Shown here in pieces: positions 1 to 64,000 of a stretch of DNA of 64,000 nt. Source of the DNA: Faecalibacterium prausnitzii. GTDB lineage: Bacteria > Bacillota > Clostridia > Oscillospirales > Ruminococcaceae. Under the pieces are notes generated by a model. The model ran no database searches. It was not told the DNA's origin and saw only the letters and a program-made list of their open reading frames with translations. Numbering within the stretch: position 1 is the stretch's first letter; each line of letters starts with the position of its first letter. Location: the NCBI RefSeq assembly GCF_003287495.1, contig NZ_PRLE01000004.1, forward strand, positions 124,001-188,000. The letters are read 5' to 3'. The translations under genes were made by a program, and so were the position numbers.

Positions 1-2
1 CC

Positions 3-1496
3 GCGAACAATGACGTTTTAGGATACTCTTGTCCCAGCCTTGTCACGGACGATTATACGGCACAGTTTATTCTCGTCGAGAATGATCTTCCTGACCATTT
101 CCCAAAAACAGTTACCATTACAAAGTACACTGGCACGGAAAGCACCGTCATCCTCCCCAGCACAATCAGCAGTTGGCCTGTCACAAAAATCGGGGAAGCT
201 GCATTTCAAGATAACACCACCATCACCAGTGTGACCATCCCGGCCAGCGTCACGGAAATCGGCAAGCTCACCGCTCCCACTGTAGAGGGTTATACATTCG
301 ATGGCTGGTATGCCGACGCTGCCCACACCACAGAGTTTGACTTCAGCACTCCCATCACGGGCGATACCACGATTTACGCCAAGTGGACAGCCAACGATTA
401 CTACGTAAGCTTTTTCACCGAGCACGGCGACCCACCCACCAGCCAGAATGTTAAGTATAACGGAACCGCCACCGACCCCGGAAAGCTGTCGGAAGAGGGT
501 TATACATTCGGTGGCTGGTATGCCGACGAGAACCGTACCATAGAGTTTGACTTTACCCAGCCCATCAAGAGCAACACCCCGGTTTACGCCAAGTGGACAG
601 CCAAGGATTACGAAGTAAGCTTTGTCACCGAGCACAGCGACGCACCCACCAGCCAGAATGTTCCGTATAACGGAACCGCCACTTACCCCGGAGAGCTGAC
701 GGCAGATGGTTATACATTCATCGGCTGGTATACGGATGACACTTACGACACAAAGTTTGACTTTACCAAGCCCATCACGGGCGATACCAAAGTTTACGCC
801 AAGTGGGAAAAGAACGCGCCTGTCCTTCCGGATACCTATGCGCTGAACGTCTCCGGCGCGTTCGTGTATGTGGACGGGGTGGACGTCACTGCCCCCGCAG
901 GCGATACCACTCTCCAGCTGGAAAAGGACGCCTCCGTCCGGCTGGTGGCCGACCCCGACCGGATGCCCTCCGGCATGGTGTTTGACCGCTGGACCATCCT
1001 GAACGGCGCGCTGAACGCCGATGACGCGGAGAAATTTGAAACCGGCCGGACACTGGAAGAGTTCGCCTTTACCATGCCCGCCGAGCCTCTGAGCATCGAG
1101 GCCACCCCCCGGATGCAGGAGGAAGAGGGTTCCGATACCGTCTCGGTCATCGCAGGCGTCACACTGGGCACTGCCGCCACCGCTCTGGTAGCCTGGCAGG
1201 CCTACGACCTGGGCATGAGCCTCTATCAGGAGCACTGGCTCCCGGCGGATTTCGTCATGCCCAAGACCCGCGCCGAGCTTGCCCTCCTGCTGTGGAACAC
1301 GGCCGGCCGCCCCGCCCCTGCCGCACAGCCCGCCTTTACGGACATCACCGACCCCGACACCGCGCAGGCCGCCCAGTGGGCCGTGGAAACGGGCCTGATG
1401 ACCCCCAAGAGCGCTGACCGGTTCAAGCCTGAAAAATCCGTCACCCGCTGGAAAGCCGTCCGCAGCTGGAAGCGTGTAACAAACCAGAACACCTGA
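3..1496 (+). CDS. Surface protein with BspA-like LRR, three InlB B-repeats and SLH-like end (5' partial)
   Basis: The frame is open from the left edge, so the start lies outside the window. The first ~80 codons resemble one BspA-type leucine-rich repeat (…VTKIGEAAFQDN…TSVTIP…). Then come three InlB/Listeria-Bacteroides repeats, each with a YTFxGWY core and ending in VYAKW, encoded by tandem units of exactly 210 bp (cores at 285, 495 and 705). A proline/glycine-poor linker, one hydrophobic segment (VIAGVTLGTAATALVAW, about 1146-1196) and a C-terminal segment resembling an SLH motif (FTDI…AAQWAVETGLM…F.P...VTRWKA) follow. Such proteins are exported and sit on the cell surface; binding or adhesion is the usual family inference. 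The transition VTEIG-KLTAPT looks like an LRR cut short and joined directly to the B-repeat block. Confidence 0.85.
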   Translation, partial: ANNDVLGYSCPSLVTDDYTAQFILVENDLPDHFPKTVTITKYTGTESTVILPSTISSWPVTKIGEAAFQDNTTITSVTIPASVTEIGKLTAPTVEGYTFDGWYADAAHTTEFDFSTPITGDTTIYAKWTANDYYVSFFTEHGDPPTSQNVKYNGTATDPGKLSEEGYTFGGWYADENRTIEFDFTQPIKSNTPVYAKWTAKDYEVSFVTEHSDAPTSQNVPYNGTATYPGELTADGYTFIGWYTDDTYDTKFDFTKPITGDTKVYAKWEKNAPVLPDTYALNVSGAFVYVDGVDVTAPAGDTTLQLEKDASVRLVADPDRMPSGMVFDRWTILNGALNADDAEKFETGRTLEEFAFTMPAEPLSIEATPRMQEEEGSDTVSVIAGVTLGTAATALVAWQAYDLGMSLYQEHWLPADFVMPKTRAELALLLWNTAGRPAPAAQPAFTDITDPDTAQAAQWAVETGLMTPKSADRFKPEKSVTRWKAVRSWKRVTNQNT

Positions 1497-1501
1497 TTTT
1501 G

Positions 1502-1549
1502 AAAGGGCCCGCCTGTTTCATCATTCGATGAGAGGGCGGGCCCTTTTGT
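1502..1549 (+). terminator. Rho-independent terminator of the surface protein
   Basis: Stem AAAGGGCCCGCC…GGCGGGCCCTTTT with an 18-20 nt loop, ending in a T run, begins six bases after the stop codon. Confidence 0.85.
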
Positions 1550-1589
1550 TCTGGATTGATCCGGATGCATTTTGGCAATGGAACATCAT

Positions 1590-1618
1590 GGGGCTGTTGC
1601 GAAACAGCCCCTTTTTTG
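1590..1618 (+). terminator. Second terminator-like hairpin
   Basis: GGGGCTGTT / AACAGCCCC around a 4-nt loop, followed by TTTTTT. The same stem sequence (GGGGCTGTTGC) is reused in the terminator at 49823-49862. Confidence 0.75.
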
Positions 1619-1736
1619 GATTTGGTTCGGAATGGATCCTGCCGAGTTCTTTCCGGAATTGCAAGCGAAATCGCACATGAAATTTTCAAACCGCTGTGCT
1701 ATACTAAGCCCAAACCTACACAGGAGGCACTGATTG

Positions 1737-2261
1737 ATGAACACTCTGGATGCCATTCTCACCCGGCGCAGCTGCCGGGAATTTACGGATCAGCCCATCG
1801 AAAATGAAAAGCTGCACCAGCTGCTGGAAGCCGCCATGAGCGGGCCCAGCTGCGTCAACGCACAGGATTGGTCTTTCGTGGTGGTGACCGACCCGGAAAA
1901 GCTGGCACAGATGGCAGACGCCAACGGCCGCCCGGCCGAGCCGCTGCGGAAAGCCGCCGCCGGTATCCTGGTCTGCGGCGACCTGGACCGGGCATTCCGC
2001 TTCGCAAAGGATTACTGGGTCATTGATGGTGCCATTGCCGCCCAGAATATCTGCCTTGCCGCACAGGAGCTGGGGCTTGGTGCCGTCTGGCTGGGCACCT
2101 GGCCGCAGATGGACCGGGTGGAGGCCCAGAAGAAGCTCTTCGCTCTGCCGGAGACCATCGTGCCCCACTCCATCATCGCCCTCGGCTACCCGGAAGCGGA
2201 CATTACCGCCCCGCGTGCAAGCCGCTACGAGGCCGACCGGGTGCATTTCAATCAGTGGTAA
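1737..2261 (+). CDS. Nitroreductase family FMN oxidoreductase
   Basis: About 174 residues, the normal length for a short nitroreductase. The N-terminal RRSCREF segment (FMN phosphate binding), GPSCVNAQDW and the AAQNICLAAQELGLGAVWLG helix are the family signatures. These enzymes use FMN and NAD(P)H to reduce nitro compounds, quinones or other small electrophiles in the cytoplasm; the substrate cannot be read from sequence. AGGAGG at 1722-1727 is 9 nt before the ATG at 1737; a TTG directly before it (1734) is an alternative start 6 nt from the same Shine-Dalgarno site. The gene stands alone, followed by a terminator. Confidence 0.92.
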   Translation: MNTLDAILTRRSCREFTDQPIENEKLHQLLEAAMSGPSCVNAQDWSFVVVTDPEKLAQMADANGRPAEPLRKAAAGILVCGDLDRAFRFAKDYWVIDGAIAAQNICLAAQELGLGAVWLGTWPQMDRVEAQKKLFALPETIVPHSIIALGYPEADITAPRASRYEADRVHFNQW

Positions 2262-2288
2262 ACGCGCCGGACGCAAAAGAAGTCTTAT

Positions 2289-2326
2289 CGCTGCAAATTA
2301 CAGCATTGCAGCGTCCTGTTTTTATT
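2289..2326 (+). terminator. Terminator of the nitroreductase gene
   Basis: CGCTGCAA / TTGCAGCG stem (8 bp) followed by TCCTGTTTTTATT. Confidence 0.75.
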
Positions 2327-2334
2327 ATAAAAAA

Positions 2335-2388
2335 CGCAAAAAACAAATGCAAAGGCGATTCTTCACAAAAAGCACCCTTGCATTTATT
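2335..2388 (-). terminator. Terminator of the carD-like gene
   Basis: Read on the minus strand, AAATGCAAGG…CCTTTGCATTT (one bulged base, about 20-nt loop) is followed by a run rich in T (GTTTTTTGCGTTTTTT). It lies just after the carD-like stop codon at 2410. Confidence 0.7.
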
Positions 2389-2409
2389 GGTAAAAATCAC
2401 CATGCGGCT

Positions 2410-2913
2410 TTAGCGCAAAACCTCCAGCAGACGCCTGCCGGCTTCCTGCTGCGATTCCCCAAACGCCACCGCCAGCTCCTCCCGCAGGACACGTTCTACC
2501 ATCTGGTAGAAGTAGGTATCCATGGCGTTGATCTTTCGGCCGCGGCTTTGCTGCTGGGTCTGCTTTTGCCCCAGCTCCTTGAACAGGGTCAGGTACTGGT
2601 AAAAATCATTGGTGTGCAGCAGTGCCTGATAGTGTTCTGCCAGCGCTGTCTGTACCCCCGCCGGGATAGGCAGCTTCTCCGCTTTGATGCGTGCAAGGTC
2701 GGCTTCCGCCTGCTGTGCCGGGGTCACCGGGCGCAGCGCCGCTTCCTTTTCCGTGGGGATATAGCTGCGGTCGTGGGAATCCGAAAAATAAGGCCGGAGG
2801 GTGTAATACTCTCTGGCGGACTCATCGCCAAACTGCCGCAGCCCGACCCCTTCCACCTCGTGCACTCCCAGATTTCCGTAAACCACCAGCGCCCCCGCTT
2901 GAAACCGTGACAT
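2410..2913 (-). CDS. CarD/CdnL-family transcriptional regulator
   Basis: 167 residues starting MSRFQAGALVVYGNLGVHEVEGV. The first ~60 residues match the CarD/CdnL/TRCF RNA-polymerase-interacting domain (the G..V.Y...G...V pattern and the YYTLRPY strand); the rest is an all-helical C-terminal part with a conserved ..MVERVLREELA.A segment, as in CdnL proteins. Family members bind the RNAP beta subunit and modulate open-complex stability at rRNA and other promoters. The reading frame extends 56 codons upstream, but the start at 2913 is preferred because AAAGAGG precedes it and the extension has no family similarity. A minus-strand promoter lies about 70 nt upstream. Confidence 0.85.
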   Translation of the reverse strand: MSRFQAGALVVYGNLGVHEVEGVGLRQFGDESAREYYTLRPYFSDSHDRSYIPTEKEAALRPVTPAQQAEADLARIKAEKLPIPAGVQTALAEHYQALLHTNDFYQYLTLFKELGQKQTQQQSRGRKINAMDTYFYQMVERVLREELAVAFGESQQEAGRRLLEVLR

Positions 2914-2978
2914 GGTATTGCCTCTTTCCCTTGTATGAAAAGGCTGCAAAAACAGACTTTCCAGCGTACTTTTGCTCT

Positions 2979-3016
2979 CTATTATATTGTACCACGGCTG
3001 GGCGGTGAGCTTCAAA
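2979..3016 (-). promoter_or_regulatory. Candidate promoter of the carD-like gene
   Basis: On the minus strand TTGAAG is followed after 18 nt by TACAAT, itself overlapped by TATAAT. It is about 65 nt upstream of the chosen start and faces away from the MATE promoter. Confidence 0.5.
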
Positions 3017-3089
3017 GGACATCTTCCACAAAGTTTGCCTCGTGCAATCTGCGCAGAATGCCTAGTACAAATCTTGTGCAAAACTGCCT

Positions 3090-3118
3090 TTGCAAATTCC
3101 CGGCGGACGGGCTATAAT
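3090..3118 (+). promoter_or_regulatory. Strong sigma-A promoter of the MATE leader
   Basis: TTGCAA at 3090-3095, 17-nt spacer, TATAAT at 3113-3118. The predicted start is near 3125, giving a 5' leader of about 185 nt before the MATE start codon. Confidence 0.85.
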
Positions 3119-3124
3119 AATTTC

Positions 3125-3181
3125 GTACAACGAGTAGCACTCATGCGTAAAACCGGTTGCATGAGGGCTGCCCGTTTTTTT
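3125..3181 (+). promoter_or_regulatory. Leader hairpin with U-run: candidate riboswitch/attenuator (guanidine-IV-like by context)
   Basis: The first ~55 nt of the predicted transcript fold into an 11-position stem (3136-3146 with 3159-3169, one A/G mismatch) around the loop GTAAAACCGGTT. The stem is followed at once by GCCCG and seven T residues (3175-3181). This has the form of an intrinsic terminator inside the 5' leader. It would stop transcription about 130 nt before the MATE gene unless antagonised. Guanidine-IV (mepA-motif) riboswitches are short terminator-coupled leaders of MATE genes in Clostridia, so that class is the first candidate. I could not match its consensus residue by residue, so the ligand is unproven. 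Confidence 0.5.
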
Positions 3182-3210
3182 ATCGCAATTTTTTGCAGAA
3201 ATGACTTACA

Positions 3211-3273
3211 AAACTGCATATTTGCGATATGCAGTTTGCGGATGTTGTCCGGGCATTGAAAGCGCAAACTGCA
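3211..3273 (+). promoter_or_regulatory. Three-part alternative hairpin before the MATE start
   Basis: Segment A (3211-3221, AAACTGCATAT) pairs perfectly over 11 bp with 3227-3237. Segment B (3230-3240, TGCAGTTTGCG) also pairs perfectly over 11 bp with segment C (3263-3273). The two helices share B and so exclude each other. As DNA, the same elements could be operator half-sites around AAACTGC, which also occurs at 3081-3087 in the promoter. Confidence 0.6.
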
Positions 3274-3310
3274 ATGTTTGCCCCAAAATGGAAAGGTAAA
3301 GGTGAATCCC

Positions 3311-4711
3311 ATGGAAAGTTCCAATCAGTTTCTTGGCACGGAGCGCATCGGCAAGCTGATGCAAAAGTATGCGATCCCGTGCATTATTTCGCTGCTGGTG
3401 GGTGCGCTGTACAACATCGTGGACCAGATCTTTATTGCCAACGCCAGCTATCTGGGCTCCTACGGCAACGCCGCCAACACCGTCGTGTTCCCGCTTACGG
3501 TGGTGGCGCTGGCCATTGCGGTGATGATCGGTGACGGCTGCTGCGCCTTTGTCAGCATCAGCCTTGGCCAGAACGAAGTTCCCAAGGCAAAGCGGAGCGT
3601 CGGCAATGCAGTGGTCATGTGTCTGGTCAGCAGCATCGTGCTGGCCGTGCTCTATCTGATTTTTGCGGACAACATTCTTGCCATGTTCGGCGGAACGGTG
3701 AACGCCGAAACCTATCACCACTCGCAGGAATATTTCTTCTATATCACGCTGGGCGTGCCCTTTTATATGTTCGGGCAGGCCATGAACCCCATCATCCGCG
3801 CGGATGGCAGCCCCCGGTTTGCCATGATCTCCACCCTTGCGGGTGCGGTGCTGAACATCATTCTGGATCCCATCTTCATTTTCGGCTTCCGCTGGGGCAT
3901 GATGGGCGCAGCGGTGGCTACCGTCATCGGTCAGCTGGTCACGGCAGCGCTGGCAGTGTGGTATCTGCTGCACATGAAGATCATTCGCCCTGAAAAGGGT
4001 GACTACCGGCTGAAAGGCTCCATCTGCGGCCGCACCCTGACCCTTGGCATCACCAGCTTTCTGTCCCAGATCAGCCTTGTGGCGGCAATGGCAGCCATCA
4101 ACAACATGATCCGCAAATACGGCGCACTGGATGCCGTGTTCGGGCAGGAGCAGTATGCACAGATCCCCATGGCAGTTGTTGGCATCGTGATGAAGTTCTT
4201 CCAGATCGTCATCTCCATCGTGGTGGGCATGGCGGCTGGCTGCATCCCCGTGGTGGGCTTCAACATGGGCGCCAAAAAGCCCACCCGTGTGAAGGAGCTG
4301 TTCACGAAACTGCTGCTGGCAGAAGCGGCCGTGGGCGTTGTCGCGCTGGTGCTGGTGGAGGGCTTCCCGCGGCAGCTGATTGCCCTGTTTGGTGCCGCCA
4401 ACGAGAGCGTTTACTACACCGATTTTGCCGTGAAGTCCTTCCGCATCTACCTGTGCATGATCGTTCTGGCCTGTGTCAACAAGGCCTGCTTCATCTTTTT
4501 GCAGGCCATGGGCAAGGCGGCAGAATCCACCGCCCTGTCCATGGTCCGTGAGGTGGTGTTCGGCGTGGGCTTTGCCCTGTTGCTGCCCCGGTTCTTCGGG
4601 CTGGACGGCGTGCTGTATTCCATGCCCATGTCGGATATCCTTACCTTCCTAATTGCAGGCTATCTGATCTGCAAAACCTACCGTGAACTGAACCAGAAAG
4701 GAGAACTCTAA
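3311..4711 (+). CDS. MATE family efflux transporter (MepA-like)
   Basis: 466 residues with about twelve hydrophobic segments arranged as two six-helix halves, typical of MATE/MatE proteins, which export cationic drugs or metabolites in exchange for Na+ or H+. The N-terminal PCIISLLVGALYNIVDQIFI segment and the MNPIIRADGSPRFAM loop are characteristic of the MepA branch. The ATG at 3311 is chosen because AAAGGTGA precedes it; a TTG at 3278 in frame is less likely since it overlaps the leader structures. The next gene starts within the stop codon (TAATG), so the two are translationally coupled. The regulated leader suggests induced expression. Confidence 0.93.
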   Translation: MESSNQFLGTERIGKLMQKYAIPCIISLLVGALYNIVDQIFIANASYLGSYGNAANTVVFPLTVVALAIAVMIGDGCCAFVSISLGQNEVPKAKRSVGNAVVMCLVSSIVLAVLYLIFADNILAMFGGTVNAETYHHSQEYFFYITLGVPFYMFGQAMNPIIRADGSPRFAMISTLAGAVLNIILDPIFIFGFRWGMMGAAVATVIGQLVTAALAVWYLLHMKIIRPEKGDYRLKGSICGRTLTLGITSFLSQISLVAAMAAINNMIRKYGALDAVFGQEQYAQIPMAVVGIVMKFFQIVISIVVGMAAGCIPVVGFNMGAKKPTRVKELFTKLLLAEAAVGVVALVLVEGFPRQLIALFGAANESVYYTDFAVKSFRIYLCMIVLACVNKACFIFLQAMGKAAESTALSMVREVVFGVGFALLLPRFFGLDGVLYSMPMSDILTFLIAGYLICKTYRELNQKGEL

Positions 4712-5289
4712 TGGAAAAGCGCATCATTACCATCAGCCGCGAGTTTGGCAGCGGCGGCAGAACCATCGGCAAACTGGTAGCAGAGCATCTGGGCATCCAG
4801 TGCTACGACGCCAAACTGATCCAGAAACTGGCTGCCGAAAGCGGCTTTGACGAAAACTACGTCAAGGAGGCCGGAGAGTACACCCCCGGCGGCTTCCTCG
4901 CCTCTGCTTTCACCAACCGCAGCTTCGGCCCCACCAACGAGGACCTGCTTTGGAAGCTGCAATACCGGATCATCCGGGAACTGGCAGAAAAAGAGCCCTG
5001 CGTCATTGTGGGACGCTGTGCCGATTTTATCCTGCAGGACCGCACCGACTGCCTGAAGGTCTTTGTCCACGCGGATATGAAGTTCCGGGCCGACCGCATC
5101 GTGCGGGTCTATGGGGAGCGGGAGAAATCTCCCGAAGCCCGGCTGAAGGAGAAGGACAAGCGCCGCGCCGCCTACTACCGCTTCTATACCGATATGAAGT
5201 GGGGCGATGCCGCCAACTATCATATCGCACTGGACAGCGGGGTCATCGGCATTGAAAAGAGTGCGGAGATCATTGAAAGTCTTTCATAA
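4711..5289 (+). CDS. Cytidylate kinase-like family protein
   Basis: 192 residues. It begins IITISREFGSGGRTIGK, the P-loop-type nucleotide-binding start of the AAA_33/cytidylate-kinase-like (Cytidylate_kin2) family, and continues with CVIVGRCADFIL and RAxRIVRVYGE segments plus a lid region rich in Arg and Lys (KEKDKRRAAYYRFYTDMKWGD) seen in this family. Proteins of this group are common beside transporters in Clostridia; phosphotransfer to a small molecule or nucleotide is likely but the acceptor is unknown. The ATG overlaps the MATE stop by one base and has AAAGGAG upstream, so it is the second gene of the MATE operon. Confidence 0.85.
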   Translation: MEKRIITISREFGSGGRTIGKLVAEHLGIQCYDAKLIQKLAAESGFDENYVKEAGEYTPGGFLASAFTNRSFGPTNEDLLWKLQYRIIRELAEKEPCVIVGRCADFILQDRTDCLKVFVHADMKFRADRIVRVYGEREKSPEARLKEKDKRRAAYYRFYTDMKWGDAANYHIALDSGVIGIEKSAEIIESLS

Positions 5290-5326
5290 GCTGTAATTTC
5301 CGGCAGTCTCAGAGCCGATAGCGCAA

Positions 5327-5373
5327 AACGCCGCCCACCTGCGTTCCGTTACGCAGGTGAGCGGCAGTTTTTG
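5327..5373 (+). terminator. Terminator of the MATE operon
   Basis: GCCGC-CACCTGCGT…ACGCAGGTG-GCGGC stem followed by AGTTTTT. Confidence 0.9.
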
Positions 5374-5396
5374 TCAATGGCGGTTTTATGGAAAAA

Positions 5397-5648
5397 TCAA
5401 TCTTCTAATCCGTGGCTCCCAGTCACATTCCTCAAATATTCCTCCGGGTCTCCGTTCAGGATCAAATCCGCATAGCCCAGCGGGTCATTGTAGATGAGAT
5501 AATCCAACTCCGACCTCTGCGCCATGGTCACATCCAATTCATCCTCGACCCCAGTGCAGTCGATAGAGATTTTTCTCCCATCCCGGAGCAGCAGTTCCAC
5601 GCAGCCGGTGTCCATGTTGAACTTGCAGGTTCTTTCATCGTACTTCAT
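5397..5648 (-). CDS. DUF6061 family small protein
   Basis: 83 residues, acidic. The N-terminal CKFNMDTGCVELLLRDG..ISIDCT and the central QRSELDYLIYNDPLGYADLILNG motif are what I know from the uncharacterised DUF6061 family, usually found near recombinases and mobile-element genes in Clostridia. It lies directly downstream of the broken recombinase on the same strand, with 18 nt between them. Function unknown. The Shine-Dalgarno site before the ATG is weak (AGAAAG), so expression may depend on coupling to the upstream gene. Confidence 0.7.
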   Translation of the reverse strand: MKYDERTCKFNMDTGCVELLLRDGRKISIDCTGVEDELDVTMAQRSELDYLIYNDPLGYADLILNGDPEEYLRNVTGSHGLED

Positions 5649-5666
5649 GCTTGTGTTCTTTCTGCC

Positions 5667-6674
5667 TTACGGCACCTTTACAGTTGTGACTTTCGTTACA
5701 CGTTTTTTCTGATAAGGTTTTGAACACACAGCCGTCAGGGAAGATCCATTGTTCTCGTTTCCAAAGAAAACAAAAAATCCGAACCATTTTCCTCGGATGC
5801 AACTTCCGTCGCTTTCGCCAAACATCAATGCCCCACAGTAGCCGCAGAACAGATTGGTGGTGAGCAGGTAGTCATCCTCTGCCTTTCTACGGGCAGGGGC
5901 TTTCTTGTTTTTCAACATCTTTTCCTGTACATCGTTGAAAAGCTCTGCGGGCACAATGGAGGGAATCGCATCGGGAATCAAAACATCACGATATTTCAGC
6001 TCCCCGATGTAGCGGCGATTGTTCAGCATATGCTGAATGGTGTTGAAGGTCATCAGCCCGCCACGCTGGTTCTTGACGCCCTTTTCGTTCAGCCAATCCC
6101 GAATTTCCCGCATGGTCTGACCATCGTTGTACCGCTGGAAAGTTTCTGCCACAAAGGAAGCAGTCAACGGGTCGATTTCAAAGCGGCGGTCTGCGTTGAT
6201 GGTGTAGCCGAAAGGGATAGCACCGCCAGAAAATTTGCCTTTCAGGGCGTTTTCCGTCATGCCGCGAATGACCTTTTCAGACAGGTCAGCGGAATAATAC
6301 TCGACATAACCTTCCAGCACTGACTCCAGAATGATGCCCTCCGGCCCCTCGGAGATGATCTCGGTGGCCGACATAAACTCGACACCGTTCTTCTTCAGCT
6401 GGGTCTTGTACCGGGCACTGTCGTAGCGGTTTCGGGCAAAACGATCCAACTTCCAGACCTGCACAATGTCAAACAGCTTCTTGTCGCTGTCTTTAATCAT
6501 CTGCTGGAACTCGGGTCGATTGTCCGTCTTGGCAGAGATAGCACGGTCAATGTAGTGCTTGACGATGATGATGCCATTCTTTTCCGCATAGGCAGTGCAT
6601 TCACGAATCTGGCCTTCGATAGATTCTTCGCGCTAGTTGTCGCTGGAATAGCGGACATAGATCACGGCGGTCAT
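5667..6674 (-). pseudogene. Large serine recombinase, disrupted by a nonsense codon and altered at the C-terminus
   Basis: From ATG 6674 (good GGGAGGT site) the product begins MTAVIYVRYSSDN, the resolvase start with its catalytic Ser in the YSSDN motif. A TAG at 6633-6635 then stops it at codon 14. The frame resumes REESIEGQIRECTAYAEKNG and runs on through VQVWKLDRFARNRYD, the recombinase domain (PFGYTINADRRFEIDPLTASFV) and the start of a zinc ribbon (LFCGYCGALMFGES). Relatives usually have Gln at the stop position, so one C-to-T change explains it. After the zinc-ribbon start the sequence diverges and ends early (about 335 codons against roughly 500 or more in the family), so the C-terminal coiled-coil part is missing as well. 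It marks the accessory island as a former mobile element. Confidence 0.88.
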
Positions 6675-6824
6675 GGTAGGCACCTCCCATTTAGATATTG
6701 TTGAGCAACAGATACTAAGCAGCAATTATTTCGTATAATTTATACCATGAATTTTACGTATTTTCAAGTACTTTGAAAAATTCTCATGAAGTATATCGCC
6801 TTGAAATTTATAAAAAGGAAACAC

Positions 6825-6853
6825 TTGTAATATTGTGTTGCATCTTATAAAAT
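6825..6853 (+). promoter_or_regulatory. Candidate promoter of the hsdR operon
   Basis: TTGTAA, 17 nt, TAAAAT within a strongly AT-rich 200-bp spacer. It lies about 50 nt before hsdR, whose AAAGGTAGG site is at about 6884. The match is moderate. Confidence 0.45.
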
Positions 6854-6901
6854 AGAGGTATCAACAGTTTGCTCTAAGATAGCAAAGGTAGGTGCATCGT
6901 T

Positions 6902-9640
6902 ATGACTCCGGAAGCAAGAGCGCGGGAACAAATCGATAACAAATTGCGGCAAAGTGGCTGGACAATTCAGGATCTGAAACAACTAAATCTGACGGTTGCT
7001 TCCGGTGTTGCAGTGCGCGAGTTCCCTACCAATACCGGTCCGGTGGATTATGCACTTTTCATTGAGGGAGTGCCAGTTGGTGTTGTAGAGGCAAAGAAAG
7101 ACGAAGAAGGTCAAGCGCTGACAGACGTGGAAACGCAGTCCAGCCGCTATGCAAATAGCCAGTTCAAATGGGTAAAGCGGGAGTACAAGGTTCGGTTCGC
7201 CTACGAAGCCACTGGCGAATTGGTGCGTTTTACCGATTACGCAGATCTTAAATACCGTTCGCGCGAGGTATTCTCGTTTCACCGCCCGGAGACGTTGAAA
7301 CGCTGGCTTGCTGAACCGGATACTGTGCGCAACAATCTGAAGCGTATCCCGCAGCTGGATGAATCGGGCTTCCGCAAATGTCAAATCAGTGCAATTCATG
7401 GTCTGGACACTTCGTTTTCAGAAAATCGGCCGCGCTCTCTTGTGCAGATGGCAACCGGCGCAGGCAAGACCTTTACAGCCATTACTGCCGCCTATCGGCT
7501 GTTGAAATACGGCAGAATGAATCGCATCCTGTTTCTAGTAGATACCCGCAGCCTTGGTGAACAGGCCGAGCGCGAGTTCATGGCATACAAGCCCAATGAC
7601 GATCCTCGCAGCTTTTCGGAACTGTATGGTGTACGCCGGTTAAAAAACTCTTATATTTCCGGGGATGTGCAGGTCTGCATCAGTACGATTCAGCGGATGT
7701 ATTCCATTCTAAAAGGGGAAGAACTGGACGAACAGGCAGAAGAGATTCCCTTTGCGGAATATGTCACCGCCGAAAGCAAAGCACCAAAAGAGGTTGTCTA
7801 CAATGCCAAAATTCCGCCGGAGTTCTTTGACTGCATCATTGTAGATGAATGCCATCGTTCTATTTACAATGTATGGAGTCAAGTGCTTTCCTATTTTGAT
7901 GCGTTTATCATCGGCCTGACCGCTACGCCGGATAAGCGGACTATCGGCTACTTCAAAGAAAATTTTGTCAGTGAATATACGCGCGAGCAGGCCGTTCTGG
8001 ACGGCGTTAACGTTGGCGAGGACATTTACCTGATTGAAACCGACGTGACGAAGAACGGTGCAACCATCCTGAAGCAGTTGATCGAGCGGCGCAACCGCCT
8101 GACGCGCGCTAAACGCTGGGAGCAGATGGACGAGGATGTGTTCTACACACAGTCCAAGTTGGATAAGGATGTCGTAAATCCAAGCCAGATCCGTGCTGTG
8201 ATTCGCACCTTCAAAGAAGCGCTCCATACCACGCTGTTCCCCTACCGGAAAGAAGTCCCCAAAACGCTGATTTTTGCCAAGACGGACAGCCATGCAGACG
8301 ATATTGTGCAGATTGTCCGGGAAGAATTCGGCGAAGGAAACGATTTTTGCAGAAAGATCACTTACAGCGCACAGAATCCGGAAGCTGTTCTCAGCTCGTT
8401 CCGGAATGACTACAACCCACGTATAGCCGTTACCGTGGATATGATTGCGACCGGTACGGATGTAAAGCCCATCGAGTGCCTGCTGTTCATGCGGGATGTG
8501 CGCAGCAGCAATTACTTCGAGCAGATGAAAGGCCGCGGCACCCGCACACTGAGCAAGGATGATTTACAAAAGGTAACACCTTCTGCTACGGAAAACAAAG
8601 ATCATTTTGTGATCGTGGATGCAGTGGGTGTAACCAAATCCAAAAAGACCGAGACCCGCACGCTGGAACGCAAGCCAGCTGTTTCCATGAAGGAACTGAT
8701 GATGAACATTGCACTCGGTGCGCGGGATGAGGATACCTTGACTTCTCTTGCAAACCGTGTGATTCGTCTCAGCCGCAGGATGGAACGCAGCGAACACAAG
8801 CAGTTCAAAGAAACAGTAGGGCAGACCGCAGAGCAGGTTGCGGAGAATCTGCTGAATGCCTTTGATGAAGATGTCATTCAGGCCAAAGCACAAGCAGAAA
8901 GCGGCGTGCTTACGCCCGCACCGGAACAGCTTGCACAGGCTCAGAAAGAACTCATCAAACAGGCCGTTGCACCTTTCCAGAAGCCGGAAGTGCGCGATTT
9001 TATTGAAAATGTCCGCCGCAGCCATGACCAGATCATCGACAGCGTTAATCTGGACAAAGTACTCTTTGCTGGTTATGATACCAATCAGGAGGAAACGGCA
9101 GATCGGGTGATTTCTACATTCAAGGATTTCATCGAGGAAAATAAAGATGAGATCATTGCCCTGCGCATCATCTACAATGAAACGTATAAAAAACGTCCGA
9201 TGGTACTGAAAAAGCTGACGGAACTGTATCAAAAACTCAAAGCAAAGGGCATCACGATTGAGCGCCTGTGGGATTGTTATGCCATCAAGCAGCCTGACAA
9301 GGTAAAGAAAGGTACACTTGCCCAGCTGACCGATCTGATTTCTATTATCCGTTTTCAGATGGGCTATACGGATACCCTCTCGCCTTTTGCCGACCGGGTA
9401 AACTACAACTTCAAACAGTGGACTTTCCGCCGCAACACCGGTGCGGTTCACTTTACCGCTGAGCAGATGGAATGGCTGCGGCTGATCAAGGAGCATATCA
9501 TCACATCGCTGAGCATTCTGCCGGAGGACTTGGAGTATACGCCGTTTGACAGCAAAGGCGGCTTGGGTGGGTTCTATCGGGTGTTCGGAGAAAAGTATCA
9601 GGAGATTTTGGATGAAATGAATGAGGAATTGGTAGCGTAA
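6902..9640 (+). CDS. hsdR: Type I restriction endonuclease subunit R
   Basis: 912 residues. The N-terminal nuclease has the PD-(D/E)XK pattern D49…E63-x-K65 (VDYALFIEGVPVGVVEAKK). The motor follows with Walker A ATGAGKT (184-190), DECH box (315-318), GLTATP (about 339) and motif VI QMKGRGTRTL. The C-terminal third matches the EcoEI-type R C-terminal domain. It translocates and cleaves DNA when recruited by the HsdM/HsdS complex at unmodified sites. It is followed with no gap by hsdS (TAA then ATG), so the two are coupled. Base composition is intermediate, less GC-rich than the core genes but far less AT-rich than the three genes that follow. Confidence 0.96.
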   Translation: MTPEARAREQIDNKLRQSGWTIQDLKQLNLTVASGVAVREFPTNTGPVDYALFIEGVPVGVVEAKKDEEGQALTDVETQSSRYANSQFKWVKREYKVRFAYEATGELVRFTDYADLKYRSREVFSFHRPETLKRWLAEPDTVRNNLKRIPQLDESGFRKCQISAIHGLDTSFSENRPRSLVQMATGAGKTFTAITAAYRLLKYGRMNRILFLVDTRSLGEQAEREFMAYKPNDDPRSFSELYGVRRLKNSYISGDVQVCISTIQRMYSILKGEELDEQAEEIPFAEYVTAESKAPKEVVYNAKIPPEFFDCIIVDECHRSIYNVWSQVLSYFDAFIIGLTATPDKRTIGYFKENFVSEYTREQAVLDGVNVGEDIYLIETDVTKNGATILKQLIERRNRLTRAKRWEQMDEDVFYTQSKLDKDVVNPSQIRAVIRTFKEALHTTLFPYRKEVPKTLIFAKTDSHADDIVQIVREEFGEGNDFCRKITYSAQNPEAVLSSFRNDYNPRIAVTVDMIATGTDVKPIECLLFMRDVRSSNYFEQMKGRGTRTLSKDDLQKVTPSATENKDHFVIVDAVGVTKSKKTETRTLERKPAVSMKELMMNIALGARDEDTLTSLANRVIRLSRRMERSEHKQFKETVGQTAEQVAENLLNAFDEDVIQAKAQAESGVLTPAPEQLAQAQKELIKQAVAPFQKPEVRDFIENVRRSHDQIIDSVNLDKVLFAGYDTNQEETADRVISTFKDFIEENKDEIIALRIIYNETYKKRPMVLKKLTELYQKLKAKGITIERLWDCYAIKQPDKVKKGTLAQLTDLISIIRFQMGYTDTLSPFADRVNYNFKQWTFRRNTGAVHFTAEQMEWLRLIKEHIITSLSILPEDLEYTPFDSKGGLGGFYRVFGEKYQEILDEMNEELVA

Positions 9641-10831
9641 ATGACATTAGTAGATATTATTTCAAATGGTGGCTTGCTTTGTGATGGAGATTGGATTGAA
9701 ACGAAAGATCAAGATGTAAGGGGTAAAGTTCGTCTTATTCAGCTTGCAGATATTGGCGATGGAGAATTTAAAGATAAATCGTCAAAATATATCACTTTAG
9801 AAACAGCGGAAAGACTTCATTGTACTTTCTTGGAAAAGGGTGATATTTTAATCGCAAGACTTCCCGAACCGCTTGGGCGGGCTTGTATTTTTCCACTAGA
9901 AGGAGCTTACATCACAGCAGTTGATATTGCGATTCTGCGGATAAAAGATATTTCTATAAATCCACAATATATTATGTATTTGATAAATTCAAGTACATTT
10001 CGTTCACAAATTAAGCAATATGAAAGCGGAACCACCAGAAAACGTATTTCACGAAAAAATCTTGAAAAGATAGAATTTTCTTTGCCGAATTTAGAAATTC
10101 AAAATCGAATCGTTGCCCGCATTGAAGAACTTTTTTCAAAGCTCGACAAGGCTGTTGATACGCTCAAAACTACAAAAGAGCAGTTGGCGGTGTATCGGCA
10201 GGCAGTATTGAAAGATGCGTTTTCTGATTTTGAGAAAAAGGACTCTATTCGTAATTTGACTACGGTTGTTACAAGTGGCTCACGAGGATGGGCAAAGTAT
10301 TACTCTGAAAACGGTGCTTTATTTGTAAGAATCGGAAATTTAACACATAGTGGCATTGATATTGATTTTAGCGATATTCAGCATATCACTCCACCGGACA
10401 ACGCCGAGGGCATTCGGACAAGATTGCAGCCAAATGATGTGCTTGTTTCTATTACAGCCGATCTTGGAAGCATTGGCTTTGTCTCAAAGAAGGGTGAAGA
10501 AGCATATATAAATCAACATATTGCTTTAGTCCGATTTCAAAACTCAGCGCAGGGGAGATTCATGGCGTGGTATTTGCGAAGTGAATATGGGCAGAAAGAT
10601 TTGCTAAAGAACAAACGCGGTGGTGGAAAACTTGGATTGGGTCTTGATGATATCCGAGATACCCCTGTTCCAATTGTCGATGACGTTACCGCAAAAGAAA
10701 CAGTGGATAAAATTGAAGAGCAACTTTCTGTTTGCAATAGTATTGAGAAAACAGTTGACACTGCCCTTGCACAGACAGATGCAATGCGACAGAGTATTTT
10801 GAAACAGGCGTTTAAGGAAGGAAGTATTTAA
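9641..10831 (+). CDS. hsdS: Type I restriction-modification specificity subunit S
   Basis: 396 residues with the two-half HsdS layout. TRD1 occupies about 1-150. A central conserved helix follows (IVARIEELFSKLDKAVDTLK…AVLKDAF), then TRD2 (about 205-345) and a C-terminal helix that repeats the spacer (NSIEKTVDTALAQTDAMRQSILKQAF). TRDs read the two halves of a bipartite DNA site, and the helices set the spacing and bind HsdM. The ATG follows the hsdR stop directly. The DNA is sharply AT-richer than hsdR, consistent with exchange of specificity genes. Position between hsdR and two foreign genes, with hsdM last, is unusual. Confidence 0.93.
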   Translation: MTLVDIISNGGLLCDGDWIETKDQDVRGKVRLIQLADIGDGEFKDKSSKYITLETAERLHCTFLEKGDILIARLPEPLGRACIFPLEGAYITAVDIAILRIKDISINPQYIMYLINSSTFRSQIKQYESGTTRKRISRKNLEKIEFSLPNLEIQNRIVARIEELFSKLDKAVDTLKTTKEQLAVYRQAVLKDAFSDFEKKDSIRNLTTVVTSGSRGWAKYYSENGALFVRIGNLTHSGIDIDFSDIQHITPPDNAEGIRTRLQPNDVLVSITADLGSIGFVSKKGEEAYINQHIALVRFQNSAQGRFMAWYLRSEYGQKDLLKNKRGGGKLGLGLDDIRDTPVPIVDDVTAKETVDKIEEQLSVCNSIEKTVDTALAQTDAMRQSILKQAFKEGSI

Positions 10832-10833
10832 GC

Positions 10834-12168
10834 ATGAGAAATCCGAAAATTTTGGGGTTGAATACAAACTTTGAATTATTGCATTTCCCTAATTTTCATG
10901 AGGATAGCTTTTCTTCTGTAATTTCACTTTTAGATTATGACGCACTTATCATTGATACTTCAAATTTGATATTTCAGTACACCGACAAGGAGAAATATAA
11001 AAACAGATATCTAGTGACAGAACCAGATGCCAGTCAAATGAAAGCTGACTTCGAGCATATACAGAAACAAGCTGATGAATTTTTGAGTGCAGGGCACAAT
11101 ATTTATCTCCTTGTTGGACACAACGAAAATTGTTACTGTCGCTATGAGAGGTCAGCCTTCGACTTATTAGGTGACCCGACAGAGTTTGATATGTATTCTT
11201 TTTTGCCAGTATCGCTGACATTAGAACATCTCAAAGGAAAGGAAATTGCCTCTTGTGGTAATGCGCCATTCAACACTTTTTTTGAAGTTAATAAAGGGAA
11301 CTTGGAATATAATGCTACGTTTGAAGTTCAAAAGGGAACAGTGCTGGCCAAAATACGAAAAACCGACAAAGTGATTTCTTTCAGCCAACAATATAAAAAA
11401 GGAACGATTATATTTCTGCCAACTCTTGACCCTGACATTATGATAGAAACGCCAAAAGGTAAAAAATTTATTGAAACTTTTTTACAAAGCATTTATGATA
11501 TCGATAATCAGTTGTGTTTAGAAAAAGAAGTGAACACTTTACCCGATTGGGCTGAAGATTTCCATATTTTAGATGAAATAAAAACAATTGATGCAAAACG
11601 GCAAGCCGAACAAAGAATTGAAAAGCTAAAGAAAGCACTTGAAACAGAGCAAAAAAAGCTAGAGCATATTATAAACTACAAACGGTTACTGACAGAAACT
11701 GGAGCACCACTTGAAAATATTGTAAAACAGGTTCTTTCGGAGCTTGGCTTTGAACTTTGTCCGACTGAAGAAAAACGTAGTGATGTGATTGCCAAGTATG
11801 GTGACATTGATATCGTTGCTGAGATTAAAGGCGTTGGCAAGAGTGCCGCTGAAAAACATGCCGCACAGCTTGAAAAATGGGCTTCGCAGTTTTTAATAGA
11901 CCATGGGCATCAACCTAGAGCACTGCTGATTGTAAATGGTTATAATACGTTGCCCTTGGATCAGCGCATAGAAGAAGTGTTTCCTGATCAGATGTTGAAA
12001 TACAGCACAAGCCGAGAACAAGCACTCATCACAACTACGCAACTTTTATGTCTATTTATCGAAATCCAAGAGCATCCCGAATGCAAAGAAGAACGCATTC
12101 AGGAGCTTTTGTCTACGATTGGCCGGTATAACCGCTATACAGACTATTCTGAGTTTATTACACAATAA
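10834..12168 (+). CDS. Uncharacterised coiled-coil protein with PD-(D/E)XK-like C-terminal domain
   Basis: 444 residues, starting 2 nt after hsdS. Residues 1-230 are mixed alpha/beta with Rossmann-like strands (DYDALIIDTSN, HNIYLLVGHNEN, GTIIFLPTL), possibly a glutamine-amidotransferase-like or flavodoxin-like fold; low certainty. About 250-290 is a charged coiled coil (KRQAEQRIEKLKKALETEQKK). About 300-400 looks like a restriction-endonuclease fold: VLSELGFELCP…GDIDIVAEIKG gives D-x(n)-E-x-K, and the following helix AEKHAAQLEKWASQF and strand PRALLIVNGY fit. Low GC, like hsdS. Co-transcription with RM genes suggests a defence or auxiliary nuclease/sensor role, but no homologue is recognised with confidence. 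Confidence 0.7.
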   Translation: MRNPKILGLNTNFELLHFPNFHEDSFSSVISLLDYDALIIDTSNLIFQYTDKEKYKNRYLVTEPDASQMKADFEHIQKQADEFLSAGHNIYLLVGHNENCYCRYERSAFDLLGDPTEFDMYSFLPVSLTLEHLKGKEIASCGNAPFNTFFEVNKGNLEYNATFEVQKGTVLAKIRKTDKVISFSQQYKKGTIIFLPTLDPDIMIETPKGKKFIETFLQSIYDIDNQLCLEKEVNTLPDWAEDFHILDEIKTIDAKRQAEQRIEKLKKALETEQKKLEHIINYKRLLTETGAPLENIVKQVLSELGFELCPTEEKRSDVIAKYGDIDIVAEIKGVGKSAAEKHAAQLEKWASQFLIDHGHQPRALLIVNGYNTLPLDQRIEEVFPDQMLKYSTSREQALITTTQLLCLFIEIQEHPECKEERIQELLSTIGRYNRYTDYSEFITQ

Positions 12169-12191
12169 ATCACACTAAAGGAGGTTTCACT

Positions 12192-12902
12192 ATGTCGTTT
12201 ATCATCACTGTTTATACCAGCGAAGGGATTGTCATGGCAAGTGACAGTAGATCAACCTATAACTTTACAAAGCAACTTGGTAATGGAAATTTTGAAACCT
12301 TGTGTGGTGCACAGATTACCGATACAACTTATAAAACGTTCCAGTGTAATAAGCATATCGGCATTTCCACTTGTGGAGATGCGAGTATCAATCAAACGCC
12401 AATTGCTGGATATATTGAAAAATTCATTCATGAAAAAGTCAATGCAGATAGCAGTGTTGGACAAGTATCAAATGATTTGCTGAATTACTTTAGCAATATC
12501 AATCCACACTTAAATACTCATTTTATTATTGCAGGATATGATTCTAATAATGCACTACCCGTTGTGAAGCAACTTTTTGTCGCTGATCAATCTATAAAAA
12601 ATTTTAGTACGAATTTTTCCGGTGCTGTTTGGGATGGTGAAACCGCAACGCTATCCAAACTTTTTACACAGCTTTATGCTAAAAATCCTGATGAAACCTA
12701 TTGTGCCATTCAAAATCATGGAATAAATTTCAACTTCTTCAACTTGCAAGATGCAATCAATTTTGCCCAGTATGCCGTTGATGTCACGATTAAAACGATG
12801 GCTTTTGAAAACTGTGTAAAAACCGTGGGTGGTCCAGTTGATATTCTTGTAATCAAGCCGACTGAATCTTTCTGGGTGGCCCGAAAAGAACTACATGCGT
12901 AA
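12192..12902 (+). CDS. Proteasome/HslV-like Ntn-hydrolase-fold protein
   Basis: 236 residues. The start matches the proteasome beta/HslV/Anbu fold: a short strand after Met, then GIVMASDSRST (proteasome: G.V.A.DSR.T) and YKTFQCNKHIGISTCGDASI, which aligns with the Lys33 strand and the following I..S..G..A stretch. By that alignment Ser2 would be the N-terminal nucleophile after Met removal, with D18 and K48 as the Asp17 and Lys33 equivalents. The rest (FIIAGYDSNN…, a late helix DAINFAQYAVDVTIKTMAF and VGGPVDILVIKP) also fits this fold. A strong AAAGGAGG lies 7 nt before the ATG. No HslU or Mpa-type ATPase is nearby. Placement inside an RM operon is unexpected; peptidase activity is unproven. 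Confidence 0.75.
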   Translation: MSFIITVYTSEGIVMASDSRSTYNFTKQLGNGNFETLCGAQITDTTYKTFQCNKHIGISTCGDASINQTPIAGYIEKFIHEKVNADSSVGQVSNDLLNYFSNINPHLNTHFIIAGYDSNNALPVVKQLFVADQSIKNFSTNFSGAVWDGETATLSKLFTQLYAKNPDETYCAIQNHGINFNFFNLQDAINFAQYAVDVTIKTMAFENCVKTVGGPVDILVIKPTESFWVARKELHA

Positions 12903-12914
12903 GGAATAAATATA

Positions 12915-14408
12915 ATGTCAGAACAATCTTCTAACATCGTCTCCAAAGTCTGGGGACTTTGCAATCCGCTGCGGGACGATGGTGTATCCTACGGTGATTA
13001 TCTCGAGCAGCTTACTTACCTAATCTTCCTGAAAATGTCCGATGAATACTCCCGCCCGCCGTATAAGCGAGAAACCGGCATCCCTAAAGGTTACACTTGG
13101 TCGGATATGAACACGCTTAAGGGCGCAGAGCTGGAAAATCAGTACCGCGCTATACTGGAGAGGCTGAGCGATGAAGGCGGCATTTTAGGGCAGATCTTCA
13201 AAGGGGCCGTCAACAAAATCAGCAATGTTTCCATCCTGTACCGCGTGGTGCAGATGATCGACAAGGAAAACTGGGTGTCCATGTCCTCCGATGTGAAGGG
13301 CGAGATCTACGAAGGTTTGCTGCAAAAGAACGCCGAGGACGTAAAAAGTGGTGCAGGGCAGTATTTTACACCCCGCCCGCTCATCAAAGCAATGGTGGCC
13401 TGTCTGCGCCCGGAACCGAAAAAGACGATTGCTGACCCCTGCTGTGGAAGCGGCGGCTTTTTCCTTGCTGCACAGGCGTTCTTGGCTGACCCAAAGAACT
13501 ATGCACTCGACCGCACAGAGAAAGAATTCCTGAAAAACGAAACGTTCTATGGAACTGAACTTGTGGTTGCAACCTTCAAACTCTGTCTGATGAATCTGTA
13601 TCTGCACAACATCGGTGACCTGTACGGCAAAGTCCCTGTCATGCGTGGGGATGCGCTGTTGTCTGACCCGGGTTATCGTGTGGACTATGTACTGACGAAC
13701 CCGCCGTTCGGTAAAAAATCCTCCATCACCTTCACCAATGAAGAAGAGGAGCAGGAAGAAGAGGATCTGGTCTACAACCGGCAGGATTTCTGGACGACCA
13801 GCTCAAATAAGCAGCTCAACTTTATCCAGCATATCAATACGATTCTGAAGCCGACCGGAAAGGCGGCCGTTGTTGTACCGGATAACGTTCTGTTTGAGGG
13901 TGGTGCAGGCGAAATCATCCGTAAAAAGCTGTTGGACACCACGGACTTGCACACCATTCTCCGCCTGCCAACTGGCATTTTTTACAAGCCGGGTGTAAAG
14001 GCAAATGTGATTTTCTTCGATAAGCGTCCCGCCAGCCCAGAGCGTCAGACAAAGGAAGTCTGGATCTACGATTTTCGCACAAATGTTCACTTTACGCTTC
14101 GTCAGCATCCCATGACGGACGCTGACTTGCAGGATTTCATTCAATGCTATCATCCGGAAAACCGCCACGTACGCACGGAAACATGGTCACCGGAAAATCC
14201 AGAAGGCCGCTGGCGCAGATTCACGGTAGATGAAATTCTGGAACGTGATAAAACCAGTCTGGATATTTTCTGGCTGAAGGACAAATCACTTGCCGATTTG
14301 GACAATCTCCCTGCGCCGGACGAACTTGCCGCGGATATTATTGAAAATTTGCAGAGTGCTCTGGAAAGTTTTCAGGAATTGATGGGGCAACTGAAAAAGA
14401 ACGATTGA
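12915..14408 (+). CDS. hsdM: Type I restriction-modification DNA methyltransferase subunit M
   Basis: 497 residues. HsdM N-terminal helical domain (VWGLCNPLRDDGVSYGDYLEQL.YLIFLK), then GQYFTPR (148-154), AdoMet motif DPCCGSGGFF (174-183) and catalytic NPPF (262-265), the N6-adenine methyltransferase signature. It methylates the site chosen by HsdS and forms the M2S core for restriction. Composition matches hsdR rather than the three AT-rich genes between them, so hsdR and hsdM look like the old frame of the locus. The ATG has AAGGAAT upstream and follows the Ntn-like gene by 12 nt. Confidence 0.96.
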   Translation: MSEQSSNIVSKVWGLCNPLRDDGVSYGDYLEQLTYLIFLKMSDEYSRPPYKRETGIPKGYTWSDMNTLKGAELENQYRAILERLSDEGGILGQIFKGAVNKISNVSILYRVVQMIDKENWVSMSSDVKGEIYEGLLQKNAEDVKSGAGQYFTPRPLIKAMVACLRPEPKKTIADPCCGSGGFFLAAQAFLADPKNYALDRTEKEFLKNETFYGTELVVATFKLCLMNLYLHNIGDLYGKVPVMRGDALLSDPGYRVDYVLTNPPFGKKSSITFTNEEEEQEEEDLVYNRQDFWTTSSNKQLNFIQHINTILKPTGKAAVVVPDNVLFEGGAGEIIRKKLLDTTDLHTILRLPTGIFYKPGVKANVIFFDKRPASPERQTKEVWIYDFRTNVHFTLRQHPMTDADLQDFIQCYHPENRHVRTETWSPENPEGRWRRFTVDEILERDKTSLDIFWLKDKSLADLDNLPAPDELAADIIENLQSALESFQELMGQLKKND

Positions 14409-14415
14409 ACAGGAT

Positions 14416-14601
14416 GTGAGCATAATCGAAAATTCTAAAATGAAACCGAAAAAGACTGCGGAAGAACTTGTTCAGATGCTCCATGATGAAAAAGGTATCC
14501 AATTTCATCTTATTTCAGAAGAACAGGCCGTAGAATGTTTTTCACAGAGAAACAATTATCTCCGCACAGCATCTTATCGAAAAAAGTTGTTGACAAGTTG
14601 A
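14416..14601 (+). pseudogene. Truncated Abi-family (AbiD/AbiF-type) abortive infection protein
   Basis: The 61-codon frame contains MKPKKTAEELVQMLHDEKGIQFHLISEEQAVECFSQRNNYLRTASYRK, the recognisable N-terminus of Abi_2-type proteins (…KGI.F…SEE.A..FL…NYYR..AYRK). It then stops after KKLLTS, where intact members continue for some 200 or more residues. No continuation was seen in the next 300 bases. The start may be GTG 14416 or ATG 14440. It lies 7 nt after hsdM, so it was part of the defence operon before truncation. Confidence 0.65.
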
Positions 14602-14937
14602 ATTAGTTCACATATAATATCATTGATATTAAAAAGAGTAATCTTTTGTGCGAGTGCCGTCACTGACGTCGCTCGCATTTTCTTTTGTTTAAGACGCTGT
14701 GTGGAGTTCCGATACCGCCCCGCAACACACCCGATTCATTTTGCCGCTGTTTCACCCGACAAAATCATCGCTGCGCTGCATGGGCGGTATTTTTTTACAA
14801 ATAGAACCTTTTGTAGTTGTGCAGTTCTCCGAAATTCGTTTTCAGTTGTTGACAGCACAACCTTAAAGTGTTATCTTATGCTTGAAAGAAGCAGAACGTA
14901 GTGTCCGCACTGCGCTCGGCTTTCTTCATACTGTACC
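14602..14937. other. Gene-free spacer with one terminator-like hairpin
   Basis: No convincing gene. TGCGAG (14649-14654) and CTCGCA (14672-14677) form a hairpin followed by TTTTCTTTT, a probable end of the hsd transcript. The remainder is low-complexity decayed sequence leading into element fragments. Confidence 0.55.
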
Positions 14938-15513
14938 TTGAATACCCACCACTCCGGCGAGAAAACCTGCGAGCGCATCGCAGAAGAAAACGGTGTCAGC
15001 CGTGCATCGGTTCTTCGTGCACGGCACTACACCAAGGGCATTGATATCGCTGATACTCTTTCTCCCGGCATCAAGAAAAAGGTCTTTTCCGGTGAGGTAA
15101 AATTCACCAACGATGAAATGATCAAACTCGTGCAGAGCAGTCCCGACAAGCGGCAGGATGTGTTTGCCGAGATTATGCACCCAGAGATCACGAAAGCGAT
15201 GGAAGCTGCTGACGCAGAACCCAACGCTGACAATCCGGTTCCGGTGCCCACAGCCGACCCGGAACAGTTCAAGACTTATCAAGTCCCGGACGAGTTCATG
15301 CGGGTCTACAAAACCTTGAGCACAGCCACTGAAATGATGAAGAACACATTGAAGCGAGTGCTCAAGAACAATCAGAGCTACTTCTCCGACCCGGAAAAGC
15401 AGAAAGTTCTCCGTTTTGCGATGCAGCGTCCTGCCATCTATCTAAATGAGCTGGAAACCTGCATAGAACAGATTCTCGCTGAAACCCTTGAAGGCGCTGA
15501 AAAGACCGCATAA
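14938..15513 (+). pseudogene. ParB/replication-associated fragment of a conjugative element (5' truncated)
   Basis: The frame opens at a TTG with no good ribosome site. It immediately encodes GEKTCERIAEENGVSRASVLRARHYTKGIDIADTLSPGIKKKVFSGEVK, a helix-turn-helix region I know from the C-terminal half of ParB-like/partition proteins of Clostridial integrative elements. The N-terminal ParB nuclease-like domain is absent, while the C-terminal 80 residues appear intact. It is best read as the 3' remnant of such a gene. Together with the next small gene it shows that an integrative element once occupied this site. Confidence 0.6.
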
Positions 15514-15656
15514 CGACAGGCACTTGTAAGCCATCAATGAGCCACCAGCCGCAAGAGCAGGGCGGAAAGCATCCGCGCCCTTGCGCCTGATAAAAATTGG
15601 AACTTTGATTTTCTCGTCCGGCTTTGCCACGGTGGGACGATCGAAGGAGCGTGCGT

Positions 15657-15833
15657 TTGAACAAAAAGAAAAAGTCCACAAACACTTCCCCCTATCCCGA
15701 TGAAGTCATCGACCGTCTGGCACGGGCATTCTACCCAGCCATCCTTGCCTGCTGGAACAGCGAGGAAGGGCAGCGGTCACTTGTCGGGGCAAAGCCCCTC
15801 CATCTTGCTGCGCAAGACCGCTCTGCCGCTTAA
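15657..15833 (+). CDS. Small conjugative-element protein, C-terminus replaced by repeat DNA
   Basis: From a TTG (15657) with AAGGAG 7 nt upstream, the frame encodes a Lys-rich start and YPDEVIDRLARAFYPAILACWNSEEGQR. This is a short protein type common in Clostridial integrative elements. The last ~18 codons (SLVGAKPLHLAAQDRSAA) come from the dispersed repeat at 15781-15842, so the original C-terminus was overwritten. Function unknown; it is probably a remnant. Confidence 0.5.
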   Translation: MNKKKKSTNTSPYPDEVIDRLARAFYPAILACWNSEEGQRSLVGAKPLHLAAQDRSAA

Positions 15834-15842
15834 AAGCCCCAC
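15781..15842 (+). repeat. Dispersed direct repeat, copy 1 (left flank of potassium block)
   Basis: TTGTCGGGGCAAAGCCCCTC…CTGCCGCTTAAAAGCCCCAC. Copy 2 at 21010-21072 differs by one substitution and one inserted G over about 62 bases and has the same orientation. Confidence 0.85.
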
Positions 15843-15990
15843 TGAAGCTTTCATTGCTCCGCTGCGCTGCGCAAACGCGAGCTTGCCTATGGCAGGCAGA
15901 ACAGGCTCATCTTGCAGGAAGAGAAAAACAGGAAGTTCCCGTTGGGGAACTCCCTGTTGTACATATCGCTATTGTCTGTGATCTTTGGCA

Positions 15991-16028
15991 AGGTGCGTCC
16001 TATTCAGGAACGCACCCTGTTTTTTTTA
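15991..16028 (+). terminator. Plus-strand terminator abutting the kdpE-like stop
   Basis: GGTGCGTCC…GG-ACGCACC stem followed by CTGTTTTTTTT. The T run is on the plus strand only, so it ends rightward transcripts from the element remnants. It may still shield the 3' end of the leftward kdp operon. Confidence 0.7.
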
Positions 16029-16739
16029 CTATGCTTCATCGTTTTCTGCGCGCAGCATCCGGTATCCGACACCAACATGGGTCTGGATCAGATGCGGCGC
16101 ATCCGGGTATCGTTCCAATTTTTTGCGCAGGGATGCCATGTAAACTCGCAAGGAAGCAATGTCATTTTCCTGCGTACTGCCCCATACTTTCTGCGTGAGG
16201 GAGGTATGCGTCAGCACTTTGCCCACATTATGCGCCAGCACACACAGCAGCTTGTACTCGATGGGGGTCAAATGCAATTCATTCTCGCTCAACCAGACGC
16301 AGCCTGCCGAGAAGTCGATCTTCAAAGGACCATTGACAAATACCGGGCTGTTGATACCGTCAGAAGCCAGCAGATTCAATCGGCGCTGCGTTACACGCAG
16401 TCTTGCCAGCAGCTCGTCCACGGAAAACGGCTTTGTCAGATAATCGTCTGCGCCATTGTCCAGTGCTTCGATCTTATCAGAATCTTCGCTCCGGGCACTC
16501 AGGACGATGATGGGAAGGTTCGACCATGTGCGGACGCTGCGGATGACCTCGATGCCGTCTATGTCGGGCAGCCCAAGATCCAGCAGCATGATGTCCGGGT
16601 TGTGGCTGGTCGTCATCATGATCGCCGTTTCCCCATTGGAAGCAGTCAGATATTTATAGCCGTGGGTTTTCAGGGTCGTTGTGATCAGACACCGTACAGG
16701 AACATCATCCTCTACGACCAGAATGGACGGCTTATTCAT
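16029..16739 (-). CDS. KdpE-like response regulator (OmpR family)
   Basis: 236 residues. The receiver domain has acidic VVEDD and phospho-acceptor Asp in MLLDLGLPDIDG, with the conserved Lys in YLTKPFS. The OmpR winged helix contains LTPIEYKLLCVLAHNVGKVLTH and the final GVGYRML. The IRSVRTWSNLPIIVLSAR segment matches the KdpE subgroup. It overlaps the kinase gene by 8 nt and is the last gene of a leftward operon trkH-trkA-small ORF-kdpD-like-kdpE-like. The likely target is a potassium uptake gene, since no kdpFABC is in the window. Confidence 0.93.
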   Translation of the reverse strand: MNKPSILVVEDDVPVRCLITTTLKTHGYKYLTASNGETAIMMTTSHNPDIMLLDLGLPDIDGIEVIRSVRTWSNLPIIVLSARSEDSDKIEALDNGADDYLTKPFSVDELLARLRVTQRRLNLLASDGINSPVFVNGPLKIDFSAGCVWLSENELHLTPIEYKLLCVLAHNVGKVLTHTSLTQKVWGSTQENDIASLRVYMASLRKKLERYPDAPHLIQTHVGVGYRMLRAENDEA

Positions 16740-18705
16740 GAATATTCACCTCACTTTGCGGCAATGCAAAGGAAAAGACACTGCCATTGGGAATGTTGTC
16801 ACGCAGGGTCAATGTTCCGCCGTGAGCCGTCAGGATCGCACGGCAGAGGGGCAAGCCCAGTCCAAGGCTGCGGTGGCTGTCTGCGATGCGGCTCTGCCCG
16901 GTATAAAACATCTCGAACACCTGTGCTTTTGCGCGATCCGGAATGCCGGGACCGTTATCGGCAACGTCCACTACGACCTGATGGTCTTTCCGGTAAGCCG
17001 AAATCTGAATGACCGAGCCCACGGGGGTGTATTTGATGGCGTTATCCACCAGATTGACAACGACCTGCATGATCAGCCGTGCATCCACATTGACCAGGAG
17101 GATCTCGTCCCCATACTGTGTTGTGATGGTGTGTTCGCAGCTTTTCCGGTTGACATGATGCAGTGCTTCTTCGATCATTTCGTCCATCAGCTGCGGTGAG
17201 ATCTGCAGATTCATCCGCCCATCTTCAATGCGGGTGATGGAAAGCAGATTTTCCACCAGACCGATCAGCCATTGCGCATCGTCAAAAATATCGGTGCAGA
17301 TCTTGTTCCGGGTCTCTGTATCCAGCGTTTCTCCGTTGGAAAGCAGATTGCTGGCATTGCCGGAAATGGAGGTCAGCGGGGTGCGCAGGTCATGGGAGAT
17401 CGTGCGCAGCAGGTTTGCCCGCAGTTCTTCATTCCTTGCCTGCAATGCAGCTTGCTCTTTTTCCAGCGCGTTTCTGCGGTTTTCGATGGCCAGCGCACCT
17501 TCGCCCAGAATGGAAAGCAGCACACTGTTTTCAAAGGCATCCAGCGGTTTTTCGGACAGGTCGATCCCAATCACTCCAAACACGCCGCCTCCGGTCCGAA
17601 GTGCAAGATAAAGCCCCTTTGCGTCCGGGTAGCTATCCGTGCCTGCGCCGGAACGCTTTTTGTTGGCAAATGTCCAGTTTGCCGCATCCCGTTCTTCCGG
17701 TGCAGAAAAGATGTTTTGCGCCGTTTTCCCGTCAACCCAAAAAACCTGTTCTGACCCAAGATTTCCGTTTTGTTCCGGGTAGACGATCAGGCTCCGGTTC
17801 AACAGCTTCATCAACTGGGACGCTGTCTGAGAGAGGATTTCTTCCTCGCTTTTTGCTCTCTGTAAAAGCTGATTTGTGTCAAACAGTATTTTTGTACGGA
17901 ACGCTGCCTGCGCAGACATTTTTGCATGGTCTTTCAGCCGTGTCGTTAACGTACAGGTAATGATTGCAGAGGTCAGCATCAGGGCAAATGTAACCTGATA
18001 ACCGGGGTCATACGCATGGAATGTCAGGTATGGCTCGGTCATGAAGAAATTGTACAATGCTACACTGGCAACGGACCCCAGCACACCGCAGGTGTAACCG
18101 CTGGTACACAATGCGGTGAACAGCACCCCCAGCATATAGAGCATAATAATGTTATAACGCGCAAAGTCCAGTTGCAAGAAAAAGAAGCCGATGAGCGTGA
18201 TGCAGCTCAGGATGCCTGCGGTGATCAGCAGATCACGGACAGACGGCAGAAGCGGACGGGTGAACAGCTTCCGTCCTGAACCGTAGCCGTTCTCTGCAGA
18301 AGCATCCGGGATGATATAAATATCCAGATTGGGGGCCGTCAGCGTCAATTTTTCAGTCAGTGACGGTCCACTCCAGAAATGGCGGCGATGTACGCTGGAG
18401 CGCCCCAGCACGATTTTTGTAATGCCGGAGATGCGGGCAAACTCTGCGATCTGCTGCGGAATGTCATCCCCGTAGATCGTAGAAATGTCGGCACCTGCCT
18501 GCTCCGCCATGCGAATGTGCTGCTGCAAGCGCCGACAGTCTTCTTTTCCCATCTGATCCGAATCCGGAGTCCGGACATACAGAGCTGTAAAGGTCCCTCC
18601 AAACGCCTTTGCCATCGTTGCTGCCGTCCGCACGATCTTTGCATTGGAGGGAGAGGACGACAGACACGCCAGAATATGTTCAGTGGGTGGGTCGTTCTGA
18701 TTCAT
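16732..18705 (-). CDS. KdpD-like sensor histidine kinase lacking the KdpD ATPase domain
   Basis: 657 residues. Order: universal-stress-protein domain (about 10-135, ILACLSSSPSNAKIVR…), four-helix DUF4118 membrane unit (about 160-265), GAF-like region (about 290-410), HisKA with SHDLRTPLTSISG, and HATPase with N box (VVNLVDNAIKYTP), DNGPGIPD and GLGLPL. Classical KdpD starts with a ~220-residue Walker-containing domain that is absent here, so this is a natural short form. I choose ATG 18705 (AGGTG 7 nt upstream) over a GTG three codons earlier. It senses K+ status or osmotic signals by analogy and partners the regulator it overlaps. Confidence 0.92.
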   Translation of the reverse strand: MNQNDPPTEHILACLSSSPSNAKIVRTAATMAKAFGGTFTALYVRTPDSDQMGKEDCRRLQQHIRMAEQAGADISTIYGDDIPQQIAEFARISGITKIVLGRSSVHRRHFWSGPSLTEKLTLTAPNLDIYIIPDASAENGYGSGRKLFTRPLLPSVRDLLITAGILSCITLIGFFFLQLDFARYNIIMLYMLGVLFTALCTSGYTCGVLGSVASVALYNFFMTEPYLTFHAYDPGYQVTFALMLTSAIITCTLTTRLKDHAKMSAQAAFRTKILFDTNQLLQRAKSEEEILSQTASQLMKLLNRSLIVYPEQNGNLGSEQVFWVDGKTAQNIFSAPEERDAANWTFANKKRSGAGTDSYPDAKGLYLALRTGGGVFGVIGIDLSEKPLDAFENSVLLSILGEGALAIENRRNALEKEQAALQARNEELRANLLRTISHDLRTPLTSISGNASNLLSNGETLDTETRNKICTDIFDDAQWLIGLVENLLSITRIEDGRMNLQISPQLMDEMIEEALHHVNRKSCEHTITTQYGDEILLVNVDARLIMQVVVNLVDNAIKYTPVGSVIQISAYRKDHQVVVDVADNGPGIPDRAKAQVFEMFYTGQSRIADSHRSLGLGLPLCRAILTAHGGTLTLRDNIPNGSVFSFALPQSEVNIHE

Positions 18706-18747
18706 AAAGATCACCTGCCTTGCCCACAGTATAGCACAATTTGATGG

Positions 18748-18876
18748 TCACGACCACCAGCCACGTCTTTTTCCTTCCTGTCGAAGGATCTCCCGTCGTA
18801 TGTGATCCAGCGCATCTGCTGCCCAAAAGCCACTCAACATGACTCCAAGAACCATCAACAACAAAACGACATCCAT
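18748..18876 (-). CDS. Small single-pass membrane protein between trkA and the kdpD-like gene
   Basis: 42 codons from ATG 18876, with AGGACGG just upstream. Residues 2-19 form one hydrophobic helix (DVVLLLMVLGVMLSGFW), followed by a charged tail (DHIRREILRQEGKRR) and a WWS end. It sits inside the potassium operon, 18 nt after trkA and 42 nt before the kinase. Size and topology recall KdpF-like or other small accessory subunits of K+ systems, but there is no sequence match to KdpF that I can claim. It could stabilise TrkH or act with the kinase. Confidence 0.65.
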   Translation of the reverse strand: MDVVLLLMVLGVMLSGFWAADALDHIRREILRQEGKRRGWWS

Positions 18877-18894
18877 ACGATCCGTCCTATCTTT

Positions 18895-19542
18895 TCAGAG
18901 CCGGAAACACTTCTGGATCGATGCGTATTTTCCCAAAACCAGCATACTTTCATCCCGGCACAGCTGCGTATCCGGCGTGATGTTCATATCGAGCTTTCCG
19001 TCTTTTTTCAGCGCAAGAATATTGATGTTATACTTTTTTCGGATATTGATCTCACCGATCGTACGATCCATCCATTCCGGCGGAATGGTCACTTCCATGA
19101 TGGCGTGGTCGTCCTGCAGCTCGATATAATCCAGAATGTGTTCGGAGCTGTATCGGATCGCTGCCCACTTTGCCAGCTGCTTTTCCGGGTAGACCACTTC
19201 ATCCGCACCGTTGCGCAGCAGGAACTTAGCTTGTACATCCCGCTCTGCACGAGAGACCACAAGCTTTGCGCCCAGCTCCTTGAGCAGCGATGTTGTTTCC
19301 AGCGAACTCTGAAAATTGCCGCCGATGGTTACGATACACACATCAAAATTGCCGACACCAAGGGAGCGCAGAAAGTATTCGCTGGTGCTGTCACCGATCT
19401 GTGCATTCGTTACATAGGAAAGCACGGCGTTCACACGGTCTTCGTTGCTGTCGATTGCCATGACCTGATGACCCAGCTCATTCAGTTCCTGCGCAATATG
19501 GCGGCCAAAACGGCCAAGCCCAATCAAAAGAATCGATTTCAT
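18895..19542 (-). CDS. ktrA: TrkA/KtrA-type potassium uptake regulatory subunit
   Basis: 215 residues, one RCK_N plus one RCK_C module, the size of KtrA rather than the double-length TrkA. The Rossmann dinucleotide loop is IGLGRFGRHIA (7-17) with the ribose-binding acid in MAIDSNEDRV. The C-terminal part (about 135-215) is a TrkA_C fold. It forms a cytosolic gating ring on the membrane subunit encoded just upstream and binds adenine nucleotides (family knowledge). It is separated from trkH by 11 nt and clearly co-transcribed. Confidence 0.94.
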   Translation of the reverse strand: MKSILLIGLGRFGRHIAQELNELGHQVMAIDSNEDRVNAVLSYVTNAQIGDSTSEYFLRSLGVGNFDVCIVTIGGNFQSSLETTSLLKELGAKLVVSRAERDVQAKFLLRNGADEVVYPEKQLAKWAAIRYSSEHILDYIELQDDHAIMEVTIPPEWMDRTIGEINIRKKYNINILALKKDGKLDMNITPDTQLCRDESMLVLGKYASIQKCFRL

Positions 19543-19553
19543 ACTTGTCTCCT

Positions 19554-20891
19554 TTATCCGATTGCGATCTTCTCCTGCGGCAGACGAGAGTGGGCAGGGC
19601 TGCTGCCAAATGTCGCATAGATCAACGTCAATCCGCCAACACGTCCCAAAAACATCAGTGCGATCAGCACCCCCTGCGAAAGGATGCCCAACTGCGGTGT
19701 GATGCCCAATGTCAGACCTACCGTTGCCACAGCCGAAGCAGTCTCATACAGACAGACCGACATCGGCAGCTGTTCGGCCGTAGCAATGATAAAGGCTCCG
19801 AGGAAAAACAGCGTCAAATACATCCCTGCGATGGTGGCAGCATTCTTGACCGCGGAACCATCTATGCGCCGCCCGAAGAATTCGGCATCTTCTCTGCGGC
19901 GGAAAGTCGCCCACATATTGGCCAGCAGAACGGCAAATGTTGTGGTTTTCATGCCGCCTGCCGTAGAGCCGGGCGAACCGCCCAACAGCATCAGAACCAC
20001 CATCAATGCCTGTGAAGCGCTGCCCATCGCAGCAAGATCAGCGGTGTTAAAACCGGCAGTACGGGGTGTAACGGATTGGAACATCGACAATAAAATGCGC
20101 TGCCGGGCAGAGCCTGCCGTGAATTCGAAACAATAAAAGTACAGCGCCGGCAGCACCAGAAGAAACGCCGTTGTGACAAGGATCACCTTGCTCTGCATCC
20201 GGTAACGGTGAAAATCAAGGCGATAGGTACAAATGTCCTCCCATGTCAGAAAGCCAAGGCCGCCAAAGACGATCAGGGCTGCGATTACTGTGGTAAGCAA
20301 TGGGTCACCTGCATACCGTGTCAGCGAAACAAATTTTGCGCCCTCTGTTCCCAGCAGGTCAAACCCGGCATTGCAGAACGCCGAAATGGAATGAAACAGC
20401 GCGTACCAGATCCCTCGCAAACCATAATCGGCGCAGAACGTCGGCAGCAGCAGTGCAGCACCGGCCAATTCAAACAGGGCGGTGATCCGCAGAATAAAGC
20501 CTGTCAGCCGCACGATGCCGCCCATCTGCGGGGCAGCCGTAGCTTCCTGCATCGTGCTGCGCTGCTTGAGGGAGATCTTTCGCCCGGAAAGCAGCGCAAA
20601 GGCAGCGCCCACCGTAATGACACCCAATCCTCCGATCTGGATCAAAAGAAGAATTACGCTCTGCCCGAATGCCGACCAGTAGCTGCCGGTATCCTGAACC
20701 ACAAGCCCGGTCACGCAAAGGGCAGAGGTGGAAGTAAACAGTGCCTCATGGAACGGTGTGACGCACCGCTGCTGTGCAGCAATCGGAAGCATCAGAAGCA
20801 ACGCGCCCACCAGATCAACTGCCGCAAAACCTGCAATAATGACCTGAAAAGAAGAAAAACGGTGCTGCCTGTAACGAGGATATTGAATCAT
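19554..20891 (-). CDS. ktrB: TrkH/KtrB-type potassium channel subunit
   Basis: 445 residues with the four-fold MPM repeat of K+ transporters. The P-loop filter segments are visible: TSTSALCVTGL, SISAFCNAGFD, SVTPRTAGFNTADL and ETASAVATVGLTLG. It moves K+ (or K+/Na+) across the membrane under control of the RCK subunit. AAAGGAGC is 4 nt before the ATG, but it is also the 3' arm of an inverted repeat, so translation may be controlled (see 20896-20948). First gene of the leftward potassium operon. Confidence 0.95.
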   Translation of the reverse strand: MIQYPRYRQHRFSSFQVIIAGFAAVDLVGALLLMLPIAAQQRCVTPFHEALFTSTSALCVTGLVVQDTGSYWSAFGQSVILLLIQIGGLGVITVGAAFALLSGRKISLKQRSTMQEATAAPQMGGIVRLTGFILRITALFELAGAALLLPTFCADYGLRGIWYALFHSISAFCNAGFDLLGTEGAKFVSLTRYAGDPLLTTVIAALIVFGGLGFLTWEDICTYRLDFHRYRMQSKVILVTTAFLLVLPALYFYCFEFTAGSARQRILLSMFQSVTPRTAGFNTADLAAMGSASQALMVVLMLLGGSPGSTAGGMKTTTFAVLLANMWATFRRREDAEFFGRRIDGSAVKNAATIAGMYLTLFFLGAFIIATAEQLPMSVCLYETASAVATVGLTLGITPQLGILSQGVLIALMFLGRVGGLTLIYATFGSSPAHSRLPQEKIAIG

Positions 20892-20895
20892 AAAA

Positions 20896-20948
20896 GCTCC
20901 TTTACCTATCCGTGTGCATAAAGATTAGCATGGAATAGATAAAGGAGC
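20896..20948 (-). promoter_or_regulatory. Hairpin that can mask the trkH/ktrB ribosome-binding site
   Basis: GCTCCTTTA (minus strand, from 20948) is perfectly complementary to TAAAGGAGC (ending 20896), which is the Shine-Dalgarno site of the TrkH gene. Partly matching CTATTCC/GGATAG extends the helix; the loop is about 21-35 nt. Confidence 0.55.
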
Positions 20949-21009
20949 CGTAAAGAAAATTGTAGAAGTATAAAGATTCTATTAAAATTGGTCGGGAACG
21001 AGCCGGAGC

Positions 21010-21072
21010 TTGTCGGGGCAAGGCCCCTCCATCTTGCTGGCGCAAGACCGCTCTGCCGCTTAAAAGCCCCAC
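21010..21072 (+). repeat. Dispersed direct repeat, copy 2 (right flank of potassium block)
   Basis: Near-identical to 15781-15842 in the same orientation. It is followed directly by the palindrome-rich repeat zone. Confidence 0.85.
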
Positions 21073-21490
21073 CGGGGCTTTGGTTCCGGTGTTGCGCACC
21101 GTCGCCCTTTCAAGTCCTCTTATCCGCACTTCACGGCAGTCCTCTTGTTAGACATTCCTAAATCTCTAGGAACCGCGCACTAACCAACAGCCCACTGGGC
21201 TGTTGGTTGCCCCGCCTGCGGCGTGGCCGTGCTGTCCCGGGTTGCGCTTACCGATTTTTCTACAGCCCTTGAGCGGGCTTTGAAAAATCGGAGCACGGCC
21301 CCAGCCTCGCTTCCCTGTTTCCGCCACTGGCGGCGGTCAGCTCCGCTGCAAGTCCTCTTATCCGCACTTCACGGCAGTCCTCCCGGTAGGCATTCCTAGA
21401 CTCTACCAACCACGGGCTAACCAAAGCCCCACTGGGGCTTTGGTTCCGGTGCTGCGCACCGTCGCCCTTTCAAGTCCTCTTATCCGCTGT
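21063..21490 (+). repeat. Palindrome-rich repeat zone with tRNA-Leu 3'-end copies
   Basis: No gene. It contains: palindromes AACCAACAGCCC-ACT-GGGCTGTTGGTT (21182-21208) and AACCAAAGCCCC-ACT-GGGGCTTTGGTT (21419-21445), with a shorter relative at 21063-21082; a block (GGTTCCGGTG…GCGCACCGTCGCCCTTT) present at about 21081-21110 and 21441-21470; and CAAGTCCTCTTATCCGC at 21111, 21349 and 21471. That last 17-mer equals the 3' end of the tRNA-Leu at 21557-21640, but on the opposite strand. A nested inverted repeat occupies 21226-21299. Confidence 0.85.
21226..21299 (+). repeat. Nested long inverted repeat
   Basis: Outer arms GCCGTGCT/AGCACGGC (21226-21233, 21292-21299), inner arms CCGATTTTTC/GAAAAATCGG (21251-21260, 21282-21291) and a core AGCCC/GGGCT stem. 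Confidence 0.8.
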
Positions 21491-21513
21491 AGAGTGTTTC
21501 CAAAAGGACTACT

Positions 21514-21553
21514 GCAAAAGAAAAGAGACAGCCTTTTTGGAAAGCTGTCTCTA
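21514..21553 (-). terminator. Terminator of the tRNA-Leu transcript
   Basis: On the minus strand AGAGACAGC…GCTGTCTCT is followed by TTTTCTTTTGC, 4 nt beyond the mature tRNA 3' end. Confidence 0.85.
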
Positions 21554-21556
21554 AAG

Positions 21557-21640
21557 TGCGGATAAGAGGACTTGAACCTCCACCGAGTTGCCCCGATTAG
21601 AACCTGAATCTAACGCGTCTGCCAATTCCGCCATATCCGC
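21557..21640 (-). tRNA. tRNA-Leu(CAG)
   Basis: The minus strand gives GCGGATA at the 5' end pairing with TATCCGC at the 3' end and discriminator A. The D-arm region is GGCGGAATTGGCAGAC, the anticodon stem-loop TTAGA-TTCAGGT-TCTAA has anticodon CAG (reads CUG), followed by a class II variable arm and GGTTCAAGTCC in the T arm. CCA is not encoded. It has its own promoter and terminator. Confidence 0.93.
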
Positions 21641-21685
21641 TTATTTTGTTTTTGTCCGTGAGCCGTTCGGCTCGGAACATTGATA

Positions 21686-21713
21686 ATTATACCATGGATT
21701 CCAGAAATGTCAA
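21686..21713 (-). promoter_or_regulatory. Promoter of tRNA-Leu
   Basis: On the minus strand TTGACA (21713-21708), 16-nt spacer, TATAAT (21691-21686), about 45 nt upstream of the mature tRNA. Confidence 0.88.
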
Positions 21714-21763
21714 GCATTTTCTCCAAAAAAGTTCTACTTATTTTTATCCAGCGTATCTGCGGC

Positions 21764-21804
21764 AAAAATCCCCGCCGCAGGCGGAATTTCCGGCCACGGC
21801 GGGG
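21764..21804 (-). terminator. Terminator of the second KdpDE-like operon
   Basis: On the minus strand CCCCGCCG…CGGCGGGG with an inner GGAAATTCC palindrome, followed by ATTTTTGC, about 45 nt after the regulator stop. Confidence 0.8.
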
Positions 21805-21848
21805 AGCTTTCATTTCTGCTTTTCCGTTCTTTTGTGCACCATGGATCC

Positions 21849-22592
21849 TCAGTGCTCTTCCGCGGCAAGGTCCAGCGGTTTGCTGTCACCGTCTTCGTCG
21901 ATCATCCGGTAGCCGACGCCCAGCTCATTGAGGATATAATTGTTGCTGCCCGGGCGGCTGCCCAGCTTTTTGCGGATGTTGGCCATGTTGACCTGCAATT
22001 TCTTGGTGCTTCCGCAGTCCGTATCGCCCCAGATGGCCCGGACAATGGCGGCGTAGGTCATCACACGGCCCGCGTGCTCGGAGAGGAACGCCACGATGTT
22101 GTACTCGGTCTGGGTCAGCTTGATCTCCTGTCCGGCCACAAACACCTTACGGCGCTCATAGTTGATCTCCAGGTCCTGTGCCGTAAACGTCCCGGTGGGC
22201 AGGCTGCCCGCCGTACTGTAGCGGTTGACCCGCAGGGCGGCCCGGACACGTGCCATCAGCTCGCCGGTGCCAAAGGGCTTGGTAACATAATCATTGGCCC
22301 CCAGGTCCAGCGCCTCGATCTTATCCTGCTCCGTGGTGCGGGCCGAAAGCACCACGATCGGAGTCATGTACTTCTGGCGCACGGTGCGGATCAGCTCCAG
22401 ACCGTCCCGGTCGGGCAGACCCAGATCCAGGATCACGAGGTCGGGGTTGTGGGAGGCAAACAGGGTCAGGCCCATGGAGCAGGTGTGCGCCACCAGTGCC
22501 TGATAGCCGTTGGTCTCCAGCAGTGTCTCAATGAAGCTGCAGATATTGGCCTCATCTTCCACCACAAGGACCTTGAATTTATTATTGCTCAT
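21849..22592 (-). CDS. KdpE-like response regulator, second copy
   Basis: 247 residues, OmpR family. Receiver domain with VVEDE, the phospho-acceptor Asp in LVILDLGLPDRDG and Lys in YVTKPFG; winged helix with LTQTEYNIVAFLSEHAGRVMTY and GVGYRM. About the same architecture as the regulator at 16029-16739 but clearly diverged, so this is an old paralogue, not a recent duplicate. It overlaps the kinase gene by 11 nt; the pair has no other gene in its operon. Target genes are not evident in the immediate neighbourhood. Confidence 0.92.
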   Translation of the reverse strand: MSNNKFKVLVVEDEANICSFIETLLETNGYQALVAHTCSMGLTLFASHNPDLVILDLGLPDRDGLELIRTVRQKYMTPIVVLSARTTEQDKIEALDLGANDYVTKPFGTGELMARVRAALRVNRYSTAGSLPTGTFTAQDLEINYERRKVFVAGQEIKLTQTEYNIVAFLSEHAGRVMTYAAIVRAIWGDTDCGSTKKLQVNMANIRKKLGSRPGSNNYILNELGVGYRMIDEDGDSKPLDLAAEEH

Positions 22593-23658
22593 CTTCGGTC
22601 TCCTCCGTCTCGATTTCTTCTGTCTCTAACCAGAACCGAATGGTCGTGCCCTCACCGGGTTTGCTTTCGGCTTTGATCTCACCGCCGTGGGCCTTGATGA
22701 TGGCAGCACAGACCGAAAGGCCAATGCCCATGCCGTGCTTGCCGCTGTCGGCCCCGCTCTCCGAGGGCAGCGTCCCGGTAAACAGGGTGCGCAGACGCTC
22801 TTTCGGGATGCCGCAGCCGTTGTCCGCTACCTCAAACACCGCCCGGTCGCCCAGCGTGAACACCCGGAGGGTGAGCTTTGTCATCCCCTCCGCGTGGAGA
22901 ACAGCGTTTTCCAAAAGATTGGTCAGCACCTGCCGGATGAGCATGGAGTCCATGGGAATGACGATGAAATCATCCGGCAGCTCCACATTGATGTTCACCC
23001 CCGGGTGCGTCTTTTTGAATTTGACCAGCACGGCGTCAATGAGTTCTTCCAGCACCGTGGGGGTCTTTTTCACCGAGACCTTTTCGCTGTCGATCCGGGT
23101 GACGGACAGCAGATTCTCCACCATCCGGTTCAACCACTGGGCATCCTCGCAGACCTCGCCCAGAAGCTTCAGCTTCTGCTCCCGGCCCAGGGAGTCGTAG
23201 TTTTCGATCACCGTGGAGCAGGCCCCGTAAATGGACGTCAGCGGGGTGCGCAGGTCGTGGGAGACGGCCCGCAAGAGGTTTGCCCGCATCTTTTCCGTCT
23301 CGCTCTCCATCCGCAGCTGCTCCTGTTTTTTGACGCGGGTGGTCAGGGTGCTGGTCATGATGGACACCACCAGCATCACGGCACCCGAGAACAGGTTTTC
23401 CGGCAGAGTGAAATTAAATGCAAAATAGGGCGAGCGGAACGCAAAGTTGACCGCCAGCATTCCGATGACCGACGCCGCCACGCCCCAGAGATAACCCTCC
23501 GTATACATCGAGACGAAAAAAGCAGCCAGCACAAAGACCATGGATGCCACGCCGTCGATCCGGCCGCTGACCGCCTGAATGGCCGCCACGCCCGCAATCG
23601 CTGCCGCAAGTGCACCGCCCAACACGAGCATGTCTTTCCATGGGAATTTCCCTTTCAC
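22582..23658 (-). CDS. KdpD-like sensor histidine kinase, minimal form
   Basis: 358 residues from GTG 23658. Four DUF4118-type membrane helices (about 10-110) are followed directly by HisKA (AVSHDLRTPLTSIYGA) and HATPase (LTNLLENAVLHAEG, DNGCGIPKERL, HGMGIGLSV). It lacks the KdpD ATPase, USP and GAF domains, so it is even shorter than the kinase at 16732-18705. I choose the GTG because GGAGGGA lies 7-8 nt upstream; the frame extends 16 codons further with no ribosome site. It phosphorylates the overlapping regulator; the stimulus is unknown, but the membrane unit is the part of KdpD that senses K+ or turgor. Confidence 0.9.
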   Translation of the reverse strand: MKGKFPWKDMLVLGGALAAAIAGVAAIQAVSGRIDGVASMVFVLAAFFVSMYTEGYLWGVAASVIGMLAVNFAFRSPYFAFNFTLPENLFSGAVMLVVSIMTSTLTTRVKKQEQLRMESETEKMRANLLRAVSHDLRTPLTSIYGACSTVIENYDSLGREQKLKLLGEVCEDAQWLNRMVENLLSVTRIDSEKVSVKKTPTVLEELIDAVLVKFKKTHPGVNINVELPDDFIVIPMDSMLIRQVLTNLLENAVLHAEGMTKLTLRVFTLGDRAVFEVADNGCGIPKERLRTLFTGTLPSESGADSGKHGMGIGLSVCAAIIKAHGGEIKAESKPGEGTTIRFWLETEEIETEETEDEQ

Positions 23659-23739
23659 CCGCAGTCCCTCCTCGTCCGAGTTTCTTTCACCAGAAAAGTA
23701 TACCACATTCTCATTTAAGATGCAGTAAATCTTCTTAGC

Positions 23740-23768
23740 TTGACACCTTTTTCATTTAGGGATACTAT
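23740..23768 (+). promoter_or_regulatory. Promoter of the threonine-aldolase-like gene
   Basis: TTGACA 23740-23745, 17-nt spacer, TACTAT 23763-23768, ending 33 nt before the ATG. Confidence 0.88.
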
Positions 23769-23801
23769 TAGGTTATCTTGATTTGTGGAGGGAAAGCTCT
23801 G

Positions 23802-24824
23802 ATGCTATACTTTGAAAACGACTACTGTGAGGGTGCCCACCCGGCCATTTTGCAGAAATTGGTAGAGACCAACTTTGAAAAAGTTTCCGGTTACGGCACC
23901 GACCCCTATTGTGCCAGCGCCAAAGAGAAGATCCGCGCGGCCTGCGCCTGCCCGGAGGCGGATGTCTTCTTCATCTCCGGCGGCACTCAGGCCAACGCCG
24001 TGGTCATCGGCTCCATGCTCCACCGCTGGGAGGGTGTGCTGGCTGCCACCACCGGCCATGTAGCCGCCCATGAGGCCGGTGCCATCGAGTTCACGGGCCA
24101 CAAAGTGCTCAGCCTGCCCCACACCAACGGCAAAGTGGCCGCCAAGGATGTGGAGAATTTCTGCAAAACATTCTACGCCGACGCCAACATGGACCACCTC
24201 GTCTTCCCCGGCATGGTCTACATCTCCCACCCCTCGGAGTACGGCACCCTGTACACCAAGGCAGAGCTGGAAGCGCTTTCCGCCGTCTGCCACACCTACC
24301 ACATGCCCCTGTTCATGGACGGTGCCCGGCTGGGCTACGGTCTGGTCAGCGAGGGCACCGATGTCACGCTGGCTGACATTGCCCGCCTGACCGACGTGTT
24401 CTACATCGGCGGCACCAAGGTAGGTGCCCTCTGCGGCGAGGCCGTCGTCTTCCCCCATGGCGCTCCCGCCCACTTTATGACCATGGTCAAGCAGCAGGGC
24501 GCTCTGCTGGCCAAGGGCCGCCTGATGGGTCTGCAGTTCGACGTGCTCTTCACCGACGGCCTGTACACCGAGATCAGCAAAAACGCCATTGAGACGGCCG
24601 CCGTGCTGAAAAAGGGTCTGGCGGAAAAAGGCTACCAGTTCTTCATGGACTCCCCCACCAACCAGATCTTCGTGGTCTTCCCCAACGCCCAGCTGGAAGC
24701 GCTGGAGGGCAAGGCAAAGTTCGGCTTCTGGGAAAAATACGACGACACCCACACGGTGATGCGGATCGCCACCAGCTGGGCTACCCGGATGGAGGAAGTG
24801 CGGCAGCTGCTGGCCCTGCTGTAA
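23802..24824 (+). CDS. Low-specificity L-threonine aldolase family PLP enzyme
   Basis: 340 residues, fold-type I PLP protein of the threonine aldolase/beta-eliminating lyase family. Visible: ENDYCEGAHPAIL start, FISGGTQANAVVI (PLP phosphate region), GHVAAHEAGAIE with the stacking His, FMDGARLGYGL with the Asp that contacts the pyridine N, and YIGGTKVGALCGEA with the Schiff-base Lys. It would split L-threonine or allo-threonine to glycine and acetaldehyde. ATG 23802 has GGAGGG 9 nt upstream; an ATG 24 nt earlier in frame lacks a site. Monocistronic by its own promoter. Confidence 0.93.
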   Translation: MLYFENDYCEGAHPAILQKLVETNFEKVSGYGTDPYCASAKEKIRAACACPEADVFFISGGTQANAVVIGSMLHRWEGVLAATTGHVAAHEAGAIEFTGHKVLSLPHTNGKVAAKDVENFCKTFYADANMDHLVFPGMVYISHPSEYGTLYTKAELEALSAVCHTYHMPLFMDGARLGYGLVSEGTDVTLADIARLTDVFYIGGTKVGALCGEAVVFPHGAPAHFMTMVKQQGALLAKGRLMGLQFDVLFTDGLYTEISKNAIETAAVLKKGLAEKGYQFFMDSPTNQIFVVFPNAQLEALEGKAKFGFWEKYDDTHTVMRIATSWATRMEEVRQLLALL

Positions 24825-24867
24825 CTGCCAAAAACAGCGGCCTGTCTTTGTGCAGGTTGTTGCTTGC

Positions 24868-24893
24868 ATTTTCCCCCCTGGTATGATATCTTG
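24868..24893 (+). promoter_or_regulatory. Candidate promoter of the PTS IIA gene
   Basis: TTGCTT, 16-nt spacer, TATGAT, about 30 nt before the IIA start codon. Confidence 0.6.
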
Positions 24894-24919
24894 AATTTTG
24901 AAAGGAAGGTAAGATACCC

Positions 24920-25432
24920 ATGGGCTTTTTTGACAAGATCTTTGGCAGCAAGGCTGCTGCCACCAAATTTTCCGGCCAGAAGATGACCGTTCTGGCCCCC
25001 ATCGACAGCACGGTGATCCCGCTGGAACAGCTGCCCGATGAAACGTTTGCCACTGCCATCCTGGGCCCCGGCTGCGGCCTGGAGCCCACCGGCGATATGG
25101 TCTACGCCCCCTTTGACGGCACCGTGACCACCATTGCAGACACCCTGCACGCCGTTGGCCTGATGAGCGATGACGGCATTGAGGTTCTCATCCATGTAGG
25201 CATGGACACCGTGGAGATGCAGGGCAAGAGCTTTGAGGCACAGGTCAAGGTAGACCAGAAAGTCAAAGCCGGCACCCCGCTGCTCAAGATCGACCTGGAC
25301 GCCATCCGTGCAGCGGGCCACCCCACGGCCACGGCTCTCATCGTGACCAACGCGGACGATCTGCCCGAAATGCAGATCGTGGGCGGCGGCATCGTGGCCG
25401 CAGGCGCTCCCCTGTTCAAATTTGAAAAGTAA
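24920..25432 (+). CDS. PTS glucose-type IIA protein (EIIA-Glc family)
   Basis: 170 residues, a stand-alone IIA domain. The phosphorylated active-site His is H92 in IEVLIHVGMDTVEM, with the partner His H77 in ADTLHAVG, matching H90 and H75 of the enterobacterial protein. PFDGTVTTIADT and GTPLLKIDLDAI are the other family marks. It carries phosphate from HPr to a IIB/IIC sugar permease that is not in this window, and may have regulatory roles. AAGGAAGGTAAG precedes the ATG. Confidence 0.95.
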   Translation: MGFFDKIFGSKAAATKFSGQKMTVLAPIDSTVIPLEQLPDETFATAILGPGCGLEPTGDMVYAPFDGTVTTIADTLHAVGLMSDDGIEVLIHVGMDTVEMQGKSFEAQVKVDQKVKAGTPLLKIDLDAIRAAGHPTATALIVTNADDLPEMQIVGGGIVAAGAPLFKFEK

Positions 25433-25446
25433 TTTTTTACGCAAAC

Positions 25447-25497
25447 AGCAGCGGCCCGGAGAGGCATTTCTCCGAGCCGCTGCTTTCTTATTTTTAT
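25447..25497 (+). terminator. Bidirectional terminator between IIA and the LuxR gene
   Basis: AGCAGCGGC-CCGGAGA…TCTCCG-GCCGCTGCT stem with T-rich flank on the plus strand (TTTCTTATTTTT) and AT-rich flank on the other side; it serves two convergent genes. Confidence 0.8.
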
Positions 25498-27890
25498 AAG
25501 AGATTTAATTTCCGCGCGGCGGAAAGGGCTTCCACCTTGTTGCTGGTACCCAGTTTGTGGTAGGCCTGCTCGCACTGGTATTTGACGCTCCGCTCGCTGA
25601 GCTGGAGCTGCCGGGCGATCTCAGACCGGGTCAGGCCCCGATCCTGTAGCCGCAGCACCTGCAGGGCCCGCTCACTCAGCTGCACCGCACCCGGCAGTGC
25701 CGCCGGGGCATTGGTGCTCAGGTAGAGCGGATAAGCCTCGGCCATGGCGCGGGTCTTGCCCAGCACTTCCTGCCAGTAGGCCTCGTCCACACCCTCCGGG
25801 CAGCCAAGCTCCTGTAGCAGGGGCAGCAGCGCCGCGCCCTCCCGGCAGAACAGCCGGACAAAGTGGTAGCTTTCGGCCCGGCGGAGCACCTGGGTCAGCT
25901 CCGTTTTCCACAGCGGGTTCCCGGTGCGGTAACGGATGATGGATTCCAGCAGGTCGCCCTCCATCTGGAGCCAGGGCCGCTTTTCCATATTGGCATAGCT
26001 GCGCAGCCGCATGAGGATCTGCGCGGTTTTGTCATACCGCTGCTGCGCCATGTACACCCGGACAAAGGTATTGTAGCAGTACCGTTCCAGCACATTGAAA
26101 TGGATCTCGTTCTGGGGCTCGTTCTCCATCCAGCGGACTGCGTCCTCTACCCGGCCCTGCCAGAGCTTGATCCGGCTCTGCATGGCCCGCACGTTCCGCA
26201 CCACGCGGCGGGCACCACGCTGCTGGGCGCGGGTCTCTATCTCTTCCAGTGTCTTGACCGAGTCGCCCGGATGGCCGGTGACCAGATACACCCGGGCCAC
26301 CAGCGCCGCGCCCACAAACTCCAGCTCAAACTTGCCGCCATTCATGGTCTCCATCAGGCCCCGGTTGGCAAGCTCCAGCACCTTGTAGATATTGCCGCCC
26401 TTTTCAAACAGGCTCTCCGCCAGGCCAATGGACACCAGCCCCTTGGAGTAGGGGCCCAGTACCTCGCCCACATGCTTTTCCAGCTGGAACGCCATGGTCT
26501 GATCATCCCGCGTCCAATCGCAGAAATCCTTGCTGCCATTGATGAGGGAGGGCTGGCCGCCCGTCACCGAGAACTCCGGCATCACCAGACGCTCGGTTTG
26601 GATCTTCCGGGCAGCCTCGTCCAGTACCTCGATGAGGTTGGTGCTGCCCCGGTGGGGCAGGCTGATGTCCAGATAGACCAGCCAGCTCTCAGCCAGGCGG
26701 TGCTCCTCCGGGTCCGGGTGGTCCGCGGCATATTCCTGCAGCACGGCATACCAGCGCTCGCTCTCCGTGGCGTTCAGCGCCAACGAGTAGAGCATACTCC
26801 GCGCCGCGATCAGGTCGGGCGAGGAGCGCACTTCCTCCTCCGGCAGGGCCAGATAGGCGGGCGTCAGCTCATAGTAATAGCCACCGCCGGGGTAGCGGCG
26901 GGCGTTGTCGATGAGGAGGGCGTGGATCTCTTTCTCGCACTGGCCGTCCTGATACAGCTTCAGTGCCCGGGGGATGTTGCCCTCTTTTTCGCAGATGGTG
27001 CCTGCACGGCGGAGCAGCTCATTTTTCCGCACCCGATCGCAGACCGTCTCCATCCGCAGCTTCATGCTGTTGATGACGGCGGGCCGCAGGGTGTAACCGC
27101 CGTCTTTGATGCTGAACAGGTTGCCCATCTCGGCAGCCTGGGCCAGCAGGCGGTTCACATCGCTCCGCCCGGTCATCTCTTCCGCCTGCTGGATGGTAAA
27201 ATGCTCCAGCAGCGAAAGCTGCATCATCATCTCCCGGATCTCTTCCGGCCACTCGCTGTAAATGGCCTGATTGAGGTACTCGTAAAACTTCCGGGTCAGG
27301 TCATTCATCAGCTCCTCCGTATAGCTGGAGCCCCGGCTCATCTCCACAGCCAGCAGCCGGGCCCCCAACGGGTTGCCCTCTACCAGCGGGATGATCCGCT
27401 TTTCCAGCAGGTTCCGGGGCAGCTGAACGCCCCACGAAAGGTACAGCTGGGCAATCTCCTTCTCGGAAAGCCTCAGGTCTTCCTCCGGGATGACACTGAG
27501 ACGGCCATTGACATAGGGCCCTGTCAGCCAGCTGGGCAGCGGGCAGCGGCCCGCCAGAACGAGCCACAACCCCGGCTGATCCAGCATGGACACGATCTCC
27601 CGCCGGACGGCCGGGTCCAGCACCCGGGCCAGGTCGTCGATGACCATGGTGGCTTCTGCCGGCAGCGCGATCTCCTGCAGAGTCTCCACGGTCAGGCCCT
27701 CGCCGCTGAGCCAGATATGCCTGCGCCGCCGCAGATAGCGGTGGAGCAGCTCCGTCTTGCCATAGCCCGTGGCCGCGTAAAGGTAAACATTCTGCCGCCG
27801 CGCGCCTGCCATCCGCAGTTTATCCCATGCAGCTTTGGGGTGGATGTAATTGTCTTTCTGAAAATTTGGGTAATGTTCCATTTCCGCCAT
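25494..27890 (-). CDS. MalT/LAL-type LuxR family ATP-binding regulator
   Basis: 798 residues. The N-terminal STAND-type NTPase has P-loop ATGYGKTELL (about 40-49) and Walker-B-like TMVIDDLARVLD; a winged helix follows, then a long helical repeat region (about 330-720) and a C-terminal LuxR HTH (LSERALQVLRLQDRGLTRSEIARQLQLSERSVKYQCEQAYHKLGT). Such activators bind a small inducer on the repeat domain, oligomerise with ATP and activate transcription. The target is unknown; neighbours are convergent PTS IIA and, downstream of its promoter, YczE. AAGGGGGAA precedes the ATG. Confidence 0.93.
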   Translation of the reverse strand: MAEMEHYPNFQKDNYIHPKAAWDKLRMAGARRQNVYLYAATGYGKTELLHRYLRRRRHIWLSGEGLTVETLQEIALPAEATMVIDDLARVLDPAVRREIVSMLDQPGLWLVLAGRCPLPSWLTGPYVNGRLSVIPEEDLRLSEKEIAQLYLSWGVQLPRNLLEKRIIPLVEGNPLGARLLAVEMSRGSSYTEELMNDLTRKFYEYLNQAIYSEWPEEIREMMMQLSLLEHFTIQQAEEMTGRSDVNRLLAQAAEMGNLFSIKDGGYTLRPAVINSMKLRMETVCDRVRKNELLRRAGTICEKEGNIPRALKLYQDGQCEKEIHALLIDNARRYPGGGYYYELTPAYLALPEEEVRSSPDLIAARSMLYSLALNATESERWYAVLQEYAADHPDPEEHRLAESWLVYLDISLPHRGSTNLIEVLDEAARKIQTERLVMPEFSVTGGQPSLINGSKDFCDWTRDDQTMAFQLEKHVGEVLGPYSKGLVSIGLAESLFEKGGNIYKVLELANRGLMETMNGGKFELEFVGAALVARVYLVTGHPGDSVKTLEEIETRAQQRGARRVVRNVRAMQSRIKLWQGRVEDAVRWMENEPQNEIHFNVLERYCYNTFVRVYMAQQRYDKTAQILMRLRSYANMEKRPWLQMEGDLLESIIRYRTGNPLWKTELTQVLRRAESYHFVRLFCREGAALLPLLQELGCPEGVDEAYWQEVLGKTRAMAEAYPLYLSTNAPAALPGAVQLSERALQVLRLQDRGLTRSEIARQLQLSERSVKYQCEQAYHKLGTSNKVEALSAARKLNLL

Positions 27891-27986
27891 TCGCTATTCC
27901 CCCTTGGGAGAGTCCTCCTACGGCGTCTTCCCGCACTGCCGCAGGGCCGCCTGCACCGCATTCCCGTGACGGTGCAGATCCGATGC

Positions 27987-28628
27987 TCAGGTTTTCCGCG
28001 GCTGATACCGCAGCACTTTTTCCGAAAAATGCCCGTTAAAAAACTGGATGACCGGCCCCAGGCAGAACGCGCAGATCAGCGTGCCCAGCCCTACCAGGCC
28101 GCCCAGCATCCAGCAGGCCAGCGCGCAGACCGCGTCCGTGAAGACACGGCAGCCAAAGTAGGGCACGGGCGTATGGTCCCGCAGCTCCAGCGCCAGCGCG
28201 TCGTAAGGGGCGATGCCAAGGTCTGCCGTCTGGTAGAGCGAAGCCCCCAACGCGGTAACGATGACCGCTGCCGCCACCCAGAGCAGCTGCTCCGGCAAAG
28301 ACGCCGCCGGGCCGAAAAACGCTGCAATGGGGTCATAGAACGCGGTGACGATGAAACCGATGCAGATGCCGTTGACGAATGTGCCAAGGCCGATGTACTG
28401 CCGCCCCACCCAGATCTCAATGGCGAACATCAGAAGATTGGCGGCAATATTCTGCACTCCCAGCGAGATGCCAAAGAGCTCTGCCAGACGCATATTCAGA
28501 GCGCTGATGGAATCGTTGCCGAGATGTGACTGCTTGAACAGGGCGATGCCCAGTCCAATGATGATGATGCCGACGACCATCCCGATCACCCGGCGGGCCG
28601 AGGGCTTTTGCAGAAGCGTACCATTCAT
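27987..28628 (-). CDS. YczE/YyaS/YitT-family membrane protein
   Basis: 213 residues with six hydrophobic segments and the family motif FKQSHLGNDSISALN near the start and ADLGIAPYDALAL in the middle (a repeated LG…P.DAL element). Members are uncharacterised integral membrane proteins often linked to lipopeptide or amino-acid export. The start at 28628 has GGGAGGAAG upstream. It lies 96 nt upstream of the LuxR gene on the same strand, so the two may be co-transcribed. Confidence 0.85.
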   Translation of the reverse strand: MNGTLLQKPSARRVIGMVVGIIIIGLGIALFKQSHLGNDSISALNMRLAELFGISLGVQNIAANLLMFAIEIWVGRQYIGLGTFVNGICIGFIVTAFYDPIAAFFGPAASLPEQLLWVAAAVIVTALGASLYQTADLGIAPYDALALELRDHTPVPYFGCRVFTDAVCALACWMLGGLVGLGTLICAFCLGPVIQFFNGHFSEKVLRYQPRKT

Positions 28629-28728
28629 AGGGGTCTTCCTCCCTGGTTTTGTTGGTTCCATTATACGCCAGGTACCGCAAAGAAGCAAATTCTTTCCCCA
28701 CTTTCTTTGCCTGTCCGCTGCAAAAAAT

Positions 28729-29664
28729 TCAGTTTCGCAGTTTCTGCTCGATCGCTGCCTTGTCCAGCCCCTCGCCAATCACGATGAGCACCTGCTGGCC
28801 CTGTGCCAGTGGGCTTGCCGTCAGGCCGTCGGCGGTAGCGTTCAGCTCCACCCACTGGCCGTTTTCCTCCACAAAGCCTTTCACCCGCAGCACCCGCCCG
28901 CAGGCCGGGTCGGTGAACAGGCCGGGGATGTTCCGTTCCAGCCGGGCACGGGGCAGCCCCAGCTCCAGAAAATACGCCGAGGAAAAGGCCTCGTGCTCCT
29001 CAAAATGCAGCTTTTCACAGCTGGCCTGCCGCATCCCGCAGCGGGCGATCCGGGCCATGTCCGCTTCCGTGAGGGCGGCCCAGTCTTTCGCCAAAATCTC
29101 CTCCGGCTGGAACACCCGGCTGCACTTGCAGGCCGTCAGTGCCCGTTTCAGGTGGGCCACGGCAGCTTCACACTGGCCGGGTTTGGCCAGCTGGCTGCGG
29201 CTCAGCAGCACAAGGCCCGCGTTGGCGCACTCGGAGGCCAGGACATAATCCGCCTGCGGCGAGAGCTGTTCCGGCAGCAGAGCGTCCACAATGGCGATCA
29301 CATTCCCCAGCTGATACCAGCGGTCCAGCGGGTCGTCCCGCAGCACGTCAAAAAACTCGTCCACATCAAAAATGCCGCTGGGCTCCACCAGCACCCGGGT
29401 AAATCCCCGCATGGCCATGGAGATGAGCTTGGTGCGCATCCGGCGCTGGTGGGTGTCACAGTCACACCCGCCGCTGATCGTCTCGATCTCGCACCCCAGT
29501 TCCAGCAGGTCCTGTACCAGCATGGCGTCCACATTCACCGCGCCAAAATCGTTTTCCAGGATGCAGACACGTTCCCCCTGCCCGGCCAGATATGCCGCGT
29601 ACCGCCGCAGGAATGTTGTCTTGCCCGCTCCCAGAAAGCCCGTGATGAGGTCTACCTGTACCAT
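28729..29664 (-). CDS. CobW/COG0523 family metallochaperone GTPase
   Basis: 311 residues. GTPase motifs: GFLGAGKT Walker A (9-16), the COG0523 metal loop GGCDCDTHQRR (C-x-C), VLVEPSGIFD, and SRSQL in place of NKxD. The C-terminal CobW_C domain begins at about 215 (FSSAYFLELG…). These proteins use GTP to load a metal (Zn, Co, Fe) into a client enzyme. The upstream neighbour is a zinc-dependent beta-carbonic anhydrase, an obvious candidate client, although the gene has its own promoter. GGAGGAG precedes ATG 29664; the longer open frame upstream runs antisense-like through the carbonic anhydrase 3' region and is not coding. Confidence 0.9.
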   Translation of the reverse strand: MVQVDLITGFLGAGKTTFLRRYAAYLAGQGERVCILENDFGAVNVDAMLVQDLLELGCEIETISGGCDCDTHQRRMRTKLISMAMRGFTRVLVEPSGIFDVDEFFDVLRDDPLDRWYQLGNVIAIVDALLPEQLSPQADYVLASECANAGLVLLSRSQLAKPGQCEAAVAHLKRALTACKCSRVFQPEEILAKDWAALTEADMARIARCGMRQASCEKLHFEEHEAFSSAYFLELGLPRARLERNIPGLFTDPACGRVLRVKGFVEENGQWVELNATADGLTASPLAQGQQVLIVIGEGLDKAAIEQKLRN

Positions 29665-29704
29665 CTTGTATCTCCTCCGTTTCCGATCGATTCCATGCAG
29701 AGTT

Positions 29705-29733
29705 AGTATAGCCTGTCCAGCGGGCATTGTCAA
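29705..29733 (-). promoter_or_regulatory. Promoter of the COG0523 gene
   Basis: On the minus strand TTGACA (29733-29728), 17-nt spacer, TATACT (29710-29705), 41 nt before the start codon. Confidence 0.88.
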
Positions 29734-29776
29734 AAGAAAACAGGCCATTTCCCGCAGGAAATGACCCGTTTTTGCC
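29734..29776 (-). terminator. Terminator of the carbonic anhydrase gene
   Basis: On the minus strand CATTTCC-TGCG-GGAAATG with flanking GG/CC pairs, then TGTTTTCTTTT. Confidence 0.7.
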
Positions 29777-29791
29777 GCAATGATCTCAATT

Positions 29792-30364
29792 TTACAAGAA
29801 TTCCACACTGCCGTCCTCGATGTGATACATCGCACCGACGACCCGCAGGCCGGTTTCCTCTTCCATGTGGTGGATGCACAGGCTCTTCTCGATCTCCTGC
29901 ACACTGTGCCGCACGTTCCTGCAGCTGGCCTTATAGGGGTCTTTTTCATCGCCAATGGCTTTTTTGATCTCATCGGTGATGTACTTGAGATACCCCTCCG
30001 GCTCGTAGTGGATGGCGGCATCCACCGCGCCGCAGTGGGTGTGGCCCAGCACCACCACCAACCGGCAGCCCAGGTGCCCGGCCGCGTACTCGATGCTGCC
30101 CAGCTGCTGGTCGTCGATCACATTGCCCGCCAGCCGGATGACGAACAGCTCCCCGATGCCGGCTGAGAAGATGCTCTCCGGGATGACCCGGGAGTCCGAG
30201 CAGGTGACGATGATGGCGTAGGGGGACTGGCCTTTCGCCCAGGTGGCCAGTCGGACGCGGCGGGAGATATCGCCGTGTCCGCTTTCCGCATTGAGATATT
30301 TGAGGTTGCCCGCCGCCAGACGGTAGATGGCGTCGGCCGCGGTGCAGACAGGGGTTTGGTTCAT
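29792..30364 (-). CDS. Beta-class carbonic anhydrase
   Basis: 190 residues. Zinc ligands C55 (CSDSR, with the D57/R59 dyad), H108 and C111 (GHTHCGA). Interconverts CO2 and bicarbonate in the cytoplasm; also useful to carboxylation steps. AAAGGAGG stands 8-9 nt before ATG 30364. The gene is followed by a terminator and then the COG0523 GTPase gene. Confidence 0.96.
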   Translation of the reverse strand: MNQTPVCTAADAIYRLAAGNLKYLNAESGHGDISRRVRLATWAKGQSPYAIIVTCSDSRVIPESIFSAGIGELFVIRLAGNVIDDQQLGSIEYAAGHLGCRLVVVLGHTHCGAVDAAIHYEPEGYLKYITDEIKKAIGDEKDPYKASCRNVRHSVQEIEKSLCIHHMEEETGLRVVGAMYHIEDGSVEFL

Positions 30365-30407
30365 TGCAGCAGCCTCCTTTGAGGGATTCAGAATGGGGAT
30401 CGGGATT

Positions 30408-30447
30408 TTTCAAAAAAGCCGCCCGGGCTGCCCTTGCGGGAAGCGGC
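30408..30447 (-). terminator. Terminator of the first CitMHS gene
   Basis: On the minus strand GCCGC…GCGGC with an inner CCCGCAAGGG stem, followed by TTTTTTG. Confidence 0.65.
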
Positions 30448-30467
30448 CGAGCGGCGGAATGGGAAAC

Positions 30468-31802
30468 TTAGAACGTGATGACGCCGAGGATCAGGCCTGC
30501 GACCAGGCAGATGAGGGACACGCCCCACTGCCAGCCAAAGCAGTACTTGATGTGATCCTTGATCTCGACACCGGCCAGACCAATGCCCAGATAGGTAGCG
30601 GGAGCCACCGGGCTGATGAAGGTGGCGCAGTTGCGGCAGACGACCATGGCGATGGCAATGTGAGCCGGGTTGACACCGAACTGGTTGCCAACACTGATCA
30701 GGACGGGCAGCAGACCGTAGAAGTAAGAGTCGGTATCGAACAGCAGAGCCAGAGGCACGCTCAGGACGCCGATGATGACCGGCAGGAACTTGCCCATGGA
30801 AGCCGGGATGACGCTGGCCATCATGATGGCCATTTTCTCCATGATGCCGCTCTTGCTCAGGACACCGAGGAAGACGCCGGCACACATAATGGTGGAGGCC
30901 ATGGTCAGGCCGGAAGCCGCATGGCTCTTGATGATGGAGTTCTGCAGCTTCTTGCCGCGGTAGTTGACCAGAATGCCCAGAGCGCAGCCAACCATGAAGA
31001 CATAGTAAGAGGGGAAGATATCCATGACCAGGACGATGATGACGGCCAGGGTCAGGATCACATTGAAGAGGAAGTTCTTCGGGCGAGCCAGCTCATTGTT
31101 CTTCTCTTCGCTATCCGAATCATCGTACTTGCCGGCATCCTCTACGGCAGCATCGCCCAGCTTGGCAATGCGCTTCTTCTCCTGGAAGCCCCAGAAGATG
31201 GCAGTGCCGACGGCAAGGACCAGGCCGACGACCTGCATCGGAACGATCTGACTCCACAGGTCATTGGGCTCAACGCCCAGAACACTGGCGGCACGCATGG
31301 TCGGGCCGCCCCAGGGCAGCAGGTTCATGACACCCATCGACGTAACGCAGATCAGCAGCAGGGTCTCACGGCGCATGTGCAGGCGCTTGTAGACCGGCAG
31401 CATGGCGGGGATGGTGATGAGGAACGTGGAAGCGCCGCCGCCGTCCAGATGGCCGATGATGGCGATCAGGCAGGTCATCAGGGCAACGCCGATCACATTG
31501 TTGCCGACCTTTTTCATCAGCGCGCCGATGATCTTGTCGAACATTCCGGCGTCGGTCATAACGCCGAAGAACAGGACCGAGAAGATGAACAGGATCGCGG
31601 TACCATGGACGCCTTTCACGCCTTCCTTGATAAAGCCTGCCATCTCATCGAGGGTGAACGCACCGGTTGCCACCAGAATGGCAGCCGTGATGGTCGAGAC
31701 ACTGACGAAAGCCAGTGCAGGGACCGTGACATTGCGCAGCAGCAGAACGATGACCGCAATCACCGTTGCAAAGCCGAGCAGAGCGAGGATCGTATCACTC
31801 AT
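30468..31802 (-). CDS. CitMHS family citrate/tricarboxylate transporter
   Basis: 444 residues, about 11-12 membrane helices. Characteristic segments: GHLDGGGASTFLITIPA, GVMNLLPWGGPTMRAA and CATFISPVAPATYLGIGLAGVEIKDH. The family imports citrate complexed with Mg2+ or Ca2+ in symport with H+. Start chosen at ATG 31802, where AGGAAG precedes it, instead of an ATG 14 codons upstream. It lies on the same strand as and downstream of the histidine kinase, but its promoter (31887-31944) shares blocks with the citDEF promoter. Confidence 0.92.
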   Translation of the reverse strand: MSDTILALLGFATVIAVIVLLLRNVTVPALAFVSVSTITAAILVATGAFTLDEMAGFIKEGVKGVHGTAILFIFSVLFFGVMTDAGMFDKIIGALMKKVGNNVIGVALMTCLIAIIGHLDGGGASTFLITIPAMLPVYKRLHMRRETLLLICVTSMGVMNLLPWGGPTMRAASVLGVEPNDLWSQIVPMQVVGLVLAVGTAIFWGFQEKKRIAKLGDAAVEDAGKYDDSDSEEKNNELARPKNFLFNVILTLAVIIVLVMDIFPSYYVFMVGCALGILVNYRGKKLQNSIIKSHAASGLTMASTIMCAGVFLGVLSKSGIMEKMAIMMASVIPASMGKFLPVIIGVLSVPLALLFDTDSYFYGLLPVLISVGNQFGVNPAHIAIAMVVCRNCATFISPVAPATYLGIGLAGVEIKDHIKYCFGWQWGVSLICLVAGLILGVITF

Positions 31803-31886
31803 GTTGGTTAACTTCCTTTCCTTTTTCCGTATACGGGATGGCATTCCAGTTGCTACTGGACTTCCATTCCCTCTTTCGATGGTTCC

Positions 31887-31944
31887 AGTATAGCCCTGTA
31901 AACTTACACGCCAAAGTGCCGTCCATTACGGTTTGTTAAGAAAG
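31887..31944 (-). promoter_or_regulatory. Promoter/operator of the first CitMHS gene
   Basis: On the minus strand: TTTCTTAAC, about 26 nt, TGTAAGTTTACAGGGC, then TATACT (31892-31887). The same order and spacing recur before citD at 38067-38125. Confidence 0.65.
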
Positions 31945-31987
31945 GACTTAATATCCTGTAAGAGTCCGTATGCTTACTTGTATACAA

Positions 31988-34165
31988 TTATTTCTGCTTC
32001 TCGCTCCGCCTGCAGGCACGAATTTCTTCCAGCAGGGTGGCGGCGGAGACCGGCTTCAGGATGTAACCGTCGATCACGCCATGGCGGCGGGCATCCACGA
32101 TCTCACGGGTGGGAATGCTGGTCATCACGATGCGGGTCAGAGCCGGGTACTTGCCCTGAATGGACATGCAGAGCTCCACGCCGCTGCCGCCGGTCAGGCC
32201 CTCGTCGATGATCAGGGCGTCAAAGGGCTGGGTCTCCAGCAGGGTGCGTACCTCGCCCCGACGGGAACAGGTGAGCACTTCCAAGCCAAAACGGCCGAAA
32301 TCTTTCTCCAGCAGATTGAGCACTTTCTTGTTGTCGTCCGCAGCCAGGATGCGCAGCTTGTGGTCCACGCCCCACTGCACCTGTTCCCGGGCGCGCTGCT
32401 GCTCCAGCACGGGCAGGTAGATATCGAAGGTTGTCCCCTGGCCAAGGGTGCTCTCGGCCAGGATGTGGCCCCGGTGGGTGCTGATGATCTGCTCCGCCAA
32501 TGCCAAGCCCAGGCCGGTGCCCTCGCCCTGCTTTTTGGTGGTGAAGAACGGCTCAAAGATGTGGGCCAGCGTATCTTTATCCATGCCGCAGCCGGTGTCC
32601 GTGACGCTGACGCGGACATAGCTCTGCCAGTCGTCCGAGATCTTTTCCTCGGGGATCCGGGCCGCCAGTTCCTCCCGGGGGACAACTTTTGCCCGCAGGG
32701 TCAGGCTGCCCTCCCCCACGCCGATGGCGTGGATGCCGTTGATGCAGATATTCAGCAGCACCTGCTGCAGCTGGGTGCTGTTGCCCAGCACGTTTTCGCC
32801 GTGCAGCTCCAGCTCCTGCCGCAGCCGCACCTGTTTGGGGCAGTTGGTCTCCACCAGCTTGCAGGTGTGCTCGATGAGGCTTTCCACGGGCACCGCGTCA
32901 TAGACCGTTTCCACGTTCTTCCGGCTCATGGAAGAAATTTGCTTCACCACGTCCCGGGCCTTTTCGGCAGCTTCGCTGATCTCCCGGGCGTTGTCATAAA
33001 TTTCACTCTCGGGGTCGGCGTCGGCCATAATGAGGTCGGCATAGCCCGTGATGGGGGTGAGGAAGTTGTTGAACTCGTGGGCGATGCCGCCCGTCAGGGT
33101 GCCCATGAGCTGGAGCCGCTGGTCGTGCGCCAGAGACTCCCGGCTCTTCTGCAGCTCTTCCAGCGCCTCGTTGACCTCCTGCAGGTCGTTGATCTTGGTC
33201 ACGCTGCGCTGGTTCTTCCGCTGCAGACGGAACATCATCCCGGTAAACAGCACCAGAACCACCGCAACGGCGCTGAACATGAGCGCCATCTTCAAAAAGC
33301 TGTCCCGCACCGGCTGGTAGAGATCGTCGTAATCCACCACAGCGCTGACGATCCAGAAGCTGCTCCCCACATCCAGATGCCGGAACGCGCTGATCTTATG
33401 CACCCGGGGCAGTTTGGGGTCGGTCCACCAGTAGGAGTAATAATCCCGGATGCCGGAGTCCTGTGTCCGCTGGGCCTTGAGCAGCTCGCTCAGGCTGGTC
33501 AGGTCCAGGTCTTTGTATGCGTACAGTTTCTGACGCCCATCCACCACCTGGATGCCCCACTGGGCTGCTTCCGGGTGCATGACCACCATGTCCCTGTCGT
33601 TCTTGATCACCACATAGCCATTAGTGCCCACCCGGATGTCGGAGACCAGCTGGCGGTACAGCATGGTGGAGTTCACCACCAGGCAGACGCTCTGCGCTCC
33701 CACATCCTTTTTCAGCACCAGGTAATGGGTATCCCCGCTGTGGTACTGCCAATAGGAGATATCGCTCGTCCGGGTGAGCAGCACATCGCCGACTGCTGTC
33801 AGCCCGTAGCAGCGGTAGATCACATTGCCGTCGTTGTCTTCCAGCCAGAGATCACTCAGGGTATCGCTGGGGGCCAGCGTGGGCTTATAGTCCGGGTTTG
33901 CTTCCACCTTGGCAACCGCGGAGTCCAGACGGTCGAGGTACTCCTCCAGCGAAAACTCGATGCTGTCGGCCAGGCTCTGCACCACCAGCTCCATCTGGCG
34001 GGTCTGGCTTTCCATCAGGGCCGTGCTGTAATCTTTCCAGACCAGATTTGCCACAATGGCCAGTATGACCAGAAGAACGGCTCCCACAGCCATTGGCACC
34101 CAGAGGGTGTGGAGCGTTTCCAGGGTGGAGCGCTTTTCCTGCGCGTCCGGCTTGTTCGGTTTCAT
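31988..34165 (-). CDS. Membrane sensor hybrid histidine kinase with Cache-like sensor
   Basis: 725 residues. TM1 (about 22-44), extracytoplasmic Cache-type domain (about 45-295: YRQLVSDIRVGTNGYVVIKNDRD.V..HP), TM2 (about 300-320), a coiled coil, HisKA with GGIAHEFNNFLTPITG, HATPase (NICINGIHAIG, DTGCGMDKD, GTGLGLAL) and a C-terminal receiver with the acceptor Asp in DALIIDEG and Lys in YILKPVS. The ligand is probably a carboxylate given the citrate genes on both sides (inference). AAGGAGAAA precedes the ATG. Transcribed divergently from the regulator at 34295, a likely partner. Confidence 0.92.
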   Translation of the reverse strand: MKPNKPDAQEKRSTLETLHTLWVPMAVGAVLLVILAIVANLVWKDYSTALMESQTRQMELVVQSLADSIEFSLEEYLDRLDSAVAKVEANPDYKPTLAPSDTLSDLWLEDNDGNVIYRCYGLTAVGDVLLTRTSDISYWQYHSGDTHYLVLKKDVGAQSVCLVVNSTMLYRQLVSDIRVGTNGYVVIKNDRDMVVMHPEAAQWGIQVVDGRQKLYAYKDLDLTSLSELLKAQRTQDSGIRDYYSYWWTDPKLPRVHKISAFRHLDVGSSFWIVSAVVDYDDLYQPVRDSFLKMALMFSAVAVVLVLFTGMMFRLQRKNQRSVTKINDLQEVNEALEELQKSRESLAHDQRLQLMGTLTGGIAHEFNNFLTPITGYADLIMADADPESEIYDNAREISEAAEKARDVVKQISSMSRKNVETVYDAVPVESLIEHTCKLVETNCPKQVRLRQELELHGENVLGNSTQLQQVLLNICINGIHAIGVGEGSLTLRAKVVPREELAARIPEEKISDDWQSYVRVSVTDTGCGMDKDTLAHIFEPFFTTKKQGEGTGLGLALAEQIISTHRGHILAESTLGQGTTFDIYLPVLEQQRAREQVQWGVDHKLRILAADDNKKVLNLLEKDFGRFGLEVLTCSRRGEVRTLLETQPFDALIIDEGLTGGSGVELCMSIQGKYPALTRIVMTSIPTREIVDARRHGVIDGYILKPVSAATLLEEIRACRRSEKQK

Positions 34166-34195
34166 GGCGGTTTCTCCTTTCAGCCGGGCAGGTTC

Positions 34196-34224
34196 TTGCT
34201 CTTCCAGGCTAAAAATGTTATACT
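34196..34224 (+). promoter_or_regulatory. Promoter of the response regulator at 34295
   Basis: TTGCTC 34196-34201, 17-nt spacer, TATACT 34219-34224, about 70 nt before the start. Confidence 0.75.
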
Positions 34225-34294
34225 GTTAATTAAGTATCAATTTCAAGTGTCAATTTTCGACGGTTTTGGTCAGAGGAAGTACGGTGAAGCAACC

Positions 34295-34987
34295 ATGTCT
34301 TACCATGTTCTTATTGTAGACGATGATCCGGCAATTTGCAAACTTTTATCCAAAGTAATGGTCAGCAACGAGATGGAGCCCCTTGTGGTGAACAGCGGCG
34401 CGGCGGCGCTGGACCTCATCGCGCGGCAGAGCAACACGCTGGATATGATCTTAATGGACATCACCCTGGGCGATATGGAGGGCTTTGATGTCATCCAGAC
34501 CATCCGCCGCAACGGCGTCACCACCCCGGTCATCATCATCAGCGGCCGCAACGAGGATTACGATTTCATGTACGGCCTCTCGCTGGGTGCTGACGATTAT
34601 GTCACCAAGCCGTTCCGCCCGCAGATCTTAGGGGCCAAGGTCAAAGCCCTCATCCGCCGGAGCAAGAGCTTTTCTCAGGAGAACAGCCAGCAGATCAGCT
34701 GCGGGCCGTTCCTCTGCGACACCACCACCATGCGGTTTTACAAAAACAATGTGGAGCTCAACCTCTCGGAGAAAGAGCGCTCCCTCCTGCTGCTCTTTGT
34801 CCGCCACCCGCAGCAGGTGTTTACCAAAGACATGATCTACGAGCAGATCTGGGGCAACCTGATCGCCGTGGACGACAATGCCATCATGGTGTACATCAAC
34901 CGCCTGCGCAGCAAGATCGAGGACAACGCCCGTACCCCGCAGCATATCATCACCATCCGGGGCGTCGGATATCGGTTTGTGCCGTAA
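34295..34987 (+). CDS. OmpR-family response regulator
   Basis: 230 residues. Receiver with LIVDDD, acceptor Asp in MILMDITLGDMEG and Lys in YVTKPFR; winged helix with LSEKERSLLLLFVRHPQQVFTKDMIYEQIWG and GVGYRFV. Divergent from the Cache kinase with 129 nt between them. This kinase carries its own receiver domain, so a relay is possible. The neighbouring citrate promoters are plausible targets (inference). A terminator follows. Confidence 0.93.
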   Translation: MSYHVLIVDDDPAICKLLSKVMVSNEMEPLVVNSGAAALDLIARQSNTLDMILMDITLGDMEGFDVIQTIRRNGVTTPVIIISGRNEDYDFMYGLSLGADDYVTKPFRPQILGAKVKALIRRSKSFSQENSQQISCGPFLCDTTTMRFYKNNVELNLSEKERSLLLLFVRHPQQVFTKDMIYEQIWGNLIAVDDNAIMVYINRLRSKIEDNARTPQHIITIRGVGYRFVP

Positions 34988-35021
34988 ACACGGCATTTTT
35001 TCATCCACAACCCACAACATA

Positions 35022-35063
35022 GAAAGCCCCCGGCTGCGCGCGGTGCAGCCGGGGGCTTTTGGT
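35022..35063 (+). terminator. Terminator of the response regulator gene
   Basis: AAAGCCCCCGGCTG…CAGCCGGGGGCTTTT, 14-bp stem with 8-nt loop. Confidence 0.92.
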
Positions 35064-35127
35064 TTTATGCCGGTATAAAACACAAAACCATTAAAAGGAG
35101 AATCGCATGAAATTGTGTGTCTGAGTT

Positions 35128-35214
35128 GCTCAGCGGGTTGAAGAAGAGCGAAAGGAATTTCCGTGAATCAATTCCGAAAGTTGCGGTTGGCAAGCCGCAG
35201 AAGAACCGCTGAGC
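35128..35214. repeat. Structured inverted repeat beyond citF
   Basis: GCTCAGCGG (35128-35136) and CCGCTGAGC (35206-35214) are perfect arms around a nested GGAATT/AATTCC (35154-35159, 35170-35175). It lies 8 nt past the citF stop, so the minus-strand mRNA would end in this structure; no T run follows on that strand. Confidence 0.55.
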
Positions 35215-35222
35215 GGGAACAC

Positions 35223-36791
35223 TCAATCTTCGCGGAAAGAGAAAGGCTTGACTTCGCGCACAACGTCCATGATGGTGCCGTCGCGTGCTTCAATGATACC
35301 GACCACACGGTCACCGAACTGGACCTTGTCCGGCTCGCCGACGATGGAGTAAGCGATGTCACGCAGCTCCTCGATGGTCTTCAGGGGCACGCAGTCAGCG
35401 TCCTGCAGAGCCTTGAGCAGGTCGGGGCGGGCAGGGTTGACCGCCACGCCGTAATCGGTGACAACGATGTCCACGCTCTCGCCCGGGGTGGTGACAGTGG
35501 TCACATCGGTGCAGATGGCGGGGATACGGCCCTGCAGCAGCGGAGCGATGACGATAGTGCACTTTGCACCCTGTGCGGTATCGGGATGGCCGCCCTGTGC
35601 ACCGGTGATGATGCCGTCGGAACCAACGACCACGTTGCAGTTGAAGTGGGTATCGACTTCCAGAGAAGCCAGGATGACGTAATCCAGCTTGTTGACGAAC
35701 GCGCCCTTATTCATGGGGCTTGCATACTCGCCCGCAGAGATGGGGAAATGGTTGGGGTTGGAGCGGACGTTATTGACCGCGTCCAGGTCAAAGTCCTGGG
35801 TATCCACCAGCTTGCGTGCCAGGCCGCGGTCCAGCAGCTCGCACATGGGCTTGGTCAGGCCGCCGACGCCCAGACCCATGTGGATGTTCTTCTCCTCCAT
35901 GATCTTGCTCAGGGAGATGGTGGAAGCGATGGATGCGCCGCCGACACCGGTCTGATAGGAGAAGCCGTCCTTGAAGTAGGGGGTGTTGGCCACGACCTGG
36001 GTGCAGTACTCTGCCATCAGGATCTTGCGCTGGTCGGTGGTGGGCTTGGCAGCGCCGGTAGCGATCTTCTCGGGGATGCCGATCTGATCCACGACGCAGA
36101 CGTAATCCACCTTGGTCTGGTTGATCTCAGCGGGGTAGTTGGGGTAAGCCACCAGACAATCGGTGACAGCCACAACGTAATCGGCCATCTCAGCGTCCAC
36201 ATAAGCATAGCTCAGGACGCCGCAGTTGGTCTTGCCGCCCATACCGGAGCAGTTGCCGTACTCGTCGCAGCTGGGCGCGCCGATGAATGCGATATCCACG
36301 TGGGTCTCGCCGGTCTCAATGGCGCGGACACGGCCGCCGTGGCTGCGCATGGTAGCCAGACCCTTGAGCTTGCCGTGGGAGATGGCATCGCCGATCTTGC
36401 CGCGGACACCGGAGGACTCAATGTTCAGGATGGTACCGTCCTCGATCATGGGGACCAGAGCGTCATGAGCCTTGCCCAGAGAGCTTGCGCTCAGGGTGAT
36501 GTTCTTGAAGCCCATCTTGTGGATCTCCTCCATCACCATGCAGACCACGAGGTCGCCCTCGCGGAAGTGGTGGTGGAACGAGACGGTCATGCCGTCGTGG
36601 GCATTGCACTTGACGAGCGCCTCGTGGATGTCTTTGACCATCTTGTCGTGGTCATTGCGCATCACGGGAGTCACTTTCGGGCTGGCTTTCTGGAAAGCCT
36701 TGCCGTCTTTATAATTGTTGCCCTGGAAGACCTCTTTGCCGGTGCGCTCCAGGATCTCTTCGGGAATTTCTCTGCCGACTGCGTTGATCAT
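35223..36791 (-). CDS. citF: Citrate lyase alpha subunit (citrate:ACP transferase)
   Basis: 522 residues, full length for CitF. Motifs include SFHHHFREGD near residue 72, NIESSGVRG…HGKLKGLATMRSHGGR, and FVNKLDYVILASLEVDTHFNCNVVVGSDG and GGHPDTAQGAKCTI late in the protein. It swaps the acetyl group on the CitD prosthetic arm for citrate before cleavage by CitE. Third gene of citDEF, 2 nt after citE. Confidence 0.97.
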   Translation of the reverse strand: MINAVGREIPEEILERTGKEVFQGNNYKDGKAFQKASPKVTPVMRNDHDKMVKDIHEALVKCNAHDGMTVSFHHHFREGDLVVCMVMEEIHKMGFKNITLSASSLGKAHDALVPMIEDGTILNIESSGVRGKIGDAISHGKLKGLATMRSHGGRVRAIETGETHVDIAFIGAPSCDEYGNCSGMGGKTNCGVLSYAYVDAEMADYVVAVTDCLVAYPNYPAEINQTKVDYVCVVDQIGIPEKIATGAAKPTTDQRKILMAEYCTQVVANTPYFKDGFSYQTGVGGASIASTISLSKIMEEKNIHMGLGVGGLTKPMCELLDRGLARKLVDTQDFDLDAVNNVRSNPNHFPISAGEYASPMNKGAFVNKLDYVILASLEVDTHFNCNVVVGSDGIITGAQGGHPDTAQGAKCTIVIAPLLQGRIPAICTDVTTVTTPGESVDIVVTDYGVAVNPARPDLLKALQDADCVPLKTIEELRDIAYSIVGEPDKVQFGDRVVGIIEARDGTIMDVVREVKPFSFRED

Positions 36792-36793
36792 AA

Positions 36794-37696
36794 TTACAAA
36801 TCCCCCTTATACACGCCGGAAGCCTTGGCCAGATCAATGGTGCGCTTTGCGCCATCGTAGAAGGCGATGTCGATCATCTTGCCGTCCACGGTGAAGACAC
36901 CGATGCCCAGAGCTTTCTTGGAATCGATCTCCTTGACGACCTTTTCCGCAAAGATGATGTCTTTCTGGGTGGGAGTAAAGATCTCGTGGACGATGGGGAT
37001 CTGGCGAGGATTGATGATGGACTTGCCATCGAAGCCCATCAGGTGGATGTTCTCCACGTCCTTGCGGAAGCCATCCATATCTTTCAGGTCGGTGTAGACG
37101 GTGTCGAAGCACTGCACACCGGCCGCGCGGGCGGCAATGATCATCTGCTGGCGGGCACCCATCAGCTCGATGCCGGTGCCGGTGATGTGGGTCTGCAGGT
37201 CCTTGGTGTAGTCGCCGCCGGACAGAGCGATGCCGAACAGGCGCTCATCGCTCTCGCAGATCTCCAGGGCGTTCATCACGCCGCGGGCAGACTCCAGAGC
37301 GGCAATGATGAGGACTTCGCCCTCGGGACGGCCATAGGTCTTCTCGTCCTCGGCAATGGCCTGGGCCACGCGGTGCACATCCTCAGCGTGCTCGGTCTTG
37401 GGGATGCGGATGGAATCGCAGCCGCCAGCCACGCAGGCACGGATGTCTTCCCGCCAGTAGGGAGTGTCCAGGCCGTTGATACGGACCACGCGCTCAGCAC
37501 CGCGGTAATCCACGGTCTTCAGAGCGTGATACAGGCTGAAACGGGCAACATCTTTCTGGTTCTCGGCCACAGCGTCCTCCAGATCCAGCATCAGGGAGTC
37601 GGCCTTATAGATGTAAGGGTCCTTGATGAGGCCGGGCTTCTGCGCATTGAGGAACATCATCGTGCGGCGCAGGCGCTTCTTGTTCGGATTGTTCAT
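36794..37696 (-). CDS. citE: Citrate lyase beta subunit (citryl-ACP lyase)
   Basis: 300 residues, HpcH/HpaI aldolase superfamily. RRTMMFLNAQKPGLIKDPYIYKADSLMLDLEDAVAE carries the substrate-binding Asp/Glu; VRINGLDTPYW, ESARGVMNALEI and GALSGGDYT-like metal site segments follow. Splits citryl-ACP to oxaloacetate and acetyl-ACP with Mg2+. The ATG overlaps the citD stop (ATGA) with GGGAGGTG upstream, so translation is coupled. Confidence 0.97.
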   Translation of the reverse strand: MNNPNKKRLRRTMMFLNAQKPGLIKDPYIYKADSLMLDLEDAVAENQKDVARFSLYHALKTVDYRGAERVVRINGLDTPYWREDIRACVAGGCDSIRIPKTEHAEDVHRVAQAIAEDEKTYGRPEGEVLIIAALESARGVMNALEICESDERLFGIALSGGDYTKDLQTHITGTGIELMGARQQMIIAARAAGVQCFDTVYTDLKDMDGFRKDVENIHLMGFDGKSIINPRQIPIVHEIFTPTQKDIIFAEKVVKEIDSKKALGIGVFTVDGKMIDIAFYDGAKRTIDLAKASGVYKGDL

Positions 37697-37992
37697 CGAA
37701 TGGCACCTCCCCAGGGCAGATTCTCATACTGATCGACGGAGCGGAAGACCGCACCCTCAATGCGGGCTTTCAGGGTGCAGTCCAGCGCGCCCTTGTCCAC
37801 AATGGTGATGCGAACGTTATCAATGTCCAGGTTCTTCAGCGTCTCCAGTGCGACCTTGCGCAGCTGGTTGCCGTACTGGTTGATGACAGAGCTCTCGAGG
37901 GAGAAATCAACTTTGCCCTCGCCCGGCTCCACCGTCACCATGCAATCGCTGGATTCCAGAGTGCCAGCAGTTGCTGCTTTCTTGATCTCCAT
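37693..37992 (-). CDS. citD: Citrate lyase gamma subunit (acyl carrier protein)
   Basis: 99 residues. The TLESSDCM motif holds Ser14, the site of the phosphoribosyl-dephospho-CoA arm in this family. The rest (VEFSLESSVINQYGNQLRKVALETLK-like region and CTLKARIEGAVFRS) is typical CitD. Start at 37992 with AGGAGG. Attachment of the arm needs CitX and CitG, and acetylation needs CitC; none of the three is in this window. Confidence 0.96.
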   Translation of the reverse strand: MEIKKAATAGTLESSDCMVTVEPGEGKVDFSLESSVINQYGNQLRKVALETLKNLDIDNVRITIVDKGALDCTLKARIEGAVFRSVDQYENLPWGGAIR

Positions 37993-38066
37993 GCTTTTTC
38001 CTCCTTGGTGGGTGTTACCTTCCAATATACCGTTCTTGCGGCCCAGTGGCCGCCCTTGATGATTCT

Positions 38067-38125
38067 ATGATAGCCTTACAACCTTACAGAAATCATAGCC
38101 ACAGCCTTAATATTCGTTAAGAAAC
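38067..38125 (-). promoter_or_regulatory. Promoter/operator region of citDEF
   Basis: On the minus strand TTTCTTAAC, about 27 nt, TGTAAGGTTGTAAGGC, TATCAT (38072-38067). Matches the CitMHS promoter at 31887-31944 in order and spacing. The rest of the 450-bp gap up to 38443 shows no gene I can support. Confidence 0.65.
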
Positions 38126-38443
38126 AGCAAAAATTTCGCTTGAACACAAGAAATATTCCATTTTCTCATGTCTGGTTTCCGTCCGCGTTTCTGCCTTTTT
38201 GGCTCCAGTCTCTGCCCGGCTGTCCGCTCCCATAAAATCATCGCTTGCAAAGCGGGGAAATCCGCTTTTCCTGTTTCTATTATGCGCCCAAAACCTCGTT
38301 TTGTGAAATTGCGTCTTTCAATCTCCATCCATTTCGGAAAAGAATGGATAAAGATGGCAAACAGCGGTATCCCGCAGCAAAGAGCCGGGGCCCCGCGGCT
38401 CCAGCTCTCCGCATTGGTTCTGGTGAATGCTTTTGTGCAGGGC

Positions 38444-39745
38444 TCAGTGCAGCGGCACAACGCCCAGGAACACAGCGACGATCAGCATCACGACGGACAC
38501 GCCCCAGTAAATGGGGATACTGAACTTCATGTGATCTTTCAACTCCACATCGGTCAGGCCGGTTGCCAGATAGGTAGCAGGGACCAGCGGGCTGACCATC
38601 AGGGCCAGATTCTTGCCAATGATCATGGCGCAAGCCGTGCTCAGGGGGTCGATGCCATAGGTGCTGCCCACCTCAATGACCAGCGGCATGATGCCGTAGA
38701 AGTAGGCATCGGTGCCAATGCACAGGCCCAGAGGCAGAGCCAGAATGCCAAAGATGATGTGCAGGTACTGGCCCATAAAGCTGGGAACAAACGAGATGAT
38801 GACATTTGCCATCTCGGTCAGCATTCCGGTGCCGTCAAAGACGCCAACCATCGCGCCTGCGCTGAACAGAGTGGCAGAAATAATGAGGGCTGCTGGTGCG
38901 TGCTTCTTGATCAGCTTGTCCTGCAGCTTCAGGTCCGGGTAGTTGACGGCCAGACCGATGGACAGCGCAACCAGGAAAGCAACATAACTGGTAACCACAC
39001 CTGTGGACAGGACCGCCAGCAGGGCAACCGTCAGGACCAGGTTGAAGATCAGCAGCTTCGGGCGGCGGAGCGCCTCTTCCTCCTGCTGTGCTTTTTCGTC
39101 CACCGTGATCTCCTCGCCCTTGCCCTGGCCTGCACCATGCTTGATGGCAAACATGCCCAGCAGAACAGCTACCGCAATATTGGCGATCAGGCCCAGGATC
39201 TGGACGGGGATCATGATATGCCACAGATCGTTGGCATCCATGGAGAGGACCGTTGCCGCACGGGCCACCGGGCCGCCCCAGGGCAGCAGGTTCATCACGC
39301 CCATGCAGGCACCCGTCAGGCAGAGCAGAATGCGGGTGTCAATCTTCATCTTCTTGTACACGGGGTACAGGGCGGGAATGGTGATGAGCACCGTGGTGGC
39401 GGTGGTGCCGTCCAGGTGGGCAATGGTGGCGATGAGGGCCGTTGCCACCGTGACCGCGATGACGTTGTTGCCCGCCAGCTTGACCAGCTTTTGCACAATG
39501 ACATCAAACATGCCCGTGTCGCTCATGACACCAAAATAGATGACCGAGAAAATGAACAGAATGCCATTGCTTGTGGTGGTCTTGACGCCGTCCTTGATGA
39601 AATCGGCGATCTCAACGGGGCCAAAGCCCAGCAGCAGCGCTGCAATGGCGGGGATCAATGTCAGCACCACGATGGGCGACATCTTCCCTTTCAGCAGCAG
39701 AAAAACGATTGCAACGATCATTGCAAAGCCAATAAGTGCTACCAT
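38444..39745 (-). CDS. CitMHS family citrate/tricarboxylate transporter, second copy
   Basis: 433 residues, 11-12 membrane helices with the same landmarks as the first copy (AHLDGTTATTVLITIPA, GVMNLLPWGGPVARAA, ALMVSPLVPATYLATGLTDVELKDH), but clearly diverged. The shared landmarks place it in the same family; possibly it takes a different metal-citrate complex. It stands upstream of citDEF on the same strand with a 450-nt gap and separate promoters. Confidence 0.92.
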   Translation of the reverse strand: MVALIGFAMIVAIVFLLLKGKMSPIVVLTLIPAIAALLLGFGPVEIADFIKDGVKTTTSNGILFIFSVIYFGVMSDTGMFDVIVQKLVKLAGNNVIAVTVATALIATIAHLDGTTATTVLITIPALYPVYKKMKIDTRILLCLTGACMGVMNLLPWGGPVARAATVLSMDANDLWHIMIPVQILGLIANIAVAVLLGMFAIKHGAGQGKGEEITVDEKAQQEEEALRRPKLLIFNLVLTVALLAVLSTGVVTSYVAFLVALSIGLAVNYPDLKLQDKLIKKHAPAALIISATLFSAGAMVGVFDGTGMLTEMANVIISFVPSFMGQYLHIIFGILALPLGLCIGTDAYFYGIMPLVIEVGSTYGIDPLSTACAMIIGKNLALMVSPLVPATYLATGLTDVELKDHMKFSIPIYWGVSVVMLIVAVFLGVVPLH

Positions 39746-39912
39746 AATTTTACGTTCTCCTCTTCAAAACTCATGTACTTTCTATCAATCTGACAGCCGC
39801 TTTTCCGTTGTCCCCTCCCTTGCGCTCCATTTTTATCACTCAGGGGCATTGCATCCCCAAAAGTACATTTTATCGGTCTTGCACCGTCGTTCTCGTCGTT
39901 TGTGATGGTTTT

Positions 39913-39943
39913 ATCATACACCATGGAAAAGCATTTGTTAAAT
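39913..39943 (-). promoter_or_regulatory. Candidate promoter/operator of the second CitMHS gene
   Basis: On the minus strand TTTAACAAATGC (39942-39931) followed by TATGAT (39918-39913). TTAACAAA also occurs in the first CitMHS promoter. The 39746-40122 gap otherwise holds only this and a terminator. Confidence 0.45.
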
Positions 39944-40051
39944 CGTTTGTTTTGATGATTTTTGATTCAAAAAAAGAATGGTTTCATTCCGGTTTCGGCT
40001 TTCTTTCCATTCCATTTCCTTTTCAAATTTATTTTATCGTCCTAAAAAGAC

Positions 40052-40093
40052 GCAAAAAAATCCCCCTCGGCAGCTTTGCCAAGGGGGATTTTC
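40052..40093 (-). terminator. Terminator of the yitT-like gene
   Basis: AATCCCCCTTGGC…GCCGAGGGGGATT followed by TTTTTTT on the minus strand; also usable on the plus strand. Confidence 0.85.
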
Positions 40094-40122
40094 CAGATCA
40101 AAAAGATTGTATTCAATTCTTA

Positions 40123-40992
40123 TTATGCATGATTGAAACCCTTGCCGAACACTTCGGTGGTACTCAGCATGGAGATGAACGCGTTGAGGTTTTCCTTATG
40201 GATAAACTCCTGCAGCTGGCCAGCCTCCCGGTTGGTGAGGGTGGTGTAGATCATATAATGGGGCTTATCGGTGTAGGCACCAAAGCAGGGAGTGTAGGTA
40301 GCGCCGCGCACCAGCTTGCGCATGACAAAATTACAGATGGGATCTTTGTCGTCACAGATGATGAGGATGGCCTTGCACATCTTGATCCGCTCCAGCACGG
40401 CGTCGATGACTAGCGATTTCACGGTCAGACCCACGAACGAATACAGTGCCGTGTACAGGTTAAAGACGAAGCAGGCCGCCACCACCATGAACAGGTCGGT
40501 GAGGAAAAGGGCTACGGCGATGCTGTGGATGTGGGTGTATTTTTCCACGATGAGGGCAATGACGTCCGTGCCGCCCGAGGAAGCACCTACATTGAAGAGC
40601 AGGGCCGAGGCAATGGCCGGCAGAGCGATGGCGAACAGCAGGTCCAGCATGGGCTGGTTGGAGAGGGAGCCGTGCATGGGGAAAAACTTTTCCAGGAACA
40701 TCAGCTCCGCCGACATGACCACCGAGGCATAGCCTGTGGTCATGGCAAATTTTTTGCCCAGGAAGATGAGGCCCACCACCAGCAGGATCATGTTGGCCCA
40801 GGACGAGAACGCCGAGGCCGAGAGGGGGGTCAGCTTTGCCACCAGAGCTGCCGCACCGGTCACACCGCCAAAGACGAAGTTATTGGGGAATTTGAAGAAA
40901 TACACACCAACGCTCATGATGGTGATGCTCAGGGTGATGATCGCGTACTGGCTGACGTACGCCATGATCTTTTCCCGCTTATTGTGTTCCAT
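40123..40992 (-). CDS. YitT family membrane protein with DUF2179 domain
   Basis: 289 residues: five or six membrane helices (about 10-205) with the repeated family motif FVFGGVTGAAALVAKLT and GASSGGTDVIALIVEKYT, then a cytosolic DUF2179 domain (about 215-289: AILIICDDKDPICNFVMRKLVRGATY…). Function unproven; some relatives are linked to carboxylate or amino-acid transport. ATG 40992 has AAAGGAAA; the frame upstream to 41073 lacks a ribosome site. Confidence 0.9.
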   Translation of the reverse strand: MEHNKREKIMAYVSQYAIITLSITIMSVGVYFFKFPNNFVFGGVTGAAALVAKLTPLSASAFSSWANMILLVVGLIFLGKKFAMTTGYASVVMSAELMFLEKFFPMHGSLSNQPMLDLLFAIALPAIASALLFNVGASSGGTDVIALIVEKYTHIHSIAVALFLTDLFMVVAACFVFNLYTALYSFVGLTVKSLVIDAVLERIKMCKAILIICDDKDPICNFVMRKLVRGATYTPCFGAYTDKPHYMIYTTLTNREAGQLQEFIHKENLNAFISMLSTTEVFGKGFNHA

Positions 40993-41156
40993 ACCGTTTT
41001 TCCTTTCAGCGCCCCGGCGGGGCGTTCTCCTCGTTTCACCGTTTTTTGCAGGGTGTTTTGCCGCACGCCCCATTTCACCTTGGCTATTGTAGCACGCCGC
41101 CCCCCGCCGCGCAACAAAAGAAGTGATTTTTCTGCAAAACGAAACTTTTTACGCCA

Positions 41157-41194
41157 AAAGCACCCGCTCCGTTTTCCACAGGGCGGGTGCTTTG
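41157..41194 (-). terminator. Terminator of purC
   Basis: AAAGCACCCGC…GCGGGTGCTTT stem in the 235-bp gap after purC; on the minus strand it is followed by TGGCGTAAAAAG, a weak T content, so partial confidence. Confidence 0.5.
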
Positions 41195-41228
41195 CGGTTG
41201 AAAGTTTGTTTTTGAAAATCAGCAGTTC

Positions 41229-42098
41229 TTACAGCTTCTTGCCCGTGAGCATCTCATAGGCTTCCTCATACTTGGCAATGGTCTTGTCAATGATGTCCTG
41301 CGGCAGGTTGAAATCGCTGTCGGGGTTGGCCTTGAGCCAGTTGCGGACAAACTGCTTGTCGAACGAGGGCTGTCCGTGGCCTGCCTCGTAGCCCTCCAGC
41401 GGCCAGAAGCGAGAGGAATCCGGGGTGAGCATCTCGTCGCCCAGGATCACATTGCCCTCTTCATCCAGGCCGAACTCAAACTTGGTGTCGGCAATGATGA
41501 TGCCGCGGCTCAGGGCATACTCAGCGCACTTCTTGTACAGGGCAATGGTGTTGTCCCGCAGCTTGGTGGCGTACTCCTCGCCCTTGCCGGGGAAGAGCTT
41601 TTCCAGCACGGTGATGCTCTGCTCAAAGGTGATGTTCTCATCGTGGTCGCCCAGCTCTGCCTTGGTGGAGGGGGTGTAGATGGGCTCCGGCAGCTTCTGG
41701 GACTCTTTCAGGCCCTCGGGCAGCTTGATGCCGCAGGCAGTGCCGTTCTCCTGGTAGCTGGCCCAGCCGCTGCCGGTGATGTAGCCGCGCACGATGCACT
41801 CGATGGGCAGCATGGTCAGCTTGCGGCACATGGTGCACTTGCCCTCAAACTCGGGCTGCTGGAAATACTCCGGCATGTCCTTATTGTCCACGCTGATGAG
41901 GTGGTTGGGCACCACATCACGAGTGTAATCAAACCAGAACTTGCTCATCTGGGTGAGCACTTTGCCCTTATTGGTGATCTTATTTTTCAGGATGTAATCA
42001 AACGCAGAGATGCGGTCCGTGGCAACCATGATGAGGCTGTCGCCATTGTCGTAAATTTCGCGGACTTTGCCTTCCTTGATGGGCTTAAACTCTGTCAT
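41229..42098 (-). CDS. purC: Phosphoribosylaminoimidazole-succinocarboxamide synthase
   Basis: 289 residues, a complete SAICAR synthetase. KEGKVREIYDNGDSLIMVATDRISAFD is the ATP/CAIR-binding start; PIECIVRGYITGSGWASY and IADTKFEFGLDEEGNVILGDEMLTPDSSRFW are the family signatures. Catalyses CAIR + aspartate + ATP to SAICAR in purine synthesis. Stands alone with AGGAGTG before the ATG; no other pur gene in the window. Confidence 0.97.
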   Translation of the reverse strand: MTEFKPIKEGKVREIYDNGDSLIMVATDRISAFDYILKNKITNKGKVLTQMSKFWFDYTRDVVPNHLISVDNKDMPEYFQQPEFEGKCTMCRKLTMLPIECIVRGYITGSGWASYQENGTACGIKLPEGLKESQKLPEPIYTPSTKAELGDHDENITFEQSITVLEKLFPGKGEEYATKLRDNTIALYKKCAEYALSRGIIIADTKFEFGLDEEGNVILGDEMLTPDSSRFWPLEGYEAGHGQPSFDKQFVRNWLKANPDSDFNLPQDIIDKTIAKYEEAYEMLTGKKL

Positions 42099-42119
42099 AG
42101 CAAAACACTCCTATTTCTT

Positions 42120-42250
42120 GTGTAAACCTCTCCGTCGCTTCGCGCCAGCTCTCCTGTCCGGAGAGCCTTTGGCAAAGAGAGAAAGCCTTGCGGTACGCCA
42201 GGGTCACCCCTGTCAGGGGAGGTGTCACCGCAGGTGACAGAGGGGTTTTG
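42120..42250 (-). repeat. Dispersed palindromic repeat (MITE-like)
   Basis: About 130 bp of nested palindromes (CTCTCC-TGTCC-GGAGAG, CCCCTGTCAGGGG, GTCACCTGCGGTGAC on the minus strand). The CTCTGTCACCTGCGGTGACACCT core recurs at 45317-45347, and GGAGAGCTGGCGCG recurs at 45195. The 42099-42531 gap holds this, then an AT-rich tract and the bgl promoter. Confidence 0.7.
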
Positions 42251-42345
42251 TTTTCAGCTTCCATCAATATCTTATCACAGAACCTGTCCGTTTGGAAGAA
42301 ACAGAATCCAAGGAAAATGCCCTCATTTTTCGGTTTTCTTCGTGA

Positions 42346-43965
<1,620 letters not shown>

Positions 43966-44005
43966 GCGTGGTTTTGCAAACCAAACAAAATTCACATTTT
44001 GTTGA

Positions 44006-44034
44006 TTGACGCCGCCCATAAAAACGTGTATGAT
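44006..44034 (+). promoter_or_regulatory. Promoter of the phosphodiesterase gene
   Basis: TTGACG 44006-44011, 17-nt spacer, TATGAT 44029-44034. The ~125-nt leader holds inverted repeats: GCAAGCCAAC/GTTGGTTTGC (44048-44057, 44090-44099) and ATCGCAA/TTGCGAT. Confidence 0.8.
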
Positions 44035-44166
44035 GAGACAATGTATGGCAAGCCAACTTTTTAACGCGTTGGGAACATCGTTGGTTTGCATATCGCAACT
44101 ATGTCGTTTCGTGATACGATATTTTTAGAATTGCGATCAAATCATTGTAATATAAGGAGCAGTTGT

Positions 44167-45162
44167 ATGCGTCCCCTCATCATAGCACACCGCGGTGCCT
44201 CCAACCTGGCACCGGAAAACACACTGGCGTCGTTCCGGCTGGCCAAGGAGCTGGGTGCCGACGGCTTCGAGTGCGATGTCCAGCTCACCAAGGACCACAA
44301 GCTGGTCATTGCCCACGATTTCTTCACCGATGCGCACACCGGCGTCAAGGGTGATATCTACGATATGACCTTTGACGAGCTGCGCCAGCTGGACTTTGGC
44401 AAGTGGAAGAGCCCCGAGTACGAAGGCGAGAAGATCCCCACCATCGAGGAAGTGCTGGACATCGGCAAAGACATGAAGATGATGCACATTGAGCTCAAGC
44501 CCTATCTGGACCGGGATGCCGATTTCCCGGAGCGGGTCATCGACGCGGTGGTCAATGCGCACATGGAGGATAAAGTCATCCTCACCTCGTTCCAGTACGG
44601 CCTGCTGGGCCGCATCAAGGAGATCCGGCCCGAGATCCGCACCGCTGCCCTGTTTCTGAACACGGAGTCCTCCCTCTGCCCGCCCACAGCCCTGTGGGAA
44701 GATCTGGGCCTGACCAACGGCGACCCGCTGCTGGAAGAGCTCTCCGGCCCGCAGGGGCTGGAAAAGGCCGTCTCCATCGTGGAGAACCCGGACTCGGTGG
44801 ACGAGGAGAACGGCCTGCTGGTTCGCTATCTCAATGACCGCCTGACCGCCCTCTCCTCCAACTACCCGGGCAAAAATCTGGTGGAGATCTTACAGCAGTA
44901 CTATTACCAGACCGATATGCTCAAGTATGTCTCCCAGTTTGATTTCCCGCTGGACTATGTCGGCCCGGAGTACCACGTCTGCTTCCGGGACACCACCCTG
45001 CTCCAGCGCGCGGTGGAGATGGGCTACCATGTGGCCCCCTGGCCTGTGGGCGACGAGAGCCGCCGGGACCTGCGCAGTGTCCTCAAGCAGAACCCGGAGA
45101 TCATCGTGACCAACAAACCCGAGATCGTCATGGCGATTTTGCAGGGCCAGAAAGCACAATAA
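44167..45162 (+). CDS. Glycerophosphodiester phosphodiesterase
   Basis: 331 residues, GDPD TIM barrel. Catalytic HRGASNLAPENT (H8, R9, E17), FECDVQLTKD with the metal acids and the second His in VIAHD. C-terminal PWPVGDESRRDLR and GPEYHVCF complete the fold. About 80 residues longer than minimal GDPDs because of an insertion around 190-240. Splits glycerophosphodiesters to glycerol-3-phosphate and alcohol. No signal peptide, so cytoplasmic. ATG 44167 has AAGGAGC upstream; an upstream extension in frame covers the regulatory leader. Confidence 0.93.
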   Translation: MRPLIIAHRGASNLAPENTLASFRLAKELGADGFECDVQLTKDHKLVIAHDFFTDAHTGVKGDIYDMTFDELRQLDFGKWKSPEYEGEKIPTIEEVLDIGKDMKMMHIELKPYLDRDADFPERVIDAVVNAHMEDKVILTSFQYGLLGRIKEIRPEIRTAALFLNTESSLCPPTALWEDLGLTNGDPLLEELSGPQGLEKAVSIVENPDSVDEENGLLVRYLNDRLTALSSNYPGKNLVEILQQYYYQTDMLKYVSQFDFPLDYVGPEYHVCFRDTTLLQRAVEMGYHVAPWPVGDESRRDLRSVLKQNPEIIVTNKPEIVMAILQGQKAQ

Positions 45163-45170
45163 GCTTTTCC

Positions 45171-45232
45171 TCTTCGCCAGGGGCTCTCCCTTTGGGAGAG
45201 CTGGCGCGCCAGCGCCTGAGAGGGCGAGCCCG
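45171..45232 (+). repeat. Dispersed palindromic repeat, short copy
   Basis: GGCTCTCCCTTTGGGAGAGCTGGCGCGCCAGCGCC (two overlapping palindromes) and a GAGAGGG end, related to 42120-42250. Confidence 0.6.
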
Positions 45233-45253
45233 GTAAAATAAAATCTGTATGCG

Positions 45254-45306
45254 CAGCGATACGCTGACTCTAGCAAATAGAGTGCGTATCGCTGTGTTTT
45301 TTCTTT
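45254..45306 (+). terminator. Terminator of the phosphodiesterase gene
   Basis: CAGCGATACGC-(TG)-ACTCTA-GCAAA-TAGAGT-GCGTATCGCTG then TGTTTTTTC. Confidence 0.9.
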
Positions 45307-45316
45307 TTGTTCACAT

Positions 45317-45415
45317 CCTTGCCCTCTCCGTCACCTGCGGTGACACCTTGCCCCCTTCTGGCACTTTCGTGCCACCTCCCCCGGACGGGGGAGTCTTTCA
45401 AAGGGAGAGGCCTTG
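45317..45415 (+). repeat. Dispersed palindromic repeat, second copy
   Basis: CCCTCTCCGTCACCTGCGGTGACACCTTG, GGCACTTTCGTGCC and CTCCCCCGGACGGGGGAG palindromes; shares its first block with 42120-42250. Confidence 0.7.
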
Positions 45416-45435
45416 GCATTTCGGAAACTTTTCTC

Positions 45436-45463
45436 TTGACATTTCCTTTCTCACGCCTATAAT
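45436..45463 (+). promoter_or_regulatory. Promoter of the marR gene
   Basis: TTGACA 45436-45441, 16-nt spacer, TATAAT 45458-45463. Confidence 0.9.
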
Positions 45464-45480
45464 TGTACTGTATCAAACAG
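45463..45480 (+). promoter_or_regulatory. Putative MarR operator 1
   Basis: TTGTACTGTATCAAACAG overlaps the end of the -10 box; 15 of 18 bases match the site at 46091-46108 in the same position relative to the second promoter. Confidence 0.7.
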
Positions 45481-45528
45481 TTTTATTTGAAACAGTTCAA
45501 TTTCAAAACGATCCAAAGGGTGATTCTT

Positions 45529-46035
45529 ATGTTGACCGATTTTAAAACAGTGCATCCCGGCTGCTGCCCTCCCCACGACAACCCGCCCTGGGAGCCGCCG
45601 CAGGTCATCCCGGCCCAGATCCGCCGGGTAAACAACCTCATCTTCCGCAAGATCAACGCGTTCTCCCGGGCAAACGGGCTGGAACAGGGCACGCCCATGC
45701 ATGGGTGGATCGTGGAATATCTCTACTCCCATCAGAGTGAGCCGGTCTTCCAGCGGGACATCGAGCGGGATTTTTCCATTACCCGCTCCACCGTGACCAA
45801 CATTCTGCAGCTGATGGAGCGCAAAGGCTACATTGAGCGCCAGAGCGTCCCCCAGGACGCCCGGCTCAAAATGCTGGTGCTGACAGCCAAAGGCCTGGAA
45901 TTCCACGAAAAGACCATGCTCTCCCTCCATCAGACCGACGAATTTGTAGCTGGGCTGTTGACAGAGGAAGAAAACACCGAGCTGCTCCGACTGCTCAACA
46001 AACTCAAGAACGGACTGAATGATTCACAAATATGA
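45529..46035 (+). CDS. MarR family transcriptional regulator
   Basis: 168 residues. The winged helix is clear: PVFQRDIERDFSITRSTVTNILQLMERKGYIERQSVPQDARLKMLVLTAKGLEFH gives the recognition helix and the DxR wing of MarR. N-terminal 30 residues are Pro- and Cys-containing and unusual. AAAGGGTGA precedes ATG 45529. The ABC exporter pair starts 98 nt downstream behind its own promoter with a near-identical operator; autoregulated repressor of the exporter is the natural reading. Confidence 0.93.
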   Translation: MLTDFKTVHPGCCPPHDNPPWEPPQVIPAQIRRVNNLIFRKINAFSRANGLEQGTPMHGWIVEYLYSHQSEPVFQRDIERDFSITRSTVTNILQLMERKGYIERQSVPQDARLKMLVLTAKGLEFHEKTMLSLHQTDEFVAGLLTEEENTELLRLLNKLKNGLNDSQI

Positions 46036-46063
46036 ACTTTTTCCGAAACCTTTTTGAATTGCA

Positions 46064-46091
46064 TTGACATTCAAAAAGTTCTGTATAGAAT
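46064..46091 (+). promoter_or_regulatory. Promoter of the ABC exporter operon
   Basis: TTGACA 46064-46069, 16-nt spacer, TAGAAT 46086-46091. Confidence 0.85.
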
Positions 46092-46108
46092 TGTTCTGTA
46101 CCAAACAA
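46091..46108 (+). promoter_or_regulatory. Putative MarR operator 2
   Basis: TTGTTCTGTACCAAACAA, starting at the last base of the -10 box as operator 1 does. Confidence 0.7.
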
Positions 46109-46133
46109 AATCAATCACAGGAGGAAACTACAG

Positions 46134-47885
46134 ATGATCAAAAAGTTAGCGTCACATCTGGGCGAGTACAAACGCTCTGCCATCGTGACGCCGCTCCTTT
46201 CCGCGCTGGAAGCGATCATGGATATCCTGCTTCCCACCATCATGGCGTTCATCATCGATCAGGGCATCGAGAAGAGCGATATGAACGCCATCCTCAAATA
46301 TGGTCTGCTCACGTTCCTGGTGGCCGCTTTCGCGCTGCTGCTGGGTGTGCTGGCGGGCCGCTTTGCCGCCGATGCTTCCACGGGCTTTGCAGGCAATCTG
46401 CGCGACGCCATGTATGAGAGCGTCCAGCATTACTCGTTCTCCAACATCGACAAATTCTCCACCGCCGGCCTTGTCACCCGTATGACCACCGACGTGACCA
46501 ACGTGCAGAACGCGTTCCAGATGATCGAGCGGATGTGCGTGCGCGCCCCGGTGCATCTGGTGTTTGCCCTGTTCATGGCCTGCATGATCGGCGGCCCGCT
46601 GGCCCTGATCTTTGTGGTGGCCATGGCATTCCTGCTGGCGGTGCTGGCATCCATCATGGTGCCCACGTTCAAAATTTTTGACCGCGTGTTCAAAAACTAC
46701 GATAACCTGAACGCCTCCGTGCAGGAGAACGTTTCGGCCATCCGCGTGGTCAAGAGCTTTGTCCGCGAGGGCTTTGAAAACGAGAAGTACACCAAGGCCT
46801 GCGAGAGCCTGTACAACCAGTTCGTCAACGCGGAGAGCCGCCTGAGCTTCAATAACCCCGCCATGCTCACCGCCGTTTACGGCTGCAACATCGCCCTGAG
46901 CTGGTTCGGCGCCAAGTATGTCCTGCACGGCGCCATCACCACCGGCCAGCTCAACGCCCTGTTCGGCTACATCATGAACGTTCTCATGGCTCTGATGATG
47001 CTGAGCATGGCGTTCGTCATGATCGCCATGTCCGCCTCTTCCGCCAAGCGTATCGTGGAAGTGCTGGACGAGAAGACGGACCTGCCCCCGGCCAAGAACC
47101 CCGTGCAGCAGGTGGCCGACGGCTCCATTGAGTTTGAGCATGTTTCCTTTCAGTATAAGCACGGCTCCGGCCAGCCGGTGCTGAATGATATCACATTCTC
47201 CGTCAAACCCGGCGAAACGCTGGGCATCATCGGCGGCACGGGCAGCGCGAAATCCAGCCTGGTCCAGCTCATTCCTCGCCTGTACGACGCCGAGACCGGC
47301 ACCGTCAAGGTCGGCGGCGTGGACGTGAAAGATTACAACCTTGATGTCCTCCGCCATGAGGTCTCCATGGTACTGCAGAAGAACGTGCTGTTCTCCGGCA
47401 CCATCCTGGATAACCTGCGCTGGGGCAACGAGAACGCCAGCGAGGAAGAGTGCATCCGGGTGGCAAAGCTGGCCTGCGCCGATGAATTCATCGAGCGCTT
47501 CCCCGATCAGTACAACACCTGGATCGAGCAGGGCGGCAGCAACGTCTCCGGCGGCCAGAAGCAGCGCCTGACCATTGCCCGCGCCCTGCTGCGCAAACCC
47601 AAGGTTCTGATCCTCGATGACTCCACCAGCGCCGTGGATACCGCCACGGACGCCAAGATCCGCAAGGCGTTCCGGGAAGAGATCCCCGGCACCACCAAGA
47701 TCATCATTGCACAGCGCATCTCCTCGGTGCAGGATGCGGACCGCATCCTGGTGCTGGACAACGGCCAGATCAACGGCCTGGGCACTCATGAGGAGCTGCT
47801 GAAGACCAACGCCATTTATCAGGAAGTCTACAACAGCCAGACCCAGGGCAGCGGCGACTTCGACAAGCAGGGAGGTGAGCAGTAA
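46134..47885 (+). CDS. ABC transporter, permease-ATPase half (degenerate-site subunit)
   Basis: 583 residues: six-helix exporter TMD (about 15-315) then NBD. The NBD has Walker A GGTGSAKSS, in which the usual GSGKS glycine is Ala, signature VSGGQKQRL, and Walker B LILDDSTSAVD, with Asp where the catalytic Glu normally sits. Signature intact but ATPase residues altered, which is the degenerate half of heterodimeric exporters such as BmrCD or LmrCD. Its partner is the next gene, which overlaps by one base (TAATG). Likely substrate: drugs or toxic compounds sensed by the MarR protein. Confidence 0.94.
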   Translation: MIKKLASHLGEYKRSAIVTPLLSALEAIMDILLPTIMAFIIDQGIEKSDMNAILKYGLLTFLVAAFALLLGVLAGRFAADASTGFAGNLRDAMYESVQHYSFSNIDKFSTAGLVTRMTTDVTNVQNAFQMIERMCVRAPVHLVFALFMACMIGGPLALIFVVAMAFLLAVLASIMVPTFKIFDRVFKNYDNLNASVQENVSAIRVVKSFVREGFENEKYTKACESLYNQFVNAESRLSFNNPAMLTAVYGCNIALSWFGAKYVLHGAITTGQLNALFGYIMNVLMALMMLSMAFVMIAMSASSAKRIVEVLDEKTDLPPAKNPVQQVADGSIEFEHVSFQYKHGSGQPVLNDITFSVKPGETLGIIGGTGSAKSSLVQLIPRLYDAETGTVKVGGVDVKDYNLDVLRHEVSMVLQKNVLFSGTILDNLRWGNENASEEECIRVAKLACADEFIERFPDQYNTWIEQGGSNVSGGQKQRLTIARALLRKPKVLILDDSTSAVDTATDAKIRKAFREEIPGTTKIIIAQRISSVQDADRILVLDNGQINGLGTHEELLKTNAIYQEVYNSQTQGSGDFDKQGGEQ

Positions 47886-49813
47886 TGGCACAGGAAAAAG
47901 CAAAAGTGGTTCACGGCCCCGGCCCCCGCGGCGTCGGCGGCCCGCGCCCCAAAGTAGAGAACCCGGGCAAGCTGCTCAAGCGGATCATGGGTGAGGTATT
48001 CAAGCACTACCTGCCCCACTGCATCATCGTGCTGTTCTGCATCGTGGCAAGTGCCATGGCAAATGTGCAGGCCAGCCTGTTTTTGCAAACGCTGGTGGAC
48101 GATTACATCGTCCCCATGACCCAGCAGGCCAACCCTGATTTTGCTCCCCTGCTGGGCGCTCTGCTCAAGGTGGGCTGCATCTATCTGGTGGGCATCATAG
48201 CCGCCTGGTGCAATTCCCGCATCATGGTCAACGTGACCCAGGGCACCCTGCGCAACCTGCGCGTCCAGCTCTTCACCCACATGGAGAGCCTGCCCATCAA
48301 GTATTTTGACCAGCACCCCCACGGCGATATCATGTCCGTTTACACCAACGATGTGGACACCCTGCGCCAGATGCTCAGCCAGAGCATCCCGCAGCTCATC
48401 TCCAGCGCCATCACCATCGTTTCCGTCTTTGTCAGCATGTGTATGCTGGACATCCGTCTCACCGTCGTCACCATGCTGATGGTAGCCCTGATGCTCTTCA
48501 CCACCAAGAAGATCACCTCCCAGAGCGGCAAATACTTCATCGCCCAGCAGCGTGACCTCGGCAAGCTGAACGGCTACATCGAGGAAATGATGGAGGGCCA
48601 GAAAGTTGTCAAGGTGTTCACCCACGAGCAGAAAACTCTGGCCGGTTTCCGGGAGCTGAACGATAAGCTGAAAGACAGCGCCAAGCAGGCCAACAGCTAC
48701 GCCAACATCATCATGCCCGTCACGGCCCAGCTGGGCAACGTGAGCTACGCCGTCTGCGCTCTGGTGGGCGCGGCCATGGCCGTGGGCAATGTGGGCGGCA
48801 TGACGCTGGGCACTGTCATGGCGTTCCTGGCCCTGAACAAGAGCTTCAACATGCCCATCAGCCAGGTGTCCATGCAGGCCAACAGCATCATCATGGCACT
48901 GGCCGGTGCCGAGCGTATCTTCAAGATGATGGATGCGCCCAGCGAGGCCGATGAGGGTTATGTCACCCTCGTCAACGCCAAGTACGACCGGGACGACAAC
49001 CTCGTGGAGACCAAGGAGCGGACGGGCATCTGGGCCTGGAAGCACCCCCACCACGACGGCACCACCACCTACCACAAGCTGGCCGGTGACATCACCTTTA
49101 CGGATGTTGATTTCGGCTATGTGCCCGAGAAGACCGTCCTGCACGACATCAACCTGTACGGCCGCCCGGGCCAGAAGATTGCCTTTGTCGGCTCCACCGG
49201 TGCCGGCAAGACCACCATCACCAACCTCATCAACCGCTTCTACGACATCTCGGACGGCAAGATCCGCTACGACGGCATCAACATCCAGAAGATCCGGAAG
49301 AGCGACCTGCGCCGCTCTCTGGGCATCGTGCTGCAGGATACCCACCTGTTTACCGGCACGGTCATGGAGAACATCCGCTATGGCCGTCTGGACGCCTCGG
49401 ATGAAGAGTGCATCGCGGCCGCCAAGCTGGCCAACGCCAATGGCTTCATCCAGCGCCTGCCGGATGGTTACAACACCATGCTGACCGGCGACGGTGCCAA
49501 CCTGTCTCAGGGCCAGCGCCAGCTGCTGGCCATCGCCCGTGCCGCGGTCGCTGACCCGCCGGTGCTGATCCTGGACGAGGCAACCTCCTCCATTGATACC
49601 CGCACCGAGGCGCTGGTCCAGCGCGGCATGGACGGCCTGATGTACGGCCGCACCAGTTTCGTCATCGCCCACCGCCTGTCCACGGTCCGCAATGCAGACT
49701 GCATCGTGGTCCTGGAGCAGGGCCGCATCATTGAGCGCGGCAGCCATGATGAGCTGATTGCCAAGAAAGGCAAGTACTATCAGCTCTACACCGGCAACCT
49801 GGCCGAGAATTGA
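47885..49813 (+). CDS. ABC transporter, permease-ATPase half (canonical-site subunit)
   Basis: 642 residues. A ~45-residue Pro/Gly/Lys-rich tail (GPGPRGVGGPRPK) precedes six TMD helices. The NBD has Walker A GSTGAGKTT, signature LSQGQRQLL (Q for G) and Walker B LILDEATSSID with catalytic Glu. It is complementary to the first subunit, as expected for a heterodimer with one consensus ATP site. An insertion of about 40 residues between TMD and NBD (RDDNLVETKERTGIWAWKHPHHDG) is a family feature. A strong terminator follows. Confidence 0.95.
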   Translation: MAQEKAKVVHGPGPRGVGGPRPKVENPGKLLKRIMGEVFKHYLPHCIIVLFCIVASAMANVQASLFLQTLVDDYIVPMTQQANPDFAPLLGALLKVGCIYLVGIIAAWCNSRIMVNVTQGTLRNLRVQLFTHMESLPIKYFDQHPHGDIMSVYTNDVDTLRQMLSQSIPQLISSAITIVSVFVSMCMLDIRLTVVTMLMVALMLFTTKKITSQSGKYFIAQQRDLGKLNGYIEEMMEGQKVVKVFTHEQKTLAGFRELNDKLKDSAKQANSYANIIMPVTAQLGNVSYAVCALVGAAMAVGNVGGMTLGTVMAFLALNKSFNMPISQVSMQANSIIMALAGAERIFKMMDAPSEADEGYVTLVNAKYDRDDNLVETKERTGIWAWKHPHHDGTTTYHKLAGDITFTDVDFGYVPEKTVLHDINLYGRPGQKIAFVGSTGAGKTTITNLINRFYDISDGKIRYDGINIQKIRKSDLRRSLGIVLQDTHLFTGTVMENIRYGRLDASDEECIAAAKLANANGFIQRLPDGYNTMLTGDGANLSQGQRQLLAIARAAVADPPVLILDEATSSIDTRTEALVQRGMDGLMYGRTSFVIAHRLSTVRNADCIVVLEQGRIIERGSHDELIAKKGKYYQLYTGNLAEN

Positions 49814-49822
49814 TCAGACCTG

Positions 49823-49862
49823 AAAAGGGGCTGTTGCAAAAAACGCAACAGCCCCTTTTTAT
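49823..49862 (+). terminator. Terminator of the marR-ABC region
   Basis: GGGGCTGTTGC-AAAAAAC-GCAACAGCCCC then TTTTT. Confidence 0.93.
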
Positions 49863-49889
49863 CATTTGCTTTTTATATTCTGTCCGAAA

Positions 49890-50030
49890 TTATTTCCACA
49901 GGAAGTTCTCTGCTGCATTTGCAAAGGTCAGCTGCCAGCACTCCCAGTCATGGGCGGCGGGCACCTGCAGATAGGTATAGTCCAGACCCAGTTCGCTCAT
50001 TCTTGCGTGTGAAAAGTCTGTCTTTTTCAT
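49890..50030 (-). pseudogene. C-terminal remnant of a tributyrin-type esterase
   Basis: The 46-codon frame MKKTDFSHARMSELGLDYTYLQVPAAHDWECW… matches only the last ~40 residues of esterase-D/tributyrin-esterase proteins, in which HDW holds the catalytic His. The nucleophile domain is absent. No ribosome site. Probably the decayed 3' end of a deleted gene. Confidence 0.6.
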
Positions 50031-50136
50031 GATTTTCCGAAGCAGTCCGCTTTTATCTCATCTGATCTATTGGAGTCTTTTCTGCCGGAGATCCCACAAC
50101 ACGGTAAGCCATCGCTCCATTGGGCTGCACCGCTTT

Positions 50137-50730
50137 TCAGTTGATATCGTGCTTCTTGCAGAATTGCTTGCTCACCCAGTACATTCCGCCCCAGATGGCA
50201 ATGGCCAGCACCAGATACCCCGGGTTGCGCAGGCTGCTCAGCAGCGATTGTCCGAACACGGCCATCATGCCAACCATGGCACCTTTGCCCAGCAGCACGG
50301 TGCGCAGATAGTGGCCCTCGTCCATGTCCGACATGCCAAAGGCAAAGTGCATGAACGAAGTGGGCGCAAAGGGCAGCAGGGCCAGCATAAACAGGGACGC
50401 CGTATCCAGGTGGTTCACCCACTGCTGCGCCCGTTCCAGCTTGCGGGAGCGGCTGGCCAGCTTCCAGAAAAACCGCTTGACCACCCGCCGCCAGAACAGG
50501 AACATGATGGTGCCGCCTGCGGCCACCCCCATCCAGCTGTACAAAAAGCCCAGCACCCCGCCGTGAGCCGCCACATTGAGGGCCACAATGGCCACCAGCG
50601 GCAGCGGCGGGAAAAACGACTCCACCGCTGCCAGCAGGATGGGCACCAGCGGGCCCAGATTCTCAAACCCGGCCAGCAGGCCCTCCCAGAACTCCAGCTG
50701 CCCCAGCTGGTGGAACCATGTCCAGTCCAT
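50137..50730 (-). CDS. DedA/TVP38 (VTT domain) membrane protein
   Basis: 197 residues with the VTT/SNARE-associated core: PILLAAVESFFPPLPLVAIVALNVAAHGG…GFLYSWMGVAAGGTIMFLFWRR and LLPFAPTSFMHFAFGMSDM. Relatives (DedA, YtxB-like) are lipid scramblases or transporters of undecaprenyl phosphate and keep membrane energetics. I use ATG 50730 near GAAAGGAT; a further upstream ATG (50760) has no ribosome site. Separated by 156 nt from the exonuclease gene upstream. Confidence 0.88.
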   Translation of the reverse strand: MDWTWFHQLGQLEFWEGLLAGFENLGPLVPILLAAVESFFPPLPLVAIVALNVAAHGGVLGFLYSWMGVAAGGTIMFLFWRRVVKRFFWKLASRSRKLERAQQWVNHLDTASLFMLALLPFAPTSFMHFAFGMSDMDEGHYLRTVLLGKGAMVGMMAVFGQSLLSSLRNPGYLVLAIAIWGGMYWVSKQFCKKHDIN

Positions 50731-50886
50731 CACGCGTTCATCCTTTCCCGTTTCGCACATTCTATGCAGCTAGTATATCCAAATTCTATGACGGGGCTAT
50801 GAACAGAATTTGAGCGTTTTTGCCTTTTTGCACCCGTCCTCTCCTTTTGTTACGGAAGAAAGGTGGGTTTTCCTGCAAAATTTTTC

Positions 50887-51900
50887 TTATTTCGCGGCGT
50901 TTTTGGCGGCTTCTTCCGCCTGCTTTTCGGCCCGGGCACGCATCCGCTCGATCTGCTGGGTGCGCTGCTTGTGCCAGCGGGCCAGGCCCGCGTCGTCCGG
51001 CACCTGCACGCAGCGGGCAAAGCTCCAGTGCAGGCCGTCCCGCCGGGCCAGCTTGTACCGCTGCAGGACGCCCTTGCCTGCCTCGTTGCCGCTGCCCTGG
51101 CAGCGGGGGCACTGGGCCAGCGTATACCAGCTGTTGCTGCCCTTTTTCAGCCAGATCTCGTCCGGGGTCAGATCTTCTCCGCACACCGGGCACTGCGCCA
51201 CGCTGATGGCGGGATCCATGCGCCAGGTAGATGGCTCCACATAGCCGCGGAAGACTTTGAAATCCCGGTAATCGCCGGGGGCCGGGCAGAGGCTCTGGTG
51301 CAGGGCCTCGTCCTCGGTGGGGTAGGCCGCCAGCCCGGCCCGCAGGTCCAGCTTGCGGCAGACATCGGCGGTGTAGAGCGTGTCGGACAGGGCATCGTGG
51401 AACGGGCGATCCATCGGAATCCCCATCCGGGTGACGACACTCTCCAGCGTCATCCCCTCGCCCTCCTTGCGGGGGTGCTCCCGCAGGAAGACCTGCTGCA
51501 GATCATACCAGACGGTCGGGCGGCTCTCATCCAGATTGCACAGGAAAAGATTCTGCTTGAGCACCGGCACATCGTCCATGCCCCACTCCGCAAACTCGGC
51601 ATCCGGGCCGCACCACTTCATAAAGCGGCGCAGCCCCTGCACGATGGGCTCGCCCCGGTCCAGGTCGGCCTGGGTCAGGCCCGTCACCTTGGCGATGTGG
51701 TGCTGTAATTTGCGGAAAATGCGGGGCCGGAGGTGGATGGAGAACGTATCCAGGACATTGGCGTCCTCGTCGATCTTCACCGCGCCGATCTCAATGATCT
51801 CGCCCCGGAATGTCTGCTGCACCCCGTGATAGTTGAATGGATACGGCTGGTAGCCGATGTTCCACTCCAAATCGAATAAAACCAGATTGCGCTGTGGCAT
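50887..51900 (-). CDS. DEDDh 3'-5' exonuclease with C-terminal zinc ribbon
   Basis: 337 residues. DEDDh nuclease: FDLEWN (D10, E12), an acidic helix around 106-112 (WGMDDVPVL), and the late HDALSDT that supplies His and Asp. This part resembles KapD/Rnase-T-like exonucleases. After residue 225 a zinc ribbon follows (CPVCGE…CPRCQG), uncommon in this family, then a basic/Ala-rich helix ending AEKQAEEAAKNAAK. Probably degrades RNA or DNA ends. It follows the HAD gene by 16 nt and is co-transcribed. Confidence 0.85.
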   Translation of the reverse strand: MPQRNLVLFDLEWNIGYQPYPFNYHGVQQTFRGEIIEIGAVKIDEDANVLDTFSIHLRPRIFRKLQHHIAKVTGLTQADLDRGEPIVQGLRRFMKWCGPDAEFAEWGMDDVPVLKQNLFLCNLDESRPTVWYDLQQVFLREHPRKEGEGMTLESVVTRMGIPMDRPFHDALSDTLYTADVCRKLDLRAGLAAYPTEDEALHQSLCPAPGDYRDFKVFRGYVEPSTWRMDPAISVAQCPVCGEDLTPDEIWLKKGSNSWYTLAQCPRCQGSGNEAGKGVLQRYKLARRDGLHWSFARCVQVPDDAGLARWHKQRTQQIERMRARAEKQAEEAAKNAAK

Positions 51901-51916
51901 TGTTGTGTCGTCCCTC

Positions 51917-52738
51917 TCAGTCCAAAATAAACTTCTCGATGGCTTCGGCCACGCCGTCGTGGTTGTTGTCGGCGGTGGTCACATCGCTGGCCACCGCTTT
52001 CACGGCGTCCTCAGCGTTCCGCATGGCAACGCCCGTGCCGGCAAAGGCCAGCATGGAGCGGTCATTCAGGCCGTCGCCGCAGGCCATGAGATTTTCGCGG
52101 GTCAGCCCCATCTTCTCCAGCAAAGCCCCCAGGCTGACGTCCTTGGCGACGCCCAGCGGCACGGCCTCGATGAAGAACGGGCTGGAGGGGTACAGGTCGA
52201 TCTGCCCCTCAAACCGCTTTTTCCCCTCGGCGCAGACTTCGTCGCGGCGGGCGGGGTCCAGCGTGATGAGCATTTTGCAGATGGGGTAATCCACATAAGC
52301 CGCCAGATCCTCCACTTGGATCATGGGCAGGTGGCAGGTAAAGCCCTCCCGGGCCGCCCACTCGTCCTCCGGGCGCTCGGTGACAACGCCCTCTTTATTG
52401 TAAGTAAGAATGGCAATGTCCTGCTCCGCCGCAAAGGCGCAGAGCTTAGGCACCATGTCCGGGTCCAGCCGCTTCTGGTAAAGGGTCTCCCCCGTTTTGC
52501 AGTCGATGATGGCACCGCCATTGTAGGCCAGGATGCAGCCGCCCTTTTTGTCCAGTCCCAGGTCCTTTGCCAGCGGCATGATGCCTGCCGTGGGGCGACC
52601 GGAGGCCAGCACGATGGTCACGCCCTTTGCCACGGCGGCATCCAGCGCCGCGCGGGTGCGGGGAGTCACTTTCTTTTCGTCATTGGTCAGGGTGCCGTCC
52701 AAGTCCAGTGCCAGCACCCGGATATTCTTCTCGCTCAT
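51917..52738 (-). CDS. Cof-type HAD phosphatase
   Basis: 273 residues, HAD IIB (Cof). Motif I LALDLDGTLTND (D12, D14), motif II VLASGRP, Lys in PICKMLITLD-type segment, motif III/IV ACGDGLNDRSMLAFAGTGVAMRNA. Dephosphorylates sugar phosphates, FMN or PLP-like substrates; substrate unclear. ATG 52738 with GAGGAAG. First gene of the leftward HAD-exonuclease operon. Confidence 0.94.
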   Translation of the reverse strand: MSEKNIRVLALDLDGTLTNDEKKVTPRTRAALDAAVAKGVTIVLASGRPTAGIMPLAKDLGLDKKGGCILAYNGGAIIDCKTGETLYQKRLDPDMVPKLCAFAAEQDIAILTYNKEGVVTERPEDEWAAREGFTCHLPMIQVEDLAAYVDYPICKMLITLDPARRDEVCAEGKKRFEGQIDLYPSSPFFIEAVPLGVAKDVSLGALLEKMGLTRENLMACGDGLNDRSMLAFAGTGVAMRNAEDAVKAVASDVTTADNNHDGVAEAIEKFILD

Positions 52739-52886
52739 ATCTTCCTCACTTCCGGGCAGTGTTGCCCGCCCTTTGGATGGTCGTTTTTCTCTCTTACGCT
52801 TTATTGTACAATGAAGCGCTGCCCCAGTGCAACCCTCCGGGCCGTATTTCGTTGATTTTTTTGTTCCCGGCGTATTACAAAGAGTG

Positions 52887-52916
52887 GTTTGTTCAGCCAT
52901 ACAAACCGCAGTTTGT
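52887..52916. promoter_or_regulatory. Overlapping GTTTGT/ACAAAC inverted repeats
   Basis: GGTTTGT (52887-52893), ACAAACC (52901-52907) and GTTTGT (52911-52916): adjacent half-sites of alternating orientation, between the HAD gene and the P-type ATPase promoter. Possible operator; the 52739-52994 spacer is otherwise AT-rich with no gene. Confidence 0.35.
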
Positions 52917-52994
52917 TATAAAAAACACGTAGGGATAGCGTTTTCTAACTACTTTTCGTAAAAAGTTAGCACGTCTTAATTTAACTCAAAACCC

Positions 52995-53022
52995 TTGAAA
53001 ATTTGAAAAGCCGTGCTACAAT
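52995..53022 (+). promoter_or_regulatory. Promoter of the DUF6110/P-type ATPase operon
   Basis: TTGAAA 52995-53000, 16-nt spacer, TACAAT 53017-53022. Confidence 0.8.
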
Positions 53023-53029
53023 ATGGCCA

Positions 53030-53123
53030 GAAGTGGTCCTCCACTGCCCGGATTCGGCCTGTAGACATCGGGTGAAAGCAGGCAAGGCAGCCGCGGGGGC
53101 TCAAGACAGGCATTCCAGATGCC
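53030..53123 (+). promoter_or_regulatory. Structured 5' leader, candidate metal-responsive RNA
   Basis: The ~120-nt leader can form four hairpins: AGTGG-TCCT-CCACT (53032-53045), GCCTG/CAGGC (53057-53061, 53079-53083), AGCC-GCGGG-GGCT (53089-53101) and GGCAT-TCCAG-ATGCC (53109-53123). GC-rich compared with the flanks. Its place before a metal pump invites comparison with NiCo (czcD) or other metal riboswitches; I cannot confirm a class. Confidence 0.4.
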
Positions 53124-53151
53124 GAAATAAAAATAAGTGAGGTTTACAACT

Positions 53152-53433
53152 ATGGTTGACGTGAAGAAGATTGCTCTGTTTGTTGGTGGTGTCGTGTTTG
53201 GTTCTGCCGGTTTCAAAGTGCTGGCAAGCAAGGATGCCAAGAAAGTTTACACCCAGACCACTGCCGCCGTCCTGCGCATGAAAGACTCCACCATGGAGAC
53301 TGTCAATAAGGTCCAGGAGCAGGCCGGTGATATCCTGGCCGATGCAAAGGCCATCAACGAGGCCCGCGCTGCCGAGGCTGCACAGGAAGTCATCGAGGAC
53401 GCTGCCGAGACGGAAGCAAAGACCGAGGAATAA
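53152..53433 (+). CDS. DUF6110 family protein
   Basis: 93 residues. N-terminal hydrophobic segment (KIALFVGGVVFGSAGFKVLAS), then the family stretch SKDAKKVYTQTTAAVLRMKDSTMETVNKVQEQAGDILADAKAINE and an acidic tail. DUF6110 proteins, which resemble small heavy-metal-ATPase companions, usually sit just upstream of P1B-type ATPases as here (69 nt to the next gene). Role unknown; membrane-anchored accessory is likely. GTGAGG precedes ATG 53152. Confidence 0.8.
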   Translation: MVDVKKIALFVGGVVFGSAGFKVLASKDAKKVYTQTTAAVLRMKDSTMETVNKVQEQAGDILADAKAINEARAAEAAQEVIEDAAETEAKTEE

Positions 53434-53502
53434 TCCCGCAGCTTCTGAGCCGCCTTCGGGCGGCTCTTTTTCATGAATCTGCACTAAAAGAGGTTCTTAC
53501 TG

Positions 53503-55605
53503 ATGAAATGTACGATTTTACATGAAAGCCGGGGCCGGATGCGGGTGCATGTCCACGCTGTGCGGATGACCCTCCACCGTGCCGATGTGCTGGAAGCTTA
53601 CCTGAACCATCAGGACAGCATCCACCACGCCACCGTGTATGAGCGGACAGGCGACGTGGTGCTGACCTACACTGGCAGCCGCAAGGAAGCCATTGCCCTG
53701 CTGGCCGGTTATAAATTTGATAACGCGGAGCTGGATGTGCTGGTCACCTCCAACGACAGCCGGAAGATCAACCGGGAATATCAGGATAAGATGTTCACCC
53801 TGGTGGCCGGCCACTACGCCCGCAAGCTGTTCCTGCCCGCTCCCATCGCGGCGGCCTACACCATCTGGCGCTCCATCGCGTTCGTTTGGAAAGGCATCCG
53901 CTGCCTGCTGCAGCGCAAGCTGGAGGTGGAAGTGCTGGATGCACTGAGCATCAGCGCCTCCATCCTGCGCAGCGATTTCAACACCGCCAGCTCGGTGATG
54001 TTCCTGCTGAACCTGGGCTCCCTTCTGGAAGAGTGGACCCGCAAGAAGAGCCTCGATGATCTGGCCCGCAGCATGGCCCTGAACGTGGATAAGGTCTGGG
54101 TGCGTGCCGGGGGCGGCGAGGTCCTGGTGCCCCTGACGAAAGTCCACCCGGGCGACGAGATCGTGGTCCGCTCCGGCAACATGATCCCGCTGGACGGCAC
54201 CGTTCTGGAGGGCGAGGCCATGGTGAACCAGGCCGCCCTGACCGGCGAGTCCATGCCGGTGCGCAAGGCTTCCGGTGCCACCGTTTACGCCGGCACTGTG
54301 GTGGAAGAGGGCGAATGCGTCTTTACCGCCAAGGCCGAGGGCGGCGCCAACCGTTACGACAAGATCGTCTCCATGATCGAGGAGTCCGAGAAGCTGAAGT
54401 CCAGCACGGAGAACCGCGCCCTGCAGCTGGCCGACCGTCTGGTGCCCTGGTGCCTGGCCGGTACCGTGGCCACCTACGCGCTGACCCGCAACGTGACCCG
54501 CGCCATCTCCATCCTGATGGTGGACTTCTCCTGCGCCCTCAAGCTCTCCATGCCGTTGGCCGTCCTCTCCGCCATGCGCGAGTGCGGCAACTACCACATC
54601 ACCGTCAAGGGCGGAAAATATCTGGAAGCTCTGGCCAAGGCCGACACCATCGTGTTTGATAAAACGGGCACCCTGACCCACGCCACCCCGCAGGTGGTGC
54701 AGGTGGTTCCGTTCTCCGGCTGTGAGGAGCGTGAGGTGCTCCAGCTGGCTGCCTGCCTGGAAGAGCACTTCCCCCACTCCATGGCCAACGCCGTGGTCCG
54801 TGCCGCCAGGGAGCGCGGCATCTCCCACGAGGAGATGCACTCCGAGGTGGAGTACATCGTGGCCCACGGCATCGCCAGCCGCGTGGGCGGTGAGCGGGTG
54901 GTCATCGGCAGCCACCATTTCGTCTTTGAGGATGAGCATTGCACCGTCCCCGCAGGCGAAATGGACAGGTTCAACGACCTTGACCCGCAGTATTCTCACC
55001 TCTACATGGCCGCTTCCGGCCAGCTGGTGGGCGTTATCTGCATCGCTGACCCGCTCCGCCCCGAGGCCGCCCATGTGCTGCGCCAGCTGCGCGAACTGGG
55101 CATCTCCAACACCGTGATGATGACCGGCGACAGTGACCGCACCGCCGCTGCCATCGCCAAACAGGTGGGCGTGAACCAGTACTTTGCCGAGGTGCTGCCC
55201 GAGGATAAGGCTTCCTTTGTCCAGAAAGCCAAGGCTGAGGGCCATACCGTCGTCATGATCGGCGACGGCATCAACGACTCCCCTGCCCTCTCCGCCGCCG
55301 ACATCGGCATTGCCATCAACTCAGGCGCTGCCATTGCCCGCGAGATCGCGGACGTGACCATCAAGGCCGACAGTCTGGAAGAGCTGGTGGCCCTCAAGGC
55401 CATTGCCAACCAGCTGCAGCGCCGGGTGAGCGCAAACTATCACTTTGTGCTGAGCTTCAACTCCACCCTCATCGTGCTGGGTGCCATGGGCATCCTGCAG
55501 CCGGCCACCAGCGCCATGCTGCACAACCTGTCCACCATCGGCATCAGCCTCAAGAGCATGACCAACCTCCTGCAGGAGGAGAGCGTTCCCCAGCTGAACG
55601 CCTGA
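53503..55605 (+). CDS. Heavy-metal P1B-type ATPase with atypical FSC membrane motif
   Basis: 700 residues. N-terminal ~80 residues resemble an HMA fold but have no CxxC. Actuator TGES (247-250), membrane metal motif region DFSCALKLSMP (341-351) where most P1B pumps have CPC, phosphorylation site D386 in DKTGT, HFPHSMA in the HP region, and hinge GDGINDSPAL. It exports or takes up a transition metal; the FSC replacement of CPC means the substrate (Zn, Mn, Fe or other) cannot be assigned from standard rules. Operon with the DUF6110 gene; terminator follows. Confidence 0.92.
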   Translation: MKCTILHESRGRMRVHVHAVRMTLHRADVLEAYLNHQDSIHHATVYERTGDVVLTYTGSRKEAIALLAGYKFDNAELDVLVTSNDSRKINREYQDKMFTLVAGHYARKLFLPAPIAAAYTIWRSIAFVWKGIRCLLQRKLEVEVLDALSISASILRSDFNTASSVMFLLNLGSLLEEWTRKKSLDDLARSMALNVDKVWVRAGGGEVLVPLTKVHPGDEIVVRSGNMIPLDGTVLEGEAMVNQAALTGESMPVRKASGATVYAGTVVEEGECVFTAKAEGGANRYDKIVSMIEESEKLKSSTENRALQLADRLVPWCLAGTVATYALTRNVTRAISILMVDFSCALKLSMPLAVLSAMRECGNYHITVKGGKYLEALAKADTIVFDKTGTLTHATPQVVQVVPFSGCEEREVLQLAACLEEHFPHSMANAVVRAARERGISHEEMHSEVEYIVAHGIASRVGGERVVIGSHHFVFEDEHCTVPAGEMDRFNDLDPQYSHLYMAASGQLVGVICIADPLRPEAAHVLRQLRELGISNTVMMTGDSDRTAAAIAKQVGVNQYFAEVLPEDKASFVQKAKAEGHTVVMIGDGINDSPALSAADIGIAINSGAAIAREIADVTIKADSLEELVALKAIANQLQRRVSANYHFVLSFNSTLIVLGAMGILQPATSAMLHNLSTIGISLKSMTNLLQEESVPQLNA

Positions 55606-55619
55606 ATCTGAATTTACAA

Positions 55620-55658
55620 AAAATACCGCCGTGTCACACGACACAGCGGTATTTTTTA
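55620..55658 (+). terminator. Bidirectional terminator between the ATPase and murE
   Basis: AATACCGC-GTGTC-ACAC-GACAC-GCGGTATT with T run on the plus strand and A run on the other side. Confidence 0.88.
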
Positions 55659-55670
55659 TTGCTCGCAAAT

Positions 55671-57149
55671 TTATTCCAGGCCGATCTGCCGGGCGTACTC
55701 TTCCAGCAGTTCCCGCTCCAGGAACGGGGTCTTGACGCCCTCGCGGTCACGGTAGGTCTCGTGGCCCTTGCCGATGACGGCGATCAGGTCGCCCTCCTGG
55801 GCGTGGTCCACCGCGTAGTGCAGGGCATCCAGCCGGTCCGGGATCTCGATGTACTTGGCGTCCGGGTTGCCCTTTTCCATGCCCACACGAATGTCCGCGA
55901 TGATGTCTTCCACTTTCTCAAAGCGGTTGTTGTCCTCGGTGACGATGGAGAAATCCGCCATCCTGGCGCAGATCTCGCCCATGCCGTAGCGGCGCAGCTT
56001 GGAGCGGTTGCCGCCGCAGCCAAACACCACCACCAGCCGGTGTGGGTGGTAGGCCCGCAGGGTGGTAAGGAGGCTCTCGGTGGAGACTTCGTTGTGGGCG
56101 TAGTCCAGCAGGATGGTGAACCGCTTGCTGATGGGCACCAGCTCCACGCGGCCCTTGACCACACACTTGCCCAGGCCCTCGTGGATGGCCTCATCCGGCA
56201 GGCCCAGCACCTTGCCCACGGCCAGGGCGGCCAGGGCGTTGTACACGCTGAACTCACCGGGCATGTTCACTTTCACGTCCATATCGTCCTTGCCGGAGAC
56301 ATGGAACTGCACGCCCAGAAAATCGTGGGTACGGAGCAGCTGATACTCGCCTGCACGGTAATCAGCGGCCTCGCCGCAGCCATAGGTCACCAGCTGGCAG
56401 GTGTGGCCCTCCAGCAGGGCCTCGGTGTTGGCGTCGTCGATGTTGACCACGCCGATATCGCACCGCTGGAACAGCTTGCCTTTCCAGCTGCGGTATTCCT
56501 CAAAGGTCTTGTGCTCACCGGGGCCGATATGGTCCGGCGAAAGGTTGGTGAAGACGCCCACATGGAAGTGGATGCCCGCCACACGGTCCATCATCAGGCC
56601 CTGGCTGGAGACTTCCATCAATGCCGTATCACAGCCCGCGTCCAGGAACTGGCGGAACGTCTTCTGCAGCTCATAGCTCTCGGGCGTGGTGTTGGCCGTC
56701 TCCTTGTGGTGGCCCAGGAAGTAGATGCCGTTGGTGCCGATCATGCCCACCTTGCGGCCCGCGGCTTCCAGCACGCTCTTGATCATGTGGGTGGTGGTGG
56801 TCTTGCCCTTGGTGCCCGTCACGCCGATCATGGTCATCTGGCGGGAGGGGTTGCCGAACAGATTGGCGCTCATTTTTGCCATGGCGTAGCGGCTGCTCTC
56901 CACCTTGATGACATTGACGTCCGGCATGGCCGAGAGGTCGATATCGTGCTGGATGACCAGCGTATTGACGCCCTTTGCCACGCAGTCGGCGGCAAGATCA
57001 TGGCTGTCCCGCTGGGTGCCCACGATACAGACGAACAGCAGGCCGGGCGCGGCTTTGCGGCTGTCGTAGATGATATCCTCGATTTCGGTCTCCAGGGTGC
57101 CCTGCACGAGGGTAAAGGGCACATCCTCCATCAGTTGTTCCAGTTTCAT
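55671..57149 (-). CDS. murE: UDP-MurNAc-tripeptide synthetase (MurE)
   Basis: 492 residues, three Mur-ligase domains: N-terminal substrate domain with YDSRKAAPGLLFVC, central ATPase with GVTGTKGKTTTTHMI, and the C-terminal domain (FTILLDYAHNEVSTESLL…). Adds the third amino acid to UDP-MurNAc-dipeptide. The recognition motif reads DNNR (DNPR in meso-DAP enzymes, other residues in Lys enzymes), hinting at meso-DAP. Unusually it is the last gene of the cluster rather than next to the PBP. Start at 57149 with GAGGAGTG, which overlaps the ftsQ stop. Confidence 0.95.
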   Translation of the reverse strand: MKLEQLMEDVPFTLVQGTLETEIEDIIYDSRKAAPGLLFVCIVGTQRDSHDLAADCVAKGVNTLVIQHDIDLSAMPDVNVIKVESSRYAMAKMSANLFGNPSRQMTMIGVTGTKGKTTTTHMIKSVLEAAGRKVGMIGTNGIYFLGHHKETANTTPESYELQKTFRQFLDAGCDTALMEVSSQGLMMDRVAGIHFHVGVFTNLSPDHIGPGEHKTFEEYRSWKGKLFQRCDIGVVNIDDANTEALLEGHTCQLVTYGCGEAADYRAGEYQLLRTHDFLGVQFHVSGKDDMDVKVNMPGEFSVYNALAALAVGKVLGLPDEAIHEGLGKCVVKGRVELVPISKRFTILLDYAHNEVSTESLLTTLRAYHPHRLVVVFGCGGNRSKLRRYGMGEICARMADFSIVTEDNNRFEKVEDIIADIRVGMEKGNPDAKYIEIPDRLDALHYAVDHAQEGDLIAVIGKGHETYRDREGVKTPFLERELLEEYARQIGLE

Positions 57150-57163
57150 AAGTAACACACTCC

Positions 57164-58714
57164 TCATCCCTGATTGGTGGTTTCCTGATTTGCGGCTTTT
57201 TCCGTCGGCGGAGTTTCCGCTCCGGCCGCAGGGTCGGCCTCCGGCGCTGCCGATGTCTCCGCGGAGAGCTCCGCATCCGCCGGGGGATCCGCCTCAGCGG
57301 CGTCCGGGTTTTCCACCGGCGTTTCCTCCGGTGTGGAAACTTCCGGCACGAGATAGCCCGAGGGCAGGGTAGGTTCGCCCTGCGCAAAGCGGAATTTCCG
57401 GGTGCTGGACGCGCTCAGGTGGCTCAGGTCCAGCAGACCGGTATCGGTGGCGGCGCAGCCCTTGCCGTCCTGGTTGAGCAGGACATACTGGGCCAGCTTG
57501 AGCTTGTAATCCAGCTCATTCAGCGTGCCCAGCAGGACGCTGATGCGGTCCTGATACAAAAAGGCCATTTCCTCGGTGTCCGCAAACTCCATGCGGGTGG
57601 CGTCGCCCAGCATCCCGTAGCTGTCCAGTGCGGACATCAGGGTGTTGAGCGATTCCAGCCGTTGGTCGGTCTCCGCCTCTGTTTCCGAAGAAGCCGCGCT
57701 GTCGGCACTCTCTGAAGCGGCCGCACTGCTGGCGGCAGGGGCCGCGGCAAAGTCCAGCTGTTCGCCGGGCGTGGTAGACACCGGCTCCCCGCCGTAAAGG
57801 GTGGCAAGGCCCGCTGGCTGGGCGGCATCCTTGGACAGGATCTTCAGGCTGGCCGAGAGGGTCAGCCAGCCGCCCTCCACCTGCATGGCGTAGGTGGGCC
57901 GGGCTTCTGTCACCTGGACCACCACGGTGCCGGGGTACTGCCGCTCCACATGGATGAACTCCAGCATGGGGAACGCTTTTTCCAGCTCCTTGGATTTCTG
58001 GCCCGGGTCAAAGCTGAAGATGTTCTCTTCGGTGTGGACGCCCAGCGCCTGCAAGATCTGCTCGCTGGCGTAGCCGCCCGCCTCGGCCACCTGCGTGCCG
58101 TCCGCCGTCTGCACCTGAATGGAGCTGATCTTGAACAGCATGGTGACCGTGAGGTAAACGCCCGCCGCAATGACGCAGAGCAGCAGGGCAAAGGCGGTCA
58201 GACGGCGGATGATCCTGCGCCGCCGGATGGCCGCGCGGGTCAGCTTCCGCTTCTTTTTGCTCTCCCGGCGGCTGGGGCTGCGGAGGTTGGCCTCCGTGGG
58301 GCGCATCCTCCCGCTGGGGCCGTTTTTCGCGCCTCTGGAGGCTCCGTTCGCCGGGCGGGTGCTGCTGTTCCCATTCCGGCCGCGGGCACGGTCCTGGGCG
58401 CTCCGGGAGCGGCCCGCGCCGTTCTGCCCGGCAGAGCCGGACATCTGCCTTCCCTGCCGGGGGAACTGGATGCTGTTATCTGCCCGGCGGGGCTGCTCAT
58501 AGCGCACACTGCCGTTTGCAAAATCAATGGTCTGCTCCTGGTAGCCCTGCGGGCTGCCCCGGCGCTGAGAGGAGGCACGGCGGGCGTCCTGCGCCTGGTC
58601 ATACACCCGGCGGCGGCCGGAAGCGTTGGAACGGCTGCGGCGGCGGGCTGTATTTCCCTGCGCCGGGCGGCTCTGGTTCCGGTTTGGATTCTCACGCCTG
58701 CGGTTCTGTGCCAT
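57164..58714 (-). CDS. FtsQ/DivIB-type cell division protein with long Arg-rich N-terminus
   Basis: 516 residues. About 165 cytosolic residues are Arg/Ser/Gly/Asn-rich and probably disordered; one membrane helix (about 172-194, LTAFALLLCVIAAGVYLTV); a POTRA domain (LFKISSIQVQTADG…ILQALGVHTEENIFSFD…PMLEFIHVERQYPGTVVVQVTE) and an FtsQ_DivIB region. A ~90-residue acidic Ala/Glu-rich C-terminal tail follows. DivIB stabilises the FtsL/DivIC complex. GGAGGGGAGG precedes the ATG. Twice the length of a typical DivIB because of both tails. Confidence 0.85.
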   Translation of the reverse strand: MAQNRRRENPNRNQSRPAQGNTARRRSRSNASGRRRVYDQAQDARRASSQRRGSPQGYQEQTIDFANGSVRYEQPRRADNSIQFPRQGRQMSGSAGQNGAGRSRSAQDRARGRNGNSSTRPANGASRGAKNGPSGRMRPTEANLRSPSRRESKKKRKLTRAAIRRRRIIRRLTAFALLLCVIAAGVYLTVTMLFKISSIQVQTADGTQVAEAGGYASEQILQALGVHTEENIFSFDPGQKSKELEKAFPMLEFIHVERQYPGTVVVQVTEARPTYAMQVEGGWLTLSASLKILSKDAAQPAGLATLYGGEPVSTTPGEQLDFAAAPAASSAAASESADSAASSETEAETDQRLESLNTLMSALDSYGMLGDATRMEFADTEEMAFLYQDRISVLLGTLNELDYKLKLAQYVLLNQDGKGCAATDTGLLDLSHLSASSTRKFRFAQGEPTLPSGYLVPEVSTPEETPVENPDAAEADPPADAELSAETSAAPEADPAAGAETPPTEKAANQETTNQG

Positions 58715-58767
58715 GGGGCCTCCCCTCCTTTCCGTCTGATTTTATCACAAGTTGTCTCCCGGTGCAA

Positions 58768-59895
58768 TTACGGGGTCTTGACCAGCTTGAGCAGGGCGTC
58801 TGCAATGCGGTCCAGGCTGTCGTCCACCGAGAGCTTCCGAGCGTTCTGGCCCATTTCAGCCAGCTTGCCGGGCCGGGCCAGCATGTCGGAAACGGTCTGC
58901 ACCAGCTTTTCCCCGGTCAGGTCTTTTTCCTCAATGACCACGGCGGCCCCGGCTTTCTGCAGCTCGAGGGCGTTGTAATACTGGTGGTTCTCCGCCACAT
59001 TGGGGCTGGGGATCAGGACTGCAGCGCGGCCCACGGCCTCCAGCTCGGCCAGCGTCAGGGCACCGGCGCGGCTGATGACGAGATCGGCAGCCGCCAGCAG
59101 CTCCGGCATGTTGTTGATGTATTCTTTTACCACAAGGCTCTCGCCCGGGGCAAAGCCTTTTTCTTTTTCCAGATTCTGGAACAGCTCCACGCCGTACTGA
59201 CCGGTGGCATGCAGGTGGAGCACCGGCTTTGCATTCTTCTGTTCCCAGGCGCAGAGGTCGGCCACCACTTCATTGACACGACGGGCACCCAGACTGCCGC
59301 CGAACGACAGGATGATCGTCCGGTCGCCCGCGCCCAGCCCGGCACGGATGGCGTCACGGTTCCTGGCCTGCGCAAACACCTCCGGGCGGACCGGGTTGCC
59401 CACCACGATGGTCTTTTCCGGGGCACCCAGCTTCTCCACGGCGGCGGGCACGGCGGCGAACACGATGTCCACATCCGGGGCCAGCAGTTTGTTGGTCACG
59501 CCGGGGAACGCGTTCTGCTCATGCAGGGCGGTCTTGATGCCCTGCTTGGCGGCGCAGCGCACCACCGGGCCGGAGACATAGCCGCCGCAGCCGATGACGA
59601 GGTCCGGCTGGATCTCTTTCATCATCTTTTTCGCCGTGGGCCCCGAGAGGGCCAGGTTCCACAGGGTGATGATGTTCCGCCGGATGTTGTTGAGCGAGAG
59701 TTTGCGCTGGAAACCCGTGATCTCAATGTGATGGAACGGGTAGCCCGCCTGGGTGACCAGGCGGTACTCCATGCCCTCTTTCCGGCCTGCAAAATGGATC
59801 TCAGCGGTGGGGTCGGCTTTTTTCAGGGCACCCGCAATGGCCAGCGCCGGGTTGATATGGCCGGCCGTGCCGCCGGCAGCGATCAGAACTTTCAT
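58768..59895 (-). CDS. murG: UDP-GlcNAc:MurNAc-pentapeptide-undecaprenol transferase (MurG)
   Basis: 375 residues, GT28 with the glycine loops GGTAGHINPALA (8-19) and GGSLGA, the lipid-I region HEQNAFPG and SRAGALTLAE near the UDP-sugar site. Makes lipid II at the cytoplasmic face. GGAGGGAAA precedes the ATG, 24 nt after ftsW. Confidence 0.96.
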   Translation of the reverse strand: MKVLIAAGGTAGHINPALAIAGALKKADPTAEIHFAGRKEGMEYRLVTQAGYPFHHIEITGFQRKLSLNNIRRNIITLWNLALSGPTAKKMMKEIQPDLVIGCGGYVSGPVVRCAAKQGIKTALHEQNAFPGVTNKLLAPDVDIVFAAVPAAVEKLGAPEKTIVVGNPVRPEVFAQARNRDAIRAGLGAGDRTIILSFGGSLGARRVNEVVADLCAWEQKNAKPVLHLHATGQYGVELFQNLEKEKGFAPGESLVVKEYINNMPELLAAADLVISRAGALTLAELEAVGRAAVLIPSPNVAENHQYYNALELQKAGAAVVIEEKDLTGEKLVQTVSDMLARPGKLAEMGQNARKLSVDDSLDRIADALLKLVKTP

Positions 59896-59919
59896 ACAAT
59901 TTCCCTCCTGATAGGCCCA

Positions 59920-61212
59920 TTACCGTTCCGGCTGGGCATTGCGTGCCGTATCCAGCACGATGGTTTTGGCTTTCCGCTGCTCTTCCCGCAAATGATGCAG
60001 GTTTTCCCGCTCCAGGCGGGCGCGCTCGCCGTTGCGGCCGATGTTGACCATAACGCCCATCTCGGCCAGCAGCAGGATCAGGCTCGTACCGCCCGAAGAG
60101 AAGAACGGCAGCGAAATGCCGGTATTGGGCAGGGTGTTGGTGACGACCGCGATGTTGCAGAACACCTGCCACGCGATCTGCGCCATGATGCCGATGCCCA
60201 CTAAGGTGCAGTAGCGGTTCTCGGCGTGGAACGCCAGCCAGAGTCCCTCCACCAGAAACAGCACAAACAGCAGGATGACCAGCACGGCCCCCACAAAGCC
60301 CAGCTCCTCACAGACCACGGAGAAGATGAAGTCGTTGTTGCTCTCGGGCAGCCAGAGCTGTTTTTCAATGCTGTTGCCAAGGCCGAGGCCGGTCACGCCG
60401 CCGGAACCGATGGCGTACAGGCTCTGCAGGGTCTGGTCCGTCATCTGGGAGAGGTCCTGCGTCCAGCCGTCGAGGCGGCTCTGCAGGTACGGGATGGAAT
60501 CAATGTGCTGCAGCAGGGTCTCCAGCAGGAAAATGCCGGTAGCAGCCCCCGCCCAGGTGATGATGCCGCCGTTTCCGCCCAGCAGCAGGATGGTGCCCAC
60601 GATGGCCGTGGTCAGCACGATGCCGGACATGTGGGGCTCCAGCACCAGCAGCGCCAGCACCAGCAGCAGGGGCAGCAGCGGAACGATGAGCTCCCGCACC
60701 AGGCGCTGGTAGAGCCAGACGCTGGGCGGCACCCGGCGGTTGGAGCCGGGGTCCAGCTTTTCCAGCCGGGGGGCCCTGGCGGCCAGATGGGCCGTGAGCA
60801 AGATCATCTCAAACTTGGCGATCTCCGATACCTGCACCGTAAAGCCGCCGAACGAGATCCAGCGGCGGCAGCCGTTGAGCGGCGTGCTGAACAGCACCAG
60901 CACCAGCAGTACCAGACAGAGCAGATACCCCGGCCAGACCAGCTTGCGCAGAAAACGGTAGTCGATATAGGAAAACAGGGCCATGGCCACAACGCCAAGC
61001 CCCAGACAGAGCACCTGGCTGCGGATAAAGTGCAGGCTGTCGCCAAAGCGGAGGTAGCCTGTGGTGTAGCTGGCGCTGAACAGCATCACCAGCCCGAAGA
61101 TCACGATGATGCCCAGCGTCGCCATCCAGTTGATGAGGAGCGTTGGCCAGGGGCCGGGGTCGCGCTGTAAGATGGAAAAAGGCTCCGCCTTTTTTCTGCG
61201 GATGGTCGCCAT
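59920..61212 (-). CDS. ftsW: SEDS peptidoglycan polymerase FtsW
   Basis: 430 residues, about ten membrane helices. SEDS marks: SLYAIGSGGVTGLGLGNSIEKQLWLPESNNDFIFSVVCEELGFVGA and PNTGISLPFFSSGGTSLI; LVLEPHMSG is the EP.M equivalent. Polymerises lipid II with its cognate PBP at the septum. Start at ATG 61212 (GGAGG 7 nt upstream); an ATG two codons earlier is too close to the site. Followed by murG. Confidence 0.94.
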   Translation of the reverse strand: MATIRRKKAEPFSILQRDPGPWPTLLINWMATLGIIVIFGLVMLFSASYTTGYLRFGDSLHFIRSQVLCLGLGVVAMALFSYIDYRFLRKLVWPGYLLCLVLLVLVLFSTPLNGCRRWISFGGFTVQVSEIAKFEMILLTAHLAARAPRLEKLDPGSNRRVPPSVWLYQRLVRELIVPLLPLLLVLALLVLEPHMSGIVLTTAIVGTILLLGGNGGIITWAGAATGIFLLETLLQHIDSIPYLQSRLDGWTQDLSQMTDQTLQSLYAIGSGGVTGLGLGNSIEKQLWLPESNNDFIFSVVCEELGFVGAVLVILLFVLFLVEGLWLAFHAENRYCTLVGIGIMAQIAWQVFCNIAVVTNTLPNTGISLPFFSSGGTSLILLLAEMGVMVNIGRNGERARLERENLHHLREEQRKAKTIVLDTARNAQPER

Positions 61213-61231
61213 CTGCATTCCTCCCTCTGAA

Positions 61232-62269
61232 TCAGCTGATCTTTGCCATCTGCATCGCCAGTGCGACGCCCAGCATGGCAAAGACACAGAACGTGTAAAA
61301 AATTGAGATGGGGGCACGGCCCCGCTTTTCCAGCCAGCGGTGGAGCGGCGCGGTGCCAAAGAGCTGCTTCCGGCCTTTTGATGCCTGATAGACCAGAATC
61401 TGCAGCGCCACCATGCCGCCCTCCAGCCAATAAGGCAGGCCCAGCGGCACACTCAGGCCAGGCCAGCCGATGCTCAACGGCACGCAGCCCAGCGCCCCGG
61501 CCAGGAACAGGCTGCCCACGCTGCCGGGCAGCAGCTTGGCAGGCGGGAAATTCCAGAGCAGGAGCGCCATCAGCGCCCCGGCCAATGCGGCAGGCAGCAC
61601 CCCCAGCGGGAACCAGCCCAGAATGGTCATGGCTCCCATAAGGCCCAGCATCCCGAGGAACGCGCTCCCGCAGACCACGCCGTCCGCTCCATCGGCCACC
61701 CGGGCGCTCTCGGCAAGGCCGACGAGGAGCAGTCCCCACACGATGGGGGCCAGCACGCCCAGCTCGCAGTAACCAAGGCCGGGCAGTACCAGCCCGGTGG
61801 CAAGGCAGTGGTTGGCCGCCAGCAGCACCTGCACGGCGGCAGCAGCCGCGGCCTCCAGCCCCAGCCGCACCGGGCGGCGGAGGCCCAGCGGGGCATGGCG
61901 GCGCAGGCGGGCCAGGTCATCGGCCAGGCCCACGGCCCCAAAGGCCAGCGCCCCAAACAGCGCGATGAGGAGCCGGGTGGTCCACAGGCCCTCATCCCCC
62001 AGCAGGGCAGGCTCTGCCACGCAGGCGGCCGTCCAGCCCACGCCCACCGCTGCCAGCGTGCCCACCATGAGGCAGAGGCCCCCCATGGTCGGGGTGGCCG
62101 GGGGCGGCAGGTCGTCCGGGTCGCTGTCCGGCTGCAGCTGAGAGGTCTGCGGTGCCTCGGGCTCCTGCCCGGGGCCGAACGCCCGGAGCAGCGGCACCAT
62201 GAAATTCCCGAGCGCCGCCGTGAGGAAGAACCCCAGCGTTGAGGCGACGATCAAGGCAAAACGGATCAT
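61232..62269 (-). CDS. mraY: Divergent MraY-like phospho-MurNAc-pentapeptide transferase
   Basis: 345 residues, about ten membrane helices, in the mraY position of the cluster. Retained: TPTMGG after a Pro/Asp loop, GLADD (the catalytic Asp pair) and ADGADGV (second Asp motif). Altered: the Asn-rich lead of that motif is ESARVADG, and the C-terminal HHxFE/HHH motif reads HRWLEKRG. A long Asp/Glu/Pro insertion (GPGQEPEAPQTSQLQPDSDPDDLPPP) precedes TPTMGG. GGAG precedes the ATG. No other MraY is in the window, so it is probably the functional copy. Confidence 0.85.
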   Translation of the reverse strand: MIRFALIVASTLGFFLTAALGNFMVPLLRAFGPGQEPEAPQTSQLQPDSDPDDLPPPATPTMGGLCLMVGTLAAVGVGWTAACVAEPALLGDEGLWTTRLLIALFGALAFGAVGLADDLARLRRHAPLGLRRPVRLGLEAAAAAAVQVLLAANHCLATGLVLPGLGYCELGVLAPIVWGLLLVGLAESARVADGADGVVCGSAFLGMLGLMGAMTILGWFPLGVLPAALAGALMALLLWNFPPAKLLPGSVGSLFLAGALGCVPLSIGWPGLSVPLGLPYWLEGGMVALQILVYQASKGRKQLFGTAPLHRWLEKRGRAPISIFYTFCVFAMLGVALAMQMAKIS

Positions 62270-62298
62270 TTTTGTATTACTCCAATTGATATTTCTTT

Positions 62299-63666
62299 TT
62301 ATTTTTGCTCATTGTAAAAGATTTCGAGCACTTTTTCCAGCGCCATGCCCCGGCTGGCCTTGACCAGCAGCGCGTCGCCGGGCTGCATCCGGGCCAGCAG
62401 CAGTTCTGCCGCCTCCCGGTAGGTATCCACATGGCGGGCCTCCACCCCGGCAGCCGCGGCAGCCTGGGCCGTGCGTTTTGCCTCCGGGCCATAGGCCACG
62501 AGGAAGTCCACGCCGTATTCCGCAGCCTGTTTGCCCACCGTCTCATGGGCTTCCGGGCTGATCTCGCCCAGCTCCAGCATATCGCCCAGCAGGGCAAAGC
62601 GGCGCTTGCAGGGGTACTCTTTGAACATGGCCAGCGCGGCTTTCATGCTGTCGGGGTTGGCGTTGTAACAGTCCTCGATGACATCCACGCCCTTGCTGTG
62701 GACCACTTTCTGGCGCATCCCGGTCTGCTGGAACTGGCTCAGCCCCGCAATGACCCGCTTGGCGTTCAGGCCCAGCCGGGTGGCGGCGGTGTAAGCCGCC
62801 AGCGCGTTGGCCACATTGTGGCGGCCCATGGCCGGGATGTGCACCTCGGTGGTGTCTTCCTCCCGGTCTTCCAGCGTAAAGGTCATACCGTCGTCCTCCT
62901 GCCGGATGTTCAGGGCGCAGACGTCCGCGTTCTCATCCCCCAGGCTGAACCAGACCGGGTGGACATGTTCCGGCAGCTTCGCGGCCCGCAGGAACGGGTC
63001 ATCCCCATTGAGCACCAGCGGGGCACCGTTGGGCAGGCCCTCGCAGATCTCCAGCTTGGCCTTGCAGATATTCTCCTGGCTGCCCAGGTTGCCAATGTGC
63101 GACACACCGATGCAGGTGATGATACCCACATCCGGGCGGGCACAGCGGCTCAGCCGCTCGATCTCGCCCCGGTGGCTCATGCCCATCTCCACCACCGCGT
63201 ACTCCGTCTCTTTGCCGATGCGGAACATGGTGCGGGGCAGGCCCAGCTCGTTGTTCTGGTTGCCCTCGGTCTTGATGGTATTGCCAAAGCCCGCAATGGC
63301 GGCGTAGGTCATCTGTTTGGTCGTGGTCTTGCCCACGCTGCCCGTCACGCCCACTACCTTGGGGGAAAACTGGCGGCGGTAGTTGGCACCCATCATCATC
63401 ATGGCGCGGTAGCTGTCCGGGCAGAGGAAACACTTCCCCGCCGGGACATCCTTCACCGGGTGGTTGAGGACGACATATTCGGCCCCTTCTTCCAGTGCTT
63501 TGGCCGCGAAATCGTGGCCGTCAAATTTTTCACCGGGGAACGCCACAAAGATGCACCCGGGGCGCACCTCGCGGCTGTCGGTGGTCACAAGGTCGATGGC
63601 TGCCTCATCGGCAAAGCCCTCCGGGGCCAGGCCTTTTAAAAGAACGCTTGCACTGATTTTATCCAT
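62299..63666 (-). CDS. murF: UDP-MurNAc-tripeptide-D-Ala-D-Ala ligase (MurF)
   Basis: 455 residues. Central Mur ligase ATPase GVTGSVGKTTTKQM, EMGMSHRGEIERLS and NGDDPFL; C-terminal domain with DVIEDCYNANPDSMKAAL. N-terminal domain TTDSREVRPGCIFVA. Adds D-Ala-D-Ala to complete the pentapeptide. Start at 63666 with GAGGAGT; the upstream frame is the ribosome site itself. 15 nt after the PBP stop. Confidence 0.96.
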   Translation of the reverse strand: MDKISASVLLKGLAPEGFADEAAIDLVTTDSREVRPGCIFVAFPGEKFDGHDFAAKALEEGAEYVVLNHPVKDVPAGKCFLCPDSYRAMMMMGANYRRQFSPKVVGVTGSVGKTTTKQMTYAAIAGFGNTIKTEGNQNNELGLPRTMFRIGKETEYAVVEMGMSHRGEIERLSRCARPDVGIITCIGVSHIGNLGSQENICKAKLEICEGLPNGAPLVLNGDDPFLRAAKLPEHVHPVWFSLGDENADVCALNIRQEDDGMTFTLEDREEDTTEVHIPAMGRHNVANALAAYTAATRLGLNAKRVIAGLSQFQQTGMRQKVVHSKGVDVIEDCYNANPDSMKAALAMFKEYPCKRRFALLGDMLELGEISPEAHETVGKQAAEYGVDFLVAYGPEAKRTAQAAAAAGVEARHVDTYREAAELLLARMQPGDALLVKASRGMALEKVLEIFYNEQK

Positions 63667-63681
63667 AGCTGTACTCCTCAT

Positions 63682-64000
63682 TTATCCACAAGTAATTGTA
63701 ACGATGGTACCACGCTGGACGCTGGTGCCGGGGGCCTCGCTCTGGCTCTGGACCAGACCGTTGGCATCGCCTTCCACCGTGCAGTTCAGGCCCGCTGCCG
63801 CCAGCATCTGGCGGGCAAACTCAGCGCTCTTGCCGCTGACATCCGGCACCTCGGTGTGGCTGCCCTCGTAAGTGTCCGTGTACAGGTAGATGGTGGTGCC
63901 GTAGGGCACCTCGGCCCCGGCGCGGGGATACTGATAAGTGACCACGGCGGCGGTCTGGTCGGAGCTGCTCTCCATGAGCTGATGCTTGAGGCCCTTGATG
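63682..64000 (-). CDS. Penicillin-binding protein with C-terminal PASTA domains (5' partial)
   Basis: The frame is open to the window edge. The visible 106 codons are PASTA-like: VVTYQYPRAGAEVPYGTTIYLYTD and VPDVSGKSAEFARQMLAAAGLNCTVEGDANGLVQSQSEAPGTSVQRGTIVTITCG. Class B PBPs ending in PASTA domains (PBP2x/SpoVD type) precede murE or murF in such clusters, so this is the division transpeptidase. The catalytic domain lies beyond the window. Confidence 0.85.
   Translation of the reverse strand, partial: IKGLKHQLMESSSDQTAAVVTYQYPRAGAEVPYGTTIYLYTDTYEGSHTEVPDVSGKSAEFARQMLAAAGLNCTVEGDANGLVQSQSEAPGTSVQRGTIVTITCG

Follow-up and report, generated by a model that had tools for sequence, protein, structure and literature searches.

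A proteasome-like protein encoded within a type I restriction-modification operon of Faecalibacterium prausnitzii, with relatives behind several unrelated restriction systems

Introduction

Why should a gene for a proteasome-like protein lie between the specificity and modification genes of a type I restriction-modification (RM) operon? The question is raised by a 64,000-nucleotide stretch of Faecalibacterium prausnitzii DNA (hereafter the window; part of source genome G000, 2.68 Mb in 19 contigs), in which a sequence-only reading had picked out two non-RM genes, orf444 and orf236, packed tightly between hsdS and hsdM. Prokaryotes have many orphan proteasome homologues, and according to the 2021 survey of Fuchs, Alva and Lupas (PMC8665760) there is almost no functional lead for them. 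In the portions available, that survey reports no genomic contexts suggestive of function for proteasome homologues, and its main text, as far as available, makes no use of “restriction”, “operon” or words beginning with “neighb-” or “defen-”.

Non-RM genes within type I operons have precedents. PrrC, an anticodon nuclease rather than a proteasome-like protein, is embedded in the type I operon EcoprrI, sequestered in the RM complex and released upon T4 infection (PMC3874165). TgvAB likewise lies inside an hsd operon, that of VPI-2, is related to GmrSD and has been shown to be active against phages by itself (PMC11411939). The hsd loci of Campylobacter jejuni also carry extra genes in the type I RM region, rloA and rloB, which are unrelated to orf236 and orf444 going by names alone (PMC2928727). 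Among the matches listed in open PMC papers, none links proteasome-like proteins with restriction or describes the arrangement in the window, in keeping with the earlier remark that no such system had been described.

Results

The window operon brings together HsdR, HsdS and HsdM domains (Pfam) and is therefore a type I restriction-modification operon. Its genes are laid out as follows:

hsdR, 6902..9640, + strand: type I restriction subunit, 912 aa (Pfam EcoEI_R_C 3.4e-40, ResIII 2.7e-36)
hsdS, 9641..10831, + strand: specificity subunit, 396 aa (Pfam Methylase_S 4.3e-19)
orf444, 10834..12168, + strand: GATase/ThuA-like domain, long helix and FokI/BspD6I-like PD-(D/E)XK nuclease
orf236, 12192..12902, + strand: proteasome-like N-terminal-nucleophile (Ntn) protein, 236 aa
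hsdM, 12915..14408, + strand: modification subunit, 497 aa (Pfam N6_Mtase 8.1e-70, HsdM_N 2.9e-10)
Cargo slot between hsdS and hsdM, 10832..12914, + strand: occupied by different genes in related operons

The two non-RM genes are indeed closely packed, with 23 nt between orf444 and orf236, and a gene embedded in an hsd operon is a feature that the window has in common with PrrC-type guard systems; Pfam families for anticodon-nuclease or ABC-ATPase domains of the PrrC type were found in neither orf444 nor orf236 (E up to 1). The window scan gave zero terminator-like sites on the + strand from the hsdR start to the hsdM start. Internal promoters are possible since promoter-like sites do occur on the + strand in this interval, with 21 such sites observed over the whole scanned stretch and both strands against 14.1 in shuffles. 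The G+C content drops to ~37–39% across hsdS, orf444 and orf236 as compared to ~46–52% for most of hsdR and hsdM, and for this reason the middle of the operon was probably exchanged at a later time. Upstream of hsdR there is a serine recombinase gene (5667–6500, − strand), a possible trace of a mobile element, the front of which may be missing because the resolvase match begins at profile position 55.

The earlier suspicion that orf236 is an Ntn protein of the proteasome type is borne out by both fold and active site. Its fold is that of a proteasome β-subunit (with structure alignments covering folds other than those that Foldseek ranks low), and Ser2, Asp18, Lys48 and an oxyanion-type Gly62 correspond to proteasome Thr/Ser1, Asp17, Lys33 and Gly47. 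In 96 aligned rows the first position is S or T in 95 (1 gap), the Lys is kept in 93 (2 Arg, 1 gap) and the Gly in 95 (1 gap), while the Asp is present in 96 of 96, a count that reflects scan patterns which themselves demanded it. All 60 of the matches listed in the profile search are proteasomes, and because of this unanimity we discarded matches to Cas7f and interferon as chance; Pfam itself gives a Proteasome match below threshold only. Neither a meaningful PADLOC match nor a toxin-like domain was found for orf236. Signs of purifying selection on the orf236 clade come from dN/dS values of 0.02–0.09 in five of six pairs (the sixth was not computable), of which the two with dS below 1 (0.094 and 0.020) are the firmer and the others, having larger dS, are rough. 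Thus, orf236 is an intact proteasome-like Ntn protein in fold and catalytic triad. Judging from the sequence, removal of the initiator Met would place Ser2 as the nucleophile at the mature N-terminus.

Three divergent relatives, L004–L006, fall outside the 96-row count and have no Lys at the aligned place; position 2 is Ala in L004 and L005 and unaligned in L006, so that these proteins are perhaps inactive forms. By eye, their genes (in G215, G152 and G243) are near phosphoglucomutase-like genes.

It is useful to set orf236 beside the bacterial proteasome homologues already described. HslV and Anbu are such homologues too, and the Firmicute clusters FC1–FC5 resemble orf236 in having the proteasome β fold with the Thr/Ser1-Asp17-Lys33 and Gly47 positions, in occurring in Firmicutes, and in having no propeptide and no known unfoldase (PMC8665760). 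The relatives of orf236 found in this analysis have a wider spread, with members from Chloroflexota, an archaeal bin and other groups as well. Neither peptidase activity nor ring assembly is demanded for the name of a proteasome-like family in that work. HslV works with HslU, whereas Pfam finds no AAA+ unfoldase family, and hence nothing of the HslU type, among the five operon genes, as the sequence-only reading had expected of a protease without an unfoldase beside it. The source genome does encode ClpX; searching it for the Pfam Proteasome family gave no match, though orf236 too is missed by this search.

To place orf236 among its relatives, we relied on an alignment, as a first search of genome contigs with orf236 as sole query returned no relative. 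The second search, with the alignment, returned 124 relatives, of which the best 80 were kept; the pattern [PSN]EGI[AV][ML]A[AS]D used in searching restricts which relatives can turn up. Searching plasmids and phages by tblastn with orf236 and two of its relatives gave no match, and neither did a viral search with the L045 protein. Four further relatives were present in 398 genomes of the phylum, and the two examined (G832 and G913) have ordinary neighbours by eye. The tree comprises 93 rows, with L119, L123 and L042 left out, the last because its contig begins 73 nt ahead of the gene. Within it, the window groups with L035 and L036 (support 100/100) inside a clade of 29 rows (100/99). The HsdR of the window is 75% identical to that of L035 and 71% to that of L036, and its HsdM is 82–83% identical to both. 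Beyond the Ntn gene, on its downstream side, L014 and L042 show a translated stretch rich in repeats (~1700–2440) that by eye resembles a CRISPR array.

Counting the window, nine of the 29 rows in the clade are situated behind RM genes. The partners are HsdS of two type I kinds, endonucleases of HaeIII, AlwI and Eco47II type, and a DNA methyltransferase, in these arrangements:

L035: hsdR-orf70-hsdS-Ntn-hsdM
L036: hsdR-hsdS-Ntn-236-aa membrane-type ORF-hsdM
Window: hsdR-hsdS-orf444-Ntn-hsdM
L041 and L044: hsdM-hsdS-Ntn-YhcG-hsdR, of a type I kind different from that of the window
L057: C5 methylase, HaeIII endonuclease, Ntn
L052: two D12 methylases, AlwI endonuclease, Ntn
L051: N6/N4 methylase, Ntn
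L045: broken Eco47II-type endonuclease, Ntn 143 nt on
L054 (IetAS-like): Ntn 62 nt behind IetS
L111 (IetAS-like): Ntn behind DUF6414, with an IetAS-like pair just upstream on the opposite strand

The last two rows belong to the same clade and stand at IetAS-like genes. Four rows (L035, L036, L041 and L044) have an hsdS stop that overlaps the start of the Ntn gene by one base (TAATG). The orf236 clade thus recurs behind several unrelated restriction systems, tightly coupled behind an hsdS or endonuclease gene. The remaining 18 of 29 rows have no recognised RM or IetAS gene alongside, six of them as judged by eye (L046, L048, L058, L059, L065, L129). Some of their neighbours are unknowns; the named ones are DegT aminotransferase (3 rows), gyrB, GDPD, an alpha/beta hydrolase, a flavin reductase, a DUF4143 ATPase, a protein of metallo-beta-lactamase fold and, on the opposite strand, a topoisomerase. 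In L055 an AAA/RloB-like pair lies 278 nt downstream.

The rate of this association can be compared with a background, if roughly. Within the order, Methylase_S was found in 23 of 59 genomes, and a hand count of ~49 HsdS frames in the 59 genomes gives ~4e-4 per gene, assuming 2,000 genes per genome. With the 29 rows collapsed by hand to 24 lineages, two independent lineages behind HsdS have a P of ~5e-5, which is rough given the assumed number of genes per genome, and five lineages behind any RM gene have a P of ~1e-7 at an assumed 0.5% background; six were observed. The type I proteins of the window are matched in the flanks of 4 of 27 clade genome rows as against 1 of 53 others (L077; P 0.04, with L042, which is kin to the clade but absent from the tree, counted among the 53).

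Beyond the clade, YhcG, HsdM and HsdS are matched close to the gene in L077, and a methyltransferase lies ~2.8 kb downstream in L103; for the remaining rows the neighbours were judged by eye only. The outcome named beforehand as speaking against an RM role, relatives scattered without a link to RM genes, largely describes the family as a whole, but not the orf236 clade with its nine rows behind RM genes. Several Chloroflexota relatives (L061, L062, L064, L069, L070, L071, L073) lie by eye behind dapF, some of them before an aminotransferase gene, an arrangement that by eye points to a housekeeping context conserved in this other lineage. Viral contigs of Firmicute type (L024, L026, L027, L028, L031) carry relatives between tail genes and holin/endolysin genes, as assigned by PHROGs for nine neighbours in four contigs (L024, L026, L027, L031) and by eye for L028; the interval from tail to holin/endolysin genes is a common place for accessory genes. 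The viral contig L129 carries two orf236 matches on opposite strands (2111–2784 and 5048–4440).

The predicted structure of orf444 has an N-terminal GATase/ThuA-like domain (~1–230), a long helix (246–281) compatible with a coiled coil, and a C-terminal FokI/BspD6I-like PD-(D/E)XK nuclease (~278–436) with the fold and the D...ExK core (D317, E330, K332, Q345). Since it was folded with only 5 rows (pTM 0.51), these domain limits are rough. The nuclease-like end that had been read from the sequence is recovered in the model, and the long helix would fit the coiled coil. The nuclease domain is 9–14% identical to the FokI and BspD6I nuclease domains and differs from them in being joined to a GATase-like domain by the long helix. 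Pfam gives no credible match for orf444 and a PDB sequence search none; its profile yields a single coiled-coil match (E 0.77), and PADLOC gives PDC-S02 (0.0093).

The pairing of orf444 with orf236, on the other hand, did not survive comparison. We compared the five window proteins with 105 loci by tblastn (flanks up to 9 kb per side, many contigs being shorter) and found no orf444 match near orf236 relatives in any of 80 genome loci, and no orf236 match at the seven orf444 loci tested (L011, L012, L013, L020–L022, L118). Relatives of orf444 are solitary where they occur in viral contigs, on plasmids of Enterobacter and in G145; a distant relative is found within another type I operon.

Near relatives of the window HsdM are rare: with E up to 1e-150 they occur in 4 of 295 genomes, one of which is the source genome of the window; among plasmids, 10 records have near relatives, of which four were opened. 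The contents of the slot between hsdS and hsdM in these operons are:

L148: orf273
L149: orf223, with hsdS named by eye
L151 (Pusillibacter): orf191 and orf233
L152 (Gemmobacter): DUF262 protein
L153 (Vibrio): empty

In L154 no annotated hsdS adjoins hsdM, and L150 is a cut match outside the comparison. Although HsdS is 59% identical between L036 and L148, the slot holds the Ntn gene in L036 and the unrelated orf273 in L148, which means that in operons of the window kind the Ntn gene is optional and is exchanged apart from HsdS. The other operon kind has retained its Ntn gene through a change of HsdS, as L041 and L044 are 94% identical in Ntn, 94% in HsdM and 98% in YhcG but only 34% in HsdS. 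The DUF262 protein in the Gemmobacter slot has no counterpart in the window and bears on the comparison with the GmrSD-related TgvAB (PMC11411939). PADLOC on six slot or neighbouring ORFs (L148, L149, L151, L152, L013) left five without a match and gave one weak PDC-S15; these ORFs beside hsdS are possible further embedded genes. By eye, small slot-cargo proteins in L036 (4350–5060) and L151 (6721–7296) have an N-terminal membrane-like segment.

Discussion

Because related hsd operons carry other genes in the same slot, orf236 is best described as interchangeable cargo. The explanation that we tentatively prefer, one that is quite possible though short of probable, is that this cargo acts as a protein-level second layer beside DNA cleavage, with orf444 as a separate second cargo (sensor-like domain, coiled coil and FokI-like nuclease) that has no obligate orf236 partner. 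Under this explanation orf236 would not be a core restriction subunit; it would be made together with the restriction proteins and hence be present once restriction is engaged, Met removal would free Ser2, and the protein would function as a peptidase with no unfoldase of its own, directed at a protein of the phage or at some target in the host. A block of restriction might also release or trigger it, in the manner of PrrC. We favour a second, protein-level layer since the precedents inside type I operons, PrrC and TgvAB, are separate or guarding defences; the relatives placed between tail and lysis genes in viral contigs also agree with it. Counting against it are the 18 clade rows away from RM and IetAS genes, the ordinary neighbours of G832 and G913 (by eye), the housekeeping settings of other lineages, such as dapF (by eye), and the failure to find a toxin-like domain in orf236.

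In the main rival explanation, orf236 would instead be directed at the restriction enzyme itself, turning over or trimming co-made restriction subunits and sparing the host from cutting by a specificity that has newly arrived or recombined, as an operon-borne counterpart of ClpXP-driven restriction alleviation. ClpXP is a general protease encoded outside the hsd operon, and orf236 differs from it in being encoded within the operon with no ATPase beside it. There is a known case of a protease acting on a type I enzyme in the alleviation of EcoKI, where ClpXP targets HsdR (PMC4231737). It also seems fitting that, outside the window, the RM-linked Ntn gene lies directly behind a specificity, nuclease or (in L051) methyltransferase gene, that the common feature of its partners is a DNA-targeting restriction system, and that L041 and L044 keep Ntn, HsdM and YhcG while HsdS is exchanged, which is when alleviation is needed. 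We nevertheless consider such control unlikely, given that sister operons manage without the Ntn gene, that the host genome already encodes ClpX, that no unfoldase is found in the five operon genes, and that relatives lie beside metabolic genes and in viral contigs. About as doubtful is the proposal that orf236 is a mobile protein-processing or quality-control gene settling downstream of any operon, and frequent in defence loci merely because such loci are mobile and recombine at hsdS. The 18 of 29 rows elsewhere agree with this, as do the use of the same slot by other genes and a 12-row subclade, 63–94% identical, whose members come from Lachnospiraceae, Oscillospiraceae, Bifidobacterium and a Bacteroidales bin and have diverse neighbours. 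Six separate lineages behind RM genes, with the rough and assumption-based probabilities given above for two behind HsdS and five behind any RM gene, speak against chance settlement, and so does the start/stop overlap with hsdS in four rows. A single two-gene effector, in which orf236 would activate or inactivate the orf444 nuclease, is suggested by the adjacency of the two genes and their equally low G+C, but we regard it as very improbable and have dropped the pair because of the co-occurrence count (0 of 80 genome loci), to which the solitary orf444 relatives and the distant one in another type I operon add.

Returning to the second-layer explanation, the broader claim, that this lineage of proteasome homologues is a recurrent protein-cleaving part of restriction and IetAS loci, encoded right after the specificity or endonuclease gene and either policing the restriction enzyme or acting upon a restriction block, is somewhat unlikely as it stands; if true, a single immune unit of bacteria would combine the cleavage of DNA with proteolysis of the proteasome type. 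More embedded genes may in any case be sought in the variable slot between hsdS and hsdM. A clade found repeatedly behind restriction genes offers a direct and testable functional lead for stray proteasome-like proteins and, if confirmed, would put a proteasome-type enzyme to work either in the defence of bacteria against viruses or in restriction control.
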